Assembly (NCBI RefSeq): GCF_026130165.1
Contig: NZ_JAIHOM010000002.1
Span: 1 to 64,000, forward strand
DNA length: 64,000 nucleotides
Direction: 5' to 3'
From: Spirulina subsalsa FACHB-351
GTDB lineage: Bacteria; Cyanobacteriota; Cyanobacteriia; Cyanobacteriales; Spirulinaceae
The notes under the pieces are model-generated. The model ran no database searches, was not told the DNA's origin, and saw only the letters and a program-made list of their open reading frames with translations. Below are positions 1 to 64,000 of the stretch, piece by piece (the stretch's first letter is position 1; each line of letters starts with the position of its first letter). A program made the position numbers and the translations under genes.

Positions 1-790
1 CTCCAGTCGTTTCCCGTTGGATAGGAATATCCCCAGAAGGTGTCTCTACTCTCTGAATTGTAGGTGTTTCCGATGGGGATGGAGTTGTAGAAGTATCCCC
101 AGTCGTTTCCCGTTGGATAGGAGTTTCTCCTGAAGATGTCTCAACTTGTCTTTGAATTGTAGAAGTATCCCCAGTCGTTTCCCGTTGGATAGGAGTTTCT
201 CCTGAAGATGTCTCAACTTGTCTTTGAATTGTCGGAGTATCCCCAGTTGTTTCCCGTTGAATAGGAGTTTCTCCCGAAGATGTATCGACTTGTCTCTGAA
301 TTGTCGGAGTCTCTCCAGTCGTTTCCCGTTGGATAGGAATATCCCCAGAAGGTGTCTCTACTCTCTGAATCGTAGGTGTTTCCGATGGGGATGGAGTTGT
401 AGAAGTATCCCCAGTCGTTTCCCGTTGAATAGGAGTTTCTCCTGAAGATGTCTCAACTTGTCTTTGAATTGTCGGAGTATCCCCAGTTGTTTCCCGTTGA
501 ATAGGAGTTTCTCCTGAAGATGTATCGACTTGTCTCTGAATTGTCGGAGTCTCCCCAACTGTTTCCCGTTGAATAGGAGTTTCTCCTGAAGATGTATCGA
601 CTTGTCTCTGAATTGTCGGAGTCTCTCCAGTCGTTTCCCGTTGGATAGGAATATCCCCAGAAGGTGTCTCTACTCTCTGAATTGTAGGTGTTTCCGATGG
701 GGATGGAGTTGTAGAAGTATCCCCAGTCGTTTCCCGTTGGATAGGAGTTTCCCCTGAAGGTGTCTCGACTTGTCTCTGCACAAAACCAGT
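1..790. repeat. Coding tandem repeats of 72 and 96 bp
   Basis: The landmark CCAGTCGTTTCCCGTT (with small variations) recurs near 6, 102, 174, 246, 318, 414, 486, 558, 630 and 726. Spacings are 72 or 96 bp, all multiples of three, so the minus-strand reading frame is kept. Copies are nearly identical at DNA level, which suggests recent expansion or homogenisation. Confidence 0.9.
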
Positions 791-925
791 ATCAGAAGCA
801 ACTGATGAGGGAGTATCAACTATTGCAGGTTCAACTCCTAGAGGAGGGTCTCCTGCAATTTTTAGTTGAATGGGAGTTGTTGGAGGCAGAATTGAAGAGG
901 GAGGATGTGCTTCTGAAGTGGTCAT
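1..925 (-). CDS. Thr/Gln/Glu-rich tandem-repeat protein, 3' end outside window
   Basis: The minus-strand frame is open from an ATG at 925 to the left edge, so only the first ~308 codons are present. After ~55 non-repetitive residues (MTTSEAHPPSSILPPTTP...) it becomes tandem units built on IQRETTGDTSTIQRQVETSSGETP-like text, 24 residues long or 32 where a TPSPSETP-type insert is present. About ten units lie between roughly 1 and 790. No signal peptide or membrane segment is visible. It follows a contractile-tail tube gene on the same strand, so it may be a structural, linker or cargo part of that cluster; that is inference. Glutamine-arginine-rich stretches like this also occur in long DUF4157-type injection-system cargo proteins, but no DUF4157 core is in view. 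Function not recognised. Confidence 0.75.
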   Translation of the reverse strand, partial: MTTSEAHPPSSILPPTTPIQLKIAGDPPLGVEPAIVDTPSSVASDTGFVQRQVETPSGETPIQRETTGDTSTTPSPSETPTIQRVETPSGDIPIQRETTGETPTIQRQVDTSSGETPIQRETVGETPTIQRQVDTSSGETPIQRETTGDTPTIQRQVETSSGETPIQRETTGDTSTTPSPSETPTIQRVETPSGDIPIQRETTGETPTIQRQVDTSSGETPIQRETTGDTPTIQRQVETSSGETPIQRETTGDTSTIQRQVETSSGETPIQRETTGDTSTTPSPSETPTIQRVETPSGDIPIQRETTG

Positions 926-1073
926 GGCTAAAGATGATTAAATCAGTGATATTTTCAGCTTAAAATCATGGTCATATAACAGGAGTCTATAAAGGATGTA
1001 ATTGGTGGTTTTGATTTGCGGTTTATGGGGAATACAGATGACGTAATATTCTGTCGGATTTTGTAAAAACGAT

Positions 1074-1607
1074 TTAAACAAAATCTCCCAACTCATTGCG
1101 AGTCTTGAGGAAAACGGCACTACTTACACCAGTGTTAGAAATTTCTAAGGTTTCATAAGATAGGGTGATTTCTTCTAAGGCAACTCCCTTGCCTTTTGCC
1201 TTTAAGGATGGTGCTTTCCAACCAATGGGAAACGCGGCCATTAATGTCCAGTTTTGCATAATCTCGCCCGCTTGGTTAAAGATTAAAATATTGACATTTC
1301 GGCGCATTCCGGCTGAACTGTTGGGAGTTGGTTTAACTAAGGTTTGGGAGCGCTGAGTTTGCGCCAGCCATTGTAAAAATAGTAAGTTATCGGTAACGCC
1401 TCGTTTTAGTTTAATTGGTTTGAATTTGGCGGGGGAAATCAGGGAACGCTCCCGATCATTGACTCCTCCTTCTAAAAAGTTCTTGGGTTTTGCGTCCATA
1501 CTCAACCCCGAACACTCGCTAAAATAAGCGGTGATTTGTGACTCCATGACTACATAAAATCGATTCTCCTGTACATAATTTTCAACAATTCTGGTTGCAT
1601 TAACCAT
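1074..1607 (-). CDS. Contractile injection / phage-type tail tube protein (gp19-like)
   Basis: 177 aa. The family forms the inner tube of contractile tails and of extracellular or thylakoid-anchored contractile injection systems. Visible family features are an N-terminal strand leading to AYFSECSGLSM (the F-x-E-x-SGL pattern of gp19 tube proteins), a KLKRGVTDN segment, then NILIFNQAGEIMQNWTL and AAFPIGWKAPSL, and a C-terminal LEEITLSYETLEI strand. Length fits the family (~150-180 aa). It sits between a small protein upstream and a repeat protein downstream, all on the minus strand and probably one operon that continues beyond the left edge. No integrase, capsid or terminase is in view, so an injection system is favoured over a prophage, but that rests on genes outside the window. 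Confidence 0.8.
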   Translation of the reverse strand: MVNATRIVENYVQENRFYVVMESQITAYFSECSGLSMDAKPKNFLEGGVNDRERSLISPAKFKPIKLKRGVTDNLLFLQWLAQTQRSQTLVKPTPNSSAGMRRNVNILIFNQAGEIMQNWTLMAAFPIGWKAPSLKAKGKGVALEEITLSYETLEISNTGVSSAVFLKTRNELGDFV

Positions 1608-1648
1608 GATTTTGTGTTATCCTTTTTTATATAATGGGGTGCTTGTGA

Positions 1649-1921
1649 CTAAAATTGGCTACGCTCCCGTCGGGAACGGAGATCCTCCTCCATGAGTTCG
1701 TAAACGCGATCGCCCACTTTGCGAATGACACTAGGTTCATTCAAGACTTGATGGGCAATCCGTCCCAAACGGGGCAGGTTTTCAAAGTGCTTGGTTTGTA
1801 GGACGATTGGGGCAGTGTACCCGGCCGGAGTTGTGGCATCTCCAAGGGGTTCTAAGGAGGGTTGGGTTAGTCCTTCGGCAGTTTTCCAGTTGCTGTTCTG
1901 TTTAAAGGGAAATTTGGCCAT
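1649..1921 (-). CDS. Small conserved-looking protein upstream of the tail tube gene
   Basis: 90 aa from the ATG at 1921, beginning MAKFPFKQNSNWKTAEG. An AGGGGG ribosome-binding sequence just upstream supports this start over the longer open frame beginning at 2020. The C-terminus is charged (LMEEDLRSRRERSQF). No membrane segment or known motif is recognised. It ends ~40 bp before the tube gene on the same strand, so it is probably co-transcribed and may be a small accessory part of the injection-system cluster. Function unknown. Confidence 0.6.
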   Translation of the reverse strand: MAKFPFKQNSNWKTAEGLTQPSLEPLGDATTPAGYTAPIVLQTKHFENLPRLGRIAHQVLNEPSVIRKVGDRVYELMEEDLRSRRERSQF

Positions 1922-2186
1922 AGTTCCCCCTAAGAGTAAATTGGCTTTCTTCAGTGTAAGGGAGGGGATCGGTGAAAGCCTACTAGCCAAAAGTCGAGAC
2001 GTTGCTCTCTGGGATGCCAATGGGGTTCTTTTGATAACGGATTATAAATTTTGTGAGAATCTCTGCCTTACGGTGTATTCCCCAAGCTGTGCTATGGGCG
2101 ACAAACAGCCATGATATACTGAGTCCTAGCATCATTGAGGGTGACACCTCTTGTAGGATGTCGTTAGAGAACACAGAAATACAATC

Positions 2187-2786
2187 ATGGCTTATCAATT
2201 ACCCCCTTTACCCTACGATTACACGGCTTTAGAACCGTACATTTCTAAAAGTACCCTTGAGTTCCACCATGACAAGCATCATGCCGCCTATGTGAACAAT
2301 TACAACGCGGCTGTTCAAGGGACTGACTATGATAGCCAAAGCATTGAAGAGGTTATCAAAGCCGTTGCAGGGGATCCGGAGAAAGCGGGTCTTTTCAACA
2401 ATGCCGCCCAAGCTTGGAATCATAGCTTTTACTGGAACTGCATAAAACCCAATGGAGGAGGGACTCCCACCGGGGCTTTAGCGGATAAAATCGCGGCAGA
2501 TTTTGGCAGTTTTGATGCCTTTAAAGAAGCATTTGCCAAAGCGGGGGCCACTCAATTCGGGAGTGGTTGGGCTTGGTTGGTGCTGGATGGCGGTACCCTG
2601 AAGGTGACAAAAACCCTAAATGCAGAAAATCCCATGACGGCAGGTCAAACCCCTCTGTTAACGATGGATGTGTGGGAACACGCTTATTATTTGGATTACC
2701 AAAATGCCCGTCCTAAGTATATTGAGACATTCTTAAGCAGTTTGGTGAATTGGGATTTTGTGGCTCAAAACTTGGCGGCTGCCTAG
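2187..2786 (+). CDS. sodB: Iron superoxide dismutase
   Basis: 199 aa, full length. Converts superoxide to O2 and H2O2 in the cytoplasm. The four metal ligands are visible: H27 (LEFHHDKHH), H79 (AWNHSFYW), D161 and H165 (MDVWEHAYY). The ATQFGSGWAWL segment and the absence of a leader sequence point to the Fe-type cytosolic enzyme rather than the membrane Mn form. It is divergent from the injection-type genes, with ~265 bp between starts, and is followed by a strong hairpin terminator. No operon partner. Confidence 0.97.
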   Translation: MAYQLPPLPYDYTALEPYISKSTLEFHHDKHHAAYVNNYNAAVQGTDYDSQSIEEVIKAVAGDPEKAGLFNNAAQAWNHSFYWNCIKPNGGGTPTGALADKIAADFGSFDAFKEAFAKAGATQFGSGWAWLVLDGGTLKVTKTLNAENPMTAGQTPLLTMDVWEHAYYLDYQNARPKYIETFLSSLVNWDFVAQNLAAA

Positions 2787-2884
2787 GGTGTTGAGTCGGG
2801 ATCTAATCGTCAAATTTAGATCAGAGTTAGATCAGAGTAGGTGAGTTGGAATAGTTCAGGTAAACTGTTCCATTGTGCCTAAAG

Positions 2885-2932
2885 AAACCCGGTTTCTGGC
2901 GTTTATGTTTTGGCCAAAAACCGGGTTTTTTT
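2885..2932 (+). terminator. Hairpin terminator after sodB, built from an AAACCCGGTTT palindrome
   Basis: A near-perfect inverted repeat (2885-2900 with 2913-2928, arms AAACCCGGTTTCTGGC and GCCAAAAACCGGGTTT) ends in a T run. It lies ~100 bp after the sodB stop. The AGAAACCCGGTTTCT core recurs at 36.55-36.61 kb, so it belongs to a dispersed palindrome family that here may double as a terminator. Confidence 0.7.
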
Positions 2933-2949
2933 GTGGTGATTTTTACACT

Positions 2950-3088
2950 TATAGCGCTGCGCGCTGTTGTAGTTACAGTACTGAAAAACCGCAGTCTTCA
3001 CTGTACGCGATCGCCATAAGTCGTTTCCTGGGATTTTTGTCAACTCACCTCATTCTAACCTGTAATCACAGTAGCGCGCAGCGCTATA
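2950..3088. repeat. MITE-like element with ~30-bp terminal inverted repeats
   Basis: The outer 16 bp (TATAGCGCTGCGCGCT at 2950-2965) are repeated exactly inverted at 3073-3088. The similarity continues inward imperfectly for about 13 bp (GTTGTAGTTACAG against ACTGTGATTACAG). The ~80-bp interior has no coding potential. It looks like a small non-autonomous element or stable cruciform sequence between sodB and the hydrolase gene. The rest of the 2787-3276 gap holds only the terminator described separately, C-rich low-complexity sequence and a solo repeat end. Confidence 0.65.
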
Positions 3089-3221
3089 TCTCTCTTCTGT
3101 CACTCTAGGCAGAGGAACAAGAAAAGTCATTCCAAAGATAGACCAGAGTTTTTCCTTTTTTAGGGTCTCCCCTTTATTTTACCTCTCCCACAGTGACAGA
3201 ACAAAGTTACACTCGATTCCC

Positions 3222-3279
3222 AAATCCCCTGCTCCCCGACTCCGGATTCCCGACTGCCGGACTTATTCAACAAGCCCTA
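3222..3279. repeat. Solo end of the TAGGGCTTGCTGAATAA repeat family
   Basis: C-rich low-complexity sequence leads into TTATTCAACAAGCCCTA at 3263-3279. The final CTA, read on the minus strand, is the TAG stop codon of the hydrolase gene. No matching opposite terminus is obvious nearby. Confidence 0.6.
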
Positions 3280-4146
3280 GCTATGACTGACAATCCACTC
3301 TTGGAGGATGGGATTGACTAATTCTGGGGCTTCATCTTGGGGACAATGACCTACTCCGGGTAAGGGGATGAATTTTTCCACGGTGGGGAGGTCAGCAAAT
3401 TTTTGACCCCACTCGAATTTTTCCCAAGGGTCTTCAGTTCCCCATAAGATCAGGGTAGGACAGGGCATGATGGGGTATAAGTCCTCGGGAAGTGGGCCTT
3501 GAGAGTAGGTTGTGAAGGCAATAAAGACATCGGCCGCGCCTTCATCGGCGGCGGGTTTCATTAACAGGGTGAGAAGCTCATCAGTGACGGCTTCGGGGCG
3601 GTGGTAGGCTTGCAGGAGGGCTTGACGAACGAATTGAGGACGGGCCATAAAGTGAAAAAACCGATAGCCAAACCAAGGCTGACGGAGGAGGTTCTGTAAG
3701 ATGGGGGTACTCAGTTGTTGATGCCAAGGGATTTCGTGGCGTTTCCGTTCGTGTAGCATTCGTAGGGAACAGTTCAAGGTGGCGACTCCTCGCACCCAGT
3801 CGGGATAGGTGACGGCGGTTTGCATGGCGACGATACAACCGATGGAGTTCCCAATGAGAAAGACGGGGGTTTGTACGATTTCTTGGCAAAAGTCGGCGAT
3901 TTGTTGCGCCCAAGTTTCAAAGGTATAGTTGAGTTGGCTGGGGTGGGGTTTGGCGGATGCTCCAAAACCGATGAGGTCGATGGCATAGACGCGCATTGTT
4001 TGACCTAAGACGGGGAGGGTTTTGCGCCAGTGGCCCCAAGATGCACCAAAGCCGTGAATGAGGATAACGGCGGGTTCTCCGGTGCCACACTGTTGATAAC
4101 AGATGTTATAGCCTTGCCATTGCCAAGTTTGAGGGAGGGTGTTCAT
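3277..4146 (-). CDS. Alpha/beta-fold hydrolase
   Basis: 289 aa. Canonical alpha/beta hydrolase: oxyanion region LIHGFGASWGHW, nucleophile elbow IGNSIGC with serine near residue 100, an acidic residue around WGTEDPW, and a C-terminal histidine in GVGHCPQDE. A cap region lies between about residues 130 and 210. The sequence resembles the cyanobacterial/plastid group that includes pheophytinase- and dephytylase-like esterases, but the substrate cannot be read from the sequence. The stop codon TAG is supplied by the terminus of a dispersed repeat (3263-3279). Single gene; it lies downstream of hemA on the same strand, separated by a 208-bp repeat element. Confidence 0.85.
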   Translation of the reverse strand: MNTLPQTWQWQGYNICYQQCGTGEPAVILIHGFGASWGHWRKTLPVLGQTMRVYAIDLIGFGASAKPHPSQLNYTFETWAQQIADFCQEIVQTPVFLIGNSIGCIVAMQTAVTYPDWVRGVATLNCSLRMLHERKRHEIPWHQQLSTPILQNLLRQPWFGYRFFHFMARPQFVRQALLQAYHRPEAVTDELLTLLMKPAADEGAADVFIAFTTYSQGPLPEDLYPIMPCPTLILWGTEDPWEKFEWGQKFADLPTVEKFIPLPGVGHCPQDEAPELVNPILQEWIVSHS

Positions 4147-4182
4147 TCAGTCATCAGTAAAGCGTCATTATTAATTATTATC

Positions 4183-4390
4183 TAGGGCTTGCTGAATAAC
4201 TCTACTCGTGGGGCTAGGGAACAGGGAACAGGGAATGGGGAATAGGTAATAGGGAATAGGGAATAATTATCAATTATCAATTGTCAATTATCAATTATCA
4301 ATTCCCCTCTCCCCTGCTCCCCTGCTCCCCCGCTCTCGCTCTCCCCTGCTCCCTTATTCCCGGGATTAGAGCCTTATTCGGCAGACCCTA
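4183..4390. mobile_element. TA-flanked MITE-like element between hemA and the hydrolase
   Basis: A 208-bp sequence starts TAGGGCTTGCTGAATAA and ends TTATTCGGCAGACCCTA, which are inverted and match at 14 of 17 positions. The interior is low-complexity: AGGGAACAGGGAATGGGG runs, ATCAATTATCAATT runs and CTCCCCTGCTCCC runs. The start and end at TA fit a TA target duplication as made by IS630/mariner-type transposases; that assignment is inference. The right-hand CTA (4388-4390) is the hemA stop codon on the minus strand. Confidence 0.7.
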
Positions 4391-5674
4391 ACTATACTGT
4401 TCTTCTTGGTCTAGATTAAACAGCATTTGTAAGGACTGAATGGCGCGGCGACGGGCTTCTATGTCCTGTTGGGCGCGCAGTTGTACCATTGGATCATGTA
4501 GGATTTTATTCACAATTCCTCGGGTGAGTGCCTCGATGACTTCTTGATGCTTCTCGGCGAACTCACTGCCTAAACGAGAGAGGGCTTTTTCCAGTTCTTG
4601 TTCCCGAATCCCTTCAATTTTGTTGCGTAAACTGCTAATGGTGGGAACGGTTTCGAGGGATTGCCACCACACCTCAAAGGCGGCTACTTCTTCTTCTATT
4701 AATCCTTCTGCTTCCTGTGCCATTTGACGGCGCTGGATGGTGTTTTGAGCGACTACGGCTTTTAAATCATCCACATTGTAGGATTGAATGTTGTTTAGGT
4801 CTTTAACGTTGCTATGGACGTTTAAGGGTACGGAGATGTCAATTAACATCAGGGGCTGGTTTTGGGTTAAACAGGTGCTGAGGTTTTGAGCATCTAAAAT
4901 GGGTTCGGTGGCGGAGGTGCTGGTAAAGGTGATGTCAGATTGTGCGATCGCCTCGAACATCTCCTCTAGGGGACGCAGGGTTAAACTGGCCTCGGGGAAC
5001 TGTTGGGCTAAATCCTTGGAACGCTTGAGGGAACGGTTCACAATGGTGATCTCGGCGGCCCCTTTGGCTAACAGATGTTTGACCAATAACTGGGACATTT
5101 TCCCCGCTCCGATAATCACTACCCGCGCTGTGGCGAGATCCTCGCTCTTAATTTGGGCTAACTCCACAGCTGCCGAAGAAATGGACACCGCCCCAGTCCC
5201 AATACTGGTTTCACTGCGTACCCGTTTCCCAGCCGTCATGGCTTGCTTGAACAAACGATCTAATAAGCGACCTAAACCGTTATATTTTTGGGCGTTTTTG
5301 TGGGTGGTTTTCACTTGGGCTAAAATTTGCCCCTCTCCTAACACCAAACTATCTAAACCCGCCGCTACCCGCATCAGATGGCGTAAAGCGTCTTGGTGGA
5401 GCAGGGTAAACAGGTGTCGGCGCAGTTGATAGAGGGGAATGTTGCTAATTTCCGACAAGAATTGAATAATTTCCCGCACTCCCGGCTCACTTTCACTTGT
5501 CACCACATAAATCTCTAAACGGTTACAAGTGCTGAGGATGGCTACCTCTTCAATATGGGGATAGGATTTGATATGGGCGATCGCCTCTTCTAACTTCGCT
5601 TCAGGGATGCTCAATTTTTCCCGGACAGCAACAGGTGCTGTTTTATGACTCAGCCCAACTACTGCAATATTCAT
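4388..5674 (-). CDS. hemA: Glutamyl-tRNA reductase
   Basis: 428 aa. First committed step of C5-pathway tetrapyrrole synthesis, giving glutamate-1-semialdehyde from Glu-tRNA with NADPH, for chlorophyll and haem. The N-terminal catalytic domain includes the nucleophile C50 ([13 protein letters not shown]) and the GLSHKTAPV start. An NADPH-binding domain follows with [13 protein letters not shown] and NRSLKRS, and then a helical dimerisation domain. Start at [15 protein letters not shown]. The last codons (...DQEEQYS) run directly into the terminus of a repeat element, which provides the TAG stop. Single gene. Confidence 0.97.
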
Positions 5675-5801
5675 AAATGATGTTTTAAAGGGTTTTATCT
5701 GTCTGTGCTAGATAATATTTTGAAGGTTTGTCTGTTTCTGTAACCTCTTCTTAAACAATCTTGACAAATCGACAAGATGTTCAAGAGCCAATACAGCCTA
5801 T

Positions 5802-5835
5802 TTGACACTCCCATCGCTAAAAGCGAGGGATTCTT
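5802..5835 (-). mobile_element. IS200/IS605-type end hairpin next to the TnpB remnant
   Basis: Read on the minus strand the site is AAGAATCCCTCGC-TTTTA-GCGATGGGAGTGTCAA-like, a short imperfect stem just beyond the TnpB remnant. A very similar sequence occurs alone at 27461-27495. It fits the right-end hairpin and guide-RNA scaffold end of TnpB-type elements. Confidence 0.6.
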
Positions 5836-5851
5836 GGTTCAACGAGTTTCC

Positions 5852-6217
5852 TTAACTTGGCAGGACGTATCCAACCAAGCCAGAGGGAATCTCTCCCCAA
5901 GCGTGAGTTCCGGTATGCCCTACCGTACTTAGTCCCCTTTTCAAAATGTTAATAGCGGCGTTGGTATCTCTATCTTCTACATAACCACAATGGGGACAAA
6001 CATGGGTTCTTGTCCATAGAGATTTAAATATCTTTTCTCCACAATTAGAACAATTCTGACTGGTATTATGGGGCGGTACTGCTACCGTAGCCTTACCATA
6101 TTTAAAGCCAAAATACTCTAGCCATTGTCGAAAAGATAAAAGGTTTGTCATAGGATCTTTTATCCCCCCTAGCCCCCCTTTGAAAGGGGGGGAAACCTGT
6201 CCTAGCCCCCCTTTCAA
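5852..6217 (-). pseudogene. tnpB: C-terminal remnant of an IS200/IS605-family TnpB (OrfB)
   Basis: 121 codons are open, but only the part from about residue 24 onward is TnpB. It shows WLEYFGFKYGKATVAVPPHN, the four-cysteine zinc finger SQNCSNCG...HVCPHCGY and the RuvC III motif DRDTNAAINIL. The usual ~300 N-terminal residues with RuvC I and II are absent. The first ~22 codons are translated from the adjacent CCCCCTTTCAAAGGGGGG repeat and are not protein-like. Non-functional as a nuclease. No TnpA is nearby. Confidence 0.85.
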
Positions 6218-6282
6218 AGGGGGGAAACCCGTTTAAGTCCCCCTTGGAAAGGGGGATTTAGGGGGATTTAGGGGGATTGGGA
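6160..6282. repeat. CCCCCTTTGAAAGGGGG-type intergenic repeat cluster
   Basis: About 120 bp of short palindromic units around CCCCCCTTTCAAAGGGGGG and GGGGGATTTAGGGGG between glpX and the TnpB remnant. Such G/C-run units are common dispersed repeats in cyanobacteria. They may also act as a terminator region after glpX on the minus strand. Confidence 0.7.
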
Positions 6283-6291
6283 TGAATCTCC

Positions 6292-7329
6292 CTAACGGAG
6301 TTGGATATGTTTGGGATTGTCGAACATATGCACGGTATCGACAAAGCGAACGGTTTTGGACTGGCTGGAGATCACCAAGCTTTGAGTCCGTGCGCCACCG
6401 TGGAAGAAGCGCACCCCATCCATTAGGGTGCCAGGAGTAATCCCAGAAGCGGCAAACAGCACCGTTTGACCACAGGCCAACTCTTCGGCGTTGTACACTT
6501 TATCGGGATCGGTGATGCCCATTTCGTTCAAGCGGGCAAGGTTCCCTTCTTTGCTTTCCCCGATTAAGCCAGTTTTCACCACTTCAGGATCATAGATTAA
6601 CTGACCTTGGAAGTGACCCCCTAAACAACGCATCGCGGCGGCAGAAATTACCCCTTCCGGTGCTGCACCGATCCCCATGAGGGCGTGGATATTGCTGCCA
6701 GAGAAGGCACAACACAAGGCCGCAGAAACGTCACCATCACTAATTAAGCGCACCCGCGCTCCGGCTTGGCGAATTTCGTTGATTAACTCTTTGTGACGAG
6801 GACGATCCATTACCACGACTACTAATTCCTCAACGGAACGATTCATGCAGTCGGAGAGGATTTTTAAGTTTTCGGTGGCGGATTTGTTGATGTCCACATG
6901 ACCTTTAGCAACGGGGGGAGCGGCTAATTTCTTCATGTAGAAGTCTGGCGCGGCAAACAAACCGCCTTTTTCGGAAATGGCTAACACGGCCATAGAACCA
7001 TTTTGACCATAGGCCACTAAGTTTGTACCTTCACAGGGGTCTACAGCGATGTCAATTTCTACTAATTCGTCGGGGTTACAGTAAGTGTGAGCATCTTCGC
7101 GAGTACAAATGCCCACTTCTTCCCCAATGTAAAGCATGGGGGCTTCATCCCGTTCCCCTTCCCCGATCACAATGCGACCGCGCATATGGATCTGGTTCAT
7201 GCGTTCGCGCATCGCTTCTACAGCCACATGGTCGGCGGTGTTTTTCTCGCCTTTCCCCATCCATTTGGCGGATGCGATCGCAGCCTTCTCAACAACTTCT
7301 ATAATTTCTAATCCCAGTGTACTATCCAC
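6292..7329 (-). CDS. glpX: Class II fructose-1,6-bisphosphatase / sedoheptulose-1,7-bisphosphatase
   Basis: 345 aa, matching the GlpX/F-I family length. Dephosphorylates FBP and SBP in the Calvin cycle and gluconeogenesis; cyanobacterial members are dual-specific. Visible motifs are [16 protein letters not shown] (metal-binding acidic cluster), [31 protein letters not shown] and DGDVSAAL. The [27 protein letters not shown] ending is typical. Single gene with a 300-bp upstream gap. Confidence 0.95.
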
Positions 7330-7640
7330 AGAATTTATCCTCTTTTAACAGCTTTTTTGACGGGTGTATGGTTGATCCACTCAAAAAAGCAGTCTATCAG
7401 AAGGGGGGATCAAGTACCAATTATCTGAAATGGGGTCAAGTTGTCCTGGTGCGATAGGGAACGTTAGCGACGGGATGAATGGCGATGAGTCATCAAAATG
7501 GGTTAATCTAAGTGCTACTGAGAGTCTACAAGCCGAAGCAGGGATTCTGACTGTGGACGCGCTAGTAAGACCTTGCTGGGTTAAACCTAGAGGCATCGGC
7601 GGTTGAATCGGAAAGCCTACAGGATACTAACTATCTACTG
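7330..7640. other. Intergenic gap between glpX and ecfA
   Basis: About 310 bp between divergent genes. No riboswitch signature was recognised; a cobalamin box was looked for because of the ECF-type ATPase downstream. A 49-codon plus-strand frame without a start ends at 7606, and may be a decayed piece of a mobile gene, but it matches nothing I can name. Promoters for both neighbours must lie here. Confidence 0.35.
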
Positions 7641-8366
7641 ATGTCTGCGATTCTAGAAGTGGTTGATTTGTGTTTTGCTTATCCCCAACGTCCGACTACC
7701 TTGGCGGGGGTAAATTTGAGGATTCAAGCGGGGGAACGGGTGGGGGTGGTGGGGCCGAATGGGGCGGGGAAAACGACGCTTTTTTTGTGTATTTGTGGGG
7801 TGTTGGGGGCAACATCGGGGGGGATTCGGTTGCTGGAAAAACCGATTCAAAAGGGGCAGTTTCGCCCAGAAATTGGGTTTGTTTTCCAGAATCCCGATGA
7901 TCAGTTATTTTGTCCTTCGGTGTGGGATGATGTGGCGTTTGGGGTGGAAAATATGGGGGTGCGGGGGGAGGAGTTAGCGCAACGGGTGACGAGGGCTTTG
8001 GCGACAACGGGGGTGTCTCATTTAGCGGATAGGGTGCCGCACCAACTGTCGGGGGGGGAAAAGTGTATGGTGGCGATCGCATCTATTTTAGCCATGCAGC
8101 CTCAACTCGTTCTCTACGATGAACCTAGTGCTAATTTAGACCTCTCAGCGCGTCGTCGTTTGATTGAGTTTTTACAATGTTCTCAGGAAACGATTCTCCT
8201 CTCGTCTCATGATTTGGAGTTGCTGCTGGAAGTGTGCGATCGCGTTATCCTCCTCAATCAAGGTCAAGTTTTGGCTGATGGAGATCCTAGGGTGATTTTA
8301 GGCGATCGCACTCTCATGACCCAAAACAGCCTAGAAGTCCCTGCTTCCCTGGCCTCTATCCAGTGA
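7641..8366 (+). CDS. ecfA: Energy-coupling-factor (CbiO/EcfA-type) ABC ATPase
   Basis: 241 aa. ATPase subunit of a group II ECF vitamin or metal transporter. It has Walker A GPNGAGKT (38-45), Q-loop VFQNPDDQL (the FQNPDDQ form typical of CbiO/EcfA), signature LSGGE (136-140), Walker B LVLYDEP (D160, E161) and switch SSHD. A T-component (EcfT/CbiQ) sits alone at 27.5 kb and is the likely partner. No S-component is nearby, so the substrate is unknown. The gene is GC-rich like its left neighbours and marks the edge of the AT-rich CRISPR island that starts ~95 bp later. Confidence 0.85.
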   Translation: MSAILEVVDLCFAYPQRPTTLAGVNLRIQAGERVGVVGPNGAGKTTLFLCICGVLGATSGGIRLLEKPIQKGQFRPEIGFVFQNPDDQLFCPSVWDDVAFGVENMGVRGEELAQRVTRALATTGVSHLADRVPHQLSGGEKCMVAIASILAMQPQLVLYDEPSANLDLSARRRLIEFLQCSQETILLSSHDLELLLEVCDRVILLNQGQVLADGDPRVILGDRTLMTQNSLEVPASLASIQ

Positions 8367-8460
8367 TGCTCCCCTCCTCCGGCTAAAATCCTGTCCCCTT
8401 GGTTAAAATTGGGACGGGATACCCAAAGCATTGCTACCCTGTGGGAGGATTAATTCATTG

Positions 8461-9609
8461 ATGGAGATTAGGATTCAGACGCTAACACCTCTCTGGACTG
8501 GTGGGGTAGATGTGGGCAAGTGCGATCGCCTTCACGAAACCGGAATTCTCGGTAGTCTACGCTGGTGGATGGAAGCATTGGTGCGGGGTGTAGGGGGGGA
8601 GGTGTGTGATCCGACGGCAGAAGGCGATCGCAATGGCCTAGATCCCAAAAAATATCGTGACTCTCAAGCAACCAATCAACGTGAAAAATTGCGTGATGGT
8701 GGATTGACTTGTGATGTTTCCCAAATCTTCGGAGCAACGGGCTGGAAACGGCAATTTCGACTCAGTATTACAGATATTCAGGAAACCCTGAAATGGGACA
8801 AGCCTTTACAAATAACCCCCCAAGATCGTACCCGTGGCTGGTTTCTCAATCCGGGTTGGTTAGGAGAATTCACCCTTAATTTTCATGGGGATTCAAAAAC
8901 TCTAGCAAAACTCTATACTCTATTAAAAGTTTTAGAAGCCTATGGTAGTCTCGGCGCAAAACCCCAGCTAGGTTATGGAGCTTTTCGTATAGTCAATATT
9001 GACAATGCACCAACCCTTGAATCATTTTGTTTCAACTATCCAAGTGGCGATCAAACAAAAATCACAGAATTTCCTGATCTAAGAACATTTACCTTCTTTA
9101 AACTTCGCTTCACACCTAAGAATATTAATTGGTGGCATACTGTTCCCGGAATTAAGGAACTGCGAAAGAATCGTCAAAGTTGGGAAGAATTGCAGAAGTT
9201 AGCAAAAAATGGAATGATTCCTACAAGTCCCGCCCTAAAAAATCACCTCCGTTATGGGTGTAACTGGTCTAAACCCGCTTTACTTCATTGGCTTTTTGGT
9301 ACAATTCGAGGTGATGGATCGGTACGCGGTAAAGTCGCTTTTAGCTGGGCTTATCATTTAAAAAATACAGATGAGTGGGAAATTAGAGGGTGGATGTATT
9401 TACCCCAAGACAAAGAGGGAAAAGTTTTTCGCCGTGATATCGTGGAAACATTTCAAAATAATTTAAGTCAACCGCAAAGTTACTTACAAGCCCTAGGTTT
9501 AAATGCTCAAGACTATAAAACTACCCAGCTTAATCTATTTCCGTTTAAAAATCCTTGGCAAATCCATTCACACGAAGAAATACAATCTTTTATATCCAGC
9601 TTAGTTTAA
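8461..9609 (+). CDS. cmr1: Type III-B CRISPR RAMP protein Cmr1
   Basis: 382 aa from the ATG at 8461, preceded by a GGGAGG sequence; an upstream in-frame start at 8431 is less likely. RAMP/Cas7-like capping subunit of the Cmr complex that contacts the crRNA 3' end or target. The N-terminus (RIQTLTPLWTGGVDVGKCD...TGILGSLRWWMEALVRG) is the Cmr1 signature of a first strand with TPLxTGG followed by S-L-R-W-W. A glycine-rich loop GSLGAKPQLGYGAFRI follows near residues 160-180. A second RAMP-like half extends to the C-terminus. First gene of the island operon, 13 bp before the AAA ATPase gene. The first ~200 bp are GC-rich with HIP1 sites; the rest turns AT-rich. Confidence 0.85.
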   Translation: MEIRIQTLTPLWTGGVDVGKCDRLHETGILGSLRWWMEALVRGVGGEVCDPTAEGDRNGLDPKKYRDSQATNQREKLRDGGLTCDVSQIFGATGWKRQFRLSITDIQETLKWDKPLQITPQDRTRGWFLNPGWLGEFTLNFHGDSKTLAKLYTLLKVLEAYGSLGAKPQLGYGAFRIVNIDNAPTLESFCFNYPSGDQTKITEFPDLRTFTFFKLRFTPKNINWWHTVPGIKELRKNRQSWEELQKLAKNGMIPTSPALKNHLRYGCNWSKPALLHWLFGTIRGDGSVRGKVAFSWAYHLKNTDEWEIRGWMYLPQDKEGKVFRRDIVETFQNNLSQPQSYLQALGLNAQDYKTTQLNLFPFKNPWQIHSHEEIQSFISSLV

Positions 9610-9622
9610 ATCGGGAGACATT

Positions 9623-10840
9623 ATGATTAATAATATTACGATTAAAGATTTTCGAGGTATTCAGTCTGGCTCAATTCAAAAATTCAGGAAATTTAATATT
9701 TTTGTGGGTGCAAATAATTCCGGCAAGTCTGCTGTCATGGAAGCTATTTATTTAGCAAGTACGGTTAATCAAGAAGTCGGCTTACTCCGGGAAACAGATC
9801 AGGATGTATCATCTAACACTGTTATGCTTGTTAATCAAGATTTATTAGGTAACAACCCTTTAAATTTAATAGCAGGAAAACATAGCGATTCAGCAGACTT
9901 ACTCAACTTTAGCAGAGATCAGGATGCTTTTGTAATTGTAAAAGTCAAAGATTTAAAAGCGGTATTACAAGAATTTGAGCTAGACTTAGGTAAATCAAAA
10001 CCATCACCTGATAGTTTATTCCTATTCGGATTTGATACAGAACAAAATCAAGAACTTACTCAATTGCTTTGGCAAAATTCAGAAAACATCAAAAGTAAAA
10101 ATCGAACTATATTTTGCTGGTATCCAGATTTAACTTACTATTATAAAGGGAGTGCAGTTTGGTCAATCGCAGGTCAACCTCCGGCGGCAAAATATACCTT
10201 TTTCTGTGACACCTCAATGGTCAAAAGTTATATTCCCATTGCCTTTTATCGCTACTTCCTCAATGAAGTGCCTGGCTGGACGCAACGCATTGCCAAACAC
10301 TTTGGCAATATTTTTGAAATTAAAGACCCGTTTACTGTCCAATTTGTCCCCATTACAGGTCATCCTGATCGTCTACAAGGTTGGATTGCCCGTGAAGATA
10401 AACCCGCCCTTTCTATTGACGCTTTTGGCGATGGTGCAAGGGCAGCATTTAAACTTTTAGTTCCCCTCGTTGTCATGGCAGAAATGGCAACAGAAGCAGA
10501 ACCGGGACTTTTATTATGGGAAGAACCCGAAGCCTTCCAAAATCCTCAAACCTTGGGCAACCTTTTAAACGAAGTCGTCAAAATTATTCAAGATAAACCC
10601 ATTCAGGTTTTTATCTCAACTCACAATCTAGAATTAGTTGCTTACATTGCTCAAATGCTACAAACTAAAGACCTTAATTCTGAACAAACAATGGTATTTC
10701 AAATGAATTTATCTCAGGGAAAATTACAAACCATTTGGATTGATCCAAAGGATTTAAAAACTTCTTTAGAATTTGGATCTGACCTGAGAAATTGGAAAGA
10801 CTTTAAGCCACCTTTCCAGTTTGCATTGCAGGAGAAGTGA
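9623..10840 (+). CDS. AAA family ATPase (OLD/AAA_15-like) inside the CRISPR operon
   Basis: 405 aa. It has an SMC/OLD-like ATPase head: N-terminal INNITIKDFRGIQSGSIQKF, Walker A GANNSGKS (29-36), Walker B GLLLWEEPEAFQNP with the catalytic glutamate, and an H-loop ISTHNLELV. No coiled coil or TOPRIM domain is fused to it. The gene ends in a 4-bp overlap with a possible GTG start of the next gene, which encodes a TOPRIM-like protein, so the two probably form one split OLD-type module (compare PARIS AriA/AriB and RloA/RloB). It sits between cmr1 and the other cmr genes. DNA binding or phage sensing is inferred, not seen. Confidence 0.8.
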   Translation: MINNITIKDFRGIQSGSIQKFRKFNIFVGANNSGKSAVMEAIYLASTVNQEVGLLRETDQDVSSNTVMLVNQDLLGNNPLNLIAGKHSDSADLLNFSRDQDAFVIVKVKDLKAVLQEFELDLGKSKPSPDSLFLFGFDTEQNQELTQLLWQNSENIKSKNRTIFCWYPDLTYYYKGSAVWSIAGQPPAAKYTFFCDTSMVKSYIPIAFYRYFLNEVPGWTQRIAKHFGNIFEIKDPFTVQFVPITGHPDRLQGWIAREDKPALSIDAFGDGARAAFKLLVPLVVMAEMATEAEPGLLLWEEPEAFQNPQTLGNLLNEVVKIIQDKPIQVFISTHNLELVAYIAQMLQTKDLNSEQTMVFQMNLSQGKLQTIWIDPKDLKTSLEFGSDLRNWKDFKPPFQFALQEK

Positions 10841-10842
10841 GT

Positions 10843-11604
10843 ATGAAAATAGAAATCATTTCTGAAGGGCAAACCGAGGAAAAAGTTTGTTCAAAAATTG
10901 TAAAAATCCTTAATATTGAAAATTTAGTACCACTTGACCCGGATTTCAAAAAGAAACCTAATGCAGAGAGCGGAGGCAAAGATAAACTAAACGAGTTAAT
11001 TCGGACTAAGCTCCGGGAAATCTTAAAAGAGCAAACTGTCAATTTTTTGATTTTGCGAGATTTGGATAGCCACGATGGAGAAACCGAGGCTAGCATTCTC
11101 CAAAGTTTAACCGGAGTGCTGCAATCTTTCTTCGCTGAACGTGAAATACAGACAACAGTCAACCTTTTACCTCACTCTATTTACCCTAATATTTATATGT
11201 TAGAAATCATTGATCTTGATTTTCGTTTGTCCTTGCATATTGCTACAAAAAAATGGAAAAAAGATTTTATAAAATCCACAATTGATGATTATGTACTCGA
11301 ATTAGCACTCCGCCAAGCAACAATTAATAAGTTAGCAACAAAAATTAGTATCCCACCAAAACGAATTTCCGCTAAAATTACTCAAGAAATTCCTGATTTA
11401 CTGAAAGCTAATGCTGACGGACAAAATGATTTAGTTGAAGCGAAAGATTATGTTCGACTGTATGCTGCAATTTTAAAGTTGCATACTTCTCCTGCTGTAT
11501 TTGCTCAAAAAGTGATGGCTAATGCCAATGAGGAGGATATTCGGGATGTATTTGCTGCTTTAATCTCGGCTTTTGAATTTGTCAGTTCTTCTCCCCAAGC
11601 CTAG
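10843..11604 (+). CDS. TOPRIM-like / DUF4276-like partner of the AAA ATPase
   Basis: 253 aa from the ATG at 10843, 8 nt after a GGAG; an alternative GTG at 10837 overlaps the ATPase stop. The N-terminus EIISEGQTEEKV and the later FLILRDLDSHDGE give the glutamate plus D-x-D arrangement of TOPRIM nucleases such as DUF4276, RloB and DUF4435. The C-terminal half is helical with no recognised motif. Tight coupling to the ATPase gene implies a two-component effector. It could be the nuclease of a defence module that travels with the type III locus. The exact family is uncertain. Confidence 0.65.
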   Translation: MKIEIISEGQTEEKVCSKIVKILNIENLVPLDPDFKKKPNAESGGKDKLNELIRTKLREILKEQTVNFLILRDLDSHDGETEASILQSLTGVLQSFFAEREIQTTVNLLPHSIYPNIYMLEIIDLDFRLSLHIATKKWKKDFIKSTIDDYVLELALRQATINKLATKISIPPKRISAKITQEIPDLLKANADGQNDLVEAKDYVRLYAAILKLHTSPAVFAQKVMANANEEDIRDVFAALISAFEFVSSSPQA

Positions 11605-11699
11605 TTGAAATAAACAGAAAAAAATTGATCCAACGCTATCAAGTCCATCTGATTGTATATGAACCTGAAGAGGAGGTAATTGTACGATGGCAAAAGTAG
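11604..11699 (+). pseudogene. xisH: xisH remnant (C-terminal ~31 codons)
   Basis: The frame reads ...YQVHLIVYEPEEEVIVRW and stops at 11697-11699. This is the conserved C-terminus of XisH proteins. The stop overlaps the start of xisI (11687), the usual arrangement of xisH-xisI pairs. The N-terminal ~110 residues with the nuclease-like fold are missing; the preceding bases belong to the TOPRIM-like gene. So the pair was cut at this junction and only xisI remains intact. Confidence 0.75.
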
Positions 11700-12022
11700 A
11701 ACAATATCGGAAAATAGTTCAGGAACTCTTGCAGGCTTATAGTAACATCAAAGCGAGTAATGAAGAAGTTGAAGCAGAAACAATTTTTGACTTAGTAAAT
11801 GACCGCTACCAAGTGGTTCATGTGGGCTGGTCAAACAAACGGCGTATTTATGGCTGCATTTTACATCTCGATATTAAAAACGAAAAAATCTGGATTCAAC
11901 ATGATGGCACAGAGGGCGGAATTGCTACAGAATTGATAGAAAAGGGCATCCCAAAACAGGATATTGTCCTTGCTTTTCACTCGCCTTTTAAACGTCAATT
12001 TACTGAATTTGAGGTGGGATAG
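11687..12022 (+). CDS. xisI: XisI family protein
   Basis: 111 aa, full length for the family. Shows YRKIVQELLQAYS at the N-terminus, DRYQVVHVGWSNKRRIYGCILHLDIKNEKIWIQHDGTE in the middle and a FHSPFKR ending. XisI was first described as one of the factors needed for fdxN element excision in heterocyst formers. It is now known as a very common cyanobacterial protein paired with XisH, a nuclease-like fold. Here XisH is a fragment, so XisI is an orphan. No XisF recombinase or excision element is visible. Confidence 0.85.
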   Translation: MAKVEQYRKIVQELLQAYSNIKASNEEVEAETIFDLVNDRYQVVHVGWSNKRRIYGCILHLDIKNEKIWIQHDGTEGGIATELIEKGIPKQDIVLAFHSPFKRQFTEFEVG

Positions 12023-12057
12023 TTTCACTTTCAGCTTATAAAATAAGTGAGGGATAA

Positions 12058-12639
12058 ATGATGGTTGAAGTCCAGTCAAAACGTTATACACCAGACGAAT
12101 ATTTAGAGTTAGAAACAAGGGCAGACTCTAAAAATGAGTATCGTAATGGGGAAATTTTACCTATGACAGTAGGTAGTGTTGATCATAATAAAATCGCTGG
12201 TAATCTTTATGTTTACTTAAAGTTGGCTTTGCGTCAGCAGCCCTATAATTTATTTATTGGTGATGTTCGGTTGTGGATTCCAGCCCCTCAAGTATTTACT
12301 TATCCTGATGTGATGCTGATTGAAGGAGAGCCTATTTTTTATGGGGAACGAACAGATACCGTTACAAATCCTCAGATGATTATAGAGGTGCTGTCGAAAA
12401 GTACCCGCAATTATGATCAAGGCGATAAATTTGATGCGTATCGGACAATTTCTCAATTTCAAGAGTATGTGTTAATTGATCAATATCAGTTTCATGTTAA
12501 GCAGTTTAGCAAAACGGTAGAGGGGTATTGGTTACTCAAGGAATACCAAGAAGTACAACAGTCTTTAGTTTTTACATCAATTGATTATTCGATTAGTTTA
12601 GTAGAAATTTATGAAGGTGTTAGGATACAAGAGGTATAG
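12058..12639 (+). CDS. Uma2 family (DUF820) endonuclease-like protein
   Basis: 193 aa. PD-(D/E)XK restriction-like fold common in cyanobacterial genomes: YTPDEYLELETRADSKNEYRNGEI, then DVRLWIPAPQVFTYPDVMLI and PQMIIEVLSKSTRNYDQGDKFDAYRTI, which hold the D...E-x-L...K catalytic pattern. The biological role of these proteins is unknown. It lies in the cargo segment between the cmr genes, 35 bp after xisI and 9 bp before the Cmr6-like gene, in the same direction. ATGs at 12058 and 12061 are equivalent candidates. Confidence 0.85.
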   Translation: MMVEVQSKRYTPDEYLELETRADSKNEYRNGEILPMTVGSVDHNKIAGNLYVYLKLALRQQPYNLFIGDVRLWIPAPQVFTYPDVMLIEGEPIFYGERTDTVTNPQMIIEVLSKSTRNYDQGDKFDAYRTISQFQEYVLIDQYQFHVKQFSKTVEGYWLLKEYQEVQQSLVFTSIDYSISLVEIYEGVRIQEV

Positions 12640-12648
12640 AGGTGTTTA

Positions 12649-13863
12649 ATGCAATATGAATATTCAGCAACTAAAGATTCTTGGCTGCAAAAAGCTATGT
12701 TTGCTAAAGATAAGAAACAATATTTATCACAATGGCGAGATAAGTATGAAAAAATTGATACTGACCTAGACTTTAATCAATTTGAGTTTATTCCTAACTC
12801 TTCTGATATTCTTGTCAATTTACCAGCACTCAGCTTTATGCTGCGTGTACCATTCAAACTACAAAAACCCTATTTGAGTAAAGATGATCGCACCTTCCAC
12901 ATCCTTGATAACCCCGTCCGCAAAGACAAGGTGTTTCAAGTTCCAATGGTTGCTCCTAGTAGCTGGAAAGGGGCGTTACAGATGGCGATGTTTCAACAAT
13001 TTGCTGAGTGGTGGTGTAGTTTAGATGAGCAGGTAAAAACACAACATCAGTACAAGAAAGAATTTGTAGCCAAACGAATTAGTATTGGGCGAATTTTTGG
13101 GACTGAAAAAGGATTTGAGATAGACCTGAAAAAATGTGAAAGTTACCTGGACAATTTGGGTGATCAAAAGCTGGCAATCTGGTATAAGCGATATGTCAGA
13201 CGTTATGTATCTCCAACAGGATTTTTTTCGGGTCGTCTTTACTTTTACCCCACTTTTTTTGATAAGCTTAGTTTAGAGGTTATTAACCCACACGATCGAA
13301 AAAAAGGAACTTCTGCACGGGGACCGATTTATTTAGAATGTGTTCCCAAAGATGCCAAAGGTGAGTTTGTTGTTCTCTATGTTCCATTGGGTAAAGTGGA
13401 TGAACCCCAAGTGTTTCAGGATTTAGAATTGTTGGTGCAAGGGATAAAAGCGATGCTCACAGTTTATGGTTTTGGGGCAAAAACCAGTAGTGGTTTTGGG
13501 GTTGTGGACGATCAACTTTATAGTCCAGGAAAGTTAACAATTCGCGCTGAGATACCAGAGTTGAAGAAAATACAAGTTTCACCTGAACAGAAAGAGTTTT
13601 TGAATGATGATGGAAGTTTAAAGCAAGATTTTCTGAACGATGATGGAAGTTTTAAAAGTGAGTCACAATATAAAAAGTTTCTGCAAAAGCAAAATAAACC
13701 ACATAATTCTACACTTTATAAAAAAGTTAAACAATGGTATGAAGAAAATCGGCAGAGAGTTGCATCTAACTCAGACTTAATAACCTCACAAAGTTTTAAT
13801 AGTTTGAGTGAATTGGGCGATCGCGCTCAACAAATAATCAAAAACTTAACTGAAAATCAGTAA
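12649..13863 (+). CDS. Cmr6-like RAMP protein of the type III complex
   Basis: 404 aa. RAMP features: VPMVAPSSWKGALQMAMFQQFA (the S-S-x-K-G-A helix), RISIGRIFGTEKG, SPTGFFSGRLYFYPTFFD, EVINPHDRKKG and a glycine-rich loop YGFGAKTSSGFG near residues 275-290. The INPH motif followed by a PI segment fits Cmr6-type backbone caps best. It is longer than usual Cmr6 (~300 aa) because of an N-terminal ~60 aa extension and a charged C-terminal tail. The tail holds an 11-residue near-duplication (FLNDDGSLKQD / FLNDDGSFKSE). Assignment to Cmr6 rather than another Cas7 paralogue is by motif and by elimination. Confidence 0.65.
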   Translation: MQYEYSATKDSWLQKAMFAKDKKQYLSQWRDKYEKIDTDLDFNQFEFIPNSSDILVNLPALSFMLRVPFKLQKPYLSKDDRTFHILDNPVRKDKVFQVPMVAPSSWKGALQMAMFQQFAEWWCSLDEQVKTQHQYKKEFVAKRISIGRIFGTEKGFEIDLKKCESYLDNLGDQKLAIWYKRYVRRYVSPTGFFSGRLYFYPTFFDKLSLEVINPHDRKKGTSARGPIYLECVPKDAKGEFVVLYVPLGKVDEPQVFQDLELLVQGIKAMLTVYGFGAKTSSGFGVVDDQLYSPGKLTIRAEIPELKKIQVSPEQKEFLNDDGSLKQDFLNDDGSFKSESQYKKFLQKQNKPHNSTLYKKVKQWYEENRQRVASNSDLITSQSFNSLSELGDRAQQIIKNLTENQ

Positions 13864-13891
13864 ACTAAGTTTATATAAATAGTTCACGGGT

Positions 13892-14236
13892 ATGATGATT
13901 AAAACACCAAAAAATACAGTTAAAAAATTAGCAATATTGCTACCAATGGACGCTATAGAAATCTTTTGTCAACGCTGGCAAATTGCTCAATTATCAGTGT
14001 TTGGATCTATTTTACGTGATGATTTTAATAATGATAGTGATGTAGATTTTGTATATGTTCTTAAACCTAATATTCAATGGAGATTAGTTGATTTAATGGG
14101 TGCTGAAGAGGAACTAGAGAAATTGCTGTGTCGCAAGGTTGATTTAGTCAATAAGTCTACTGTTGAGCAAAATCACAATTGGCTAAGAAAACAAAATATT
14201 CTTTCATCATCTCAGGTTATTTATGACAGCAAATAG
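13892..14236 (+). CDS. Minimal nucleotidyltransferase (MntA-type antitoxin-like)
   Basis: 114 aa. The nucleotidyltransferase motif GSILRDDFNNDSDVDFVYV (G-S-x10-12-D-x-D) is intact, followed by a LCRKVDLVNK strand typical of MNT proteins. Such proteins pair with HEPN toxins and in known cases inactivate them by adding AMP to a tyrosine. Immediately downstream at 14223-14279 a short frame, MTANRDLEPLLPKQDESL, overlaps this gene's end and then stops, which may be the start of a destroyed HEPN gene. As seen, the antitoxin stands without a full partner. Confidence 0.8.
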   Translation: MMIKTPKNTVKKLAILLPMDAIEIFCQRWQIAQLSVFGSILRDDFNNDSDVDFVYVLKPNIQWRLVDLMGAEEELEKLLCRKVDLVNKSTVEQNHNWLRKQNILSSSQVIYDSK

Positions 14237-14313
14237 AGATTTAGAACCTTTGTTACCGAAGCAGGATGAATCATTATGAGCGATCGCACCCAATGCCTAC
14301 TTCAAACATTTAA

Positions 14314-14772
<459 letters not shown>

Positions 14773-14776
<4 letters not shown>

Positions 14777-17625
14777 ACCAACTTGATATACTTGTAAATA
14801 ATCGCGATGCAATTTTGTTGGCTGAAGCAATTGGTTGGTTGCATGACTATCGTAAATGTTCTGATGAGCAACTCAAGGTACAGGCAGCTAATTTAAGCGG
14901 ACAAAATGGATTGAGTTGGGATCAACTCAGTAATCATTTTCCTACTTTAAACAGTATCAATATTAATTTAATAGGCGATAGCTGTCAATTTATAAGATTA
15001 ATTCATAAAAAATCAGATACAAGCTGCAATTATTTACCTAATTATTTATCTCGTTGCCACAATACAGCCCACTTTGACAAGCAAGAGCCTCATGGTGGTG
15101 AACAAAACTATCCAGGCGTAACAATTAGTTCCCCATTTGGTTTTGAGCAAGATATCCCTAATGATCTAACTAATCAGCTTTGGAGTTTACCCTGGATAAA
15201 ATTAGCAAGTTATTCTCAAAGTGAGCGACAAAATTTTATCAAAAAAGTTAGTGAATTATTTATCCAAGTTGGTGCAGATACACGCCGTCCTATTAATGAA
15301 ATCAGTTTATGGGACTGGGGAACACTTGTAGGCGCACTGTATAAAGCGGCTATTGCCGGTGCGTTATTATCAGGTAATACTGCACAAGCTCAAAATCTAC
15401 GCTGGCGGTTATTAACTATTCAAGTAAACGGACTTGACTTTATTACAAAAGTGTCAAGACTTCCCGACTTATTAAGCCGAAAAGAACTGTTGAAAAATTC
15501 TTTTAACAATGTGCGTAATTTACTGGAGATAGAATATTCACTAGGGAATGAAGTTTATCGAGATGAAAGCAGAAGTATTTTTGTGGTATATGATTTACCG
15601 GATCTTTTAAATTCAACTAATCAAAGGAATGAAAAAATTCGAGATTTAATTCTGCAAGAATTTAAACAAGGTACATTAAAAAATGATCCAAGCTTAAAAC
15701 TAGGTGGAGAACTAAAACCAATCATAGAGCTAGATCATAACTCTTGGTGGGGGCAAGATCCTGATTATCAATCAAAGCAACAAGCAGGACAACTACCTCA
15801 AGATGAAATTCCTCCCATTGGTCAAATTCTTAAAAAATCTATTGTTTCACCACTATTACCTGAAGAAATTAAACAATTCTGGCCTCAAAATGGAATAGAT
15901 CAATACAAGGCTGCTGATGTTTGCACAGTTTGCGGAATGCGACCACAAGGAAATTCTCAGAAACTTGTATCGCGTAAAGTTTGTGATATTTGTGAAAGGC
16001 GACGACTTGATCGATCTCAACTTTGGGCTACTCAACAAGCTGAAGATACAATCTGGATTGATGAAGTTGCTGATACAAATGCAAGATTAGCATTAATTAT
16101 TGGTCAGTTTAATTTGGAAGATTGGCTAAGTGGTCAATTAGTTGAATCACTCATTTTGAACCCTCCGAGTTCCGGTGTAACAACTTCAGTAAAAAATCCA
16201 TCTTTTAGTCGCATCCGTCGTATTTGGGAAACAACTCGCCGATTTTGGATAGAAATTAGAAAAGATTTTAATCAACTACTATCTGATAGTCGTCGTCGCC
16301 TAATTTTCTATCTTGATAAAATGCCAACAAATTTAGGTCTTTTTCATGTCTATGAACTTGACTTAGGTAACGTAAAATTGAGTGTAGCTTGGTATCCACC
16401 GCAGCCAGATAGAACAGGTGGATACTTAATTTCAACTGACAATTTAAGCTATACTGCCCGTCAACTCCAGGCTAAACGAGAAATATTTGCAGATCCAGCC
16501 ACCGGAGCAATTTTTGTAGAAGATTATATTCAGTCTCAATTTGTTAACGGTAATCGTTCAATTGTATTACGTGACTCTGATGCTAACCAACGAAACCAAA
16601 ACTTATTAGTAGATCGACGAATTATTAAAACTGAACATCAAGATATTGCTTACTCTACTGCTATTCCTATATTGACAGAACCAAGCAACTTTATGGCTCT
16701 TGTGCCAGCCGAAAAATCTCTTGATGTGGTTAAGGCAATAAAAACAAAATATGAAATTGAAATGGGAAAAGTTCGCAACCGTCTCCCCCTACATCTCGGT
16801 GTTGTGTATTTTAATCGCCGTACCCCTCTGCGGTCTGCCTTAGATGCAGGACGGCAAATGTTGAGCTATAAATCTGACAGTCAAAAAACTTGGAAAGTGC
16901 ATTCAATATCTAAAGGACAATTACCCTCTGAAAAACAGGAATTAGCCAACGGAACACAACAATTTACAGAAACAATTACTCTGGAGTTAACCCAAGATAA
17001 CTATAAAATCACTTGGCACGTCCCGAACAAAATGGGAGATGGAACAACACCTGATAATTGGTATCCCTATGTTTTTCTAAAAACAAGCGATGATAGTGAA
17101 GTAGATGGAAGAATACGCAAAATCAAAAGCCAACGACCTGGTACAACTGAACCCTGCTGGTTAGTTCATGCTGGTGATTTACAGCAAGATGATAAAATTT
17201 ATTTCACCTCCTCGACCTTTGACTTTGAATACCTCGACAGCACCGCCCGCCGCTTTGAAATTCACTACGATAAAAAAACAGGTCGTCGTCCCCGTCCCAC
17301 ACGCCCCTTCTACCTCGAAGACCTAGACCGTTTACAAACCCTTTGGGATATGCTTAAAAAGCTCCAAACTTCCCAACGTCATCAAGTGATTCACACCATC
17401 GAAGCCACCCGCGAAAAGTGGCATGGCGACAAGTTAGAACCATCATGGACAGATGATACATTTAAGCAGTTTGTGAAGGATACTCTTGCCAATGCAGCAT
17501 GGCCTAAAGATCAGCCTTGGGTTAGTTTCTCAGAGTCAGAACGTCAGCAACTCATTGACGCGGGAGTGCGGGGCGAACTGGCAGATATAGCAGACTTGTA
17601 TATGGAAATCCTCAAGGAGCGATAA
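14773..17625 (+). CDS. cas10: Cas10 (Cmr2/Csx11-like) large subunit with degenerate cyclase motif
   Basis: 950 aa, in the range of type III Cas10. The N-terminus AEAIGWLHDYRKC holds an HD pair (H24, D25), consistent with the DNase domain. A zinc ribbon follows (C384-x2-C387 ... C404-x2-C407). In the second palm domain the stretch before FMALVPAEKSLDVVKAIKTK should carry GGDD but reads EPSN (636-639), so metal binding and cyclic oligoadenylate synthesis are predicted lost. Loss of GGDD is known for type III-C (Csx11-type) Cas10s and some cyanobacterial III-B variants. An RBS (GGAGG) lies 6-10 nt upstream. The gene starts the run cas10-cmr4-cmr5-Cas5-like, with gaps of 8 bp or overlaps. Confidence 0.85.
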
Positions 17626-17633
17626 AACCACCT

Positions 17634-18629
17634 ATGGCAACCTACAAACGACAACGTTATCTATTTATGACCCTCGACCCCGTACATATCGGCACAGGGG
17701 GCTATCGCTTGGGGCGAGTGGATAATAGCATTGTCCGCGAACCCGGTACAAAAATCCCCAAAATTCCTGGTACAAGTTTACATGGTGCAGCCCGCTCCTA
17801 TGCAGCACAGTTATATGAAACCCCCGAAGCGGCTGGTCAAAGCCATAATAATGTTACAGGTGATATTGCGGAAAATCCTGTTTGTTATACCTTTGGCTAT
17901 ATCAAAGGTCAAGATATTTGTTCTGGAGTTGTCAATATTTTTGATGCTCATATTTTACTGTTTCCTGTTCATTCAATGGTTGGCCCGGTTTGGGTGAGTA
18001 CGTTAGAGCGTTTAGAAGAATCAGGTTTTACAGTTACATCACCCACTACATCACCCACGCAATGCCAAACAGAACAAGTTTTGCTTAATTGGAAACGTAG
18101 CGATCCTTTAAATTTAGGTTGGTTAATGCTTAATGTTGCTGAGACAAAAGCAGAAATAGAAGCACCTCCTCAATGGCAAAATGAAACCCGCTACAAAGCC
18201 ATTAGCAAAAAAATTGTTATTGTCAAAGATGCTCTGTTTAGCCAAATTGTGAATAGCAATTTAGAAGTCCGCACCTCTGTAGCCATTGACCCAGAAACAG
18301 GTGCAGCCGATGAAGGCAAATTATTCACCTACGAAGCCATCCCCCGCGCTACATTCCTCACCGCAGAAGTAGTTTTAGATGATTACCGTCAAGCATTTCC
18401 TAATCCAAAGCCTGATAAAACAGGAAAAAATAATCCTTTGCCGGGAGAACCTTGGAATTGTCCTTTATGCGTAGTAAAAGCAGGATTTAAGATGATTGAA
18501 TGGTTAGGAGTTGGGGGCATGGGAACGCGGGGGTTTGGAAGGATGGCAATGATTGGTGATTCAGTGACTGTAGGGATTGATGAGTTATTACCTAAACAAC
18601 AAGCTTCAAATGCTGGAGGTGAAGCATGA
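17634..18629 (+). CDS. cmr4: Type III-B RAMP protein Cmr4 (Cas7 backbone)
   Basis: 331 aa. Backbone subunit that polymerises along the crRNA and cuts target RNA every 6 nt. The N-terminus has PVHIGTGGYRLGRVDNSIVRE then IPKIPGTSLHGAARSYAA, the classic Cmr4 opening; D30 is at the position of the catalytic aspartate. The C-terminus has IEWLGVGGMGTRGFGRM, the glycine-rich loop. The stop overlaps the cmr5 start by 4 bp (ATGA at 18626). RNA-targeting activity is therefore plausibly intact although the Cas10 cyclase motif is lost. Confidence 0.9.
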   Translation: MATYKRQRYLFMTLDPVHIGTGGYRLGRVDNSIVREPGTKIPKIPGTSLHGAARSYAAQLYETPEAAGQSHNNVTGDIAENPVCYTFGYIKGQDICSGVVNIFDAHILLFPVHSMVGPVWVSTLERLEESGFTVTSPTTSPTQCQTEQVLLNWKRSDPLNLGWLMLNVAETKAEIEAPPQWQNETRYKAISKKIVIVKDALFSQIVNSNLEVRTSVAIDPETGAADEGKLFTYEAIPRATFLTAEVVLDDYRQAFPNPKPDKTGKNNPLPGEPWNCPLCVVKAGFKMIEWLGVGGMGTRGFGRMAMIGDSVTVGIDELLPKQQASNAGGEA

Positions 18630-19048
18630 CCACGAACCTTGATCGCCTCGCGGCAAAACACGCACAATCAATTATTACGAATACCCAAAGTCAAAAAGCG
18701 AGTGACATAGAAAATACAGTCACTAAAACCTTGGGTGTTTTACAAGAAAATGGGGTTTATGCTTGTTTCCTTTATCTCCTTGCCAAAGAAAAAGAGAATG
18801 GTAAAGTTGTTGTTTCAGAAATACTAAATCTGTTACAAGACCTGAATTTTGGATGGAATAAACCTCATGATTTGAGTCCTGATGCTGTCTTAAAACATAT
18901 TACCAATAATGTTACTCAAAATTTAGAACGCCTATTACTCACCAAAGAAACCCTAGAGCAAATGCTAATCTATGCCCGCTATGGGGCAAAAGCTCGACAG
19001 GTTGCAGAAAAATCAACCAATTCTCAGCAACAGGAGGAAACTCCGTGA
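18626..19048 (+). CDS. cmr5: Type III-B small subunit Cmr5
   Basis: 140 aa, all-helical (NLDRLAAKHAQSIITNTQ...KTLGVLQENGVYACFLYLLAKEK). This matches Cmr5/Cas11 small subunits, which line the inner filament of the complex and hold target RNA. Family length is ~120-150 aa. It overlaps cmr4 at the start and the following RAMP gene at the stop, so it is translationally coupled to both. Identification rests on position plus the weakly conserved N-terminal helix. Confidence 0.8.
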   Translation: MTTNLDRLAAKHAQSIITNTQSQKASDIENTVTKTLGVLQENGVYACFLYLLAKEKENGKVVVSEILNLLQDLNFGWNKPHDLSPDAVLKHITNNVTQNLERLLLTKETLEQMLIYARYGAKARQVAEKSTNSQQQEETP

Positions 19049-19929
19049 CTTGGATTGCCTATCGCGTTGTCTTTAAGCTAAAATCACCTCTGCATATTGG
19101 TTGTGGCAAAGTGGGGAATGTGCAACGAACTCGTCCCTACATCACCGGACGCAACCTTTGGGGTGCGCTGACCATGCGTTTAACTCGTGATGCAACAGAT
19201 GGCCCAGCGACAAATTCAAAACAGTATAAATGTTGTAGCGACAAAGTTGATCAAGAGTTAGCTTTCACTTATTTTTATCCTGCCCTTAAACCAGAAAATC
19301 AAGATTATCAAATACAGTGGCCGTGGGACAATGAAAGCTTGTTTCGTCGCCGCTTTCTGAGTAGTTATGCCAGCACCGCTCTAGTTTATCACCAACAAGC
19401 AGCAGAAGAAGGATTATTGCATGAAGTGGAGTTTAAAGGATTATTGCATGAAGTGGAGTTTATTTCTCCGCGCACCTTAGATGGTGGGCAACAGGTTTAT
19501 TTGGTGGGTTATCTGTTTCAAAAAGAAGGGTCTGATCTACCGTGGCAATTAGCTTGTCAGCGTCTACAAATGGGTGGCGAACGGGGTTATGGTTGGGGAG
19601 ATATGCGGCTAATTGAAATCAAAAAGATTACCGATGAACATGATGGCTATAATCATCGTTTGTTTGATTCAGAAAACTATACTTGGCAAGTAGAAAATAA
19701 CTCTATTGTGATTCAAGTTTCAGAAAATAGCTCCCTGTTAGCCCACACAAAAACCGAGAATGTATCAGCCCAAGGGGAGATTGAACCGTTGGTGGGACGG
19801 GAGTGGCAAGAAGCCAAAAAAGCAGGGGAGTCTGTGGCTTTTTCGGGGATGTGTTGGACTCCGGGGACGGTGGTTAATGGCTCTATGTCTTTTAAAATTA
19901 AGCGTTTAGGGGTTTGGATTGGGCATTAG
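19045..19929 (+). CDS. Cas5-group RAMP (Cmr3/Csx10-like)
   Basis: 294 aa from the GTG at 19045, with AGGAGG-like RBS (CAGGAGGAAA) and a start overlapping the cmr5 stop. The N-terminus KLKSPLHIGCGKVGNVQRTRPYITGRNLWGALTMRL is RAMP-like, and the motif LQMGGERGYGWGDMRL resembles the G-G-E-R glycine loop of the Cas5 group (Cmr3, Csx10) that binds the crRNA 5' handle. By elimination it supplies the Cmr3 role. It carries an exact in-frame 9-codon duplication (GLLHEVEFK, 19411-19437, repeated from 19438). Last gene of the operon; no CRISPR array follows before aroQ. Confidence 0.7.
   Translation: MTWIAYRVVFKLKSPLHIGCGKVGNVQRTRPYITGRNLWGALTMRLTRDATDGPATNSKQYKCCSDKVDQELAFTYFYPALKPENQDYQIQWPWDNESLFRRRFLSSYASTALVYHQQAAEEGLLHEVEFKGLLHEVEFISPRTLDGGQQVYLVGYLFQKEGSDLPWQLACQRLQMGGERGYGWGDMRLIEIKKITDEHDGYNHRLFDSENYTWQVENNSIVIQVSENSSLLAHTKTENVSAQGEIEPLVGREWQEAKKAGESVAFSGMCWTPGTVVNGSMSFKIKRLGVWIGH
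19411..19462 (+). repeat. In-frame 27-bp tandem duplication in the Cas5-group RAMP gene
   Basis: GGATTATTGCATGAAGTGGA... at 19411-19437 is repeated from 19438, identical over 25 bases, giving GLLHEVEFK-GLLHEVEF in the protein. Lack of synonymous drift points to a very recent slippage event. Confidence 0.9.
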
Positions 19930-19976
19930 ATTTAGTCTGCTTCACTGGACTGTTCAGCAAACTTATTCAATTGCTG

Positions 19977-20444
19977 TCAATTGGGACTGGCTGCGGTCTT
20001 TAAATGCTGCACTAAGGCGTGTAAACCTAAACGATAACTCTCGGCCCCAAAGCCGCTAATTTGACCAATGGCGACGGGTGCAATGTAGGAGTGATGGCGG
20101 AATTCTTCGCGACGGTAAATGTTGCTTAAATGGACTTCTACGGTGGGTAGTTGAACGGCTAACAAGGCATCTCGTAGGGCGACGCTGGTATGGGTATAAG
20201 CCCCCGGGTTGATGAGAATGCCGGAATATTGGCCGAGGGCGGATTGAATGGCATCGACTAAGGAGCCTTCGTGATTGGATTGATAAGGGGTAAGGGTGAC
20301 ACCTAATGCCTCGGCTTCTTGCTGCAATAACTCGTTGATTTTGGCTAGGGTCAGTTGACCGTAAATGCCCGGTTCTCGTTGACCCAATAGGTTTAAGTTC
20401 GGCCCGTGCAGAGTTAAAATGCTTAACGGGGATTCTGTCATCAT
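19977..20444 (-). CDS. aroQ: 3-dehydroquinate dehydratase, type II
   Basis: 155 aa from the ATG at 20444 (or 20441). The open frame extends to a TTG at 20486, but that would add a non-conserved leader. Third step of the shikimate pathway. Visible: [21 protein letters not shown] (catalytic Tyr region), [31 protein letters not shown] and [32 protein letters not shown]. Length fits the type II family (~150 aa). It is convergent with the CRISPR operon, only ~48 bp apart, so the operon's terminator must lie in that short gap or be absent. Confidence 0.95.
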
Positions 20445-20726
20445 CAGAAGGGGTGATTTGGCACGGAAAAGAAACGGCTCACTCAAAATGACCCAAGCAA
20501 AACTATAGCCGTTCTGTTTGAGTCAGTCAGCCAGTAGATTGGAACTCTCTTGATTTCCAAGACAAATACAATCGGAGTCCACAAGTTAAAAGAAGGTGCA
20601 AGGCAGAAAAAAATCTACCAGAAAAAATCTAACCTCTTGCTTCACTTGGGTTGCAATTGACTTGCACTAGCGAGGATCACCGAGAAATTTAACCCAGAAT
20701 AGGGGGTTATGGGTGCTGGGTTGGGG

Positions 20727-20870
20727 TTATCTGTGCCGAGGTCGCCGAGGCTCGTTAACAGGAATCGGAATTAACTCAGGTTCTGGTTCTGCTTCAGGGC
20801 CTAATAAAGATTCGATGAGGCGGCGCGCCCACTCTCTAATCTTTTCTAAAACCTTTTCTACATAGTCCAT
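20727..20870 (-). CDS. Small basic/acidic protein, 47 aa
   Basis: Starts MDYVEKVLEKIREWARRLIE and continues into an acidic-proline stretch (GPEAEPEPELIPIPV) and a basic end (NEPRRPRHR). A CAGGAG sequence 11 nt upstream of the ATG and the amphipathic first helix suggest a real gene. It looks like a cyanobacterial small protein but I cannot name a family. It is alone in the ~620-bp gap between aroQ and cinA; the rest of that gap shows nothing recognisable. Confidence 0.55.
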   Translation of the reverse strand: MDYVEKVLEKIREWARRLIESLLGPEAEPEPELIPIPVNEPRRPRHR

Positions 20871-21061
20871 TGAAAAGAATGCTCCTGTAAGACTAACTTA
20901 TCATTAGCTACTCCCACCAGCTAGATGGGCGGGATTCTCAAAAGAATCGGCACAACTACCACAGAAAGTAATTGTATAGATTCCTTACCGAGCTTAGTCT
21001 GCTTACTTTCTAGCATAGCACAGCTAAAAAAAAATCGAACCCAATGACTAGGAGATTAGAC

Positions 21062-22318
21062 TTAGGAGGGGGAATCTAGTAATTTTCGGCGGAGACGGTC
21101 AAGGGCGTTACAGGCGCTCATGTAGCGAATGGTGGCGCGATCGCGTTCCTGACCAAAACGATACTCAAAGATATCCACCGTTTGGTTGGGGGCCGCCAAC
21201 CCAATATAAACTAACCCCACTGGTTTATGATCACTTCCCCCCCCGGGGCCGGCAATGCCTGTAATGCTTAAACTCCAGTCGCTGCCCAGTTGTTTCTGCA
21301 CGCCGAGGGCCATTTGTTTAGCGACGGGTTCACTGACGGCCCCGAGTTGGTTCAAGAGTTCAGGACTCACCCCTAAAAGCTGGGTTTTAACGGTGTTGGC
21401 GTAGCTAATCACGCCCCCCTGAAAGTAGTCAGAACTGCCCGCGACTTGGGTTAACATTTCTCCTAGACCGCCTCCGGTGCAAGATTCAGCGACTGAGAGA
21501 GTTTGCTGGCGATCGCGCAATAATTCTCCCACCACCGTGGCTAAGGTTTGCTCATCATGGCCAAAATAATCCGCTCCCGCAATGGCTTGAATTTGGGCGG
21601 CAATAGGTTCAATCAATCGAATGGCTTCCCCTTCCGAGGGAGCCTTAGCGGATACCCGTAAGCGCACTTCTCCGGCCGACGCATAGGGGGCGACGGTGGG
21701 ATTAGGGGAGTCAAAGAAATCCGCCACTTTCGTCGCTAAAGTAGACTCACCAATGCCCCAAAACCTCAATAAACGACTATGAATAATCTGTTTACCCCAA
21801 CCTTGGGCTTGTAAAAAGGGAACCGCCGTTTCCTGCCACATACGGCGCATTTCCGACGGCACCCCCGGAAAGGTGAGGAGAGTTAAATCCGGTTTAGGTT
21901 GCCAAATCATACCTGGTGCGGTGCCACTGGGATTAGGTAACACGGCCGCCCCTTGGGGGAGGAGGGCTTGCTTGCGATTGTTGGGGGTCATTTCCCGCCG
22001 TCGCATGGCAAATTTTTCCGTAATATCTTGTAAGACTTCGGGATGTTCGATTAAAGGGGTGTGGAAAAACTCGGCAATGGTTTCCGTGGTCAAATCATCG
22101 GGGGTGGGGCCCAGGCCTCCGGTGAAGATCAAAATCGAGGAACGGGCGATCGCCATTTCCAAAACCTGATGAATGCGCCCCGGATTATCCCCCACCACGC
22201 TTTGATAGTAGTGAGGAATGCCCAAACGCGCCAACTCCTTGGCTAAATACTGGGCATTACTGTTGAGAATATCCCCCAGCAATAATTCGGTTCCCACACA
22301 AATAATTTCTGCACTCAT
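21062..22318 (-). CDS. cinA: CinA-like protein (NMN deamidase / ADP-ribose pyrophosphatase type)
   Basis: 418 aa from the ATG at 22318 (MSAEIICVGTELLLGDILNSN). A GTG four codons earlier is possible. N-terminal MoCF/COG1058 domain with FTGGLGPTPDDLTTE, and C-terminal CinA amidohydrolase domain with SVAESCTGGGLGEMLTQVAGSS, GVISYANTVK and TGIAGPGGGSDHKPVGLVYIG. The family recycles pyridine nucleotides, and its name comes from competence induction. It starts 15 bp after the end of the upstream transferase gene, so the two are probably co-transcribed. Confidence 0.93.
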   Translation of the reverse strand: MSAEIICVGTELLLGDILNSNAQYLAKELARLGIPHYYQSVVGDNPGRIHQVLEMAIARSSILIFTGGLGPTPDDLTTETIAEFFHTPLIEHPEVLQDITEKFAMRRREMTPNNRKQALLPQGAAVLPNPSGTAPGMIWQPKPDLTLLTFPGVPSEMRRMWQETAVPFLQAQGWGKQIIHSRLLRFWGIGESTLATKVADFFDSPNPTVAPYASAGEVRLRVSAKAPSEGEAIRLIEPIAAQIQAIAGADYFGHDEQTLATVVGELLRDRQQTLSVAESCTGGGLGEMLTQVAGSSDYFQGGVISYANTVKTQLLGVSPELLNQLGAVSEPVAKQMALGVQKQLGSDWSLSITGIAGPGGGSDHKPVGLVYIGLAAPNQTVDIFEYRFGQERDRATIRYMSACNALDRLRRKLLDSPS

Positions 22319-22333
22319 ACCCTTTCTCACCCT

Positions 22334-23386
22334 TTAAGACCGACTTGCCCGAGTATTGCGCCAAACCTGCCACCCCACATAGGCTAATAATGCTGTTGCG
22401 CCCATCGCATAGGCTTCCCCACTGGGAATCCCAGAGAAGGCGAGGGCTAAACTGCCCACCCACAGAGTCAGACAGTAAATAAACAAAACCGTTAAACGTT
22501 GGGAAATCCCGGCATTGAGCAAACGATGGTGCAGATGTCGATTATCGGACAAAAAGGGCGATTTTCCCTGACTAATGCGGGAGATAATCACCGCCGACAT
22601 ATCCAAAATCGGCACCGCTAAAATCAAATAGGGCAGCACTACCGCCGTCACGGCCGTGGTTTTGACCAAACCAATCACCCCCACCCCAGCCAGGACAAAG
22701 CCCATAAAATAGGCCCCCCCATCGCCCATAAAAATCTGAGCGGGGTTGAAGTTATAGCGCAGAAAGCCTAAAGCTCCCCCCGCTAGGGCAGCCGCAATCA
22801 ATGCCGCCGCCGACTGCTGCATAAACAGGGATACCACCAACATCACCACCGCCGCAATCCCGGAGACTCCGGCGGCTAACCCATCTAGGCCATCAATCCA
22901 GTTAATGGCATTGGCCATTCCCACTAACCAAATCACCGTCACGGGTAAACTGAGCCAACCAATCTGGACTAACCCATCAAAGGGAATGGAGAGAAAATCA
23001 ATTTGAACTCCCAACACCCAGGCTACAGTTGCCACTACCACCTGCATCAGTAAGCGAGGCCCGGGACCGAGACTGAATAAATCATCCGTCAGTCCAATTA
23101 AGAAAAAACCAACACCCCCGACAATCAGGCCGATGATATCTCCTTTGTCTTGGGGGAGAACTTCAAACCCCCCTAAAAGCCAAACCAAACATAGGGCTAC
23201 CGCCGTCCCCGTAAAAATGGCAATGCCCCCTAAGCGAACCATTGGCCGCTCATGGACTTTCCGTTCTTCGTTGGGGTGGTCAACGTGACCGCGTTTTAGC
23301 CCAATGGTTTTGACGACTGGTGTACTCCATAGGACAACAATCGCAGAAACAAGGAAGGCAATCAAATGATACAGATGGAGAGGCAT
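22334..23386 (-). CDS. Undecaprenyl-phosphate GlcNAc-1-phosphate transferase family (WecA/MraY-like)
   Basis: 350 aa from the ATG at 23386; a longer frame starts at a TTG. Polytopic membrane enzyme with ~10-11 hydrophobic segments. The family motifs are present: LKRGHVDHPNEERKVHERPMVRLGG, the Mg-binding GLTDDLFSL, AINWIDGLDGLAAGVSGI, FMGDGGAYFMGF and the HLHHRLLNAG loop. It transfers a sugar phosphate to a lipid carrier to begin cell-surface polysaccharide synthesis. WecA-type rather than MraY is favoured by the HLHHRL motif. Next to cinA. Confidence 0.9.
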   Translation of the reverse strand: MPLHLYHLIAFLVSAIVVLWSTPVVKTIGLKRGHVDHPNEERKVHERPMVRLGGIAIFTGTAVALCLVWLLGGFEVLPQDKGDIIGLIVGGVGFFLIGLTDDLFSLGPGPRLLMQVVVATVAWVLGVQIDFLSIPFDGLVQIGWLSLPVTVIWLVGMANAINWIDGLDGLAAGVSGIAAVVMLVVSLFMQQSAAALIAAALAGGALGFLRYNFNPAQIFMGDGGAYFMGFVLAGVGVIGLVKTTAVTAVVLPYLILAVPILDMSAVIISRISQGKSPFLSDNRHLHHRLLNAGISQRLTVLFIYCLTLWVGSLALAFSGIPSGEAYAMGATALLAYVGWQVWRNTRASRS

Positions 23387-23525
23387 CTGGATTGTACACC
23401 TAATGGGATCAGGCAAAGTCTACAATAAATTCCCCTCCTTAGCCTAGAGTAATCCGGTAAATTTGTTACTTTTTTGGGATAGCTTGGAGGGTTAAGGAGG
23501 GGCAAAGTCAGGAGTTTAGGGGAGT

Positions 23526-24809
23526 TTAAGCTAAAGCAGGTACGGGAATCCGTAAATGATCATAGAGGGGGAAGCGATCGCACAGCGCCCCCACCCGACG
23601 GCGACAATCTTCGGCCACCGTCTCATCGTCAGGATTCAACAGCCGATCGGCGATAATATTGGCAATCTCGGTAAATTCCGCCTCAGCCATCCCCCGGGTG
23701 GTCATAGCCGGAGAACCTAAGCGTAACCCACTGGTGACAAAAGGAGATTCGGGGTCAAAGGGAACGGTGTTTTTATTGGCCGTGATGCGCACCCCACTGA
23801 CTAACTGATCCGCCCGTTTCCCGGTCATGCCAATGGAACGCAGGTCTACTAACATCAAATGGTTATCGGTGCCCCCGGAGACGATTTTAAAGCCCCGTTG
23901 GACTAACCCGGCCGCGAGGGCTTGGGCATTGGCAATCACCTGACCGGAATAGGTCTTAAATTCGGGTTTGAGGGCTTCTCCAAAAGCAACCGCTTTGGCG
24001 GCGATAACGTGTTCTAGTGGGCCGCCTTGGGTGCCGGGGAATACGGCTTTATTTAGTTTTTTGCCTAACTCTTCATCTCCGGTGAGGATTAAGCCTCCCC
24101 GTGGGCCTCGGAGGGTTTTGTGGGTGGTGGTGGTGACGACATGACAATGGGGGATGGGGTTGGGGTGGTGTCCGGTGGCGACTAACCCCGCAATGTGGGC
24201 AATATCGGCCATTAAATAGGCCCCAACTTCATCAGCAATTTCCCGGAACTTGGCAAAGTCAATGATCCGGGGATAGGCGGAATAACCGCAGATGATTAAC
24301 TTGGGTTGTTCTTTTTTGGCGATCGCCCGAATACTCTCATAATCTAACTGTTCGGTTTCAGGACTCACCCCATACTGCACCACCCGGAACCATTTCCCCG
24401 ACACATTCACCGGGGACCCGTGGGTTAAATGCCCCCCGTGGGACAAGTCCATCCCCATAATGGTGTCACCGGGGTTTAACAGGGTCAGGAACACCGCAAA
24501 ATTAGCTTGAGCGCCGGAGTGGGGCTGAACATTAGCACTGGCAGCCCCAAATAGTTCTTTAGCCCGGTCAATGGCTAACTGTTCCACTTGGTCAATAAAT
24601 TCACAGCCGCCATAGTAGCGTTTCCCGGGTAGACCTTCGGCATACTTGTTGGTTAAGACGGAACCTTGTGCTGCGAGGACAGCCGCCGAAGTAAAGTTTT
24701 CACTGGCAATTAATTCTAGGTGATCCCGTTGGCGTTGGAGTTCTAGATTCAGAATTTCAGCTACCCGAGGATCACTTTCAGCTAAGAAATCTAAATTGGT
24801 TCTGCTCAT
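23526..24809 (-). CDS. glyA: Serine hydroxymethyltransferase
   Basis: 427 aa from the ATG at 24809 ([20 protein letters not shown]). The frame is open 13 codons further but the extra residues are atypical. PLP-dependent interconversion of serine and glycine with tetrahydrofolate. Visible: [60 protein letters not shown], the PLP lysine in [16 protein letters not shown], and [19 protein letters not shown]. Single gene. Confidence 0.97.
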
Positions 24810-24933
24810 AGTTGCTTTTGACTTAAGGTTTATTGAGAGCGCCGACATGACGACTCGCCCCCAAGGGACTATAGTGGGAACTTTTCATCATAACGCTCTT
24901 AGGGGTCTATCTGGGATTTGCTTAGAGTATTTT

Positions 24934-25114
24934 TAGGGCTTGCTGAGATGGTCTGCTTGTAGGAGAGTCAGGGAGCAGGGGAGCAGGGGAGCAGGGGAGC
25001 AGGGGAGCAGGGGAGCGGGGGAGCAGGGGAATTGATAATTATTACCTATCACCTATTCCCTATTCCCTATTACCCATTCCCTAGCCCCACGAGTAGAGTT
25101 ATTCAGCCAGCCCA
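24934..25114. mobile_element. Second MITE-like element with TAGGGCTTGCTGA ends
   Basis: The left end TAGGGCTTGCTGAGAT (24934) pairs with an inverted right end TTATTCAGCCAGCCCA (25099-25114). The interior has GGGGAGCAGGGGAGCAGG runs and CTATTCCCTATT runs. The right half, CTAGCCCCACGAGTAGAG, is an inverted copy of part of the 4.2-kb element, showing they are one family. It occupies most of the gap between glyA and the rhomboid gene; the remaining ~120 bp show nothing. Confidence 0.65.
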
Positions 25115-25146
25115 CGTAAGCTTAAATTGTCAAAATTGGAGCGGGT

Positions 25147-26706
25147 CTAACGCTTAGGCAATAATAGAGTGCCTATTATAAATCCAAAGCCTAAGCCTAA
25201 AGCATGGGCGAGAAAACTCACCTCGGGGATATAAAGATCAAAGGAAGTTTGTAGGGCAATAATAACTAAAAACCAACAGAGGCGCTTGGCGGCGATGTGG
25301 CTTTTTTCTCGCAGCCAACCTTGCAGGAGAATGGCAACAATGGCCCCTAAAATGCCCATAATAGCCGCCGAAGCTCCCACGAGGCGCTGTTCTGGGTTGC
25401 CGAAGATCAGGGCGATCGCACTAAAGGCCGTCATAGCCCCAATTCCCGCGCCAAAGTAGGTGATACAGTACCGCTCAAACCCTAAACGCAATTCCGCAAA
25501 GGGGCCGAGAATATATAACCCAATCAGATTGGTCAATAAGTGCAGAACGCCGTAGTGGAGGAAATTGGCCGCCACCAAACGCCATACCTCCCCCGCCCAG
25601 ACTTGACTGGGGATTAACGCCCCCATGCGGTCTAGGGTGAGGGGGTTGGTACTGCCCCCGAGGCGGATTTCGAGGGCAAAAACTAGACAATTGAGGGCGA
25701 TTAAAATATAAGTCCCGTGGGCTTTACGAGGAGTAATCAAGAGGGGTTGACCATAACGGACTTCTTGGCGCACTTCGGTTTTAATGCGCCATAACATTTC
25801 CCAAGAGGCCCCCGTCAGGACTTCTCGGGGATTGGCCAGGGGGTGACGGGTGCGCCAGGCGATCGCATGATTTAACACCGTATTCGGGCAATCATCCCGC
25901 AATTGCCCCAGTTGATTCGGGACGGGGTGATTGGGTTTTGTCGCCATTTGAGCGGTTAAGCGCCAAAAGGTCTTGACTTTCGGCGAGAGAGTCGCCAAGG
26001 AACTCCCCAGAAGACAGGCCACATCTTCCGTTTGCCCACAAAAAGCCAAGGCAAAGAGCCAAGCCAAATATAAGGGAATCGGTTGCCCCTGTTTGCGCAA
26101 ATGGCGTTCATAGCGTTCTATAGTCCAGAGCAAACCATTCAGATCCCCCATTTCCCCCAAAGCGCGTAAATAGTAGGTGACCAAATAAGGATCTTGAATC
26201 AGTAAACTTTCAGGAATGGTGTGTTGAATCCACTGGAGTAGCTCCTGCCAGCGCGCTCTCATCAAGAATAACAACGCGGTAGCATTGCGCCCGATCGGAG
26301 TTTCTACCTTCTCGTAGGGGTGCAAATTCTTGAGAGCTTGGGTCATTTTGCCCTGTTGCCCCATTTCCAAGGCTTCTAAGATAATTGGCTGTTCTAACCA
26401 ACCATCGGCGGGATGCAGCCAGCGTAAATAGGCCGCCAAGCGCCGCGCATCCCGGTATCGTTCTTGATAAATCAGTTTATTGACTTTGGCAAAACCCACC
26501 AGAGGCACGAGGAGAAAGACCGCCCACAGACTCCCGCCAATAATCCCCGCTAGATTAGGCGCAAGGTAGAATAGGCCACTGGTGACACCCAAAATTGAAC
26601 CCGAGACGAAACTCCACCCTCTATGTTGATTGGAATAGATGGTGCGAATCATCAGGGAAAAACAGGAAAGAAAAACTGTCCAGAGCAGGATTTGATTGAG
26701 AGTCAT
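25147..26706 (-). CDS. Rhomboid family intramembrane serine protease with helical N-terminal extension
   Basis: 519 aa from the ATG at 26706; a TTG lies 4 codons upstream. The N-terminus has two to three membrane segments. Residues ~80-320 form a soluble helical, TPR-like region, and a rhomboid core fills ~340-519. Core motifs: NFLHYGVLHLLTNLIGLYILG (loop 1 and H-x-x-x-N), the catalytic serine in VGASAAIMG, and the general-base histidine in LAHALGLGFGFIIG. The usual GxSG is GASA here, with the serine kept. Substrates unknown. Standard rhomboids are ~200 aa, so the N-terminal half is an addition seen in cyanobacteria. Confidence 0.85.
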   Translation of the reverse strand: MTLNQILLWTVFLSCFSLMIRTIYSNQHRGWSFVSGSILGVTSGLFYLAPNLAGIIGGSLWAVFLLVPLVGFAKVNKLIYQERYRDARRLAAYLRWLHPADGWLEQPIILEALEMGQQGKMTQALKNLHPYEKVETPIGRNATALLFLMRARWQELLQWIQHTIPESLLIQDPYLVTYYLRALGEMGDLNGLLWTIERYERHLRKQGQPIPLYLAWLFALAFCGQTEDVACLLGSSLATLSPKVKTFWRLTAQMATKPNHPVPNQLGQLRDDCPNTVLNHAIAWRTRHPLANPREVLTGASWEMLWRIKTEVRQEVRYGQPLLITPRKAHGTYILIALNCLVFALEIRLGGSTNPLTLDRMGALIPSQVWAGEVWRLVAANFLHYGVLHLLTNLIGLYILGPFAELRLGFERYCITYFGAGIGAMTAFSAIALIFGNPEQRLVGASAAIMGILGAIVAILLQGWLREKSHIAAKRLCWFLVIIALQTSFDLYIPEVSFLAHALGLGFGFIIGTLLLPKR

Positions 26707-26790
26707 AGCCCAAGGCAAGGGATGGCGTGGCTAATCAAAAAGCAGGATCTTAAAGGAGTTTTGGTAGAGTCCCTAAACTGTTATAAACCG

Positions 26791-27306
26791 TTAAAATTCC
26801 AAGGCGCTCAATTTGACGCGAATTTCTTCCACTCGTTGGCGATTTACTCCTAAATCAGATTCTCCCAAACGGGAGGCCGAGCGCACATCTACCCATTTTT
26901 GCTCCGGATTGAGGACAAATTCTACATCATCCACAAATCCCATCCACCGACTACTAAATTGGGCGTAAAGATAACGATCGGTGCGGGTAATAATACGGGT
27001 TCGGTCTATTTGCTTGACAACTTGCTCAATTTGTGGTACGGCTTGCTCAGGATTGCCCGAAACCGTGAGGGGGGGAATGGCTTGACTGGGGAGGGTGCTT
27101 TGACTGTTGACACAGTTGGGAGTGGGGGGGCAAGGGGCTAATTGTCCCGCTTCTACCCCCAAGTTAGCCGGGCGGCTGCCTGCGAAGAGGGTAGGGCGTT
27201 CTGGGGCAAGGAGACGCATTCCCACCCAGCCCAGAATGAACACAAGGGCGGCAATTAAGAAAATACGACTGGGGGAGACTTTGCGGGTGGTTTGAGTGTT
27301 GGTCAT
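26791..27306 (-). CDS. DUF1499 domain protein
   Basis: 171 aa. One N-terminal membrane anchor (IFLIAALVFILGWVGMRLL) and a periplasmic or lumenal DUF1499 domain with the conserved CPPTPNCVNSQ opening, IITRTDRYLYAQFSSRWMGFVDDVEFVL, and VDVRSASRLGESDLGVNRQRVEEIR. This family is widespread in cyanobacteria and plastid-bearing organisms with no established function. The final SASRxGxxDxGxNRxRVexIR motif is diagnostic. Confidence 0.88.
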   Translation of the reverse strand: MTNTQTTRKVSPSRIFLIAALVFILGWVGMRLLAPERPTLFAGSRPANLGVEAGQLAPCPPTPNCVNSQSTLPSQAIPPLTVSGNPEQAVPQIEQVVKQIDRTRIITRTDRYLYAQFSSRWMGFVDDVEFVLNPEQKWVDVRSASRLGESDLGVNRQRVEEIRVKLSALEF

Positions 27307-27460
27307 AGTCAGGAGTAAAGGAGAAATTCTGCTACAATGGGCGCGGGAGTGATACCCTTTCCTTAGAATACCCTAATTGTCTCAGTGGTGGTTGCTAGGG
27401 GCAGGGGGAAGGCAAAGCCATCTGGATTATAGCTTGAGGGGTTTGGAGAGTCGGGGAACA

Positions 27461-27495
27461 AAGAATCCCACGCGCTTTAGCCGTGGGAGTTTCAA
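27461..27495 (+). mobile_element. Solo IS200/IS605 right-end hairpin
   Basis: AAGAATCCCACG-CGCTTTAGC-CGTGGGAGTTTCAA forms a stem of CCCACG/CGTGGG. It matches the end sequence beside the TnpB remnant at 5.8 kb in the bases flanking the stem (AAGAATCCC...GGGAGT.TCAA). No tnpA or tnpB is present here, so it is an orphan end ~30 bp upstream of ecfT. It may keep a guide-RNA-like scaffold in the preceding ~80 bp. Confidence 0.6.
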
Positions 27496-27525
27496 TGATT
27501 GTGTTTCTAATTGTGCTAACTTGCG

Positions 27526-28404
27526 ATGGATTTATTGCGATCGCTTCCCATTGGACTATATCTCGAACAACCTTTTACCTGGTTACACCAACTGGATCCT
27601 AGAGTCAAACTCGCTTGGCTGATGAGTTTTTTACTCACCCCGGTTTTAGCTAGTTCGGAATGGCGTTTGAGTCTAGTGGTCATCTTGGTTTTATTCACCC
27701 TATCAGCCCGCATTCCCCTACGAGCATGGCGACAACAAATGGGCTGGTTATTATTAGTCGGAACTATGGCCTTTGCCATCACCTGTGTGATGAATGATGG
27801 ACTAGCCATTACCTATCAAGCCCGTTTACCTTCAGTAGACCTTGAGAACATTCCCGACACTCCCTATCAATACATTTTGTTAGAAGTGGGAAATCTACGA
27901 GTCACTCGCCGTTCCTTTGATTTAGCCCTGCGTCTGAGTACAATTATTTTTACCTTGGTCTATAGTACGACCTTATATTTGCTCACTACCGCCCCCGAAG
28001 AAATCACCGCCGGATTAGAGGATATTATGCAGCCTCTGGCACGGTTTAAACTCCCTGTAACAGAAGTAGCCCTCACCCTCACCCTCTCCCTCCGGTTTAT
28101 TCCCTTAGTATTAGAAGAAGTGCAGAATTTAGCCCGTTCTATTCGCACCCGTGCCATTAATTGGAAAAAGTTAGGCCTGCGCCAAAGTTTTAAAATCTGG
28201 TTGATTGTAGCCGAACGGTTGTTAGAAAATCTCTTACGTCGGGCTGAACAAATTGCCATCGCCATGGATGTACGCGGATTCACCCGCCCCAATGAACATC
28301 GCGTTCAATGGCATCAACTGCGCTTAAAAAAAGCCGATGGCATCGCAATGGGTGTTCTAGTCTTGTTTTGGTGGGCTCGTTTTACTTGGGGCTGGATGGT
28401 TTGA
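27526..28404 (+). CDS. ecfT: ECF transporter T component (CbiQ/EcfT family)
   Basis: 292 aa. Integral membrane coupling subunit with about five hydrophobic segments. Family features are LHQLDPRVKLAWLMSFLLTPV near the N-terminus and two coupling-helix motifs of the A-R-x type: a first around VQNLARSIRTRAINW and a second around ERLLENLLRRAEQIAIAMDVRGF. It should pair with the ATPase at 7.6 kb, 19 kb away. No S component is adjacent, as usual for group II ECF systems. Its 3' end overlaps the convergent LivK-like gene by 91 bp. Confidence 0.88.
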   Translation: MDLLRSLPIGLYLEQPFTWLHQLDPRVKLAWLMSFLLTPVLASSEWRLSLVVILVLFTLSARIPLRAWRQQMGWLLLVGTMAFAITCVMNDGLAITYQARLPSVDLENIPDTPYQYILLEVGNLRVTRRSFDLALRLSTIIFTLVYSTTLYLLTTAPEEITAGLEDIMQPLARFKLPVTEVALTLTLSLRFIPLVLEEVQNLARSIRTRAINWKKLGLRQSFKIWLIVAERLLENLLRRAEQIAIAMDVRGFTRPNEHRVQWHQLRLKKADGIAMGVLVLFWWARFTWGWMV

Positions 28405-29549
28405 AATATCTGGGGTTGACCAGATTCTAGCTTAAAAATCGTCAGTTCTTTGATCGGATCTCCACTCCCTTGAAATTGCATCCTCCCGGTAACTCCCTCA
28501 TATTCGAGGTGACTTAAGCCCTGACGAATAGCCTCGGCATCGGTTTGTTTTTGTTCACCTAGGGCGGCAAAAAGTAACCCCATTGCATCATAGGCTAAAG
28601 CCGCGTGGACTTTAGGCGGCTTTTGGTATCTTTCCTCGTAGGCCCTAAAAAACTGTCGCCCTTGTTCGGTGCGAGGCTGAGGAGTCCAATCTAAACTATA
28701 GAATCCCCCCTCTAACTGTTGCTGGGTCATGGGGGACAAACTGCCCCAAGTATCCCCCCCAATTAAGGTGGCCGAGAGTTCTAAGGCTTGGATTTGGGGT
28801 GCTTGTTGGGCGAGGTCTACACTATAGTTGGGCAGAAAGAGAACATCGGGATTGCTCTCCCGAATGGTCTTGAGTTGGGCGGTAAAATCTTGATTGGTGT
28901 CGGTGGTATAGGTTTCTGAGGTCACAACTTGCCCCCCCAACTCTTGGAATTCGGCGGTGAAGAACTCCGCCAGACCCTTATTATATTCACTGGCCACATC
29001 GTAGAGAATGGCGGCTGTGCGGGCTTGGAGTTGGGTATAGGCAAATTGTGCGATCGCCCGCCCCTGAAAACGATCCGTCACCGTCGCCCGAAAACTATAG
29101 CGTTTCCCCTCTGTGGTTTTTGGATGGGTAGACCAAGAAGTAATCACAGGTAGGGGAATAGTTTCCGCAAATTCCGCCACTGGAATCGCAATCCGACTCA
29201 AGGGCATCCCCACAATAGCCACCACCTGTTCTTGAAAAGCCAATTTTCGCACCGCCGACAGTGCTATATCAGGACGATCTTGATCATCTTCTACCACCAA
29301 TTCCACCAGACGCTTTTTGCCCTCAATTTCTAATCCTCCCGCTTCATTAATTTGCTCTACGGCTAATTGAGCGCCCTTTAAGCCATCCTGCCCCGTATTC
29401 TCGGCAAATTCCCCTGTCAAGGGCAAAATTACCCCCACTCGAATTTCTCTGGGTGTCTGTCGTGACCAGTTATTCCCCTGACAGGCCACAGGCAGGAGAG
29501 CTAACACCAAACCCAATACCAGTAAAATCAGACGGGAGATTGTTTTCAT
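28314..29549 (-). CDS. Leu/Ile/Val-binding-type ABC transporter substrate-binding lipoprotein
   Basis: 411 aa. Lipoprotein signal: MKTISRLILLVLGLVLALLPVAC, with the lipobox LPVAC and C23 as the acylated residue. A type I periplasmic binding fold follows: IRVGVILPLTGEFAENTGQDGLKGAQLAVEQINEAGG, VAIVGMPLSRIAIPVAEFAE, FLPNYSVDLAQQAPQ and LAYDAMGLLFAALG. Ligand unknown; amino acids or urea are typical. No permease or ATPase is adjacent. The last ~24 residues (from about KRAHQNKTRTPIAMP) lie in the overlap with ecfT and look like a read-through tail. Confidence 0.87.
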   Translation of the reverse strand: MKTISRLILLVLGLVLALLPVACQGNNWSRQTPREIRVGVILPLTGEFAENTGQDGLKGAQLAVEQINEAGGLEIEGKKRLVELVVEDDQDRPDIALSAVRKLAFQEQVVAIVGMPLSRIAIPVAEFAETIPLPVITSWSTHPKTTEGKRYSFRATVTDRFQGRAIAQFAYTQLQARTAAILYDVASEYNKGLAEFFTAEFQELGGQVVTSETYTTDTNQDFTAQLKTIRESNPDVLFLPNYSVDLAQQAPQIQALELSATLIGGDTWGSLSPMTQQQLEGGFYSLDWTPQPRTEQGRQFFRAYEERYQKPPKVHAALAYDAMGLLFAALGEQKQTDAEAIRQGLSHLEYEGVTGRMQFQGSGDPIKELTIFKLESGQPQIFQTIQPQVKRAHQNKTRTPIAMPSAFFKRS

Positions 29550-29571
29550 CAGTTTATAATCAATTATTGAT

Positions 29572-29721
29572 TAGGGCTTGTACGCTTTGGATTTTAGGGA
29601 AAACTGGCACGAGTGCCTATTCCCGACTCCCAACTTCCCCCTCCCTCCTCTCTTCTCTGAGAAGTGAGAAGTGAGAATTATTACCGACTCCCCACTCCCA
29701 GACTTATTGCCCAAAGCCCTA
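29572..29721. mobile_element. Third MITE-like element of the TAGGGCTTG family
   Basis: TAGGGCTTG at 29572 and the inverted CAAAGCCCTA ending at 29721 bound 150 bp of low-complexity sequence (CCCGACTCCCAACTTCCCC, GAGAAGTGAGAAGTGAGAA). The TA at each end fits a TA target duplication. The right-hand CTA is the stop codon of the ferredoxin-like gene on the minus strand. It fills most of the gap between that gene and the LivK-like gene. Confidence 0.6.
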
Positions 29722-30033
29722 TTCACGATGACTATAGGCCAAGAAAGCGAAATGAATCCGAGGGTGTAGCTTCTCAGACACAGGTTGCCCTCCCTTGAGG
29801 TGTTGTTCCACAATCTGAGGAATATCCTCGGGCTGTAAGCGACAATACCATGTCTCCTCGGGGACAAGGCGCAGATTCGGTCCGAGGTTACACTGTCCTA
29901 AACACCCACTGGGGACAAGTTCCACATCTTCGGGTAAGTCGGCCTGTTGCAAAGCGGCTAAAACCTCTGCCCCTCCCCGTTCCAGACAAGTGGTATATTG
30001 ACATACCAGGATTTGACGTTGGTTGGTGGTCAT
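29719..30033 (-). CDS. Thioredoxin-like [2Fe-2S] ferredoxin domain protein
   Basis: 104 aa. QILVCQYTTCLERGG and SGCLGQCNLGPNL supply four cysteines in the C-x4-C...C-x3-C pattern of the thioredoxin-fold ferredoxin family (NuoE C-terminal type, cyanobacterial HoxE-like stand-alone ferredoxins). Likely an electron carrier or redox sensor; partner unknown. The last residues (AYSHRE) run into a repeat element that supplies the TAG stop, so the original C-terminus may have been a little different. Confidence 0.8.
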   Translation of the reverse strand: MTTNQRQILVCQYTTCLERGGAEVLAALQQADLPEDVELVPSGCLGQCNLGPNLRLVPEETWYCRLQPEDIPQIVEQHLKGGQPVSEKLHPRIHFAFLAYSHRE

Positions 30034-30058
30034 AAATCTATTCCCCCTAGATTAGCAT

Positions 30059-31060
30059 TCAAAAAACCTGATTATCCCAAAGCAATTTATCGAGCAGAAA
30101 GTTATCTAAATCTTCAAAACTGGACGCATAGGTAATGGTGGGGATTTCATAGCCTTTGAGGTGGACGGTGTACTGTTTAAAGCGTTGTTGGGCGGTAGGG
30201 ATGCTGTCTAAATAACCATAGGTGGTTTCTCCTAGGGCAACATCCCGTTGAATTTGTTTGGTACAGGATTCTAGACGGAAGGCGGTGTTTACGGTGTCGC
30301 CGATGGCGGTATAGTCTGGGCGATCGCCACTTCCGGTATTTCCCACCATGGCATAACCAGTATTGATACCTGCACCAATGCGCAGGGGAAAGGGAAGGGG
30401 ATAATGAGAAGTTAAATCGGTGGTCATTTTATTGAGGTCACTAATGGCCTGGAAAATCTGCACAACTTCTTCTTTGGCGATCGCACTTTCCCCATGAAAC
30501 CAAATGGCCATCACCGCATCCCCAATGTATTTATCCACCCAACTCCCGGAATACCGGAGAATATCCCCCGCTTGTCTAAACCAATCTCCAATTAAGTTGG
30601 ACAGGGTTTTATCATCCAGTTGACGGGCTAACACTGTAAAATCGCGAATATCCACGACTAAAACCGACATTAAACGGCGAACATGGAGGATTGAAGTGGG
30701 ACTGTCTTGATTCTCATGATTAGGATTCCTGCCGGGGATGCTCTCTTGTTGGGCGAGATTATGAAAAACCATTTCCGTCTGACCGAAGGCGATATGATCC
30801 TTGTGTTGCAGCGTTACCGGAACATTCACCCGACGACCATTGACAAAGGTTCCGTTGCGACTGCCAAGGTCAATCAAATAAAACTCCCCATTATCCGTCC
30901 GTTGTACCATAGCATGATGACGCGATATCCAAGGGTCAGGAATCACGAAATGGCTATCAGCATTACGGCCTACTGTCCAATTGTTTTTACCTACTAACGG
31001 GAGATAACGATTCCCACTAGAGGTTTGTAGCAGTAGGTAGGGGGTAGATCCCGAACTCAT
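30059..31060 (-). CDS. FHA domain - class III adenylate/guanylate cyclase
   Basis: 333 aa. FHA domain at about residues 20-95 (WTVGRNADSHFVIPDPWISRHHAMVQ, IDLGSRNGTFVNGRRV), with the phosphothreonine-binding R and SRHH. Class III cyclase domain at ~125-310: VLVVDIRDFTVLAR (first metal aspartate), YIGDAVMAIWFHGE (second), and GDRPDYTAIGDTVNTAFRLES (ribose and transition-state residues N and R). Predicted cytoplasmic, no membrane segment. Makes cAMP or cGMP in response to a phosphorylated partner bound by FHA. The partner is unknown. Confidence 0.92.
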   Translation of the reverse strand: MSSGSTPYLLLQTSSGNRYLPLVGKNNWTVGRNADSHFVIPDPWISRHHAMVQRTDNGEFYLIDLGSRNGTFVNGRRVNVPVTLQHKDHIAFGQTEMVFHNLAQQESIPGRNPNHENQDSPTSILHVRRLMSVLVVDIRDFTVLARQLDDKTLSNLIGDWFRQAGDILRYSGSWVDKYIGDAVMAIWFHGESAIAKEEVVQIFQAISDLNKMTTDLTSHYPLPFPLRIGAGINTGYAMVGNTGSGDRPDYTAIGDTVNTAFRLESCTKQIQRDVALGETTYGYLDSIPTAQQRFKQYTVHLKGYEIPTITYASSFEDLDNFLLDKLLWDNQVF

Positions 31061-31178
31061 AGCGGGAAGGAGGGGTGAAGATGGATGTTAACAAGAGAGA
31101 AATACACTAGGTCAATTCTAACCAATGTGGGTTATTAATCCCCGCTCAGAGCTTTCTGTGTAGTTAATCGAGATGCCC

Positions 31179-31919
31179 CTAGGCACAGTAAGCCACAAGC
31201 CAAAATAACCCATCTACAACAATGGTACTTAAAACAGCCCCGCCGAATGCCCACCCGGCTAAATTTTGTTTCTGTAAACCCCACACCCCAATACTGAATA
31301 AGGCTAGAATTAACCACATTCCACAGAGGATTCCCCAAGGATGATTAATCTGGGCGATCGCACGGTGTAAAATCTCTCCCACTTCATCGGGTGAAACCTT
31401 CATCACTTGCCGCCAGTAGGGGATTAAACCCGTCAGGTAAAAGTAAACATCGGTGATGGCGGTACCAAAGAGAGAGCCCAAATAGAACCAATTGCCAATT
31501 CTACCCCAACCTTGTCGCAAACACCACAAGGCCCAAGGCAATGCGATCGCCTCAATGGGCAAATGAATCAAGGGGTTTTCCCGAAACCATCCCCAGTAAA
31601 TCGATCCCGCCAACCAACTCCAACTAAACCCCAGAATTAAATCCCCCCAAATGCCTGTTTTCTGCCCCCTCCCCAGGCCCCAGGCTAAAACCCACCATAC
31701 CCCCGTTAAACCCAGACTCAGCCACGGAAAAACCCGCACCAACGGCGCTTGAAAAAACACCGGCACCGACACTAAAAACGCCGCCGCCCCTAACATTAAA
31801 ATCCTAAGACGTTTGGGCTGATCCGGAGGCGGTAGCACCCCCTCTAAAGGGACCGAAGACGGCTGATAGTCTGCCACCCAGGCTGAAGAGTCCAGAGAAT
31901 ACCAAAGATTGTTCAACAA
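31179..31919 (-). CDS. DUF3120-like integral membrane protein
   Basis: 246 aa with about six or seven hydrophobic segments after an N-terminal soluble ~35 aa. Motifs: GDLILGFSWSWLAGSIYWGWFRENPLIHLPIEAIALPWAL, GNWFYLGSLFGTAITDVYFYLTGLIPYWR and NHPWGILCGMWL. These correspond to the cyanobacterial and plastid DUF3120 family as I remember it. No function is established. Transcribed alone, divergent from rpmF. Confidence 0.7.
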   Translation of the reverse strand: MLNNLWYSLDSSAWVADYQPSSVPLEGVLPPPDQPKRLRILMLGAAAFLVSVPVFFQAPLVRVFPWLSLGLTGVWWVLAWGLGRGQKTGIWGDLILGFSWSWLAGSIYWGWFRENPLIHLPIEAIALPWALWCLRQGWGRIGNWFYLGSLFGTAITDVYFYLTGLIPYWRQVMKVSPDEVGEILHRAIAQINHPWGILCGMWLILALFSIGVWGLQKQNLAGWAFGGAVLSTIVVDGLFWLVAYCA

Positions 31920-32265
31920 AGTAATTTTAATTTTTGTAACTTATCTTAACTTAACTCAAAAATATAGCGCCTCACGGTTGAAAGGGGGAAGGCTCTAGAC
32001 CACTGACCATTCTTCCTAACACTCACCAAGCAGAGGGCGGCTTGCGGTTTAAGCTTAGGGTTTCCCCCGTTCATGGTAGCAAAAAAAAATATCCCCCGGG
32101 GGGGGAACGAGTCAAAAAGCCGCCAAACCTTGAGAAGTGAGGAAAAAAGGCTTAACGGGTCAGCCTTGGATTCGACCCTTGAGCAACACCGCCACCCATA
32201 CCTTGTGCAGTCAGCCCGTGACGATGTAGAATGGAAGGTTGCTGACTATAAAAAAAAGAGGCACT
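31920..32265. other. Gap between the DUF3120-like gene and rpmF
   Basis: About 345 bp. It holds a C/G run (ATCCCCCGGGGGGGGAAC near 32090) and a short stretch (TTGGATTCGACCC near 32166) that recalls a tRNA T-loop but has no acceptor stem. The plus strand near rpmF reads AAAAAAAGAGGCACT before the ATG, a usable RBS. No ncRNA family is recognised. Long 5' leaders for ribosomal protein genes are possible. Confidence 0.3.
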
Positions 32266-32439
32266 ATGGCAGTTCCTAAGAAACGAACATCTAAAGGGAA
32301 AAAGAATCAACGGAAAGCGACTTGGAAGCGGAAAGCCGCCCTAGCAGCGCAAAAAGCCTTATCTCAAGGAAAGTCCATCTTATCCGGTCAATCCAACAGT
32401 TATGTTTATAAAACAAAAGACGACGACGACGAAGAATAA
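32266..32439 (+). CDS. rpmF: 50S ribosomal protein L32
   Basis: 57 aa from the ATG at 32266 ([20 protein letters not shown]), with AGAGG 6 nt upstream. The open frame extends to 32239, but [10 protein letters not shown] is the universal L32 start. Highly basic first half and an acidic DDDDEE tail, as in other cyanobacterial L32. The zinc-ribbon cysteines of some L32 forms are absent, also typical of cyanobacteria. Confidence 0.95.
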
Positions 32440-32457
32440 CTAGATTGAGCGTGGGCG

Positions 32458-32487
32458 AAAAAAAAGGGTACGTCGCAAGACGTACCC
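32458..32487 (-). terminator. Rho-independent terminator after the EF-G paralogue
   Basis: A perfect 9-bp stem, GGGTACGTC-TTGC-GACGTACCC, is followed on the minus strand by a run of eight or more Ts. It lies 30 bp after the minus-strand EF-G stop and in the gap shared with rpmF. Confidence 0.85.
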
Positions 32488-32516
32488 CTACGCTTCATTC
32501 ACACAAAAATAAAACA

Positions 32517-34556
32517 CTACACACCGACCACTGGGGGGATCGGTTGATACCCAGATAGCTCCATTGCAAACGTCGCCATGCCCTGCGACAAAGAACGCAG
32601 GTCTGTAGAGTAACCAAACATCTCCACTAACGGCACGTCTGCCCGGACTACGGTATAGTCTTCTATCACCTCTGATCCTAATAATACACCGCGACGTGCC
32701 ATTAAGTCACCTTGAATCCGCCCCAAAAACTGACTAGGCGTTTCAATTTCTACCCCCATGATTGGTTCTAGAACTTGGGGATTAGCCGCCCGAAATGCTT
32801 CCTCAAATCCCTGTCTGGCGGCAAAGCGAAAGGCATTTTCACTAGAGTCTACCGGATGGATTGATCCCCCTTGTAAAATGACCTTAACTCCGGTCACAGG
32901 ATAGCCTTGAATAAATCCGGTACTCATGGCATCTTTAAACCCTTTTTCACAGGCCAAGATAAACGGTTTAGGAATTTCTCCCCCCTGCACCTGATTTTCA
33001 AATTGGAAGATTTCCGAACAAGGTTCTAAACGACCGATCACCTGGGCATATTGACCCGATCCTCCCGTTTGTTTTTTCAAGGTGTAATCAAAACTAGACG
33101 CTTGGGTAATAGTTTCTCGGTAAGCAACGGCTGGTTTTCCGATGTAGACCTTAGCATTATATTCTTGTTCCATCCGTTCCAGATAAATGTTGAGATGGAG
33201 TTCTCCCATCCCGGAAATCAAGATTTTGCCCGACTCAGGATCTTGATTCACCTTAAAGGTAGGATCTTCATGACTAAAGCGCCGGAGGGCTTTTTCTAAG
33301 CGCACGGCATCGTCTTGGGAGTGGGGGGTAATGGACAGGGTAATCACGGGATCGGGGATATACATTCCTTCGAGAGATACATTAATCCCCTCCCCACATA
33401 ATGTGTCCCCAGAGGCGCAATTTATGCCCAATAAAGCCACGATATCCCCCGCGCTGGCCGATTCAACATCTTGGCGTTCGTCAGCGTGGATGCGCACAAT
33501 ACGGCTCACTCGGACATGGTGCTGGGTGCGGCTGTTGAGGTAGCCTTTGCCTTTGTGGATGGTGCCGGAGTAGAGACGGATATAGGTGAGTTGTCCATAT
33601 TCGTCATCGGTGAGTTTGAAGACATGGGCGACAAGGGGGGCCTCTGGATTCGGGGGAATCTCAAGGCTTTGTTCGGTTTCTACGTCGGTGGCAGTGATGG
33701 AGGTGCGATCGCAAGGTGAAGGGAGATAGCGATTCACAGCCTCTAATAAATTCTGCACCCCTTTATTTTTATAGGCCGATCCACACAAAACCGGAACAAT
33801 TTCCCGCCTTAAGGTAGCCTGACGCAAAGTGTCCCAAATTAACTCACAAGGAATGGGTTGTTCATTTAATAAATACTCCGTCATCGTTTCCGAATAAAAC
33901 GAAAGACGATCTAATAAGTTTTCCCGTGCGGCTTGGGCGAGTTCTTGTAAAGGGTCAGGAATTGGCTCTTTTTGCCAGTCTTCCCCATGCTCTCCCCCAT
34001 AATAATGGGCTTGCATTTCAATTAAATCAATGACCCCCTGAAAGTCTCCTTCAGAACCGATGGGATATTGCAATAAAAAAGCATTCAAATGTAGCTTATC
34101 AATCAGAGCTTGTACCACGCGAAAAACATTTGCACCCACCCGATCCATTTTATTAATAAAGGCAATTCGAGGGACGTTATAACGTTTCATTTGCCGATCC
34201 ACCGTAATGGATTGTGATTGCACCCCAGCCACCCCACAAAGTACCATAATCCCCCCATCGAGAACCCGCAAAGCTCGTTCAACTTCAATGGTAAAATCCA
34301 CATGACCGGGAGTATCAATTAAGTTAATTTGATGGTCTTGCCAGAGACAACTGGTGGCGGCTGAAGTAATGGTAATGCCCTTGCTAATTTCGAGGGGCAT
34401 ATAGTCCATGGTGGCGGTGGTGTCGCCATGTCCTTTCACCTCCCCCATTTTATGAATTTTGCCAGTGTAGAAGAGAATCCGCTCACTAATGGTGGTTTTT
34501 CCTGAGTCAATATGAGCAGAAATCCCAATATTGCGAATTTTATTAAGAGGAAACAT
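32517..34556 (-). CDS. Elongation factor G paralogue (EF-G1/spd-type)
   Basis: 679 aa. GTPase of the EF-G family: G1 AHIDSGKT (14-21), switch II DTPGHVDF, G4 NKMDRVG, then domains II-V with SGMGELHLNIYLERM and QFLGRIQGDLMARRG. The P-loop reads HIDSGKTTISER and is followed by TGKIHKMGEVKG, as in mitochondrial EFG1 and related bacterial paralogues, rather than AHIDAGKTTTTER of the str-operon fusA. No rpsL, rpsG or tufA is adjacent. It is therefore probably a second EF-G with a specialised role in translocation or recycling, not the main fusA. Confidence 0.88.
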   Translation of the reverse strand: MFPLNKIRNIGISAHIDSGKTTISERILFYTGKIHKMGEVKGHGDTTATMDYMPLEISKGITITSAATSCLWQDHQINLIDTPGHVDFTIEVERALRVLDGGIMVLCGVAGVQSQSITVDRQMKRYNVPRIAFINKMDRVGANVFRVVQALIDKLHLNAFLLQYPIGSEGDFQGVIDLIEMQAHYYGGEHGEDWQKEPIPDPLQELAQAARENLLDRLSFYSETMTEYLLNEQPIPCELIWDTLRQATLRREIVPVLCGSAYKNKGVQNLLEAVNRYLPSPCDRTSITATDVETEQSLEIPPNPEAPLVAHVFKLTDDEYGQLTYIRLYSGTIHKGKGYLNSRTQHHVRVSRIVRIHADERQDVESASAGDIVALLGINCASGDTLCGEGINVSLEGMYIPDPVITLSITPHSQDDAVRLEKALRRFSHEDPTFKVNQDPESGKILISGMGELHLNIYLERMEQEYNAKVYIGKPAVAYRETITQASSFDYTLKKQTGGSGQYAQVIGRLEPCSEIFQFENQVQGGEIPKPFILACEKGFKDAMSTGFIQGYPVTGVKVILQGGSIHPVDSSENAFRFAARQGFEEAFRAANPQVLEPIMGVEIETPSQFLGRIQGDLMARRGVLLGSEVIEDYTVVRADVPLVEMFGYSTDLRSLSQGMATFAMELSGYQPIPPVVGV

Positions 34557-34575
34557 GATGGGTAATCGTTCAGAA

Positions 34576-35319
34576 TTAATACATCATCATTCGCCGCGAC
34601 GTAATCCTTTGAGGATTTACATGGGTAATGAGTTCATCTAAGGTGGAGGTACGGAGGCGTTTCTGCCGGGTATTGACTTGATAAACTTTACGCTGGGTCA
34701 TATCGACGGCCGTTAACCACCCACTTTGACGATGGTAAGCGCCCGTATCAATATCTAACCAGCCTTCTCCTTGGGCTAAACGACCGGGCATGACCCCCGG
34801 AATAGTAAAGGTGATAGTATGGCCGCTAATGATTAATTTATCGGGAAAATAGGGTTGAACCATGCTGTGAAACTCTTCGCGAATCCAGCAAAATTGTTCG
34901 GAGGTGTGTTTTTCAAGGGGGAGTTTCGGGTCAACTCCTGCATGGACTAACCAAATATCTCCGAGATCCAAATGGGTGGGGAGGGTTTGCATCCACTCTA
35001 AATGAGTCCAAGGGATGCCATTATTGCCGTAACTTTGGATGGTGGAATGTCCTCCACTGTATAACCACGCTTGGCGGAAATGTTCAGGCGCTCGACTATT
35101 GGTGACGGCTTCGAGTAACATCAGTTCATGGTTGCCTAAGATGGACTGATGGGGGCTATTCATCACAAAGTCAACCACTTGAGCGCTTTTGGGGCCGCGA
35201 TCTACTAAGTCACCCACAAAATAGACTTGATCACTGTCTCCGGGTGCGATCGCCTCAAACAACATCATCAACGCATCGAAATGACCATGAACATCCCCGA
35301 TAAAAATTCGACGTGGCAT
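34576..35319 (-). CDS. Calcineurin-like metallophosphatase (PP1/ApaH-like)
   Basis: 247 aa. Di-metal phosphoesterase motifs in order: GDVHGHFDAL, GDLVDRGPKS, GNHELMLL, VHAGVDP and a C-terminal ISGHT. Resembles PrpA/PphA-type serine/threonine phosphatases and ApaH. The substrate (phosphoprotein or dinucleoside polyphosphate) is not decided by the sequence. It is 20 bp upstream of the EF-G paralogue on the same strand, so the two may be co-transcribed. Confidence 0.88.
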   Translation of the reverse strand: MPRRIFIGDVHGHFDALMMLFEAIAPGDSDQVYFVGDLVDRGPKSAQVVDFVMNSPHQSILGNHELMLLEAVTNSRAPEHFRQAWLYSGGHSTIQSYGNNGIPWTHLEWMQTLPTHLDLGDIWLVHAGVDPKLPLEKHTSEQFCWIREEFHSMVQPYFPDKLIISGHTITFTIPGVMPGRLAQGEGWLDIDTGAYHRQSGWLTAVDMTQRKVYQVNTRQKRLRTSTLDELITHVNPQRITSRRMMMY

Positions 35320-35837
35320 AATTAATTTTCTGTATAACTTTGTGCAATTGGATAACGACTAGACTCTGATCCGAGTCGATGTCGATAACGATCTGCGCCC
35401 CCACAGTTAAGTTGACTCCGTTTAGTTGACTCCCTTTGAATTGAATCCCTTAACTCTGGAGTGACTCGATTCAGGCCGCGAGATCGGGTAAACTCGAAGA
35501 AGTCAAAGCGGGATAACTGAGAAGCACTCTCCAGTGAGGCATATTAGTTTTAACAACAAACCCACTCCGTAATTTTCCGGTTGTGTTTTGGGTTAATTTT
35601 AACTGTATTTCTCTAATCTAACTTGTTTTTGGGTTCTGGGAGTCCGGAATTTTTGGGAGAATAGGAATAATAGGTATCGGTCGCGGATGACCAGTCCAGC
35701 CCTTTGTCTTGCTGTTAGTACCGTTGTTTAGGGTCTGCCCAACGCTAGACTCAACAAGGGAATAGGCAATAATTCTTAATTCCCCAACTCCCGACAATCC
35801 CCGGATTCCAGACTTCCGAAGTTATCTGCAAATATGT
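35320..35837. other. Gap between the phosphatase and miaE
   Basis: 518 bp between divergent genes. It holds a short imperfect repeat (AGTTGACTCCGTTTAGTTGACTCCC near 35412) and a decayed TAGGGTCTGCC repeat end at ~35728 followed by low-complexity C-rich sequence. No ORF of note and no structured RNA recognised. Confidence 0.35.
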
Positions 35838-36437
35838 ATGTTAGAAACAACTGTTCCGAAAATGAAGATCCTGCAACAGCCGACCCAAGAGGCATGGATT
35901 GAACAGGCGATCGCGAATTTAGATATCATTCTCCTCGATCACTCCCACTGTGAGCGAAAAGCCGCCTCTGCGGCCTTAAATTTAATGTTCCGCTATCCCT
36001 CCTATGCGAGGTTAGTTCGTCAACTGACGGCGATCGCCCAAGAAGAACTAGAACACTTTGAACTGGTCAATCAATGGTTAGATCGTCGAGGCATCCCCCT
36101 AGCTCCCCTCAATGCTCCCCCCTACGGAGCCGCCCTCAAAGCCCTCGCCCGGCATAACGAACCCCAACGTTGTTTAGACCTACTCCTGCTCTCTAGCCTG
36201 ATTGAAGCCCGTTCCCACGAGCGTTTAGGACTCCTCGCCCAACATTGTCCCGAGCCTGAACTAGCCCGTTTTTATCAAGGCCTTATGGCTTCAGAAGCCC
36301 GTCATTACGGCATTTATTGGGTCTTAGCCGATCATTACTTTGAACGCCCCGTGGTGATGGCTCGTTTAGAAGAGTTAGCCGCCGCAGAAAGCCAAATTCT
36401 AGCCACCCTACACCCAGAACCGAGAATTCACAGTTAG
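35838..36437 (+). CDS. miaE: tRNA-(ms2io6A)-hydroxylase
   Basis: 199 aa. Non-haem di-iron enzyme of the ferritin-like fold that hydroxylates the isopentenyl group at A37 of tRNAs reading U-initial codons. Iron-ligand motifs are visible as E-x-x-H pairs: HCERKAAS, AQEELEHFELVNQWL, SSLIEARSHERL and ASEARHYGIYW. Length is typical of MiaE. The stop codon TAG (36435-36437) is the first three bases of a repeat end (TAGGGCTTGCTGAATAA). Single gene. Confidence 0.92.
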   Translation: MLETTVPKMKILQQPTQEAWIEQAIANLDIILLDHSHCERKAASAALNLMFRYPSYARLVRQLTAIAQEELEHFELVNQWLDRRGIPLAPLNAPPYGAALKALARHNEPQRCLDLLLLSSLIEARSHERLGLLAQHCPEPELARFYQGLMASEARHYGIYWVLADHYFERPVVMARLEELAAAESQILATLHPEPRIHS

Positions 36438-36652
36438 GGCTTGCTGAATAACTTAGGGAGTTGGGGAGCGGGGGAGCGGGGGAGCGGGGGAGCAGGGGAG
36501 CAGGGGAGGTCAGGAGTCGGGTGTAATGTCATTGACTAACTTTAGCCAGAAACCGGGTTGCGTTCATTGTCTAGTTTTCTCGATACACCCTAGCAAAAAC
36601 CCGGTTTCTAATATCAATTATCAATTCCCTATTCCCGATTCCCAACACCCTA
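36435..36652. repeat. Composite repeat after miaE: TAGGGCTTGCTGAATAA end plus AAACCCGGTTT palindrome
   Basis: Starts with an intact TAGGGCTTGCTGAATAA, then GGGGGAGCGGGGGAGC runs, then an inverted pair AGAAACCGGGTT (36549-36560) / AACCCGGTTTCT (36598-36609). It ends with a degenerate right end, CCAACACCCTA (36642-36652). The palindrome matches the one after sodB. Confidence 0.55.
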
Positions 36653-36670
36653 ACCACTCTTGCCTTAACC

Positions 36671-37507
36671 TCACGTCGTTAAATCCTGTTGCAGCAACAC
36701 CACAAGGGATAACAGCCAAAAAAAACCAACCCAAACCAACACCCCAAAGCCCGCAATATTGGGATCTAGTGCCATCACTGGGATAATACTCTCATCCGGG
36801 GCAATCATGACACCTTCACCCCCTTGACCTAACAGCGCATTAGTTAACTGAAAGGGTAAATAGGGAGTAATTTCTCCTAACCTCTGACCAAAAAAATCCC
36901 CCATACTCTTAAGGACAGGTTCTGCGATAAACACATAGAGCAAGGAGAAGATAATAGTAACAGCCATAGAACGAGTCAGAACCCCCAACATAAACGCAAA
37001 GGTACTAAACGGCACTAGATAAAGAACGGTGCGGGCAACATTCACCCAGAAACTCCCCCACTGAATCGCCGCTAGATCAAAAGATCCGCCCAAAAGGGGC
37101 GTTAAAATCAGCGTAGAGACAACCGCCAACAGCAAAGGAGCAAGAACAAACAACAGCGCCGGGACAATTAAGGCTAAAATGCGGACGCTCACCAACATCA
37201 CGCGACTAATTCCCTGACTGAGATAAAGGTGTAAGGTGCGCCATTGATATTCTGAATTCGCCACATCGGCCGCTAAGATGAGGAGGAATAAGCCCCCTAA
37301 GTTGCTGGACAGGGCAATACCAAGGGATAAGCCACCCGGAAAGGTTAAACTGGCTTTGAGCATCTGGGGATTTCCCAGGACATTGAATAATAACGCCCCA
37401 CCGAAAAAGAGCAGCAATTCTAGCCCCAACATTAAACCCAATAAAATCAGGAAGAGGCGACGTTTCAGGAGTTTCTGTACTTCAATCCAGAACAGAGCAA
37501 GGGACAT
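36671..37507 (-). CDS. ABC-2 type transporter permease
   Basis: 278 aa, six hydrophobic segments (for example LILLGLMLGLELLLFFGGALLF, ILALIVPALLFVLAPLLLAVV and WVGFFWLLSLVVLL). The N-terminal W-I-E-V-Q-K-L-L-K-R-R-L opening is usual for ABC-2 permeases. No ATPase gene lies next to it, so the partner is encoded elsewhere. Substrate unknown. Confidence 0.78.
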   Translation of the reverse strand: MSLALFWIEVQKLLKRRLFLILLGLMLGLELLLFFGGALLFNVLGNPQMLKASLTFPGGLSLGIALSSNLGGLFLLILAADVANSEYQWRTLHLYLSQGISRVMLVSVRILALIVPALLFVLAPLLLAVVSTLILTPLLGGSFDLAAIQWGSFWVNVARTVLYLVPFSTFAFMLGVLTRSMAVTIIFSLLYVFIAEPVLKSMGDFFGQRLGEITPYLPFQLTNALLGQGGEGVMIAPDESIIPVMALDPNIAGFGVLVWVGFFWLLSLVVLLQQDLTT

Positions 37508-37676
37508 AGGGCGGTTGGGTTAAAGGTTGCGCATCCCATTTTATCCCACGAGGGGGTTTGGGGGAGTTATCAGTCCCCCCGCCAAAAACCATTGATCCGG
37601 TTGGGACAAATCGTTGATAATTAATTACCGGACAGGTGTGGGTCAACTGCGCTACTCAATTTTGAGCGGAAATCCA

Positions 37677-37904
37677 ATGCAAAAATGGGAATATCTGGTC
37701 ATTCAAGAAACGATCTTTCCCTTGACTCCTTTGCGAATCACAGTCGAAGCAGAGGATCAGGAGTTAGTGAAGGTTTTACAGGGGAAATCTGTCGTCGGCA
37801 CTTTAAACTATCTGGGAGAACAGGGTTGGGAGTTAGTCTCTGTCTCAACGGGGTTGGAGAAAAACTCACAGGTGTTTTATTTTAAGCGGCCTCAACAGTT
37901 TTAA
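37677..37904 (+). CDS. DUF4177-like small protein
   Basis: 75 aa from the ATG at 37677 (MQKWEYLVIQE); an upstream in-frame start at 37614 is less likely. The W-E-Y opening and the LGEQGWELVSVSTG motif are the DUF4177 pattern. Function unknown. It is 12 bp before the glycosyltransferase-like gene and may be co-transcribed with it. Confidence 0.7.
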   Translation: MQKWEYLVIQETIFPLTPLRITVEAEDQELVKVLQGKSVVGTLNYLGEQGWELVSVSTGLEKNSQVFYFKRPQQF

Positions 37905-37916
37905 CACAATATTGGA

Positions 37917-38993
37917 ATGACGCGACCTACTCTTTATATTGCAATCACCAATCACGGTTTTGGCCATGCGGTGCGTGCCGCTTCTGTTGCCGGGGCGATT
38001 CAACGGCTGAATCCCGAGATTTTGCTGGTTTTGGTGACGACGGCTCCCCATTGGCTTCTCTATTCTTACATCCACGGGGATTTTATCCAGCGTGTTCGGG
38101 GTTTGGATGTGGGGGTGATTCAGGTGGATAGTTTGACGATGGACCGGGAGGCGACGCTAGCGAAATTGCGGGAAATTCAGGACTCCCAACACCGGATTAT
38201 TGCCGGGGAGGTGGATTTTATCCGCACCAATGGGGTGGGGTTGGTGTTGGCGGATGTTCCTCCGTTGGCGGCTCCTATTGCTAAGATGGCGGGGGTGCCT
38301 TGTTGGATGATGAGTAATTTTGGCTGGGATTATATTTATCGGGATTGGGGGGGGGAGTTTAATCGGATTGCGGATTGGATGCGGGATTGTTACAGTCAGT
38401 GCGATCGCCTTTTTCGTCTCCCGTTCCATGAAACTATGTCCGCCTTTAGTCAGATTACCGATGTAGGACTCACCGGAGGGACAACCCGGTACACCCCCGA
38501 AACCATTCGCCAGATTTTCCACCTTGTTCAACCTCGCGATCGCACTATTCTACTCTCTTTTGGGGGGTTAGGCCTGCAAACCATTCCCTACCCCAAGTTA
38601 CAAGACTTCCCCGACTGGCAATTTATCACCTTTGATGCTAATGCCCCCGATTGGGACAATATTGTTAAGGTGACAGATAATCAATACCGTCCTGTAGATT
38701 TTATGCCTCTTTGTGGGCGAGTAGTATCTAAACCCGGTTATAGTACCTTTTCCGAGGCCTTATGTGTGGGAACACCCATTGCTACTATTACCCGCACTGG
38801 ATTTGCGGAGTCTCAGTTATTAATGGAAGGCTTGCAACAATACGCTTTTCATCAAATTATTGATTCTGATGCCTTTTTCCAAGGAACTTGGGAATTTCTC
38901 CGCCAACCCTTAATTCCCCCCAAAAGTTCAACCCCTTTACCCACCAACGGCACGGAAACGATTGCTCAGAACGTGGTGGACTATTTGGGGTGA
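37917..38993 (+). CDS. GT-B fold glycosyltransferase-like protein
   Basis: 358 aa. N-terminal ITNHGFGHAVRAASVAGAI is the G-x-G-H-x-x-R loop of GT-B enzymes and of the N-terminal domain of plant arabinokinase-like proteins. The C-terminal half has LLSFGGLG, and SKPGYSTFSEALCVGTPI followed by E-S-Q-L, a donor-binding motif like that in MurG-type transferases. Acceptor and sugar unknown. Probably cytoplasmic; no membrane segment. Confidence 0.75.
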   Translation: MTRPTLYIAITNHGFGHAVRAASVAGAIQRLNPEILLVLVTTAPHWLLYSYIHGDFIQRVRGLDVGVIQVDSLTMDREATLAKLREIQDSQHRIIAGEVDFIRTNGVGLVLADVPPLAAPIAKMAGVPCWMMSNFGWDYIYRDWGGEFNRIADWMRDCYSQCDRLFRLPFHETMSAFSQITDVGLTGGTTRYTPETIRQIFHLVQPRDRTILLSFGGLGLQTIPYPKLQDFPDWQFITFDANAPDWDNIVKVTDNQYRPVDFMPLCGRVVSKPGYSTFSEALCVGTPIATITRTGFAESQLLMEGLQQYAFHQIIDSDAFFQGTWEFLRQPLIPPKSSTPLPTNGTETIAQNVVDYLG

Positions 38994-39018
38994 ATATTGA
39001 TCCTCTAGCGTTTCCACA

Positions 39019-39471
39019 ATGAGCAAAGTTGAAACAGTTCAAGGCCACACCCTACCCTCCAAAACCTTACTTAAAATTGGTCAAGTCGCCCAAACAAGTG
39101 GCTTGTCGGTGAAAACGATTCGCTACTATGAAGACCACGGTCTTTTAACTCCGGTCGTCCAACGGTCTAAAAATGGCTATCGTTTATTTGATCCCACCAT
39201 TTTTAATCGCCTCGCCTTTATTCGACGAGCCAAGTCCTTGGGGTTAAGCTTAAGCTCGATTCAGGAAATTCTGGAGGTTCATGATCAAGGAAAATTACCC
39301 TGTGGTGTCGTTAAGGATCGTTTGTTGGCTAAACTAGACACCATTAATCAGCAAATAGCCGCCCTGGAATTGCTGAAAACGGAACTTCAGGGGATTCTCT
39401 CAGGTTGGCAAGACCAACCGCCTCCCAGTCAACTTGAACAAACGATTTGCCCTAATCTGCAAGACCCATGA
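39019..39471 (+). CDS. MerR family transcriptional regulator
   Basis: 150 aa. N-terminal winged helix-turn-helix LKIGQVAQTSGLSVKTIRYYEDHGLLTP...RSKNGYRLFD, then a long dimerisation coiled coil. A cysteine in GKLPCGVV and another near the end (TICPNLQ) sit where metal-sensing MerR proteins (ZntR/CueR/CoaR types) bind metal. It overlaps the WD40 gene by 4 bp (ATGA at 39468), so the two are co-translated. The target operator was not identified. Confidence 0.87.
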   Translation: MSKVETVQGHTLPSKTLLKIGQVAQTSGLSVKTIRYYEDHGLLTPVVQRSKNGYRLFDPTIFNRLAFIRRAKSLGLSLSSIQEILEVHDQGKLPCGVVKDRLLAKLDTINQQIAALELLKTELQGILSGWQDQPPPSQLEQTICPNLQDP

Positions 39472-40619
39472 GATTTGCTGTTGCTTTGATTCCCCTCACC
39501 CTATTGTTCTTAAATCTGGGTGGTCATGTTCCCAAGATTTCGGCACAAACTCCCTCCGTCGTCCGGGAAAGTAATGCTCGCTCTGATGGGTCTTTGGCGG
39601 TTGTTCAATGGCGAAATGCGGAAGTCACAAGGGTTTTAAGGGGTCACAATGCGCCTGTTTCCTCCCTGACCTTTAATCTGGATGGTCAGATGTTGATTAG
39701 TGGGGGGAGTTTAAATGATTCCCATATTCGGGTGTGGTGGCTACCGAGGGAACGACAAGTGGATGATGTGCGCGCCCAACGAATGCGGGTTTTAAGTTTG
39801 GTTTTTAGTCCCAATGGTCAGTATTTAATTAGTGGGGGGGATGATTCGGGGATTAATTTCTGGCAGTGGGATGAGCGACGGGGGGACTATGAGCGGATTG
39901 TGTTAGAGCATAGGACTAATGTCCTAAGTTTGGCGGTGACTCCCGATAGTCGGGTGTTGGTGAGTGGGGGACTCGATGGAATTCGGGTCTGGGATTTGAT
40001 GACGAAACGCCCGCTTTATACGTTGGTGCGCTTTCAGCCTGCCTTTGCACTACAAGTCCATCCCAATGGTTATGTTTTGGCTAGTGGAGGGGGACAGGGG
40101 GAGGTGCGGTTCTGGAATTTACGCACGGGGGAACAGATGGGGATGTTTCCGGCTCATACGGCACAGGTGACGAGTTTGGGGTTTACTGCCGATGGGTCAA
40201 AGTTGGTGACGGGGGGACAGGATCAAATGGTGCGGGTGTGGGATGTGACGACGGGGAATTTGCTGTATAGTTTGTCGGGTCATCAGGGGGCTGTTTCTGC
40301 GATCGCCCTTCACCCCTCCGGAACTTTGGCCGCGAGTTCTAGTATCGATGGGGTGAGACTTTGGGACTTGGAGACGGGGGAGTTAGTCAATCATTTAGTG
40401 GGTCATCAGGATTGGGTGGGGACTCTTGCTTTTAGTCGAGATGGGAGTCAGTTGGCTACGGGGGGCTATGATAAATTGATTAAGGTCTGGACGGTGGCGC
40501 TTCCGCCTGAAGCTCCCCCCACTCGTCCCCCCGTTAGGACTCCTCTGCTACTGCCCGATGAGGATGAGGCTCTACCCACTCAGGATGAACTCCAGAATGT
40601 GATCCCCCCGAAACCATGA
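39468..40619 (+). CDS. Secreted or lumenal WD40-repeat protein
   Basis: 383 aa. Signal peptide MRFAVALIPLTLLFLNLGGHVPKISA followed by about seven WD40 blades (for example LRGHNAPVSSLTFNLDGQMLISGG, GGQDQMVRVWDVTTG, VGHQDWVGTLAFSRDGSQLATGG). A proline-rich acidic tail follows (PPEAPPTRPPVRTPLL). A scaffold role outside the cytoplasm is likely. Coupled to the MerR gene before it and overlapping the DUF3288 gene after it by 4 bp, so the three form one operon. Confidence 0.85.
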   Translation: MRFAVALIPLTLLFLNLGGHVPKISAQTPSVVRESNARSDGSLAVVQWRNAEVTRVLRGHNAPVSSLTFNLDGQMLISGGSLNDSHIRVWWLPRERQVDDVRAQRMRVLSLVFSPNGQYLISGGDDSGINFWQWDERRGDYERIVLEHRTNVLSLAVTPDSRVLVSGGLDGIRVWDLMTKRPLYTLVRFQPAFALQVHPNGYVLASGGGQGEVRFWNLRTGEQMGMFPAHTAQVTSLGFTADGSKLVTGGQDQMVRVWDVTTGNLLYSLSGHQGAVSAIALHPSGTLAASSSIDGVRLWDLETGELVNHLVGHQDWVGTLAFSRDGSQLATGGYDKLIKVWTVALPPEAPPTRPPVRTPLLLPDEDEALPTQDELQNVIPPKP

Positions 40620-40906
40620 CTCAAGGTCTTGATCAACAACATCCCCAAGAACATCGCGATCGCGCCATTTTAGAAACCATCACCCAAGAAGGACGCAGCG
40701 ACTACAATCTAGTTGAACTAGCGCGTCTCTACATTCGTTATGACAACTTCCCCGGCGCTCGACAAATTCAACAGGATTTACAAGCCATTCTCGCTCAATG
40801 GAATCTGACCGTTGAGGAATTATTTACTCTCACCCGTGCCATTCACCAACAGGGTCAAATTTACCGCAGAACCAAGAGTGGGGAAGATATACAGGATTGG
40901 AGTTAG
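40616..40906 (+). CDS. DUF3288 family protein
   Basis: 96 aa. Features: QQHPQEHRDRAILETI, NLVELARLYIRYDNFPGARQIQQDLQAILAQWNLTVEELF and TRAIHQQGQIYR. These match DUF3288, a family restricted to cyanobacteria with no known function. Start ATGA overlaps the WD40 gene stop. Confidence 0.85.
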   Translation: MTQGLDQQHPQEHRDRAILETITQEGRSDYNLVELARLYIRYDNFPGARQIQQDLQAILAQWNLTVEELFTLTRAIHQQGQIYRRTKSGEDIQDWS

Positions 40907-40978
40907 TGGGTTAATGGGGCCTTCATTCGCGCCTGATCGCCTACATTAGAAGAAGGAGAACTTAGGTGGGAATGAGGG

Positions 40979-42439
40979 ATGAATAGGGGAGGTCAGCCGG
41001 GAATTTGCTTTGGAACCGACGGATGGCGGGGAATTATTGCGGATGATTTTACCTTTGTTCGGGTTTGTCAGGTGACACGGGCGATCGCAACCTATTTAGC
41101 CACTGTCTACCCTCTCGATCGTCCCGTGTTGATTGGCTATGATACCCGTTTCTTGGCGGCTGAGTTTGCCCAAACGGCGGCCGAGGTGTTAAGTGAGGAA
41201 GGCCGCAGGGTTTGGCAAGTGGATCGGGATTGTCCCACGCCTGTTTTAGCCTATCATGCCCGTTCTCAACCCTCGGCTGGCGCTTTGATGTTCACCGCTA
41301 GTCATAATCCCGCTATGTATTGCGGCCTCAAGTATATCCCCCACTGGGGCGCACCAGCCCCCATCCATATTACTGATGCGATTTCCCAAGCTTTATCTCG
41401 GGTGTCTGATGCCTTACCCCAAGGGACTAGAGGGGATCGGATTACCTTGTTTAATCCTCGACCAGCCTATTTAGCTCGGTTAAAGGAATTGCTGGATCTG
41501 CCGCGTCTCCGTCAAGCGGGATTACGGGTCAAGTTTGATGCACTCTATTCTGTCACCCGGGGTTATTTAGATCAGGCGTTGAGGGATTATGGTTGTGAGG
41601 TGGAAACTCTCCATGCTCAACGAGATGTTCTGTTTGGGGGGCGCTCTCCTCAACCTTGTTCGGAACAGTTGGAGAGTCTGCGGGAGGCGGTATTACGGGA
41701 TGGAGCGGATTTGGGGGTGGCGACGGATGGAGATGGCGATCGCTTTGGGATTCTCGATGAACAGGGAAACTATTGTACCCCCGATGAAATCCTCCTGTTG
41801 CTCACTCGTCATCTCTACCAAAAAGGGGAACGGGGGGCGATTGTCCGCACCCTAGACACGACCCACGCTTTAGATCAACTGGCTCAACGCTATGGTCTAG
41901 ACTGTTATGAAACTCCGGTAGGGTTTAAGTATATTGGGGAAATTATGGGCAGGGTTCCGGTTTTAATTGGGGGGGAGTCCTCGGGAGGGTTAAGTATTGG
42001 TCGCCATTTGCCTGAGAAGGACGGGATTTTAGCCAATTTGTTGGTGGTGGAGGCGATCGCTTTGGCCCAAAAACCTCTCTCGGTTTTGATTCAGGAGGCG
42101 ATCGCAGAAGCGGGAGGAAAACGCTACAATCAACGTCTAGACTTCCCCCTGCCGATGGTTCAAATTCGTCCCTTTCTCGACAATTTGCGCCAAACGCCCC
42201 CCAAGGAACTCGCAGGGATTCCCCTAGACAAAATCAACAGCCAAGATGGTCTGAAATTCTACTTACAAGATAGCAGTTGGGTATTGCTCCGTCCTTCCGG
42301 CACAGAACCCCTCCTGCGGGCTTCTCTGGAAACTGATAGTCCCCAAAAGCAACGGGAACTTGCCCAAGCGTTACAAAGCCTGCTCGCTCCTTTTCAGAAT
42401 TCCATCAAGTTTGGTGTGGAAAATTGGGATAGGGAATAG
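40979..42439 (+). CDS. Phosphoglucomutase/phosphomannomutase family protein
   Basis: 486 aa. Alpha-D-phosphohexomutase motifs in order: FGTDGWRGIIADDFT, catalytic serine in MFTASHNPAMYCGLK, metal loop VATDGDGDRFGI, sugar-binding GGESSGGLSIGRH, and phosphate-binding RPSGTEPLLRASLE. Interconverts hexose-1- and -6-phosphates; glucose versus mannose versus glucosamine cannot be decided. The stop TAG lies in an AGGGAATAGGGAATA stretch that belongs to the body of a dispersed repeat ending at 42494. Confidence 0.9.
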   Translation: MNRGGQPGICFGTDGWRGIIADDFTFVRVCQVTRAIATYLATVYPLDRPVLIGYDTRFLAAEFAQTAAEVLSEEGRRVWQVDRDCPTPVLAYHARSQPSAGALMFTASHNPAMYCGLKYIPHWGAPAPIHITDAISQALSRVSDALPQGTRGDRITLFNPRPAYLARLKELLDLPRLRQAGLRVKFDALYSVTRGYLDQALRDYGCEVETLHAQRDVLFGGRSPQPCSEQLESLREAVLRDGADLGVATDGDGDRFGILDEQGNYCTPDEILLLLTRHLYQKGERGAIVRTLDTTHALDQLAQRYGLDCYETPVGFKYIGEIMGRVPVLIGGESSGGLSIGRHLPEKDGILANLLVVEAIALAQKPLSVLIQEAIAEAGGKRYNQRLDFPLPMVQIRPFLDNLRQTPPKELAGIPLDKINSQDGLKFYLQDSSWVLLRPSGTEPLLRASLETDSPQKQRELAQALQSLLAPFQNSIKFGVENWDRE

Positions 42440-42494
42440 GGAATAATTCTTAATTCCCAAACTCCCCCATTCCCAACTTATTCAGCAGACCCTA
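42427..42494. repeat. Partial repeat between the phosphohexomutase and lapA-like genes
   Basis: AGGGAATAGGGAATAATTC low-complexity body and a right end TTATTCAGCAGACCCTA (42478-42494). No left end. The body overlaps the phosphohexomutase stop codon. Confidence 0.55.
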
Positions 42495-42515
42495 ATTATC
42501 ATACTGCGAGGTCTT

Positions 42516-42725
42516 ATGAGAACTTTTAGCAATCTCCTGATTTCCCTATTAATTACCGCTTGGTTGGTCACTATTGCGGTGATTTCTATTCAAAATATCA
42601 CCCCCATTTCTTTGAACTTTTTAACCTTTAGTTCCGTTGAAATTCCCTTTGGAGTTCTCCTGACCTTTGGGGTCGGTTTAGGTTTACTGATTGGGGCGAT
42701 GTTACCCGTTTTAACTCGCCGTTAA
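42516..42725 (+). CDS. LapA (DUF1049) domain small membrane protein
   Basis: 69 aa. Two membrane segments (LLISLLITAWLVTIAVISIQN and GVLLTFGVGLGLLIGAMLPVL) with the QNxxPISLNFL... VEIPFGVLL pattern of DUF1049/LapA. In proteobacteria LapA helps control lipopolysaccharide synthesis; in cyanobacteria the role is not known. Confidence 0.8.
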   Translation: MRTFSNLLISLLITAWLVTIAVISIQNITPISLNFLTFSSVEIPFGVLLTFGVGLGLLIGAMLPVLTRR

Positions 42726-42754
42726 AAATTGATAATTGATAGTTCATTTTCGGT

Positions 42755-44431
42755 CTAACAAACCCGAGAACGGGCAATGCGATAACTGAGGAATAACACC
42801 GGGAGTAAACCCACTAAAATAATAGCTAGGGCAGGGGCGGCCGCTTCCGTTAGGCGCTCATCGGAAGCGTATTGATAGACCCGGATGGCGAGGGTGTCAA
42901 AGTTAAAGGGACGAATCACTAAAGTGGCCGGAAGTTCCTTCATGACATCTACAAAAATGAGCATCACGGCGGTGAGTAATCCCCCTCCCATTAAGGGCGC
43001 ATGAATTTTAATGAGGGTATTGGTGGGGGTTTGTCCTAAACTGCGGGAGGCTTCATCTAAACTGGGTTTGATTTTGCCTAGGCTGGATTCGACGGTGTGG
43101 AAGGATACGGCCAGAAACCGGACTAAATAGGCAAAAATTAGGGCGGTAATGGTGCCGCTTAATAACAATCCTGTGGAAATGTTGAAGGTGGAACGCATCC
43201 ATTGGTCTACGGTGTTGTCAAAGTTGCCCATCGGAATCAAAACCCCTACGGCAATGACGGAACCGGGTACCGCATAGCCCATTGAGGCAATGCGCACGGC
43301 TGCCCCCATTGCCCAGTTATTTTGTAACCGTTGCCCGTAGGCCATAATCAGGGCAATGACTACGCCTAAGCCGGCTGTAATACTGGAGAGAATGAAACTG
43401 TGATTGGCTAGTTGCCAGAAACTGCTAGTAAAGGAACGGTTGAGATGGGTTAAGGTCATGTCCAACAGGAAACCACAGGGAATGAGGAAGCCTAGTAATA
43501 CAGGAATACTGCAAGTGGTGATGGCTAAACCAGCGCGCCAGCCTTTTAATTGATAGGGTTGGAGGGGTTTGGAATCTCCTGTGCCTTGGTAGTAACGGGC
43601 TTGGCGACGGGAAACCCGTTCTAGGATAATGAGGGTGAGGACAAAGAGTAGTAAGACGGCGGCGAGTTGGGCGGCGGCGTTGCGTTCCCTCATGCCTAAC
43701 CAAGTGCGATAGATGCCTGTGGTAAAGGTGGGTACGCCGAAATATTCGACGGTGCCGAGATCGTTGAGGGTTTCCATGAGGGCGAGGGCTAATCCGGCGG
43801 TGAGGGAGGGGCGGGCGAGGGGGAGGGCTACTTTAAAGAAGCTTTGCCAGGGGGTACAACCAAGGGAACGACTGGCTTCTAGGGTACAGGTACATTGTTC
43901 TAAGAAGGCGACGCGGGCGAGGAGGTAGACGTAGGGATAGAGGACAATCACTAACATGGCGATCGCACCGGGGAGGGAGCGCACTGAGGGAAACCAATAA
44001 TCTTGAATACTGGTCCAGCCGAAGAGATGGCGCAGAAAGCGCTGAACGGGACCGAAATAATCTAAAATGTCTGTATAAACATAGGCTAATAAATAGGCAG
44101 GAGCGGCGAGGGGCAACAGCAGCAACCACTCAAACCAAGAACTCCCCGAAAAACGGCAAACGGTGACGAGCCAAGCGGTGCTAGTGCCAATGACCAACGC
44201 CCCAATCCCTACCCCCAACATCAACCAGAGGGAATTGACGACATAATCTTTAAGGACGGTGGCAGCTAAATGACTCCAAATCTCAGTGGAATCCACGAAT
44301 AAATGGCTGAGGACGAAGAGAACCGGACAGGCAATTAAGAAGGCGATCGCACTTACTCCCAAGGTCCAACCATTGAAGGGTAGGGCTTTAAAGGATAGGC
44401 GTTGTTTGACTGGAAAGGAAAAAGTAGACAA
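42755..44431 (-). CDS. futB: Ferric iron ABC transporter permease
   Basis: 558 aa, about twelve membrane segments in two homologous halves, as in FutB/FbpB/ThiP fused permeases. Each half has an EAA loop: EASRSLGCTPWQSFFKVALPLARPSL in the first and EASRSLGQTPTNTLIKIHAPLMGGG in the second. It is divergent from futC with ~135 bp between starts. That gap holds a Fur-box-like sequence. No binding protein FutA is here. Assignment to iron rather than another substrate is by family, by the neighbouring ATPase and by the Fur-like site. Confidence 0.85.
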   Translation of the reverse strand: MSTFSFPVKQRLSFKALPFNGWTLGVSAIAFLIACPVLFVLSHLFVDSTEIWSHLAATVLKDYVVNSLWLMLGVGIGALVIGTSTAWLVTVCRFSGSSWFEWLLLLPLAAPAYLLAYVYTDILDYFGPVQRFLRHLFGWTSIQDYWFPSVRSLPGAIAMLVIVLYPYVYLLARVAFLEQCTCTLEASRSLGCTPWQSFFKVALPLARPSLTAGLALALMETLNDLGTVEYFGVPTFTTGIYRTWLGMRERNAAAQLAAVLLLFVLTLIILERVSRRQARYYQGTGDSKPLQPYQLKGWRAGLAITTCSIPVLLGFLIPCGFLLDMTLTHLNRSFTSSFWQLANHSFILSSITAGLGVVIALIMAYGQRLQNNWAMGAAVRIASMGYAVPGSVIAVGVLIPMGNFDNTVDQWMRSTFNISTGLLLSGTITALIFAYLVRFLAVSFHTVESSLGKIKPSLDEASRSLGQTPTNTLIKIHAPLMGGGLLTAVMLIFVDVMKELPATLVIRPFNFDTLAIRVYQYASDERLTEAAAPALAIILVGLLPVLFLSYRIARSRVC

Positions 44432-44463
44432 TTTAACGGCAACTCCGAAAGACTACATCTACA

Positions 44464-44486
44464 AATTAATGAGAATTACTTGCAAA
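44464..44486. promoter_or_regulatory. Fur-box-like site between futB and futC
   Basis: AATTAATGAGAATTACTTG resembles the GATAATGATAATCATTATC consensus (core AATGAGAATTA). It is placed to control both divergent iron-uptake genes. Assigned by eye only. Confidence 0.5.
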
Positions 44487-44565
44487 AACTACTTTACAAT
44501 AAAATTCGGTCTATCTTTGAGAAGTTTTAGATTTTTCTTACCGTCGGTCTGTGTTTAACCTGCCC

Positions 44566-45642
44566 ATGATTGCTCAATCGCCCATTATTCTTACCCTGGA
44601 AAACGTTAGTAAAACCTATGCCCCCGGAACGCTTCCGGCGGTTAATCAAGTGAGTCTTCAGCTACAAGAAGGGGATTTACTCGGTTTACTCGGCCCCTCG
44701 GGCTGTGGGAAAACTACCCTCCTCCGTCTCATTGCGGGGTTTGAAGAACCGGATCAGGGCTGGGTGGAGATTGGGGGAACAGTGGTGGCCGGACAAGGGG
44801 AATGGCTGCCCCCGGAAAAGCGGGGGGTGGGGATGGTGTTTCAAGACTATGCTCTGTTTCCCCATCTCACCGTGGCGGATAACATTGCCTTTGGGCTGCG
44901 ACAGGGCAAGCAAATGAGCCGTAGCGTGGGCCGGCGTGTCGGGGAAGTCCTCCATTTAGTGGGTTTGGAGGGATTAGCCCAACGCTACCCCTATCAACTG
45001 TCTGGGGGGCAACAACAGCGCGTTGCTTTGGCTCGGGCGTTGGCTCCTCGTCCGGCGTTGGTGTTGCTAGATGAACCGTTGAGCAACTTAGATGTTCAAG
45101 TGCGGTTGCGCTTGCGGCAAGAGTTGCGGATGATTCTCAAGGCGGCTCATACGGCTGCCGTGTTTGTGACCCATGACCAAGAGGAGGCCCTATCGATCTC
45201 GGATTGGGTGGGGGTGATGCAGCAAGGCCATTTAGAACAGTTAGGTACGCCAGAGGGGGTGTATTTAGAACCGTCTTCCCGTTTTGTGGCGGAATTTGTC
45301 ACCCAAGCAAACTTTCTACCCGCTCAACGGGGACCCGGGGGGTGGGAAACGGAGTTAGGGGTGTTTGAGTTGCCTGAGACTCGGGAGGAGTCGGGGGAAA
45401 TTATGGTGCGTCAGGAGGATCTGATTTTGCAGCCCGATGAGGGGGGAAATGGGGTGATTTGCGATCGCCAATTTTTAGGCCGCGAACATTGTTACAGCCT
45501 CAAAACCACCACAGGCCAGCAATTAATGGCACGGGCTACCCAGCAAAAACCCTTAGACATTGGGACAAAAGTGCAAATCTCCGTCATCCCCCAGAGTCTG
45601 CGGTTATTCCCCCAGGATCTCCCCAATCGTGCCGCGTCCTAG
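44566..45642 (+). CDS. futC: Ferric iron ABC transporter ATP-binding protein
   Basis: 358 aa from the ATG at 44566; a GTG at 44551 is an alternative. Walker A GPSGCGKTT, signature LSGGQQQRVALARALAPRPALVLLDEPLSNLD with Walker B, and switch VTHDQEEALSISD. A C-terminal TOBE/regulatory domain with IMVRQEDLILQPDEG and LGREHCYSLKTTTGQQLMAR is usual for FbpC/FutC. Works with the divergent FutB permease. Confidence 0.87.
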   Translation: MIAQSPIILTLENVSKTYAPGTLPAVNQVSLQLQEGDLLGLLGPSGCGKTTLLRLIAGFEEPDQGWVEIGGTVVAGQGEWLPPEKRGVGMVFQDYALFPHLTVADNIAFGLRQGKQMSRSVGRRVGEVLHLVGLEGLAQRYPYQLSGGQQQRVALARALAPRPALVLLDEPLSNLDVQVRLRLRQELRMILKAAHTAAVFVTHDQEEALSISDWVGVMQQGHLEQLGTPEGVYLEPSSRFVAEFVTQANFLPAQRGPGGWETELGVFELPETREESGEIMVRQEDLILQPDEGGNGVICDRQFLGREHCYSLKTTTGQQLMARATQQKPLDIGTKVQISVIPQSLRLFPQDLPNRAAS

Positions 45643-45652
45643 CGTTTGGAGT

Positions 45653-46624
45653 CTAGCGTTTCTGATGAACGAGGACTGAACAAGGGGCATGGTGAATGAC
45701 ATAATTGCTCACACTGCCGAGGAAAAACTCCGTCAGCGTAGAATGACCTTGACGACCGATCACAATCAGATCCGCTTGCCAAGTTTGAGCTACCGTCCGA
45801 ATCCAAAACCCCGCATCCCCCTGTTTAATCTCCCATTCTGTGGGAATCTCTCGGTCTATTGCTTCTTGGGCATAGTCTGAGAGCCATTTTTCGTCCCGTT
45901 GCGTATCCCGCACAATTTGATTTTGTAAAGCCTTCGTGCGGTGTAAAAACTCCTCACTGTAGGCCTCGCGGAAATAATCAATCCGGTCTTCTAAGGGCTG
46001 ACAATGGAGCAACATCACCCGCGCATTTTCCTGTTTGGCGACCTGTAGCCCTAGATCCAAGATTTTGTCAGTATATTTGGACTGGTCGAGGGGGATCAAA
46101 ATGCGTTGGTGGGTGACTTGTTCGGTATTTTCCGGCAGGCCTTGCACCACGAACACGGAACACTGGCTATGATGCACCACATAATTACTCACACTGCCCA
46201 TAAACATTTCGAGGAGGCCATTGATTCCCCGACGGCCTAAAACAATCAGGTCAGCCTGCCAAGTTTTAGCATATTCTTGAATCTTGCGACCGGGATCTCC
46301 CACGCGCCAATCCCAATCCGCTTGGACTCCTGCTTGTGTAGCGCGATCGCAATAGGCCGAGAGCCATTCCCGCACCTGCTCCCCTTCCGCCTCCAGTTTT
46401 TCCTGCATGGTGCGCGCAAAATAGCTCAAATTCTGACCATAGATGTCACTATAAGACCCCGCATTCAGGTCTGTATCGAAGGGTAAAGCATGGAAAATCA
46501 ATAATTTAGCTTGATGGTATTGAGCCATGCGAATAGCCTGTTCTACCACAAATTCCGCTTGTGTGGAGCAGTCCACCCCAACTAATACCCGTTGATACTT
46601 AATGGATTCTAGTGTTTCTGTCAT
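45653..46624 (-). CDS. Tandem universal stress protein (UspA family)
   Basis: 323 aa from the ATG at 46624 (MTETLESIKYQRVLVGVDCS), which has GGAGGGAGAA upstream. The frame is open to 46702 but the extra residues are not Usp-like. Two UspA domains, each with the ATP-binding G-x2-G-x9-G-S/T motif: GRRGINGLLEMFMGSVSNY in the first and GRQGHSTLTEFFLGSVSNY in the second. It is convergent with futC (stop codons 11 bp apart) and divergent from isiA. A possible Fur-like site at ~46703-46730 lies upstream. Confidence 0.88.
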   Translation of the reverse strand: MTETLESIKYQRVLVGVDCSTQAEFVVEQAIRMAQYHQAKLLIFHALPFDTDLNAGSYSDIYGQNLSYFARTMQEKLEAEGEQVREWLSAYCDRATQAGVQADWDWRVGDPGRKIQEYAKTWQADLIVLGRRGINGLLEMFMGSVSNYVVHHSQCSVFVVQGLPENTEQVTHQRILIPLDQSKYTDKILDLGLQVAKQENARVMLLHCQPLEDRIDYFREAYSEEFLHRTKALQNQIVRDTQRDEKWLSDYAQEAIDREIPTEWEIKQGDAGFWIRTVAQTWQADLIVIGRQGHSTLTEFFLGSVSNYVIHHAPCSVLVHQKR

Positions 46625-46702
46625 AATGCGTTCTCCCTCCCCATTGGATGGCGACCCTACCTCTATCATCCCACTGGATGCGCTACAAGGGAGATTTCCC
46701 AA

Positions 46703-46730
46703 AATTATTAAGAATAGTTCTCTCTTAATC
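46703..46730. promoter_or_regulatory. Possible Fur-like site upstream of the universal stress gene
   Basis: AATTATTAAGAATAGTTCTC resembles a Fur box loosely. It is ~80 bp from the usp start and ~270 bp from isiA. Weak match by eye. Confidence 0.3.
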
Positions 46731-46912
46731 TTTTAAATTTGTTGAGAATCTAAATCACTAAAGTTTAGCAAAATTCCCCCGTTGCCCCCCCGCTCTACAG
46801 ATTCACCCAGACCACCTATCCCTCCCTCATACCCCGACAATTCCCCCGTTCCAACATCAAGGCAAGGCTTTTGACCCCCTTTGCCTGAACTTCACAAAAC
46901 TTAACACTATTT

Positions 46913-46935
46913 TATTGAGAATTATTCTAAACTAA
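46913..46935 (+). promoter_or_regulatory. Fur box upstream of isiA
   Basis: TTATTGAGAATTATTCTAAA is close to the Fur consensus and to Fur boxes known before isiA in other cyanobacteria. It is ~70-90 bp before the isiA ATG, where it could overlap the promoter. Confidence 0.65.
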
Positions 46936-47002
46936 TTTCCGAAAGCTTGTTGAAAGTAATCGTCAATAAGTAACCAGCAAAATCCTCTGTAATTGACCCA
47001 AT

Positions 47003-48031
47003 ATGCAAACTTACGAAAATCCCAAAGTCCAGTACGACTGGTGGGCGGGGAACGCTCGCTTTGCCAATCTTTCCGGTTTATTTATTGCCGCTCATGTTGC
47101 CCAGGCGGCTCTGATTACCTTTTGGGCAGGTTCCTTCACCCTCTACGAAATCTCATGGTTTGACCCCCTGCGTCCCATGGGAGAACAGGGGCTGATTCTA
47201 CTGCCTCATCTCGCTACCTTGGGTTTCGGTGTCGGTCAAGGGGGCGAAGTGGTGGACACTTACCCCTACTTTGTGGTGGGAGTGGTTCACCTGATTGCCT
47301 CAGCCGTCCTCGGTGCGGGAGCCCTTTTCCATACCTTTAAAGCCCCAGAAGACCTCAAAACCGCATCCGGTCGGGCGAAAAAGTTCCATTTCCAATGGGA
47401 TGATTCCAAACAGTTGGGCTTGATTTTAGGCCATCATCTGCTCTTTCTCGGCATGGGAGCGCTTTTACTGGTGGGGAAAGCCATGTACTGGGGTGGATTG
47501 TATGACGCGGCCAGCCAAACCGTGCGCGTGGTGACGGAACCGACCCTTAATCCTGCCATTATCTACGGCTATCAGACCCATTTTGCCACCTTGGACAATT
47601 TAGAGGACTTGGTTGGCGGTCATATTTATGTAGGAATAATGCTCATTTTAGGCGGTGTTTGGCACATCTTAGTTCCCCCCCTTCCTTGGGCGAAAAAAGT
47701 GCTGATTTTTTCTGGGGAGGCGATTCTTTCCTACTCTTTGGGTGGAATTGCTCTAGCTGGATTTGTGGCGGCCTATTTCTGCGCGGTGAATCCTTTAGCC
47801 TATCCCGTTGAATTTTATGGCGCGCCTCTAGAAATTAAACTGGGCATTGCTCCTTATTTTGCGGATACGGCTTCTTTACCCTTTGGGACTCATACGGCTC
47901 GTTGTTGGTTAGCCAATGCCCATTTCTTCCTAGCGTTTTTCTTCTTACAAGGGCATTTATGGCACGCACTCCGCGCTCTAGGGTTCGATTTTCGGCGCAT
48001 TGAACGGGCATTTAATTCCTTAGAATCCTAA
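47003..48031 (+). CDS. isiA: Iron-stress chlorophyll-binding protein IsiA (CP43')
   Basis: 342 aa. Six-helix chlorophyll a antenna protein of the PsbC/Pcb family that surrounds photosystem I trimers under iron limitation. Features: [82 protein letters not shown] and the final [28 protein letters not shown]. It lacks the large lumenal loop E of CP43, as IsiA does. First gene of an isi operon, preceded by a Fur box. Confidence 0.97.
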
Positions 48032-48098
48032 GCCTATTGGCAGCAGGGGAGGTGTTTTCTCCCTCATTCAAAAAATCACTTTCTCCCGGCTTTAAATT

Positions 48099-48278
48099 AT
48101 GGATTGTCCTTGTTGTTCTAACAAACTTTTACGACACATCAATCACCATGGTTTGTATTGGTATTGTCCCAGTTGTCGTCAAGTTTTACCACTTTTGGAA
48201 GCACGAGAAACTTCTGAGCATGAGTCCTGTTCTAGTTCAGGGGTGCATCAATCCAGAGTGTCAGGATGGCTGGCTTAA
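48099..48278 (+). CDS. Small zinc-ribbon protein between isiA and isiB
   Basis: 59 aa starting MDCPCCSNKLLRHINHHG, with a second pair WYCPSCRQVLPLL, giving a C-x2-C...C-x2-C zinc ribbon. The C-terminal half is serine-rich and unstructured. A longer ORF covers the same bases in another frame (48037-48297), but this frame has the protein-like motif. It resembles small cyanobacterial CPxC...CPxC proteins but I cannot name the family. No clear RBS precedes the ATG. Confidence 0.65.
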   Translation: MDCPCCSNKLLRHINHHGLYWYCPSCRQVLPLLEARETSEHESCSSSGVHQSRVSGWLA

Positions 48279-48321
48279 AGAACAGGTTTTTAGTTGACTA
48301 ATTTTCATGGAGTGAAAAATC

Positions 48322-48834
48322 ATGGCAAAAATTGGCTTATTTTACGGCACACAAACGGGAAACACCGAAACGATTGCTGAGTTAATTCAGCAAGAATTTG
48401 GCGGAGAAACTATAGTTAAAATTCAGGATATTTCTGAAACAGACGCGGGAGATTTTGAGCAATATGATTGTTTAATCATAGGCTGTCCAACTTGGAATGT
48501 GGGGGAATTACAAAGTGATTGGGAAGGCTTTTATGATGAGTTGGACGAGATTAATTTTTCTGGGAAGAAGGTCGCTTATTTTGGAGCGGGTGATCAGATT
48601 GGTTATGCTGATAATTTTCAAGATGCAATGGGTATTTTAGAGGAAAAGATTAGCCAAAATGGAGGAAAGACGGTGGGATATTGGCCGAAGGATGGCTATG
48701 ATTTTAATGAGTCAAAAGCGGTGAAGAATAATCGTTTTGTGGGGTTGGCACTGGATGAAGATAACCAAAGTGATTTAACGGCAAGTCGGGTTAAATCGTG
48801 GGTCGCACAGGTTAAACAAGAATTTGGGGTATAG
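48322..48834 (+). CDS. isiB: Flavodoxin
   Basis: 170 aa, long-chain flavodoxin. FMN phosphate loop GLFYGTQTGNTETIAE, aromatic loop CPTWNVGELQSDWEGFYDEL, and GAGDQIGYADNFQDAMGIL. Replaces ferredoxin in photosynthetic electron transfer under iron limitation. Start at 48322 with GGAGTG upstream. Downstream of isiA and directly before isiC. Confidence 0.97.
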   Translation: MAKIGLFYGTQTGNTETIAELIQQEFGGETIVKIQDISETDAGDFEQYDCLIIGCPTWNVGELQSDWEGFYDELDEINFSGKKVAYFGAGDQIGYADNFQDAMGILEEKISQNGGKTVGYWPKDGYDFNESKAVKNNRFVGLALDEDNQSDLTASRVKSWVAQVKQEFGV

Positions 48835-48838
48835 TCTG

Positions 48839-49600
48839 GTGAAACTTGTAGAACATTCTCGCAGTAAAACGCCCGATGTGGTTTGGTTGAATGGGAGTCC
48901 AGCGTTGCAAAAATTGGATAGACCCTTATTGAAATATCTGGTTCGATATTGTACCGTGGCTCACTGGGAATATTGTCCGAATTTAGATCAGCCTCTAGGT
49001 TTGGAGGATGTGGTGATTCTGCTGCATCATTATTTAAAAACTTTGCCGTATCCTGTCCATTTGGTGGGTCATGGAATTAGTGGCTTGTTAGGCTTACTCT
49101 ATGGGGAGTGCTATCCTGAAAAAGTGCGATCGCTGACGTTGTTATCCGTTGGGGTTGATGGGGGGATGGATTGGCAAGCTTACTATTACCGCAGAATGTC
49201 CCAATTCCCCTGTTTAAGACAACCTCTGTTGTTGCAAATGGTGAATCATCTCTTTGGGTATCAATCCGGTTTTATGAGTCACCAATTAGTGAGACTGTTG
49301 GAGGAGGATCTACAAACCTCTATCTCTCCTCATACTTTGGCGAAACAGTTCCAATTTCACCCCCGGATGGTAGATGTTCCTCTGTTGGTTTGTGGCAGTG
49401 AGGATGATGAGGTGGTGGATAACGAGAGGTTTCAGGAATGGCGCTGTTGGCTGAAAAAATGCGATCGCCTTTGGCAATATCCCCAAGGACGCTATTTTTT
49501 CCACTACTTCTATCCCCAAGAGGTGGGACAACAAATCCTTAACTTTTGGCGGGCTAAAGTCTATCGGGATCAATTGGCACAGGAAAGCGCTTTACCTTGA
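48839..49600 (+). CDS. isiC: IsiC-like alpha/beta hydrolase fold protein, nucleophile serine replaced
   Basis: 253 aa from the GTG at 48839, 4 nt after the isiB stop; a TTG at 48824 overlapping isiB is the alternative. Alpha/beta fold with VHLVGHGISGLLGLLYGECYPEKVRSLTLLSVG, the nucleophile-elbow region. The expected serine of GHSxGG is glycine (GHGISG), so normal esterase chemistry is unlikely. Downstream of isiB in the isiABC order known in other cyanobacteria. Its last codons fall in a 44-bp sequence repeated at 50260. Confidence 0.8.
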   Translation: MKLVEHSRSKTPDVVWLNGSPALQKLDRPLLKYLVRYCTVAHWEYCPNLDQPLGLEDVVILLHHYLKTLPYPVHLVGHGISGLLGLLYGECYPEKVRSLTLLSVGVDGGMDWQAYYYRRMSQFPCLRQPLLLQMVNHLFGYQSGFMSHQLVRLLEEDLQTSISPHTLAKQFQFHPRMVDVPLLVCGSEDDEVVDNERFQEWRCWLKKCDRLWQYPQGRYFFHYFYPQEVGQQILNFWRAKVYRDQLAQESALP

Positions 49601-49610
49601 CTGCGATCGC
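49567..49610. repeat. 44-bp direct repeat, copy 1
   Basis: GGATCAATTGGCACAGGAAA...GCGATCGC covers the end of isiC. It is repeated at 50260-50303 with one mismatch (C to T). Confidence 0.9.
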
Positions 49611-49709
49611 GATTCGGCTTTGTTGTCAAAAGTCTTAGTCCTTGCTCATTTTTCGGCTTCAGAAGGCTACCCAGTAATCAAAAATCTGGGTTAGCTTTCT
49701 ACAGGAAAA

Positions 49710-49940
49710 CTATACTGTTGCCAACAAAATAGCTTCAACATTTTGGGGTAACTCAACGGGATAAAAGCGTTGTGTTGAAAAAGCATAGTCTTCTCCACTT
49801 TCGTCAATAATACGGATGAGTCCATTCCCTTGGGCTTGCTCATCGTCGATGATCTGGTATAACTTTCCTACCTCTAATGATGCTTCATATCCTTGATTAT
49901 TGAGGCAGATTGCAAAATGGATTGATGGCTTGTGCTTCAT
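49710..49940 (-). CDS. Hypothetical small protein 1 of the direct-repeat insert
   Basis: 76 aa. Features: CLNNQGYEASLEVGKLYQII and IRIIDESGEDYAFSTQRFYPVELP, a small beta-rich protein as in several cyanobacterial hypothetical pairs. No named family recognised. It starts 2 bp after the end of the next upstream small gene (49943-50179) on the same strand, so they form a pair. Confidence 0.7.
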   Translation of the reverse strand: MKHKPSIHFAICLNNQGYEASLEVGKLYQIIDDEQAQGNGLIRIIDESGEDYAFSTQRFYPVELPQNVEAILLATV

Positions 49941-49942
49941 GG

Positions 49943-50179
49943 CTAATCCAGAAATGGCAACTTTAACTTGAACTCTTTTTTTCCAATACCATGAGCCTCA
50001 TACCAGTGTATTTCAGCTAGTCTTATCATATTGTTTGGGAGGCGCACTTGTGCAACCCCTTTTAACTTCCTCCATTTACCTTTTCCATAATATTTTTGTA
50101 GACGTGAACGATCCCGAATACCGTTTCCCACAGCAATGATTTCAATGTCTGATATCTCGCTGATAATTTCAAAATCCAC
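49943..50179 (-). CDS. Hypothetical small protein 2 of the direct-repeat insert
   Basis: 78 aa. Features: DIEIIAVGNGIRDRSRLQKYYGKGKWRKLKG, QVRLPNNMIRLAEIHWYEAHGIGKKEFKLK. It looks like a small basic protein common in cyanobacterial accessory gene pairs. No toxin or antitoxin motif can be named. It is the first gene of the pair, and the whole pair is bracketed by the 44-bp direct repeats at 49567 and 50260. Confidence 0.7.
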   Translation of the reverse strand: MDFEIISEISDIEIIAVGNGIRDRSRLQKYYGKGKWRKLKGVAQVRLPNNMIRLAEIHWYEAHGIGKKEFKLKLPFLD

Positions 50180-50259
50180 TTTTTCAGAGAAATTCCCGAG
50201 TTTTAGGCAACACTGTCGGCATAGAACTCATCTGTGGCGACAAGTTCTAACGTCCATTA

Positions 50260-50303
50260 GGATCAATTGGCACAGGAAAGTGCTTTACCTTGACTGCGAT
50301 CGC
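50260..50303. repeat. 44-bp direct repeat, copy 2
   Basis: Matches copy 1 at 49567-49610 in 43 of 44 positions. Here it encodes the C-terminus (GKALSCAN) of the minus-strand protein that ends at 50263. In copy 1 it encodes the isiC C-terminus on the plus strand. The original arrangement was probably two convergent genes sharing this end sequence. Confidence 0.9.
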
Positions 50304-50997
50304 CAATAAACCCCACCACAATCCTACATTGCTGTCGGGCAAGGGCAAAATTCCACTCATACCGTATTAACTCTTGCCGACGGTTCGGTTGTCCCAACTG
50401 TTGAACAATCTGTTCATACTGCATCCCCGTTTCTATGCGCTCAAAAGTAGAGGGAGGTTCTCGCGGGGTGCAGTTTTCCCCATTCTCCCGACAGTTCACG
50501 CCTCCCAAAGCAATAATACTCACCCGGGTTAAGGCTTGATTATTAAATTCTCCCCTTAAAGTCCTCCCATCCGAGCTTTCCCAATCGTAAACATAACCCC
50601 GTTCTAATTCGTTACCCGGCCGCCCTAACAGGACAGAAACCTGTTGATAGGTCATATTTGAGGAAATTTGGTCGTAACGGGTCTTAATCGCGCTATATAG
50701 CTCCTCTGCGCGCTCTCCAGAAAGGGGGGTGGAGGCGGGGGGCTGGCAGTTCTCTTGCCAGTTGGGGACTTTGACCCCGCGCTCTCGTAAGCTGGCTAAA
50801 TTTTGGCGATAGGTGCGGAGACGATCGGCCTGATTGGGGGAACGCTGCATCATTCGATCTACAATGGCGATCGCTTCTGTCCAATTTTGTTGACAAACAG
50901 CTTGACGTAATTGGCCATTCAAGTCTTGTGCATAACTCGGCAGACTACCCAGTAAAAGTAAGGCTGTTACTCCCGTCAAAATCCATCGTTCTTTCAT
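50263..50997 (-). CDS. Exported protein with two SmpA/BamE-like repeats
   Basis: 244 aa from the ATG at 50997 (MKERWILTGVTALLLLGSLPSYAQ), a clear signal peptide. The longer frame starts at a TTG. Two regions resemble BamE/SmpA domains, where Y-x-Q-V-x-x-L-L-G-x-P begins each: MTYQQVSVLLGRPGNELERGYVYDWES and MQYEQIVQQLGQPNRRQELIRYEW. An N-terminal helical region binds nothing known. Its C-terminus lies in the second 44-bp repeat. Confidence 0.65.
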   Translation of the reverse strand: MKERWILTGVTALLLLGSLPSYAQDLNGQLRQAVCQQNWTEAIAIVDRMMQRSPNQADRLRTYRQNLASLRERGVKVPNWQENCQPPASTPLSGERAEELYSAIKTRYDQISSNMTYQQVSVLLGRPGNELERGYVYDWESSDGRTLRGEFNNQALTRVSIIALGGVNCRENGENCTPREPPSTFERIETGMQYEQIVQQLGQPNRRQELIRYEWNFALARQQCRIVVGFIGDRSQGKALSCAN

Positions 50998-51114
50998 GAA
51001 GTTGTACCAGCACAATACTTTCCATCTTAAGCGATGGATTTTAGCATTGGACTGGGCGCTTTGTCGGAAAAGCTAATTCGGAAAAGTTAATGCTGCTCCC
51101 TATTCCCCTGAATA

Positions 51115-51582
51115 TCACGTGATTAAGGTGTCTTTAGAACGATCTTCTCCCAAAGGCGGTAAGGGACGTTTAGAGGAAGAGGACTTGGTATCATCCCCGT
51201 CTTGTTGTTCAATGCGAATCTGAATCTGGGGCCCTGAACTGGCTAAACGAATGACCATCCCATTCACAACCTCGGTGCGGGTGATGCGCTTGCCATCAAT
51301 ATAAGTTCCATTAGCGCCTAAGTTGACAATTTCCCAGTCTGTGGTGGCACCTGGGCGGATCTCAACATGATGACGGGATACAACTGCACTATATAAAACA
51401 ACTTCATTATCGGTAGATCGCCCAATACGAATGACGGAATTGGGTTCAAAAGTCCAGCTTTGTACTGGAACCGCTTGGAGAGGATGCAGCAGAGTTAGAG
51501 TGATCACTGATGCTTGGTTGGGGTTTAATGGATTGACGTTTGCTGTTTTTGATTCCAGCACTCTAGTATGGATCAGAGTCAA
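51115..51582 (-). CDS. FHA domain protein
   Basis: 155 aa. One FHA domain: VIRIGRSTDNEVVLYSAVVSRHHVEIRPG...IVNLGANGTYIDGKRI, with the conserved R, SRHH and N-G-T/Y-I. Flexible acidic/serine C-terminal tail. Reads phosphothreonine on a partner. Start uncertain: the listed end is a TTG, and a GTG lies 7 codons further in. Not linked to the FHA-cyclase at 30 kb. Confidence 0.78.
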   Translation of the reverse strand: MTLIHTRVLESKTANVNPLNPNQASVITLTLLHPLQAVPVQSWTFEPNSVIRIGRSTDNEVVLYSAVVSRHHVEIRPGATTDWEIVNLGANGTYIDGKRITRTEVVNGMVIRLASSGPQIQIRIEQQDGDDTKSSSSKRPLPPLGEDRSKDTLIT

Positions 51583-52129
51583 GGTAAGACGGAATATCCG
51601 AGAAAAGATATCCTGTTTTGCTGTTAGACCAGCGTGACTCTAGACCGGGGGGGGTCATTTGAATGAGGGAGTGGGAATAGAACCAGGCGATCGCGCTCAG
51701 TTACTGGAACTTGGAATAATGGAATTTGGGATTGGGTGACTGGGTACTTTGTCATTTTAGGGCTTAACTCTTTCATCTGACAACTCACTGGGGGGAACTA
51801 CTCCATCAGGCCAAAGGCAAAGATGAAGTTTCCTGATTCAAGGACAAGGGCAATCCTATTGATTATTTTCCCAGCCATCGGACTAAGATCCGGGTAATTG
51901 AGATCACGCTCAAAATAACCCTTACTCTAACCTGATATCCTAATGGATGCCTCGACTAAAATTCATCTGGGATTTGTAGATCACTCCCCGGCTAAAACAG
52001 CCGCAAGAAAACAGGGAGAGCCGCTTGTGGCTTGTTCTGGCTCTCCCTGTGCTGTGTGAAGCTGAATCTAGTTACTATTCGCGAACTCCCCCACGCCACT
52101 TACAGTCAGGGGAATTTCGGGCAATCTGA
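51583..52129. other. Gap between the FHA gene and psaK
   Basis: 547 bp. It holds a CCGGGGGGGG run near 51640, a 38-codon plus-strand frame starting at 51942 (MDASTKIHLGFVDHSPAKT...) of doubtful reality, and a strong hairpin (52011-52050) described separately. No RNA family recognised. Confidence 0.35.
52011..52050 (-). terminator. Hairpin downstream of psaK
   Basis: Perfect 12-bp stem ACAGGGAGAGCC / GGCTCTCCCTGT with a 16-base loop. On the minus strand it is followed by only four Ts, so it is a moderate terminator for psaK, ~80 bp after its stop. Confidence 0.55.
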
Positions 52130-52396
52130 TTAAAGAACTCCCGCGTTGGTTAGGCCTAAAATAACCCCTGCTCCTAAAATATGACCAAAACTTCCGGTGG
52201 CTAGGAGTTCAGTGACCCCAAAACCTTCCCATAGTGCGGGTTTAGAAATGGGGAGGTCAGGGCCTTGGCCGGGGTTTTTGATGGCAAAACGACCGAGGGC
52301 GATCGCCACTAAATTACAGACAATCATCACAATCCCAATAGATAAATTCCATTCGGAGGTGCTGGCGGTGGTGGCTAATAGGGTTGTCGTCATCAT
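52130..52396 (-). CDS. psaK: Photosystem I subunit X
   Basis: 88 aa from the ATG at 52396 (MMTTTLLATTASTSEWNLS), with GAGGAG 10 nt upstream. The open frame reaches 52495 but the extra part is not PsaK. Two membrane segments: IGIVMIVCNLVAIALGRFAI and ELLATGSFGHILGAGVILGLTNAG. The middle has KNPGQGPDLPISKPALWEGFG, the PsaK stroma loop. Peripheral antenna subunit of photosystem I involved in state transitions. Confidence 0.95.
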   Translation of the reverse strand: MMTTTLLATTASTSEWNLSIGIVMIVCNLVAIALGRFAIKNPGQGPDLPISKPALWEGFGVTELLATGSFGHILGAGVILGLTNAGVL

Positions 52397-52548
52397 GGGG
52401 GGTTTACTCCTCGTTTTTGCTAAAATGCTTAAAAAATTCCCCCAAATTATAAAAATTTCCACTCTCTTCCTTAGATGTTTGTTGAAATACTTCACACTTT
52501 AATTCATAAATCAAGATAAATCTTTATAATTAGTTACTATCTGTAATA

Positions 52549-53178
52549 ATGCGTATCAAAATTTGTGGAATTACCCAACCGGAACAGGGACAGGCGATCG
52601 CCGCACTGGGAATCACCACCTTGGGTTTCATTTGTGTTGAGCGTTCCCCCCGTTTTATTGCCCCTCCCCACCTCAAAGACCTACTCGCCACTTTACCCCG
52701 TGATCTACATAAAATTGGAGTATTTGTCAACGCAACTTTAGCGGAAATTCAGGAAATCGTGACCCTGACAGACCTAACGGGGGTCCAACTGCATGGGGAT
52801 GAGTCCCCCAGTTTTTGTCAGGTCTTGGGGCAGGAGATGCCCGGTGTAGAATTGTGGAAAGCCCTGCGCCTCAAAACCTCTGAATCTCTCAAGGTGGTGC
52901 AGGACTACACCCCCTTTGTGGATGCCATCCTATTAGATGCCTACCACCCCCAACAGTATGGGGGAACCGGACAGGTTTTGAACTGGGCTGACTTAGCGGA
53001 TTTTGCGCCTCCGGTGCCTTGGTTTTTAGCCGGGGGACTCACACCGGGGAATATTGGGGAAGCCTTGAAACAAGTCCAGCCTAGTGGGATCGACCTTTCC
53101 AGTGGTGTGGAGCGATCGCCCGGCGATAAAGATTTACAGAAAGTTGCTCAATTATTACAGGTGATGAAAAACCTTTAA
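52549..53178 (+). CDS. trpF: Phosphoribosylanthranilate isomerase
   Basis: 209 aa. (beta-alpha)8 barrel of the tryptophan pathway. Catalytic C6 in MRIKICGITQ, catalytic aspartate in DAILLDAYHPQQYGGTG, and phosphate-binding WFLAGGLTPGNIGEAL and GIDLSSGVERSPGDKD. Length normal. Not in a trp operon here, as usual in cyanobacteria. Confidence 0.97.
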   Translation: MRIKICGITQPEQGQAIAALGITTLGFICVERSPRFIAPPHLKDLLATLPRDLHKIGVFVNATLAEIQEIVTLTDLTGVQLHGDESPSFCQVLGQEMPGVELWKALRLKTSESLKVVQDYTPFVDAILLDAYHPQQYGGTGQVLNWADLADFAPPVPWFLAGGLTPGNIGEALKQVQPSGIDLSSGVERSPGDKDLQKVAQLLQVMKNL

Positions 53179-53335
53179 GGAAATAGCAATCAAAGATTGA
53201 TTTTCTCTGACCAGAAGACTCCCGACTTGTGAAGGGGTGAATAGCGGGATCATGCTACAGTTGGGAAACCACAAGCCCACACCATACCCTATGGGTTTAG
53301 TGTGGGTAGTGCAATCTAAATCGATCAGTAATGTC

Positions 53336-54520
53336 ATGTTACGATTCCTTCAACAAAAGATTCAAGCTTGGTTTACCCAACCTCCCAGCACGGAATCTGA
53401 AGATGAATTGCTCGATATTCCCAAACACCTGAACACGGCACTGGTGAAACGACTGGAGGATTCCCCTACTCCCCCACTTTATCAACAGAACATTCAGGAT
53501 GCGATCGCAACAGCCGTTGAAACTTGGCAAAACAACATCGAAGCACCCAACCACCTCGTCTTTTTAGCCAGTGCCGTTGAACCCACCGCCAAAATCATCA
53601 ACGAGAGTGTTCAACAATGGGAATCTCCCTCCCTAGAAGTAATTACACCCTTGAAGGATTTACAACGCCCCCTCAACCCCCGATACATTAAAAAGCAAAT
53701 TTGTCAAGCTCTTGCTGACCATTCACCCATCAAAACCAGCGATTTTGAGACAATAATTCAAACCTTGCCAGAAGACGCGAAACAAAAGCGGAAAACTTTA
53801 ATTATTATTCCTGCACTCGAACAGTGTTTTTTGCGGTGTATTGGAGGCTGGGAAAGTATTGAATATTTAAGGGAAGTGATTGTCCAGAATCGAGATTGTT
53901 TTTGGGTGATTGGATGCAGTGCCTGGGCTTGGAATTTTTTGGATTTTGTTTGTCAAATCAGTGCCTACTTTGACCCCATTCATAACTTGCCAGAACTTGC
54001 TGGAGAGAACCTAGAAAAATGGTTAACATCTAGGGCAGAAAACCTCGTAAACTTAGATCAGCCTGAATCATCCAATAATGATCCTCGTCCAGCTTATTGG
54101 GAATTCATTGCCAATCAATCTTGTGGGGTAAGTTCTATTGCTCAATATCTTTGGTTACAGAGTTTACGTCTCAAACAAGCTGAAGTGGAAAATCTGGATT
54201 TAGATGCAATAAATTTTAGTCCTTCCCCCAAAACAGACCAGCGTTTAAATGTTTATTCAGTTAAACCTTCTTTACCTAGTTTACCCACACTGACCAACTT
54301 TGATCGCTATATTCTTCATGCTATCTTGATTCATGGCATTATTCACCGCCATCATTTATCCCATACATTAGGAGAATCAGAAAGTCAAATTCAGACCCGA
54401 ATTCAGTGGTTATTAAAACAAGAAATATTAATCATTAAAGGGGTTAACTTATCTGTTCATCCTTTATTTTATTTAGCCATTAAATCTGACTTAGAAAACA
54501 ATAACTTTTTTATAGGATGA
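53336..54520 (+). CDS. Degenerate ATPase-like protein coupled to an MscS channel
   Basis: 394 aa from the ATG at 53336 (MLRFLQQKIQAWF); the open frame begins at 53237 but that part is not protein-like. No Walker A is seen. A middle section, KTLIIIPALEQCFLRCIGGWESIEYL...FWVIGCSAWAWNFLDFV, has the look of a Walker B/sensor strand pair of P-loop ATPases. The C-terminus is a winged-helix-like segment (FDRYILHAILIHGIIHRHHLSHTLGESESQIQTRIQWLLKQEIL). It overlaps the mscS start by 4 bp. Likely a regulator of the channel; no known name. Confidence 0.6.
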   Translation: MLRFLQQKIQAWFTQPPSTESEDELLDIPKHLNTALVKRLEDSPTPPLYQQNIQDAIATAVETWQNNIEAPNHLVFLASAVEPTAKIINESVQQWESPSLEVITPLKDLQRPLNPRYIKKQICQALADHSPIKTSDFETIIQTLPEDAKQKRKTLIIIPALEQCFLRCIGGWESIEYLREVIVQNRDCFWVIGCSAWAWNFLDFVCQISAYFDPIHNLPELAGENLEKWLTSRAENLVNLDQPESSNNDPRPAYWEFIANQSCGVSSIAQYLWLQSLRLKQAEVENLDLDAINFSPSPKTDQRLNVYSVKPSLPSLPTLTNFDRYILHAILIHGIIHRHHLSHTLGESESQIQTRIQWLLKQEILIIKGVNLSVHPLFYLAIKSDLENNNFFIG

Positions 54521-55428
54521 GATTTAAGATGATACTAGCTTTGGCTCAACAAATTTCCATCAAAGGGTTAATTATCCCCCATCAAAATTATGTGTTTGCT
54601 ATCGACGATCCTCAAGATTTTTCAGAACAAGTTTTGACGGATATTACGCCCCTCAAAATTTTATATGGTATTATCGCGCTCTTGATAGCCTATATGAGTA
54701 TTTATGTAGTGCAGTGGTTTTGCAATTGGCTTTCTGAAAAAGTTCCCCGTCGCTTTAGATTAATCATTAAACAATCTATTCCCTTCTGGAAAGGATTAAT
54801 TTTGTTGATCACTGTTTCCTATATTTTGAGTTCATTTATTCAACTTTCTGAATCAAATTTAATTGCAGTTACGGGTACAATTGCCGTTGCTTTAGGGTTT
54901 GCATTTAAAGATTATGTAAGCTCAATTATCGCCGGAGTAATTTCATTATTTGAAGCCCCTTATCGGGTAGGAGATCGGGTGAATATTGAGGGATATTATG
55001 GAGAAGTGGTAGGTTATGGGTTACGGGGAATTCAAATTCAAACCCCAGACGATGATCTCATTACAATTCCCCATAACAAAACCTGGACAGAACCTATTTC
55101 TAATTCCAACAGTGGTGAACTTGAAGCACAAGTAGCAACAGATTTTTACTTTGACCATCATGTGGATGTGGAAAAGGTGATGCAGATTTTATATCAAGCG
55201 GCTTATAGTAGTAAGTATACTCAGCTTAAACTGCCTATTGTTGTGGTAATTACGGAGCATTTTTGGGGAACTCAGTTTAAGTTACGTTCTTATCCCATTG
55301 ATGCGCGGGATGAGTTTGTCTATAAAACTGATTTAATCCGACGGGCTAAAGCGGCGTTTGCCTATGAAAAAATATCCTATCCCCAAAGAATTCCTCTGGG
55401 AAAAACCGAAAATTTACCCGATTTGTAG
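54517..55428 (+). CDS. MscS family mechanosensitive channel
   Basis: 303 aa. Two to three membrane segments, then the MscS pore helix and beta domain: AVTGTIAVALGFAFKDYVSSIIAGVISLFEAPYRVGDRVNIEGYYGEVVGYGLRGIQIQTPDDDLITIPHNK. The A-x-G-x-A-x3-A/G pattern of the pore helix is clear. Start overlaps the upstream ATPase-like gene (ATGA). It is of MscS small-channel size. The pairing suggests gating by the ATPase-like partner rather than simple osmotic safety release; inference. Confidence 0.88.
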   Translation: MRFKMILALAQQISIKGLIIPHQNYVFAIDDPQDFSEQVLTDITPLKILYGIIALLIAYMSIYVVQWFCNWLSEKVPRRFRLIIKQSIPFWKGLILLITVSYILSSFIQLSESNLIAVTGTIAVALGFAFKDYVSSIIAGVISLFEAPYRVGDRVNIEGYYGEVVGYGLRGIQIQTPDDDLITIPHNKTWTEPISNSNSGELEAQVATDFYFDHHVDVEKVMQILYQAAYSSKYTQLKLPIVVVITEHFWGTQFKLRSYPIDARDEFVYKTDLIRRAKAAFAYEKISYPQRIPLGKTENLPDL

Positions 55429-55570
55429 TCGGTTTAGCTAATAATCAATTATTGATTCCCGATCATTGAGAATGAACTGAAATGTCAACCCGTACCTAAA
55501 AAAGCCGTCCTCCGCTATTAATCTAGGACAGTCTTGAAATGACCTATAATGCCTATGAGGTATTGAAACT

Positions 55571-57256
55571 TCAAATCCCGTGACTCTTGCCAATGACCCA
55601 ATGACGACGGAAAAAACGGACAAGGGAAGACTCATCTAAAGCCAGAAAAATGGGACGACCATGAGGACAAGTGCGAGGATGGCGAGTGACTTTCCACTGG
55701 TCAATGAGCGCCTGCATCTCCGAAAGACTTAAAGGGGTGCCGTTACGGATAGCACTGCGGCAAGCGGTGGCTACTTGGGCCGTTTCCAAATCTCCCCCCC
55801 AACTCAACTCTAACAACGCCTCCCGACAGTCCGCCCGAGGCAATAAGGGAGCCGGGACAGTCCGCACAGCCCACATTTGTTCCCCAAAAGCCTCCACCTC
55901 CAAACCAATGCGCTCTAACTGTTCCACTTGCTTGGCTTGGAGATTGTTTAAAATGACGGGACTTTCAGCACTCATCAACTCCCAAGCATCTTGTAACTGC
56001 TCATATAAAACCCGCTCATGGGCGATATGTTGTTCAATCAACCACACCCCATGAGGATGTTCCGCCACAATATAGGTCTGATTCACTTGTGCCACGGCTT
56101 TTAAGGGGATGAGATGCAGGGCGGAAGGGGAGGCCGTTGGGGGGGCAATTTCCCGGTTGAGATGGTAGGGGGTGGTGCTTTCTGCGACCTTCAAGAGTTG
56201 CCCCAGACGTTGGTTTTCTGCGGTTTGCCCTAATTCGGCGGGACTAATGCGCAAGGCCTGTTCTACCCCTTGGCTGACTTGTTGCCGCCAAAAGTCGAGA
56301 TGATGGAGATAGATTTCTGTTTTGGCAGGATGACGGTTCCAGTCGATGTGCTGGGGATTGAGGGTGAGATGGAGAAAACAGAGGGGATAGCGATCGCGGG
56401 GTAAAGTACGACTGAAAGCTGTAATCAGGGTTTGTTCCAGTTGAGGCGATCGCACAAAACGACCATTCACGGCCACTTTCACCCAATCAGGACGCTGACG
56501 GTGACAACGATCAGGCAAACCCATCATCAGGTCAATTTGCGCCTTATCCGAGTCCTCTGGAGAGTCTACCGTTAAACTGAGAAATTGCAGATCACTGGGT
56601 TGAATCCGTCGCAACAGTTGGGGCAAAATCTCCTGAGCATTAATCCCCGGACTAATTTTGAACCACAATTTCTCCCCCTGCCACACCTGCCAATGAATCC
56701 CCGGATGACAGAGTGCGATTTGTTGTAACAGGGTTTGCACCTCCGCCAGTTGTTGGGGAGGGGAAGGCAAGCCCCGACGACGAACCGGAACATTACCAAA
56801 GAGATTAGACACCGTAACCACGGTTCCCGGAGCAATGGCCACCACCTCCTCTTTCACCCCTTCCCCCTGCTGATTATAGGTAATCTGCCAGCCGACATCC
56901 TCCTCCTCCTGCACCCGACTTAAAATCACTAACTCCGACAGTTGAGCAATACTATGTAAAGCCTCCCCACGAAAGCCCAAACTGGTGATTTTCCATAAGT
57001 CCTCACAGGTGAAAATCTTGCTGGTACTGTGGGGGTGAGCGCACAGCCGCAAATTCTCCCGGGTCATCCCCTGTCCATTATCCGCCACTTGCACCCGCCA
57101 TAAATCTGGATCCACTTTCACCACTAAACGAGTCGCCCCCGCATCAATGGCATTTTCTACTAATTCCCGCACTACCGCCGTTAGAGAGTCGATAACTTCT
57201 CCAGCCGCGATAATATCAATAACTTCAGGAGGTAGAGGTTGAATAGAAAAGTGCAT
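55571..57256 (-). CDS. mutL: DNA mismatch repair protein MutL
   Basis: 561 aa. GHKL ATPase N-terminus with IAAGEVIDSLTAVVRELVENAIDAGATRLVV (motif I), VADNGQGM (motif II), HPHSTSKI and GFRGEALHSIAQ (motif III). The C-terminal domain has an ACRSAIRNGTPLSLSEMQ ending and CPHGRPIF. The DQHA...E endonuclease motif reads IEQHIAHERVLYEQL, a variant. Coordinates mismatch repair with MutS. The gap before argZ holds its promoter. Confidence 0.93.
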   Translation of the reverse strand: MHFSIQPLPPEVIDIIAAGEVIDSLTAVVRELVENAIDAGATRLVVKVDPDLWRVQVADNGQGMTRENLRLCAHPHSTSKIFTCEDLWKITSLGFRGEALHSIAQLSELVILSRVQEEEDVGWQITYNQQGEGVKEEVVAIAPGTVVTVSNLFGNVPVRRRGLPSPPQQLAEVQTLLQQIALCHPGIHWQVWQGEKLWFKISPGINAQEILPQLLRRIQPSDLQFLSLTVDSPEDSDKAQIDLMMGLPDRCHRQRPDWVKVAVNGRFVRSPQLEQTLITAFSRTLPRDRYPLCFLHLTLNPQHIDWNRHPAKTEIYLHHLDFWRQQVSQGVEQALRISPAELGQTAENQRLGQLLKVAESTTPYHLNREIAPPTASPSALHLIPLKAVAQVNQTYIVAEHPHGVWLIEQHIAHERVLYEQLQDAWELMSAESPVILNNLQAKQVEQLERIGLEVEAFGEQMWAVRTVPAPLLPRADCREALLELSWGGDLETAQVATACRSAIRNGTPLSLSEMQALIDQWKVTRHPRTCPHGRPIFLALDESSLVRFFRRHWVIGKSHGI

Positions 57257-57670
57257 AAATCAATTATTTGCCATTGGTCATCAATTCTTCAGGTTTATTA
57301 GTAGTTTTTTAGTAAAAATTTTCAAACAATAAACTGATTTTATTTTATCACTTATAAAGATTTTTTTCACAAAGTAAGTTGTCACTTTTAGGCTTTCTAC
57401 TAATTCCCAATTTGCCCTAACTTCCCTGATGGGCGACGACGCAAACCCCAAAGATTTATGATGGATTGCCCTTGTTGCCGACTCACAATTAAGCCCAAAA
57501 ACAGGAACTCACTATGGATCCTGAATCATTGACTAAAACCCAATAAACAATCTATAATGAAAAGTTGCTTTGACAGTACTTAGCAGCCTAATTCACCCTA
57601 GAGTTAGGCTGCTTGTCTTGCGCCTATACAAGCTATCTAGAGTGTGGCACACCCTCTTACATTGTAAATT
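57257..57670. promoter_or_regulatory. Leader region of argZ with hairpin
   Basis: 414 bp between divergent mutL and argZ. A TATAAT-type -10 lies near 57552 (TCTATAATGAAAAG). A 10-bp perfect stem AGCAGCCTAA / TTAGGCTGCT lies at 57582-57613, within the likely 5' leader, and is followed by TGTCTTG rather than a T run. It could act as an attenuator or mRNA stabiliser. The rest is AT-rich with no gene. Confidence 0.5.
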
Positions 57671-59791
57671 ATGACCGATTTGCTCCGCTTCCTCATGTGT
57701 TCTCCTCGCCACTATGACGTAGATTACGTCATTAACCCTTGGATGGAGGGGAATATTCATAAATCGTCCCGCGATCGCGCTAACGAACAATGGGATAAAC
57801 TCTATCATCTGATTAAGGATCATGCCATTGTTGACCTCGTAGACCCCGTGCAAGGCTGGCCTGATATGGTGTTCACCGCCAATGCAGGCCTAGTGTTGGG
57901 GGATAAAGTGGTGTTGAGCCGTTTTCTGCACAAAGAACGGCAAGGGGAAGAACCCCATTTCAAACAGTGGTTTGAAGAGAATGGCTATAAAGTCTTTGAA
58001 CTGCCCCCTGATTTGCCCTTTGAAGGGGCCGGAGATGCCTTATTAGACCGCGAAGGCCGTTGGTTATGGGCTGGGTATGGATTCCGCACCGAATTGGATT
58101 CTCACCCCCTCATCGCCCAATGGCTGGATATAGAAGTTTTATCCCTGCGTTTAATTGACAGTCGGTTCTATCATTTAGACACTTGCTTCTGTCCCTTGAG
58201 TGGGGGGTATTTACTGTACTATCCTCCCGCCTTTGATGCCTATTCCAATTTCCTGATTGAGCGCCGAGTGCCTGCGGATAAACGGATTGCGATCGCAGAA
58301 CCTGACGCGGTGAACTTTGCCTGTAATGCGGTGAATATCCACCAGGTCGTTATTTTAAACAAAGCCAGTGAGGATTTAAAACAACGGCTGGGTCAGGCGG
58401 GATATACCGTCATGGAAACCCCCTTAACGGAATTCCTCAAAGCCGGGGGCGCGTCCAAATGTCTCACCCTACGCACCACGGAACCCGTGCGGGAAGAACT
58501 CCATGCCCGCGTTACGGTGGAAAGCCGCAATATCCACCTCGAAGGCCATCTACTCGATGCCGGAATTATGAACCGGGTATTAGATACGGTGGTGGAAAAA
58601 GGCGGGAGTTTCAAAGTCTTAAACTTTAACCTCGGGGCCGAACGCCAAAGCACCTCCCGGGCGGAAGTGCGCGTCACCGCCCCAGATCATGAGGTCATGG
58701 AAGAAATCATGACCCAGTTGATTGAATTGGGAGCCGTAGACCTACCAGCCGAAGAACGGAACGCGATTTTAGAAGATGTCACTCTTTCTGGTGTCGCTCC
58801 CGATGATTTCTATGTCACTACGATTTACCCCACAGAAGTCCGCATTGATAACCAGTGGGTGCGGGTACAGAATCAACGGATGGATGGTGCGATCGCCATT
58901 CGAGAAACCCCCAACGGTTTAACCGCCCGTTGTAAGATTCTGCGCGACTTAGAAATTGGCGAAAAAGTTGTAGTCGGGGTGCAAGGGATTCGCATTGTCC
59001 GGAAACCCGAAAGTCGAGATCAACGGGGTAGTAAAGAAGAATTTACCTTTATGGGCTCCGGGGTATCCAGTGAACGCCGGGTAGAACTATTGGTAGAACA
59101 AATCGCTTGGGAAATGCGCCATATTCGGGATCAAGGCGGTAAAGTCGTCGTCACAGCGGGCCCCGTGGTCATTCACACCGGGGGCAGTGAACACCTCGCC
59201 CGCTTGATTCGGGAAGGGTATGTGCAGGCCTTACTCGCGGGAAATGCGATCGCCGTCCATGACATGGAACAATCCCTCATGGGGACTTCCTTGGGAGTAG
59301 ACATGAAAAAAGGCGTTCCCGTCCACGGAGGACACCGCCACCACCTGAAAGTCATTAACGCCATTCGTCGCTATGGCAACATCCCCAACGCCGTAGAACA
59401 AGGGTTCTTAACTCAGGGCATTATGTATGAATGCGTGAAAAATAACGTCCCCTTCTGTCTCGCCGGATCGATCCGCGATGATGGCCCCCTGCCCGACACC
59501 CACATGGACTTACTCAAAGCTCAAGCCGAGTATGCCCGGTTAATTGAAGGAGCAGATATGATCCTGATGCTCTCCACCATGCTCCATTCTATTGGGGTGG
59601 GGAATATGACTCCGGCAGGAGTGAAAATGGTCTGCGTTGATATTAACCCCGCCGTCGTGACCAAATTAAGCGATCGCGGTTCTGTGGAATCCGTCGGCAT
59701 TGTCACTGATGTAGGCTTATTCCTCAGTCTGTTGGTCAAACAGTTAGATCAACTCACTAACCCCTATCCCCTGTCTCAAACCGTACAATAG
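57671..59791 (+). CDS. argZ: Bifunctional arginine dihydrolase / ornithine cyclodeaminase (ArgZ/AgrE)
   Basis: 706 aa. N-terminal amidinotransferase-fold arginine dihydrolase gives ornithine, CO2 and ammonia. The C-terminal ornithine cyclodeaminase-like domain (TIGR00300 / LOR-SDH type) gives proline. Key residues are where known ArgZ has them: N71 in FTANAGLVL and the nucleophile C264 in GGASKCLTLR. The C-terminal half has TAGPVVIHTGGSEHLARLI, GHRHHLKVINAIRRYGN and VCVDINPAVVTKLSDRGSVES. It feeds cyanophycin and arginine nitrogen back to proline and ammonia. Confidence 0.95.
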   Translation: MTDLLRFLMCSPRHYDVDYVINPWMEGNIHKSSRDRANEQWDKLYHLIKDHAIVDLVDPVQGWPDMVFTANAGLVLGDKVVLSRFLHKERQGEEPHFKQWFEENGYKVFELPPDLPFEGAGDALLDREGRWLWAGYGFRTELDSHPLIAQWLDIEVLSLRLIDSRFYHLDTCFCPLSGGYLLYYPPAFDAYSNFLIERRVPADKRIAIAEPDAVNFACNAVNIHQVVILNKASEDLKQRLGQAGYTVMETPLTEFLKAGGASKCLTLRTTEPVREELHARVTVESRNIHLEGHLLDAGIMNRVLDTVVEKGGSFKVLNFNLGAERQSTSRAEVRVTAPDHEVMEEIMTQLIELGAVDLPAEERNAILEDVTLSGVAPDDFYVTTIYPTEVRIDNQWVRVQNQRMDGAIAIRETPNGLTARCKILRDLEIGEKVVVGVQGIRIVRKPESRDQRGSKEEFTFMGSGVSSERRVELLVEQIAWEMRHIRDQGGKVVVTAGPVVIHTGGSEHLARLIREGYVQALLAGNAIAVHDMEQSLMGTSLGVDMKKGVPVHGGHRHHLKVINAIRRYGNIPNAVEQGFLTQGIMYECVKNNVPFCLAGSIRDDGPLPDTHMDLLKAQAEYARLIEGADMILMLSTMLHSIGVGNMTPAGVKMVCVDINPAVVTKLSDRGSVESVGIVTDVGLFLSLLVKQLDQLTNPYPLSQTVQ

Positions 59792-59795
59792 ATAC

Positions 59796-59854
59796 CATTG
59801 AGCAAGCCCTAATGTGAAGTACTCCCACCCGGTCAAGCCGAGGTGGGAGATTTT
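59796..59854 (+). terminator. Hairpin and solo repeat end after argZ
   Basis: A solo repeat end GAGCAAGCCCTA is followed by a stem CTCCCACC-GGTCAAGCCGA-GGTGGGAG and ATTTTG. The hairpin also looks like the TnpB-element end hairpins at 5.8 and 27.5 kb, so it could be a mobile-element relic used as a terminator. Confidence 0.5.
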
Positions 59855-59948
59855 GATTGGGACGAAAAAACAAGTTAAGAAATTGACAGAAATTAAGTGA
59901 CTGTTAGTTAACGTTTGTCGAATTGCCGACTATTCAGAGGTTAATGAT

Positions 59949-60173
59949 TTAATAAGCCAAAGTATCTAAGGTTTCCCGCAGATAACGACGCACGAGTTGA
60001 TCTAAATCCCGCTCTAAAATAGCATCCCCAAACTGCTGCTGCACTTGCCAACGACGAAAACCGGAACTTTTGGCGATCGCTTGCTTCAAATTCTCCCACA
60101 CCCCATGCTCTTTGCCTAAACCCTGAGCCTCAGTAGCTTGAGCATCATTAGCCTCAATTGCGAAATGTGCCAT
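59949..60173 (-). CDS. Conserved-looking small protein, 74 aa
   Basis: From the ATG at 60173 (MAHFAIEANDAQATEAQ), with GGAGG 8 nt upstream; a TTG four codons earlier is less likely. Middle and C-terminus: VWENLKQAIAKSSGFRRWQ and LDQLVRRYLRETLDTLAY. The ending resembles a small family of cyanobacterial proteins I cannot name. No membrane segment. Confidence 0.65.
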   Translation of the reverse strand: MAHFAIEANDAQATEAQGLGKEHGVWENLKQAIAKSSGFRRWQVQQQFGDAILERDLDQLVRRYLRETLDTLAY

Positions 60174-60283
60174 TTGCACCTCCAATTTAGTTCACAAACA
60201 TTTACATTTTTTTTAACATAACCTACCATTCCTTTTAATTATGCTGCATAGAACACAAAACGGGAAAAAAACAGAAGAAAAAG

Positions 60284-61225
60284 TTAAGGTTTCTCCGTTA
60301 AATCTTCACTCTCAGATATTTCTACTTCAGAATCTAATGCCAATTCTGAATCCACTGGATTTTCTGGCTCTTCCTCACCAGTGCTGATGGCTGTTTCCGA
60401 GTCAAGGATAGACTCCTCATCTTCCACCTCAGCAGAAGTCACCCCATTATCTTCTTCCACTTCCATCTCAGCAGAAGTCACCTCATCATCACTCTCCGCC
60501 TCATCAGGGCTAACTTCTCCCTCAGATGTATCCTCAGCCATAACCTCCTCACTTGACCCCTCAGCAGACCTAATATCGACCTCTGGGGCAACAATTAAAT
60601 CCCCTTGCTCCCCAGCCTCCATTTCTCGCGCTTCTAGTAGAGAACGGGGTAAAAGACTCCCCACCGGGAAACCCAAAACCAAGAAATCCCGACGAATATT
60701 TTCCACCTCATAGGGAGACGTTTGAGCAAAAGCCGTTCCCCCGGTTAACCAAACCCCCACCACACTTAGGGGAACCTGTAAAAAAAGATTAGCCGCCAAA
60801 AATCCTCCCATTGCCACCAAAACCCCTAAAGCGTGCCAGGTGGGGGGAAATAGCGCACTCGGAGCCGCCAGAGGTGTTAAAGCGTAAAGTTGCCAGAGCA
60901 GCCACACCATCAACAACGCCCCTCCTGCGCTCAAAATGCGAATTTTGACCCCTTTAAACAGGCGTAAAATCCGCCGTTGCTCTTCCGTGAGTTGTTGAGG
61001 ACGCAAGGCCAACAGTAACAGGCTAAAAATATCAAAAGGTCGAGTCCACTGCATCCACAAGATGGGGATAATCCCCACCGCCGCCACCACAATCAACTCT
61101 AACCAATAGGGGAGGATGGGATCTCCCACCGCTAACCCCAGCCACACGAGGAGCAGGAATAGAGGAAGGACAGCTAAACCTGAAAAATGAATCCATAAGT
61201 AAGGTTCTGAGCGAAAAGAAGCCAT
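60284..61225 (-). CDS. Cyanobacterial low-complexity-tail membrane protein
   Basis: 313 aa. The first ~190 residues have four to five membrane segments (IHFSGLAVLPLFLLLVWLGLAV, LELIVVAAVGIIPILW and others). The last ~120 residues are a Glu/Ser/Asp/Val-rich tail with repeats such as EVTSAEMEVEEDNGVTSAEV. This layout is that of a cyanobacterial family known as low-complexity tail membrane proteins. Function unknown. The tail is encoded by imperfect repeats that may vary in length between strains. Confidence 0.75.
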   Translation of the reverse strand: MASFRSEPYLWIHFSGLAVLPLFLLLVWLGLAVGDPILPYWLELIVVAAVGIIPILWMQWTRPFDIFSLLLLALRPQQLTEEQRRILRLFKGVKIRILSAGGALLMVWLLWQLYALTPLAAPSALFPPTWHALGVLVAMGGFLAANLFLQVPLSVVGVWLTGGTAFAQTSPYEVENIRRDFLVLGFPVGSLLPRSLLEAREMEAGEQGDLIVAPEVDIRSAEGSSEEVMAEDTSEGEVSPDEAESDDEVTSAEMEVEEDNGVTSAEVEDEESILDSETAISTGEEEPENPVDSELALDSEVEISESEDLTEKP

Positions 61226-61229
61226 TTTT

Positions 61230-61379
61230 AAGAATAGGTAATAGGTAATAGGTAATGGGGAATAGGTAATGGGGAATAGGTAATAGGGAATAGGTAATAG
61301 GTAATGGGGAATTGATAATTGCTCCCCTGCTCCCCTGCTCCCCTGCTCCCCTGCTCCCCCGCTCCCCCATTCCCCCTTC
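61230..61379. repeat. Low-complexity AGGTAATAGGGAAT / CTCCCCTGCTCCCC tract
   Basis: About 150 bp of AGGTAATAGGTAATGGGGAAT units followed by CCCCTGCTCCCCTGCTCCC units, the same body sequences as in the TAGGGCTTG-type elements, but without recognisable ends. Probably a decayed copy. Confidence 0.6.
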
Positions 61380-61391
61380 CCTTGTTCCTAG

Positions 61392-61433
61392 AAAAAACAA
61401 GGGCAAAGCTCTGTATCTTTACCCTTGTTTTGT
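61392..61433 (-). terminator. Rho-independent terminator after infB
   Basis: On the minus strand AAAACAAGGGTAAAG-ATACAGAG-CTTTGCCCTTGTTTTTTC forms a 15-bp stem with one mismatch, ending in a T run. It starts ~18 bp after the infB stop. Confidence 0.85.
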
Positions 61434-61450
61434 GACTAAATCACGACCAT

Positions 61451-64000
61451 TTAAGCAGGGGATAAAGTCCGGCGTTTTGTCACCATCTGATAGGCCTCAA
61501 TGGAGTCTCCCTCCTGCCAATCATGGAACTTGTTCACCCCAATCCCGCACTCGAATCCGGTGTTAACTTCTCGGACATCATCTTTCATCCGTTTTAAGGA
61601 ATCCAGAGGCCCATCATAAATCACCTCGCCCTTGCGACGGACACGGATGCGACGGTTGCGCATCACTTTGCCCGATTGGACATAACATCCGGCGACGGCT
61701 CCCTTGCCAATGGTGAAGACAGCGCGCACTTCTACGGTTCCTAGGTATTCCTCGACCTCTTCGGGTTCTAGTAACCCTTCCATCGCCCCTTGAATGTCAT
61801 CCAAGAGTTTGTAGATGATGTTGTACTCTCGCACATCCACCCCTTCTTGATCGGCGGCGTGTTGCGCTCCGGGGGCGAGGTCGGTGTTGAAGCCCACTAC
61901 AACGGCACCACTAGCGGCGGCTAGGTCTACGTCGGTTTCGGTGATTTCACCGGGGGCGGCTAAGAGGACGCGGATTTGTACCTCGTTTTGGGGTAATTGC
62001 GCCAGAGAGCCTAAAATGGCCTCGACAGACCCCTGAACATCGGCTTTGATGATCAGGTTGAGTTCTTTGAGTTCCCCTTCTTTGGCTTGAGCGGATAAAC
62101 TGCTCAGGGTGACACGACGGGAGGAAACAGCCTGTTGTAAACGGCTTTCCCGTTGAACTTGCGCCCGGTCTTGGGCAATGGCGCGGGCTTCTTTCTCACT
62201 GGGGAAGACATCGAATTCATCCCCGGCTGAGGGAACGTCGTTGAGGCCGAGGACTTCCACGGCAAAGGAGGGGGTAGCCACATCCACGCGATCGCCTCGA
62301 TCATCAATCATGGCCCGAATCTTACCAAAGCTCGACCCAGCCACAATACAATCTCCCACCCGTAAGGTACCATTTTGAACCAATAGGGTGGCCACTGGAC
62401 CGCGAGATTTATCTAAGTTCGCTTCAATCACAGTGCCTTTCGCCGGACGATCGGGATTCGCCGAAAGTTCGGACATTTCCGATACCAGAATGATCATTTC
62501 CAGCAGGGTGTCTAGGTTCTCGCCTTTAATGGCACTCACCGGAACCATGACGGTATCGCCGCCCCATTCTTCGGCTAATAGCCCTTGTTCGGCTAGTTCC
62601 TGTTTCACGCGGTCGGGTTCCGATTGGATTTTATCCATCTTGTTGATGGCCACCACAATCGGCACCTCTGCCGCCCGAGCGTGACTGATGGCCTCTTTGG
62701 TTTGGGGTTGTACCCCGTCATCGGCGGCCACCACTAACACGGCTACATCGGTCACTTTGGTTCCTCGGGCGCGCATGGCGGTAAAGGCTTCGTGACCGGG
62801 CGTGTCTAAGAACACGACTTGATGGGACTGACCTTCATGTTCCACATCCACATGATAGGCCCCAATATGTTGGGTAATACCTCCGGCTTCCCCTTGGGCG
62901 ACTTTGGTTTTGCGGATGGAGTCCAGTAGGGTGGTTTTCCCGTGGTCAACGTGACCCATAATGGTGACGACTGGGGGACGACGTTGGAGTTTTTCCAAGT
63001 CTTCGAGATCGAGCATTTCCGTCTTAGTGGCGGCGGCTCGTTCTGTTGGGGTTTCTATTGCAATGCCCAGTTCTTCGACCACCAGTTTGGCGGTGTCTAA
63101 ATCGAGGGTCTGGGTAATATTCACGGCAATGCCTTTGGAGAACAGTTGCTTAATGATGTCCGTTTCGGGGACATTGACCAACTCTGAGAGTTCCCGAATG
63201 TTGAAATTACCTTGTAGCACCACACTTTCTGGGCGCTCGGTATTTTTGCGATCGCGATTGGCTCGATTTTCCCGTTGCGATCGCCCTCGTTGTTCTCCTC
63301 CATCGGTTTTGGGTTTCGCCCGGCGTCCCTTACTTGCCGCCACCGTCGGAGTCGCAGGTTTATCCTGATTAGGTTTAGGCGGACGGGCCATAGACAAGCT
63401 GACCGACAGGCCATTTTCGCCATCGGAGTTCAGTGCATCCAAATCATCGTCATCCTCATCCAACAACAGGGTTTGAGAACGACGCTTAGGTTTGGCGCTG
63501 GTTTTACTGGTTTTACTTGCTTTCCCGCTCTTAGTTGCCTTAACGGTTTCTTCCGTTTCTTCTTCCTCTTCTTCCCAATCCCGGCGCTTACTGCGAGAGG
63601 GCGGCCGTTTTAACTTGGGTTGAGGGCGTTCTGGAGGGGCTAGGAGGGTTTCTTCCTCTATCACCTCTTCCACTGTTTCCGAATCGGGATCTTCCTCGTT
63701 CAGGTCTTTGCCTGCCCCATCTTTCCCCTTCCCATCCGGTTTAATCGCTTTAGGCGGTTTGGGTTTTTGGGGTTTTTGTAGTTTAGGCGGTTTGGCATCG
63801 AGGTCTACCGTCTTGGGTGATTCCCCTTTGGCCACCGGAGCGGCGATCGCTTCTTTTTCTTCCCCTTCTCCCTTCCGATTCCGTTTCAGAACCGGACGCA
63901 CCTCTAACTTACTCTTTTGAGGGGGTTGGGGACGAGGGGGCGGAGACAATAAATCCGGTCCATCTACATCCTCCGGTGGTTGTTCTACCTCACTGCTCGC
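61451..64000 (-). CDS. infB: Translation initiation factor IF-2, 5' end outside window
   Basis: The frame is open to the right edge, so only the last 849 codons are present; the TTG at 63949 is an internal codon, not the start. GTPase domain: [20 protein letters not shown] (G1), DTPGHEAF (G3), NKMD (G4) and a later [10 protein letters not shown]. Upstream lies the IF2-N domain ([24 protein letters not shown]). It is preceded by a long charged Pro/Lys/Glu-rich linker, as in cyanobacterial IF-2. The end is domain IV ([23 protein letters not shown]). Delivers initiator fMet-tRNA to the ribosome. Confidence 0.97.

What the first reader, a model, noticed from the sequence alone, without database searches (positions are those of the whole stretch)
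1..1921. Edge of a contractile injection system cluster
A gp19-like tube protein, a small partner and a repeat protein form a minus-strand unit running off the window. Cyanobacteria are known to carry thylakoid-anchored contractile injection systems, and this may be one. No sheath, baseplate or AAA gene is in view, so the type cannot be fixed.
Basis: partly seen in the sequence, partly recalled or inferred. Interest (0 to 1): 0.55.

Follow-up and report, generated by a model that had tools for sequence, protein, structure and literature searches.

The report
Giant repeat protein inside bacterial syringe
The window edge carries part of a phage-tail-like bacterial injection machine, and its unfinished repeat gene belongs to an undescribed protein family that probably sits inside the syringe tube and may set the tube's length or hold its cargo.

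Summary
Confirmed: window 1-1921 holds a CIS unit. The gp19-like gene (1074-1607) is nearer to the Cis5 tube initiator than to the main tube. Window base 1 is the end of contig C180, broken inside the repeat gene. In a complete same-genus genome the unit is small protein, Cis5, repeat protein (REP, 1516 aa), Cis7 adaptor, Cis8 spike, and then it stops. Sheath, tubes, caps and AAA lie 1.1 Mb away, gp25 and baseplate 1.2 Mb away: one CIS in three places. It resembles the Streptomyces cytoplasmic CIS (class IId), not the thylakoid-anchored one; prophage is not supported.

REP appears undescribed: a largely disordered protein of 50-2534 aa with a PLG start, a variable middle and a C-terminal helix shared with the small protein. 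The helix ORF precedes Cis7 in 47 of 51 held-out loci. Streptomyces has a counterpart of about 1300 aa beside its tube initiator, where three papers report no tape measure. [IVL]QR is 14-54 times over-represented in REP and 13 times in N-termini of eCIS-core (DUF4157) proteins. REP probably anchors at the spike and fills the tube. A ruler role or an IQR docking code is possible but unproven; very short REPs count against a universal ruler.

The parts
2..925 (-). REP: N-terminal 308 aa of the giant IQR-repeat protein; the rest is lost at the contig end
   Evidence: Open to base 1; contig end; intact 1516-aa counterpart with C-terminal helix in G001; same gene position in relatives
1..775 (.). 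Tandem repeat array inside REP, 72-bp (24-aa) unit and 312-bp super-unit
   Evidence: Tandem Repeats Finder; IQR spacing mostly 11 and 13 aa
1074..1607 (-). gp19-like tube initiator (Cis5-like), 177 aa
   Evidence: Pfam gp19 5e-30; CIS5_fam 6e-18 against CIS1_fam 1e-4; for the 97% identical G001 protein the best PDB hits include 7aeb_Y, Anabaena All3323 and Pvc5
1649..1921 (-). SMALL: 90-aa partner whose C-terminal helix resembles that of REP
   Evidence: No Pfam, PHROG or NCBIfam hit; helix found by iterated HMM (window_1652_2041, i-E 1e-7); REP/SMALL profile score 35.7 against a shuffled maximum of 20.7

Best explanation
The window edge is the tube-initiator/spike module of a Streptomyces-like (class IId-like) contractile injection system whose genes are split over three chromosomal places. 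The unfinished repeat gene encodes REP. Its C-terminal helix most likely docks where the tube initiator, Cis7 and the Cis8 spike meet, in the manner of the Cis6/Alg6 plug, and its long disordered middle fills or threads the tube lumen. Shown: gene identity, gene order, scattering, disorder prediction, conserved ends, and motif enrichment shared with eCIS-core (DUF4157) proteins. Inferred: docking at the spike, lying in the lumen, and a role in assembly or in holding cargo.
For: Module order in G001. Components of the same system elsewhere in G001: sheath, three tubes, two caps and AAA at 3.16 Mb; gp25 and a baseplate-J-like gene at 0.92 Mb. In some relatives these genes are adjacent: G005, G036, G010, G050. 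REP sits between Cis5 and Cis7, where Anabaena-like clusters have the 54-67 aa Cis6, and in G057 the same helix stands alone as a 50-aa ORF in that slot (E 2e-5, not in training). The helix ORF precedes Cis7 in 47 of 51 held-out loci. AlphaFold2 of a 270-aa REP: mean pLDDT 53, only helix 237-261 confident. [IVL]QR observed/expected: 318/22.8 in 56 cyanobacterial REPs, 460/8.5 in 28 Streptomyces REP-like ORFs, 149/11.1 in the N-terminal parts of 31 DUF4157-like ORFs and 7/2.8 downstream; five of five of those DUF4157-like ORFs tested are Pfam eCIS_core. The Alg6 plug is an N-terminal strand, a flexible loop and a C-terminal helix, and is needed for assembly (passages of PMC8894135); a loop of Cis6 reaches into the tube lumen (passages of PMC8894136).
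Against: No sequence similarity to Cis6 is detectable: profile score 9.9, shuffled maximum 13.0; no PDB hit. Four of 51 held-out loci lack the helix ORF, two of them with only 51-52 bp between Cis5 and Cis7. Short REPs of about 270 aa have 0-1 IQ motifs, so the motif is not universal. The cyanobacterial background is itself about two-fold over expectation (480/190.6; 553/281.9). The published Streptomyces particle structure reports no plug-like density, and the unknown proteins that PMC10020575 names from mass spectrometry are Sco4242, Sco4256 and Sco4251, whereas by my positional inference the REP counterpart would be SCO4249.
Confidence: 0.6

Rival explanations
1. REP is the missing tape measure: tube length follows REP length. 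The C-terminal helix holds the baseplate hub and the conserved N-terminus marks the distal end.
For: Conserved ends with a middle of variable length. Gene next to the tube initiator, Cis7 and spike. Streptomyces particles are uniform in length (268 nm, 60 tube rings) although three papers find no tape measure gene (passages read; section). Streptomyces REP-like ORFs with a recognised start average 1304 aa, SD 103, range 1068-1486, n 22; at least one of these has masked sequence.
Against: REP ranges from 50 to 2534 aa; 50-330 aa seems too short for a ruler of a normal tube. Length is not tightly conserved even within Streptomyces. No tube length is known for any of the cyanobacteria studied here.
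Confidence: 0.25
2. REP is an injected effector or an effector carrier that shares the IQR loading motif with eCIS-core proteins.
For: [IVL]QR is enriched in both; tape-measure-like effectors are reported in Streptomyces CIS (Tme, Sle1; passages).
Against: No toxin or enzyme domain by Pfam or NCBIfam in the REPs scanned; the conserved part is a C-terminal helix and not an enzymatic domain; the gene lies among structural genes and not at the cluster edge.
Confidence: 0.25
3. REP's low-complexity middle has no specific role; it is a neutral expansion on a small plug.
For: Stand-alone 50-aa and 132-195 aa versions exist in one family; length varies widely.
Against: The [IVL]QR motif recurs in two phyla far above expectation; the motif P.SWSSIxDLL is kept in 35 of 56 REPs over 230 aa; long REPs occur in many genera.
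Confidence: 0.15
4. The module is a prophage tail remnant.
For: gp19, GpU-like and GPD-like folds are shared with phage tails.
Against: AAA ATPase and Pvc16_N caps in the same genome; CIS5_fam and VgrG_rel hits; neighbouring genes look like housekeeping genes.
Confidence: 0.03

Closest known systems
CISSc of Streptomyces coelicolor (class IId, cytoplasmic CIS)
   Same: Closest solved spike (9gtr_q, E 4e-56). Order in Streptomyces: sheath, tube, REP-like ORF, tube initiator, Cis7, Cis8, gp25, baseplate J. Disordered REP-like ORF of about 1300 aa rich in VQR/IQR.
   Different: REP lies before the tube initiator in Streptomyces and after it in cyanobacteria. In G001 the system is split over three places. 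The cyanobacterial unit has the extra SMALL gene.
Thylakoid-anchored CIS of Anabaena (All3313-All3327)
   Same: Cis5, Cis7 and Cis8 homologues; a gene between Cis5 and Cis7.
   Different: Its Cis6 slot holds a 54-67 aa protein in the four relatives read. Spikes are separated by a long, fully supported branch. No spike this close (E 1e-60) in G000 or G001.
Cis6/Alg6/Afp6 spike plug
   Same: Gene position; architecture N-end, flexible stretch, C-terminal helix; basic ER-rich helix end (my reading).
   Different: No detectable sequence similarity; up to about 40 times longer.
Tape measure proteins (Afp14, phage TMP) and tape-measure-related effectors Tme and Sle1
   Same: Long protein encoded beside tube and baseplate-hub genes.
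   Different: No coiled coil or membrane helices were predicted in the one REP modelled; repeats and disorder instead. Sle1 is encoded upstream of the sheath in the reverse direction (PMC13277306 passages).

Membership tests
Contractile injection system | Sheath, gp19 tube, gp25, VgrG-like spike, AAA ATPase and Pvc16 cap in the genome | tested here: met
   they are not in one cluster in G000 or G001
Class IId eCIS (Streptomyces-like) | Spike closest to CISSc, and Streptomyces-like gene order | tested here: inconclusive
   Best PDB spike is CISSc; B spikes form one clade on the Streptomyces side of the tCIS branch in a midpoint-rooted tree; order shared in part. No sheath-based class tree was built
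Thylakoid-anchored CIS | Cis13 membrane segment, Cis19 crown, Cis12 extension | not tested
   No query was run for these; spike affinity argues against
Cis5 tube initiator | gp19 fold, nearer to Cis5 than to Cis1, encoded by Cis7/Cis8 | tested here: met
   CIS5_fam hit is under its curated cut-off, so it is a divergent member
Cis6 spike plug | Sequence similarity to Cis6 | tested here: not met
   score below the shuffled maximum; no PDB hit
Cis6 spike plug | Gene between Cis5 and Cis7 with a C-terminal helix | tested here: met
   47 of 51 held-out loci; helix modelled with pLDDT 82-90
Tape measure protein | Protein length sets tube length | not testable with these tools
   No tube lengths for these species
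Prophage | Capsid, portal or terminase genes nearby | tested here: not met
   By reading ORFs only; no family search for these genes

The most novel reading that the evidence does not exclude
REP is the unrecognised ruler/plug of class IId-like injection systems in at least two phyla, and [IVL]QR is a short docking code for the tube lumen that REP displays up to about 95 times and that eCIS-core (DUF4157) cargo copies in order to be loaded.
Probability: 0.2. Interest if true: 0.88.

Novelty: new variant of a known kind. Interest (0 to 1): 0.62.

Why it matters
Class IId systems drive cell death in Streptomyces and occur in filamentous cyanobacteria, and how their tubes reach a uniform length without a tape measure gene is open in the papers read. 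REP is a concrete candidate, overlooked because it is low-complexity and breaks assemblies: 31 of 103 loci end within 8 kb after Cis5 without reaching Cis7 (in one of these, L057, Cis7 is present on the other strand). A motif shared between REP and cargo would give a testable loading code. The scattered gene layout also means that cluster-based CIS surveys would undercount cyanobacterial systems: 19 of 61 well-covered loci show no sheath, cap, AAA, gp25 or baseplate gene within about 10 kb.

Tried and rejected
Prophage: no phage head genes seen. Thylakoid-anchored type: spike affinity is against it. REP as a detectable Cis6 homologue: not supported, kept as analogy only. Idea that each cluster has a fixed total of two plug helices (SMALL plus REP, or REP with two): rejected, because SMALL was found in clusters with two-helix REPs as well. 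Idea of one IQR per tube ring: dropped, because spacing differs between lineages (about 12 aa here, about 18 to 49 by eye). Link of REP to the Streptomyces ORF: profile-profile score 16.8 is within the shuffled maximum of 22.4, and the REP-only HMM gave 5 of 10 hits on target with a better hit in the reversed control. The link rests on the combined REP+SMALL HMM (32 hits of 7054 ORFs at E up to 10, 30 of them among the 43 REP-like ORFs; reversed control 1 hit; best E 0.03), gene position and VQR/IQR content. First genome-contig scan with the gp19 protein found nothing. No supplementary files were readable, so mass-spectrometry tables were not seen.

Full report
What is there. The window is bases 1-64000 of contig C180 (89,706 bp) of a draft genome. 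Its first 1.9 kb carry, on the minus strand, SMALL (1649-1921), a gp19-like tube protein (1074-1607) and the start of a repeat protein, REP, that runs into the contig end. The repeats (72-bp unit, 312-bp super-unit) probably explain why the assembly stops there.

What lies beyond the edge. A same-genus genome in two contigs (G001) has the gp19 gene at 97% identity. Its order is SMALL (90 aa), Cis5-like (177 aa), REP (1516 aa, 93 IQR/IQP motifs), a CIS_tube adaptor (Cis7, Pfam E 5e-19) and a VgrG-like spike (Cis8, Phage_base_V E 3e-25), and then a gene without a Pfam hit. The rest of a CIS is elsewhere: sheath, three tubes, two Pvc16_N caps and an AAA ATPase at 3.16 Mb, and gp25 with a baseplate-J-like gene at 0.92 Mb (Pfam names are from the own-genome copies on C153). 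The own genome shows the same pieces on C180, C153 and C135. A second system, A, lies on C87 and C117; those contigs also break inside an IQ-repeat gene placed between a gp19-like gene and Cis7.

Same system, once together. In relatives the module stands beside the B-type sheath, tubes, caps, AAA or gp25 (G005, G010, G036, G050). I read the split as dispersal of a once contiguous cluster; this direction is an inference. The gp19 orthologue (E up to 1e-25) is in 99 of 388 genomes sampled from the order. I analysed 103 such loci. Of 61 with at least 9.3 kb upstream and 9 kb downstream, 17 have the sheath in reach, 17 AAA or cap, 27 gp25 or baseplate, and 19 none of these.

Type. The spike is closest in the PDB to that of S. 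coelicolor (9gtr, E 4e-56), and less close to Anabaena All3320 (3e-28). In a tree of 28 spikes, 15 B-type sequences form one group (98/96), 8 Streptomyces another (100/100) and 4 tCIS-like a third (100/100) on a long branch; the system A spike is a long branch whose place is unsure, and the root is a midpoint. I therefore call it class IId-like without claiming the class.

The REP family. An HMM of ten REP C-termini, searched against 12,665 ORFs, found REP C-termini and, in G057, a 50-aa ORF between Cis5 and Cis7; with iteration the SMALL proteins joined, while the reversed control gave no hit at i-E 0.01 or better. On new loci, 47 of 51 with Cis7 in reach (16 training loci left out) have the helix ORF between Cis5 and Cis7; misses are L158, L193, L211 and L218. 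Another 41 of 103 loci show no Cis7 on the same strand, 31 of them because the DNA ends within 8 kb (L057 among these has Cis7 on the other strand) and 10 with over 9 kb read. REP measures 50 to 2534 aa (partial at contig ends or frame breaks in some rows). Conserved are the N-terminal PLG stretch, a P.SWSSIxDLL motif (35 of 56) and the helix. AlphaFold2 with 13 sequences gives confidence only to the helix. None of the four REPs or REP-like ORFs scanned hit an NCBIfam family, and the Streptomyces one hit no Pfam family.

Streptomyces. Clusters fetched with the S. coelicolor spike (49 loci) have an ORF of about 1300 aa directly before the tube initiator, ending in a similar helix. The combined REP+SMALL HMM, with no Streptomyces in training, gives 32 hits among 7054 ORFs at E up to 10, 30 of them this ORF; but individual E-values are weak (best 0.03), and the direct REP-Streptomyces profile comparison is not above shuffled controls. 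Three papers state that a typical tape measure gene is absent from such clusters (PMC10066040, section read; PMC12237407 and PMC10286715, passages read).

The IQR motif. [IVL]QR occurs 460 times against 8.5 expected in 28 Streptomyces REP-like ORFs, 318 against 22.8 in 56 cyanobacterial REPs, and 149 against 11.1 in the N-terminal parts of 31 ORFs with the HExxH signature of DUF4157, against 7 and 2.8 in their C-terminal parts. Five of five of these ORFs tested are Pfam eCIS_core. Backgrounds: 173 against 124 (Streptomyces), 480 against 190.6 (cyanobacteria, truncated REPs included). ORFs over 200 aa that are rich in the motif: 28 of 327 in Streptomyces, 26 of them REP-like by rule and one more by its start; 55 of 881 in cyanobacteria, of which 10 REP and 26 DUF4157-like by rule; of the other 19, most are REP fragments or contig-edge pieces by my reading, and two more proved to be eCIS_core. 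In searches for DUF4157 with contractile injection and motif, and with intrinsically disordered, I saw no paper describing this motif (listings and passages only).

Mechanism. Position, helix and disorder fit a protein held at the spike with its body in the tube, like an expanded Alg6/Cis6, whose loop reaches into the lumen (passages of PMC8894135 and PMC8894136). Sequence does not show kinship with Cis6. Ruler, cargo scaffold and neutral expansion remain open; very short REPs speak against a universal ruler.

Noticed in passing
window 2950-3090: Short dispersed repeat with inverted ends (ATAGCGCTGCGCGCT ... AGCGCGCAGCGCTAT); its first 50 bp recur at five other places in the genome at 89-96% identity. 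Looks like a MITE; the ends were read by eye.
   Followed up: partly
window 5852-6217 (-): ORF whose end reads like the zinc-ribbon part of an OrfB-type transposase, apparently a fragment (my reading).
   Followed up: no
window 2187-4146 compared with L048 7776-9235: Gene order beyond the superoxide dismutase gene differs between the window genome and G001, so a rearrangement breakpoint lies beside the CIS module.
   Followed up: no
L074 11207-17653; L050 and L076 in G001: System A carries a giant eCIS-core-like protein (2148 aa in G000) with nested repeats of about 130 aa; repeat number seems to differ between the two genomes.
   Followed up: no
L053 6832-9189, L055 12404-14755 and others: A protein of about 785 aa with a PBP_like_2 domain (L053: E 3e-9) precedes SMALL; ORFs of similar size precede it in several other relatives. 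L155 3555-9371 joins an IQR-rich N-terminus to a PBP_like_2 domain, so it may be a CIS effector family.
   Followed up: partly
L211, L218: Cis5 and Cis7 only 51-52 bp apart, no REP between and no SMALL found.
   Followed up: no
L054, L057, L058, L060, L150, L151, L153: REP or its last ORF carries two helix copies in tandem.
   Followed up: partly
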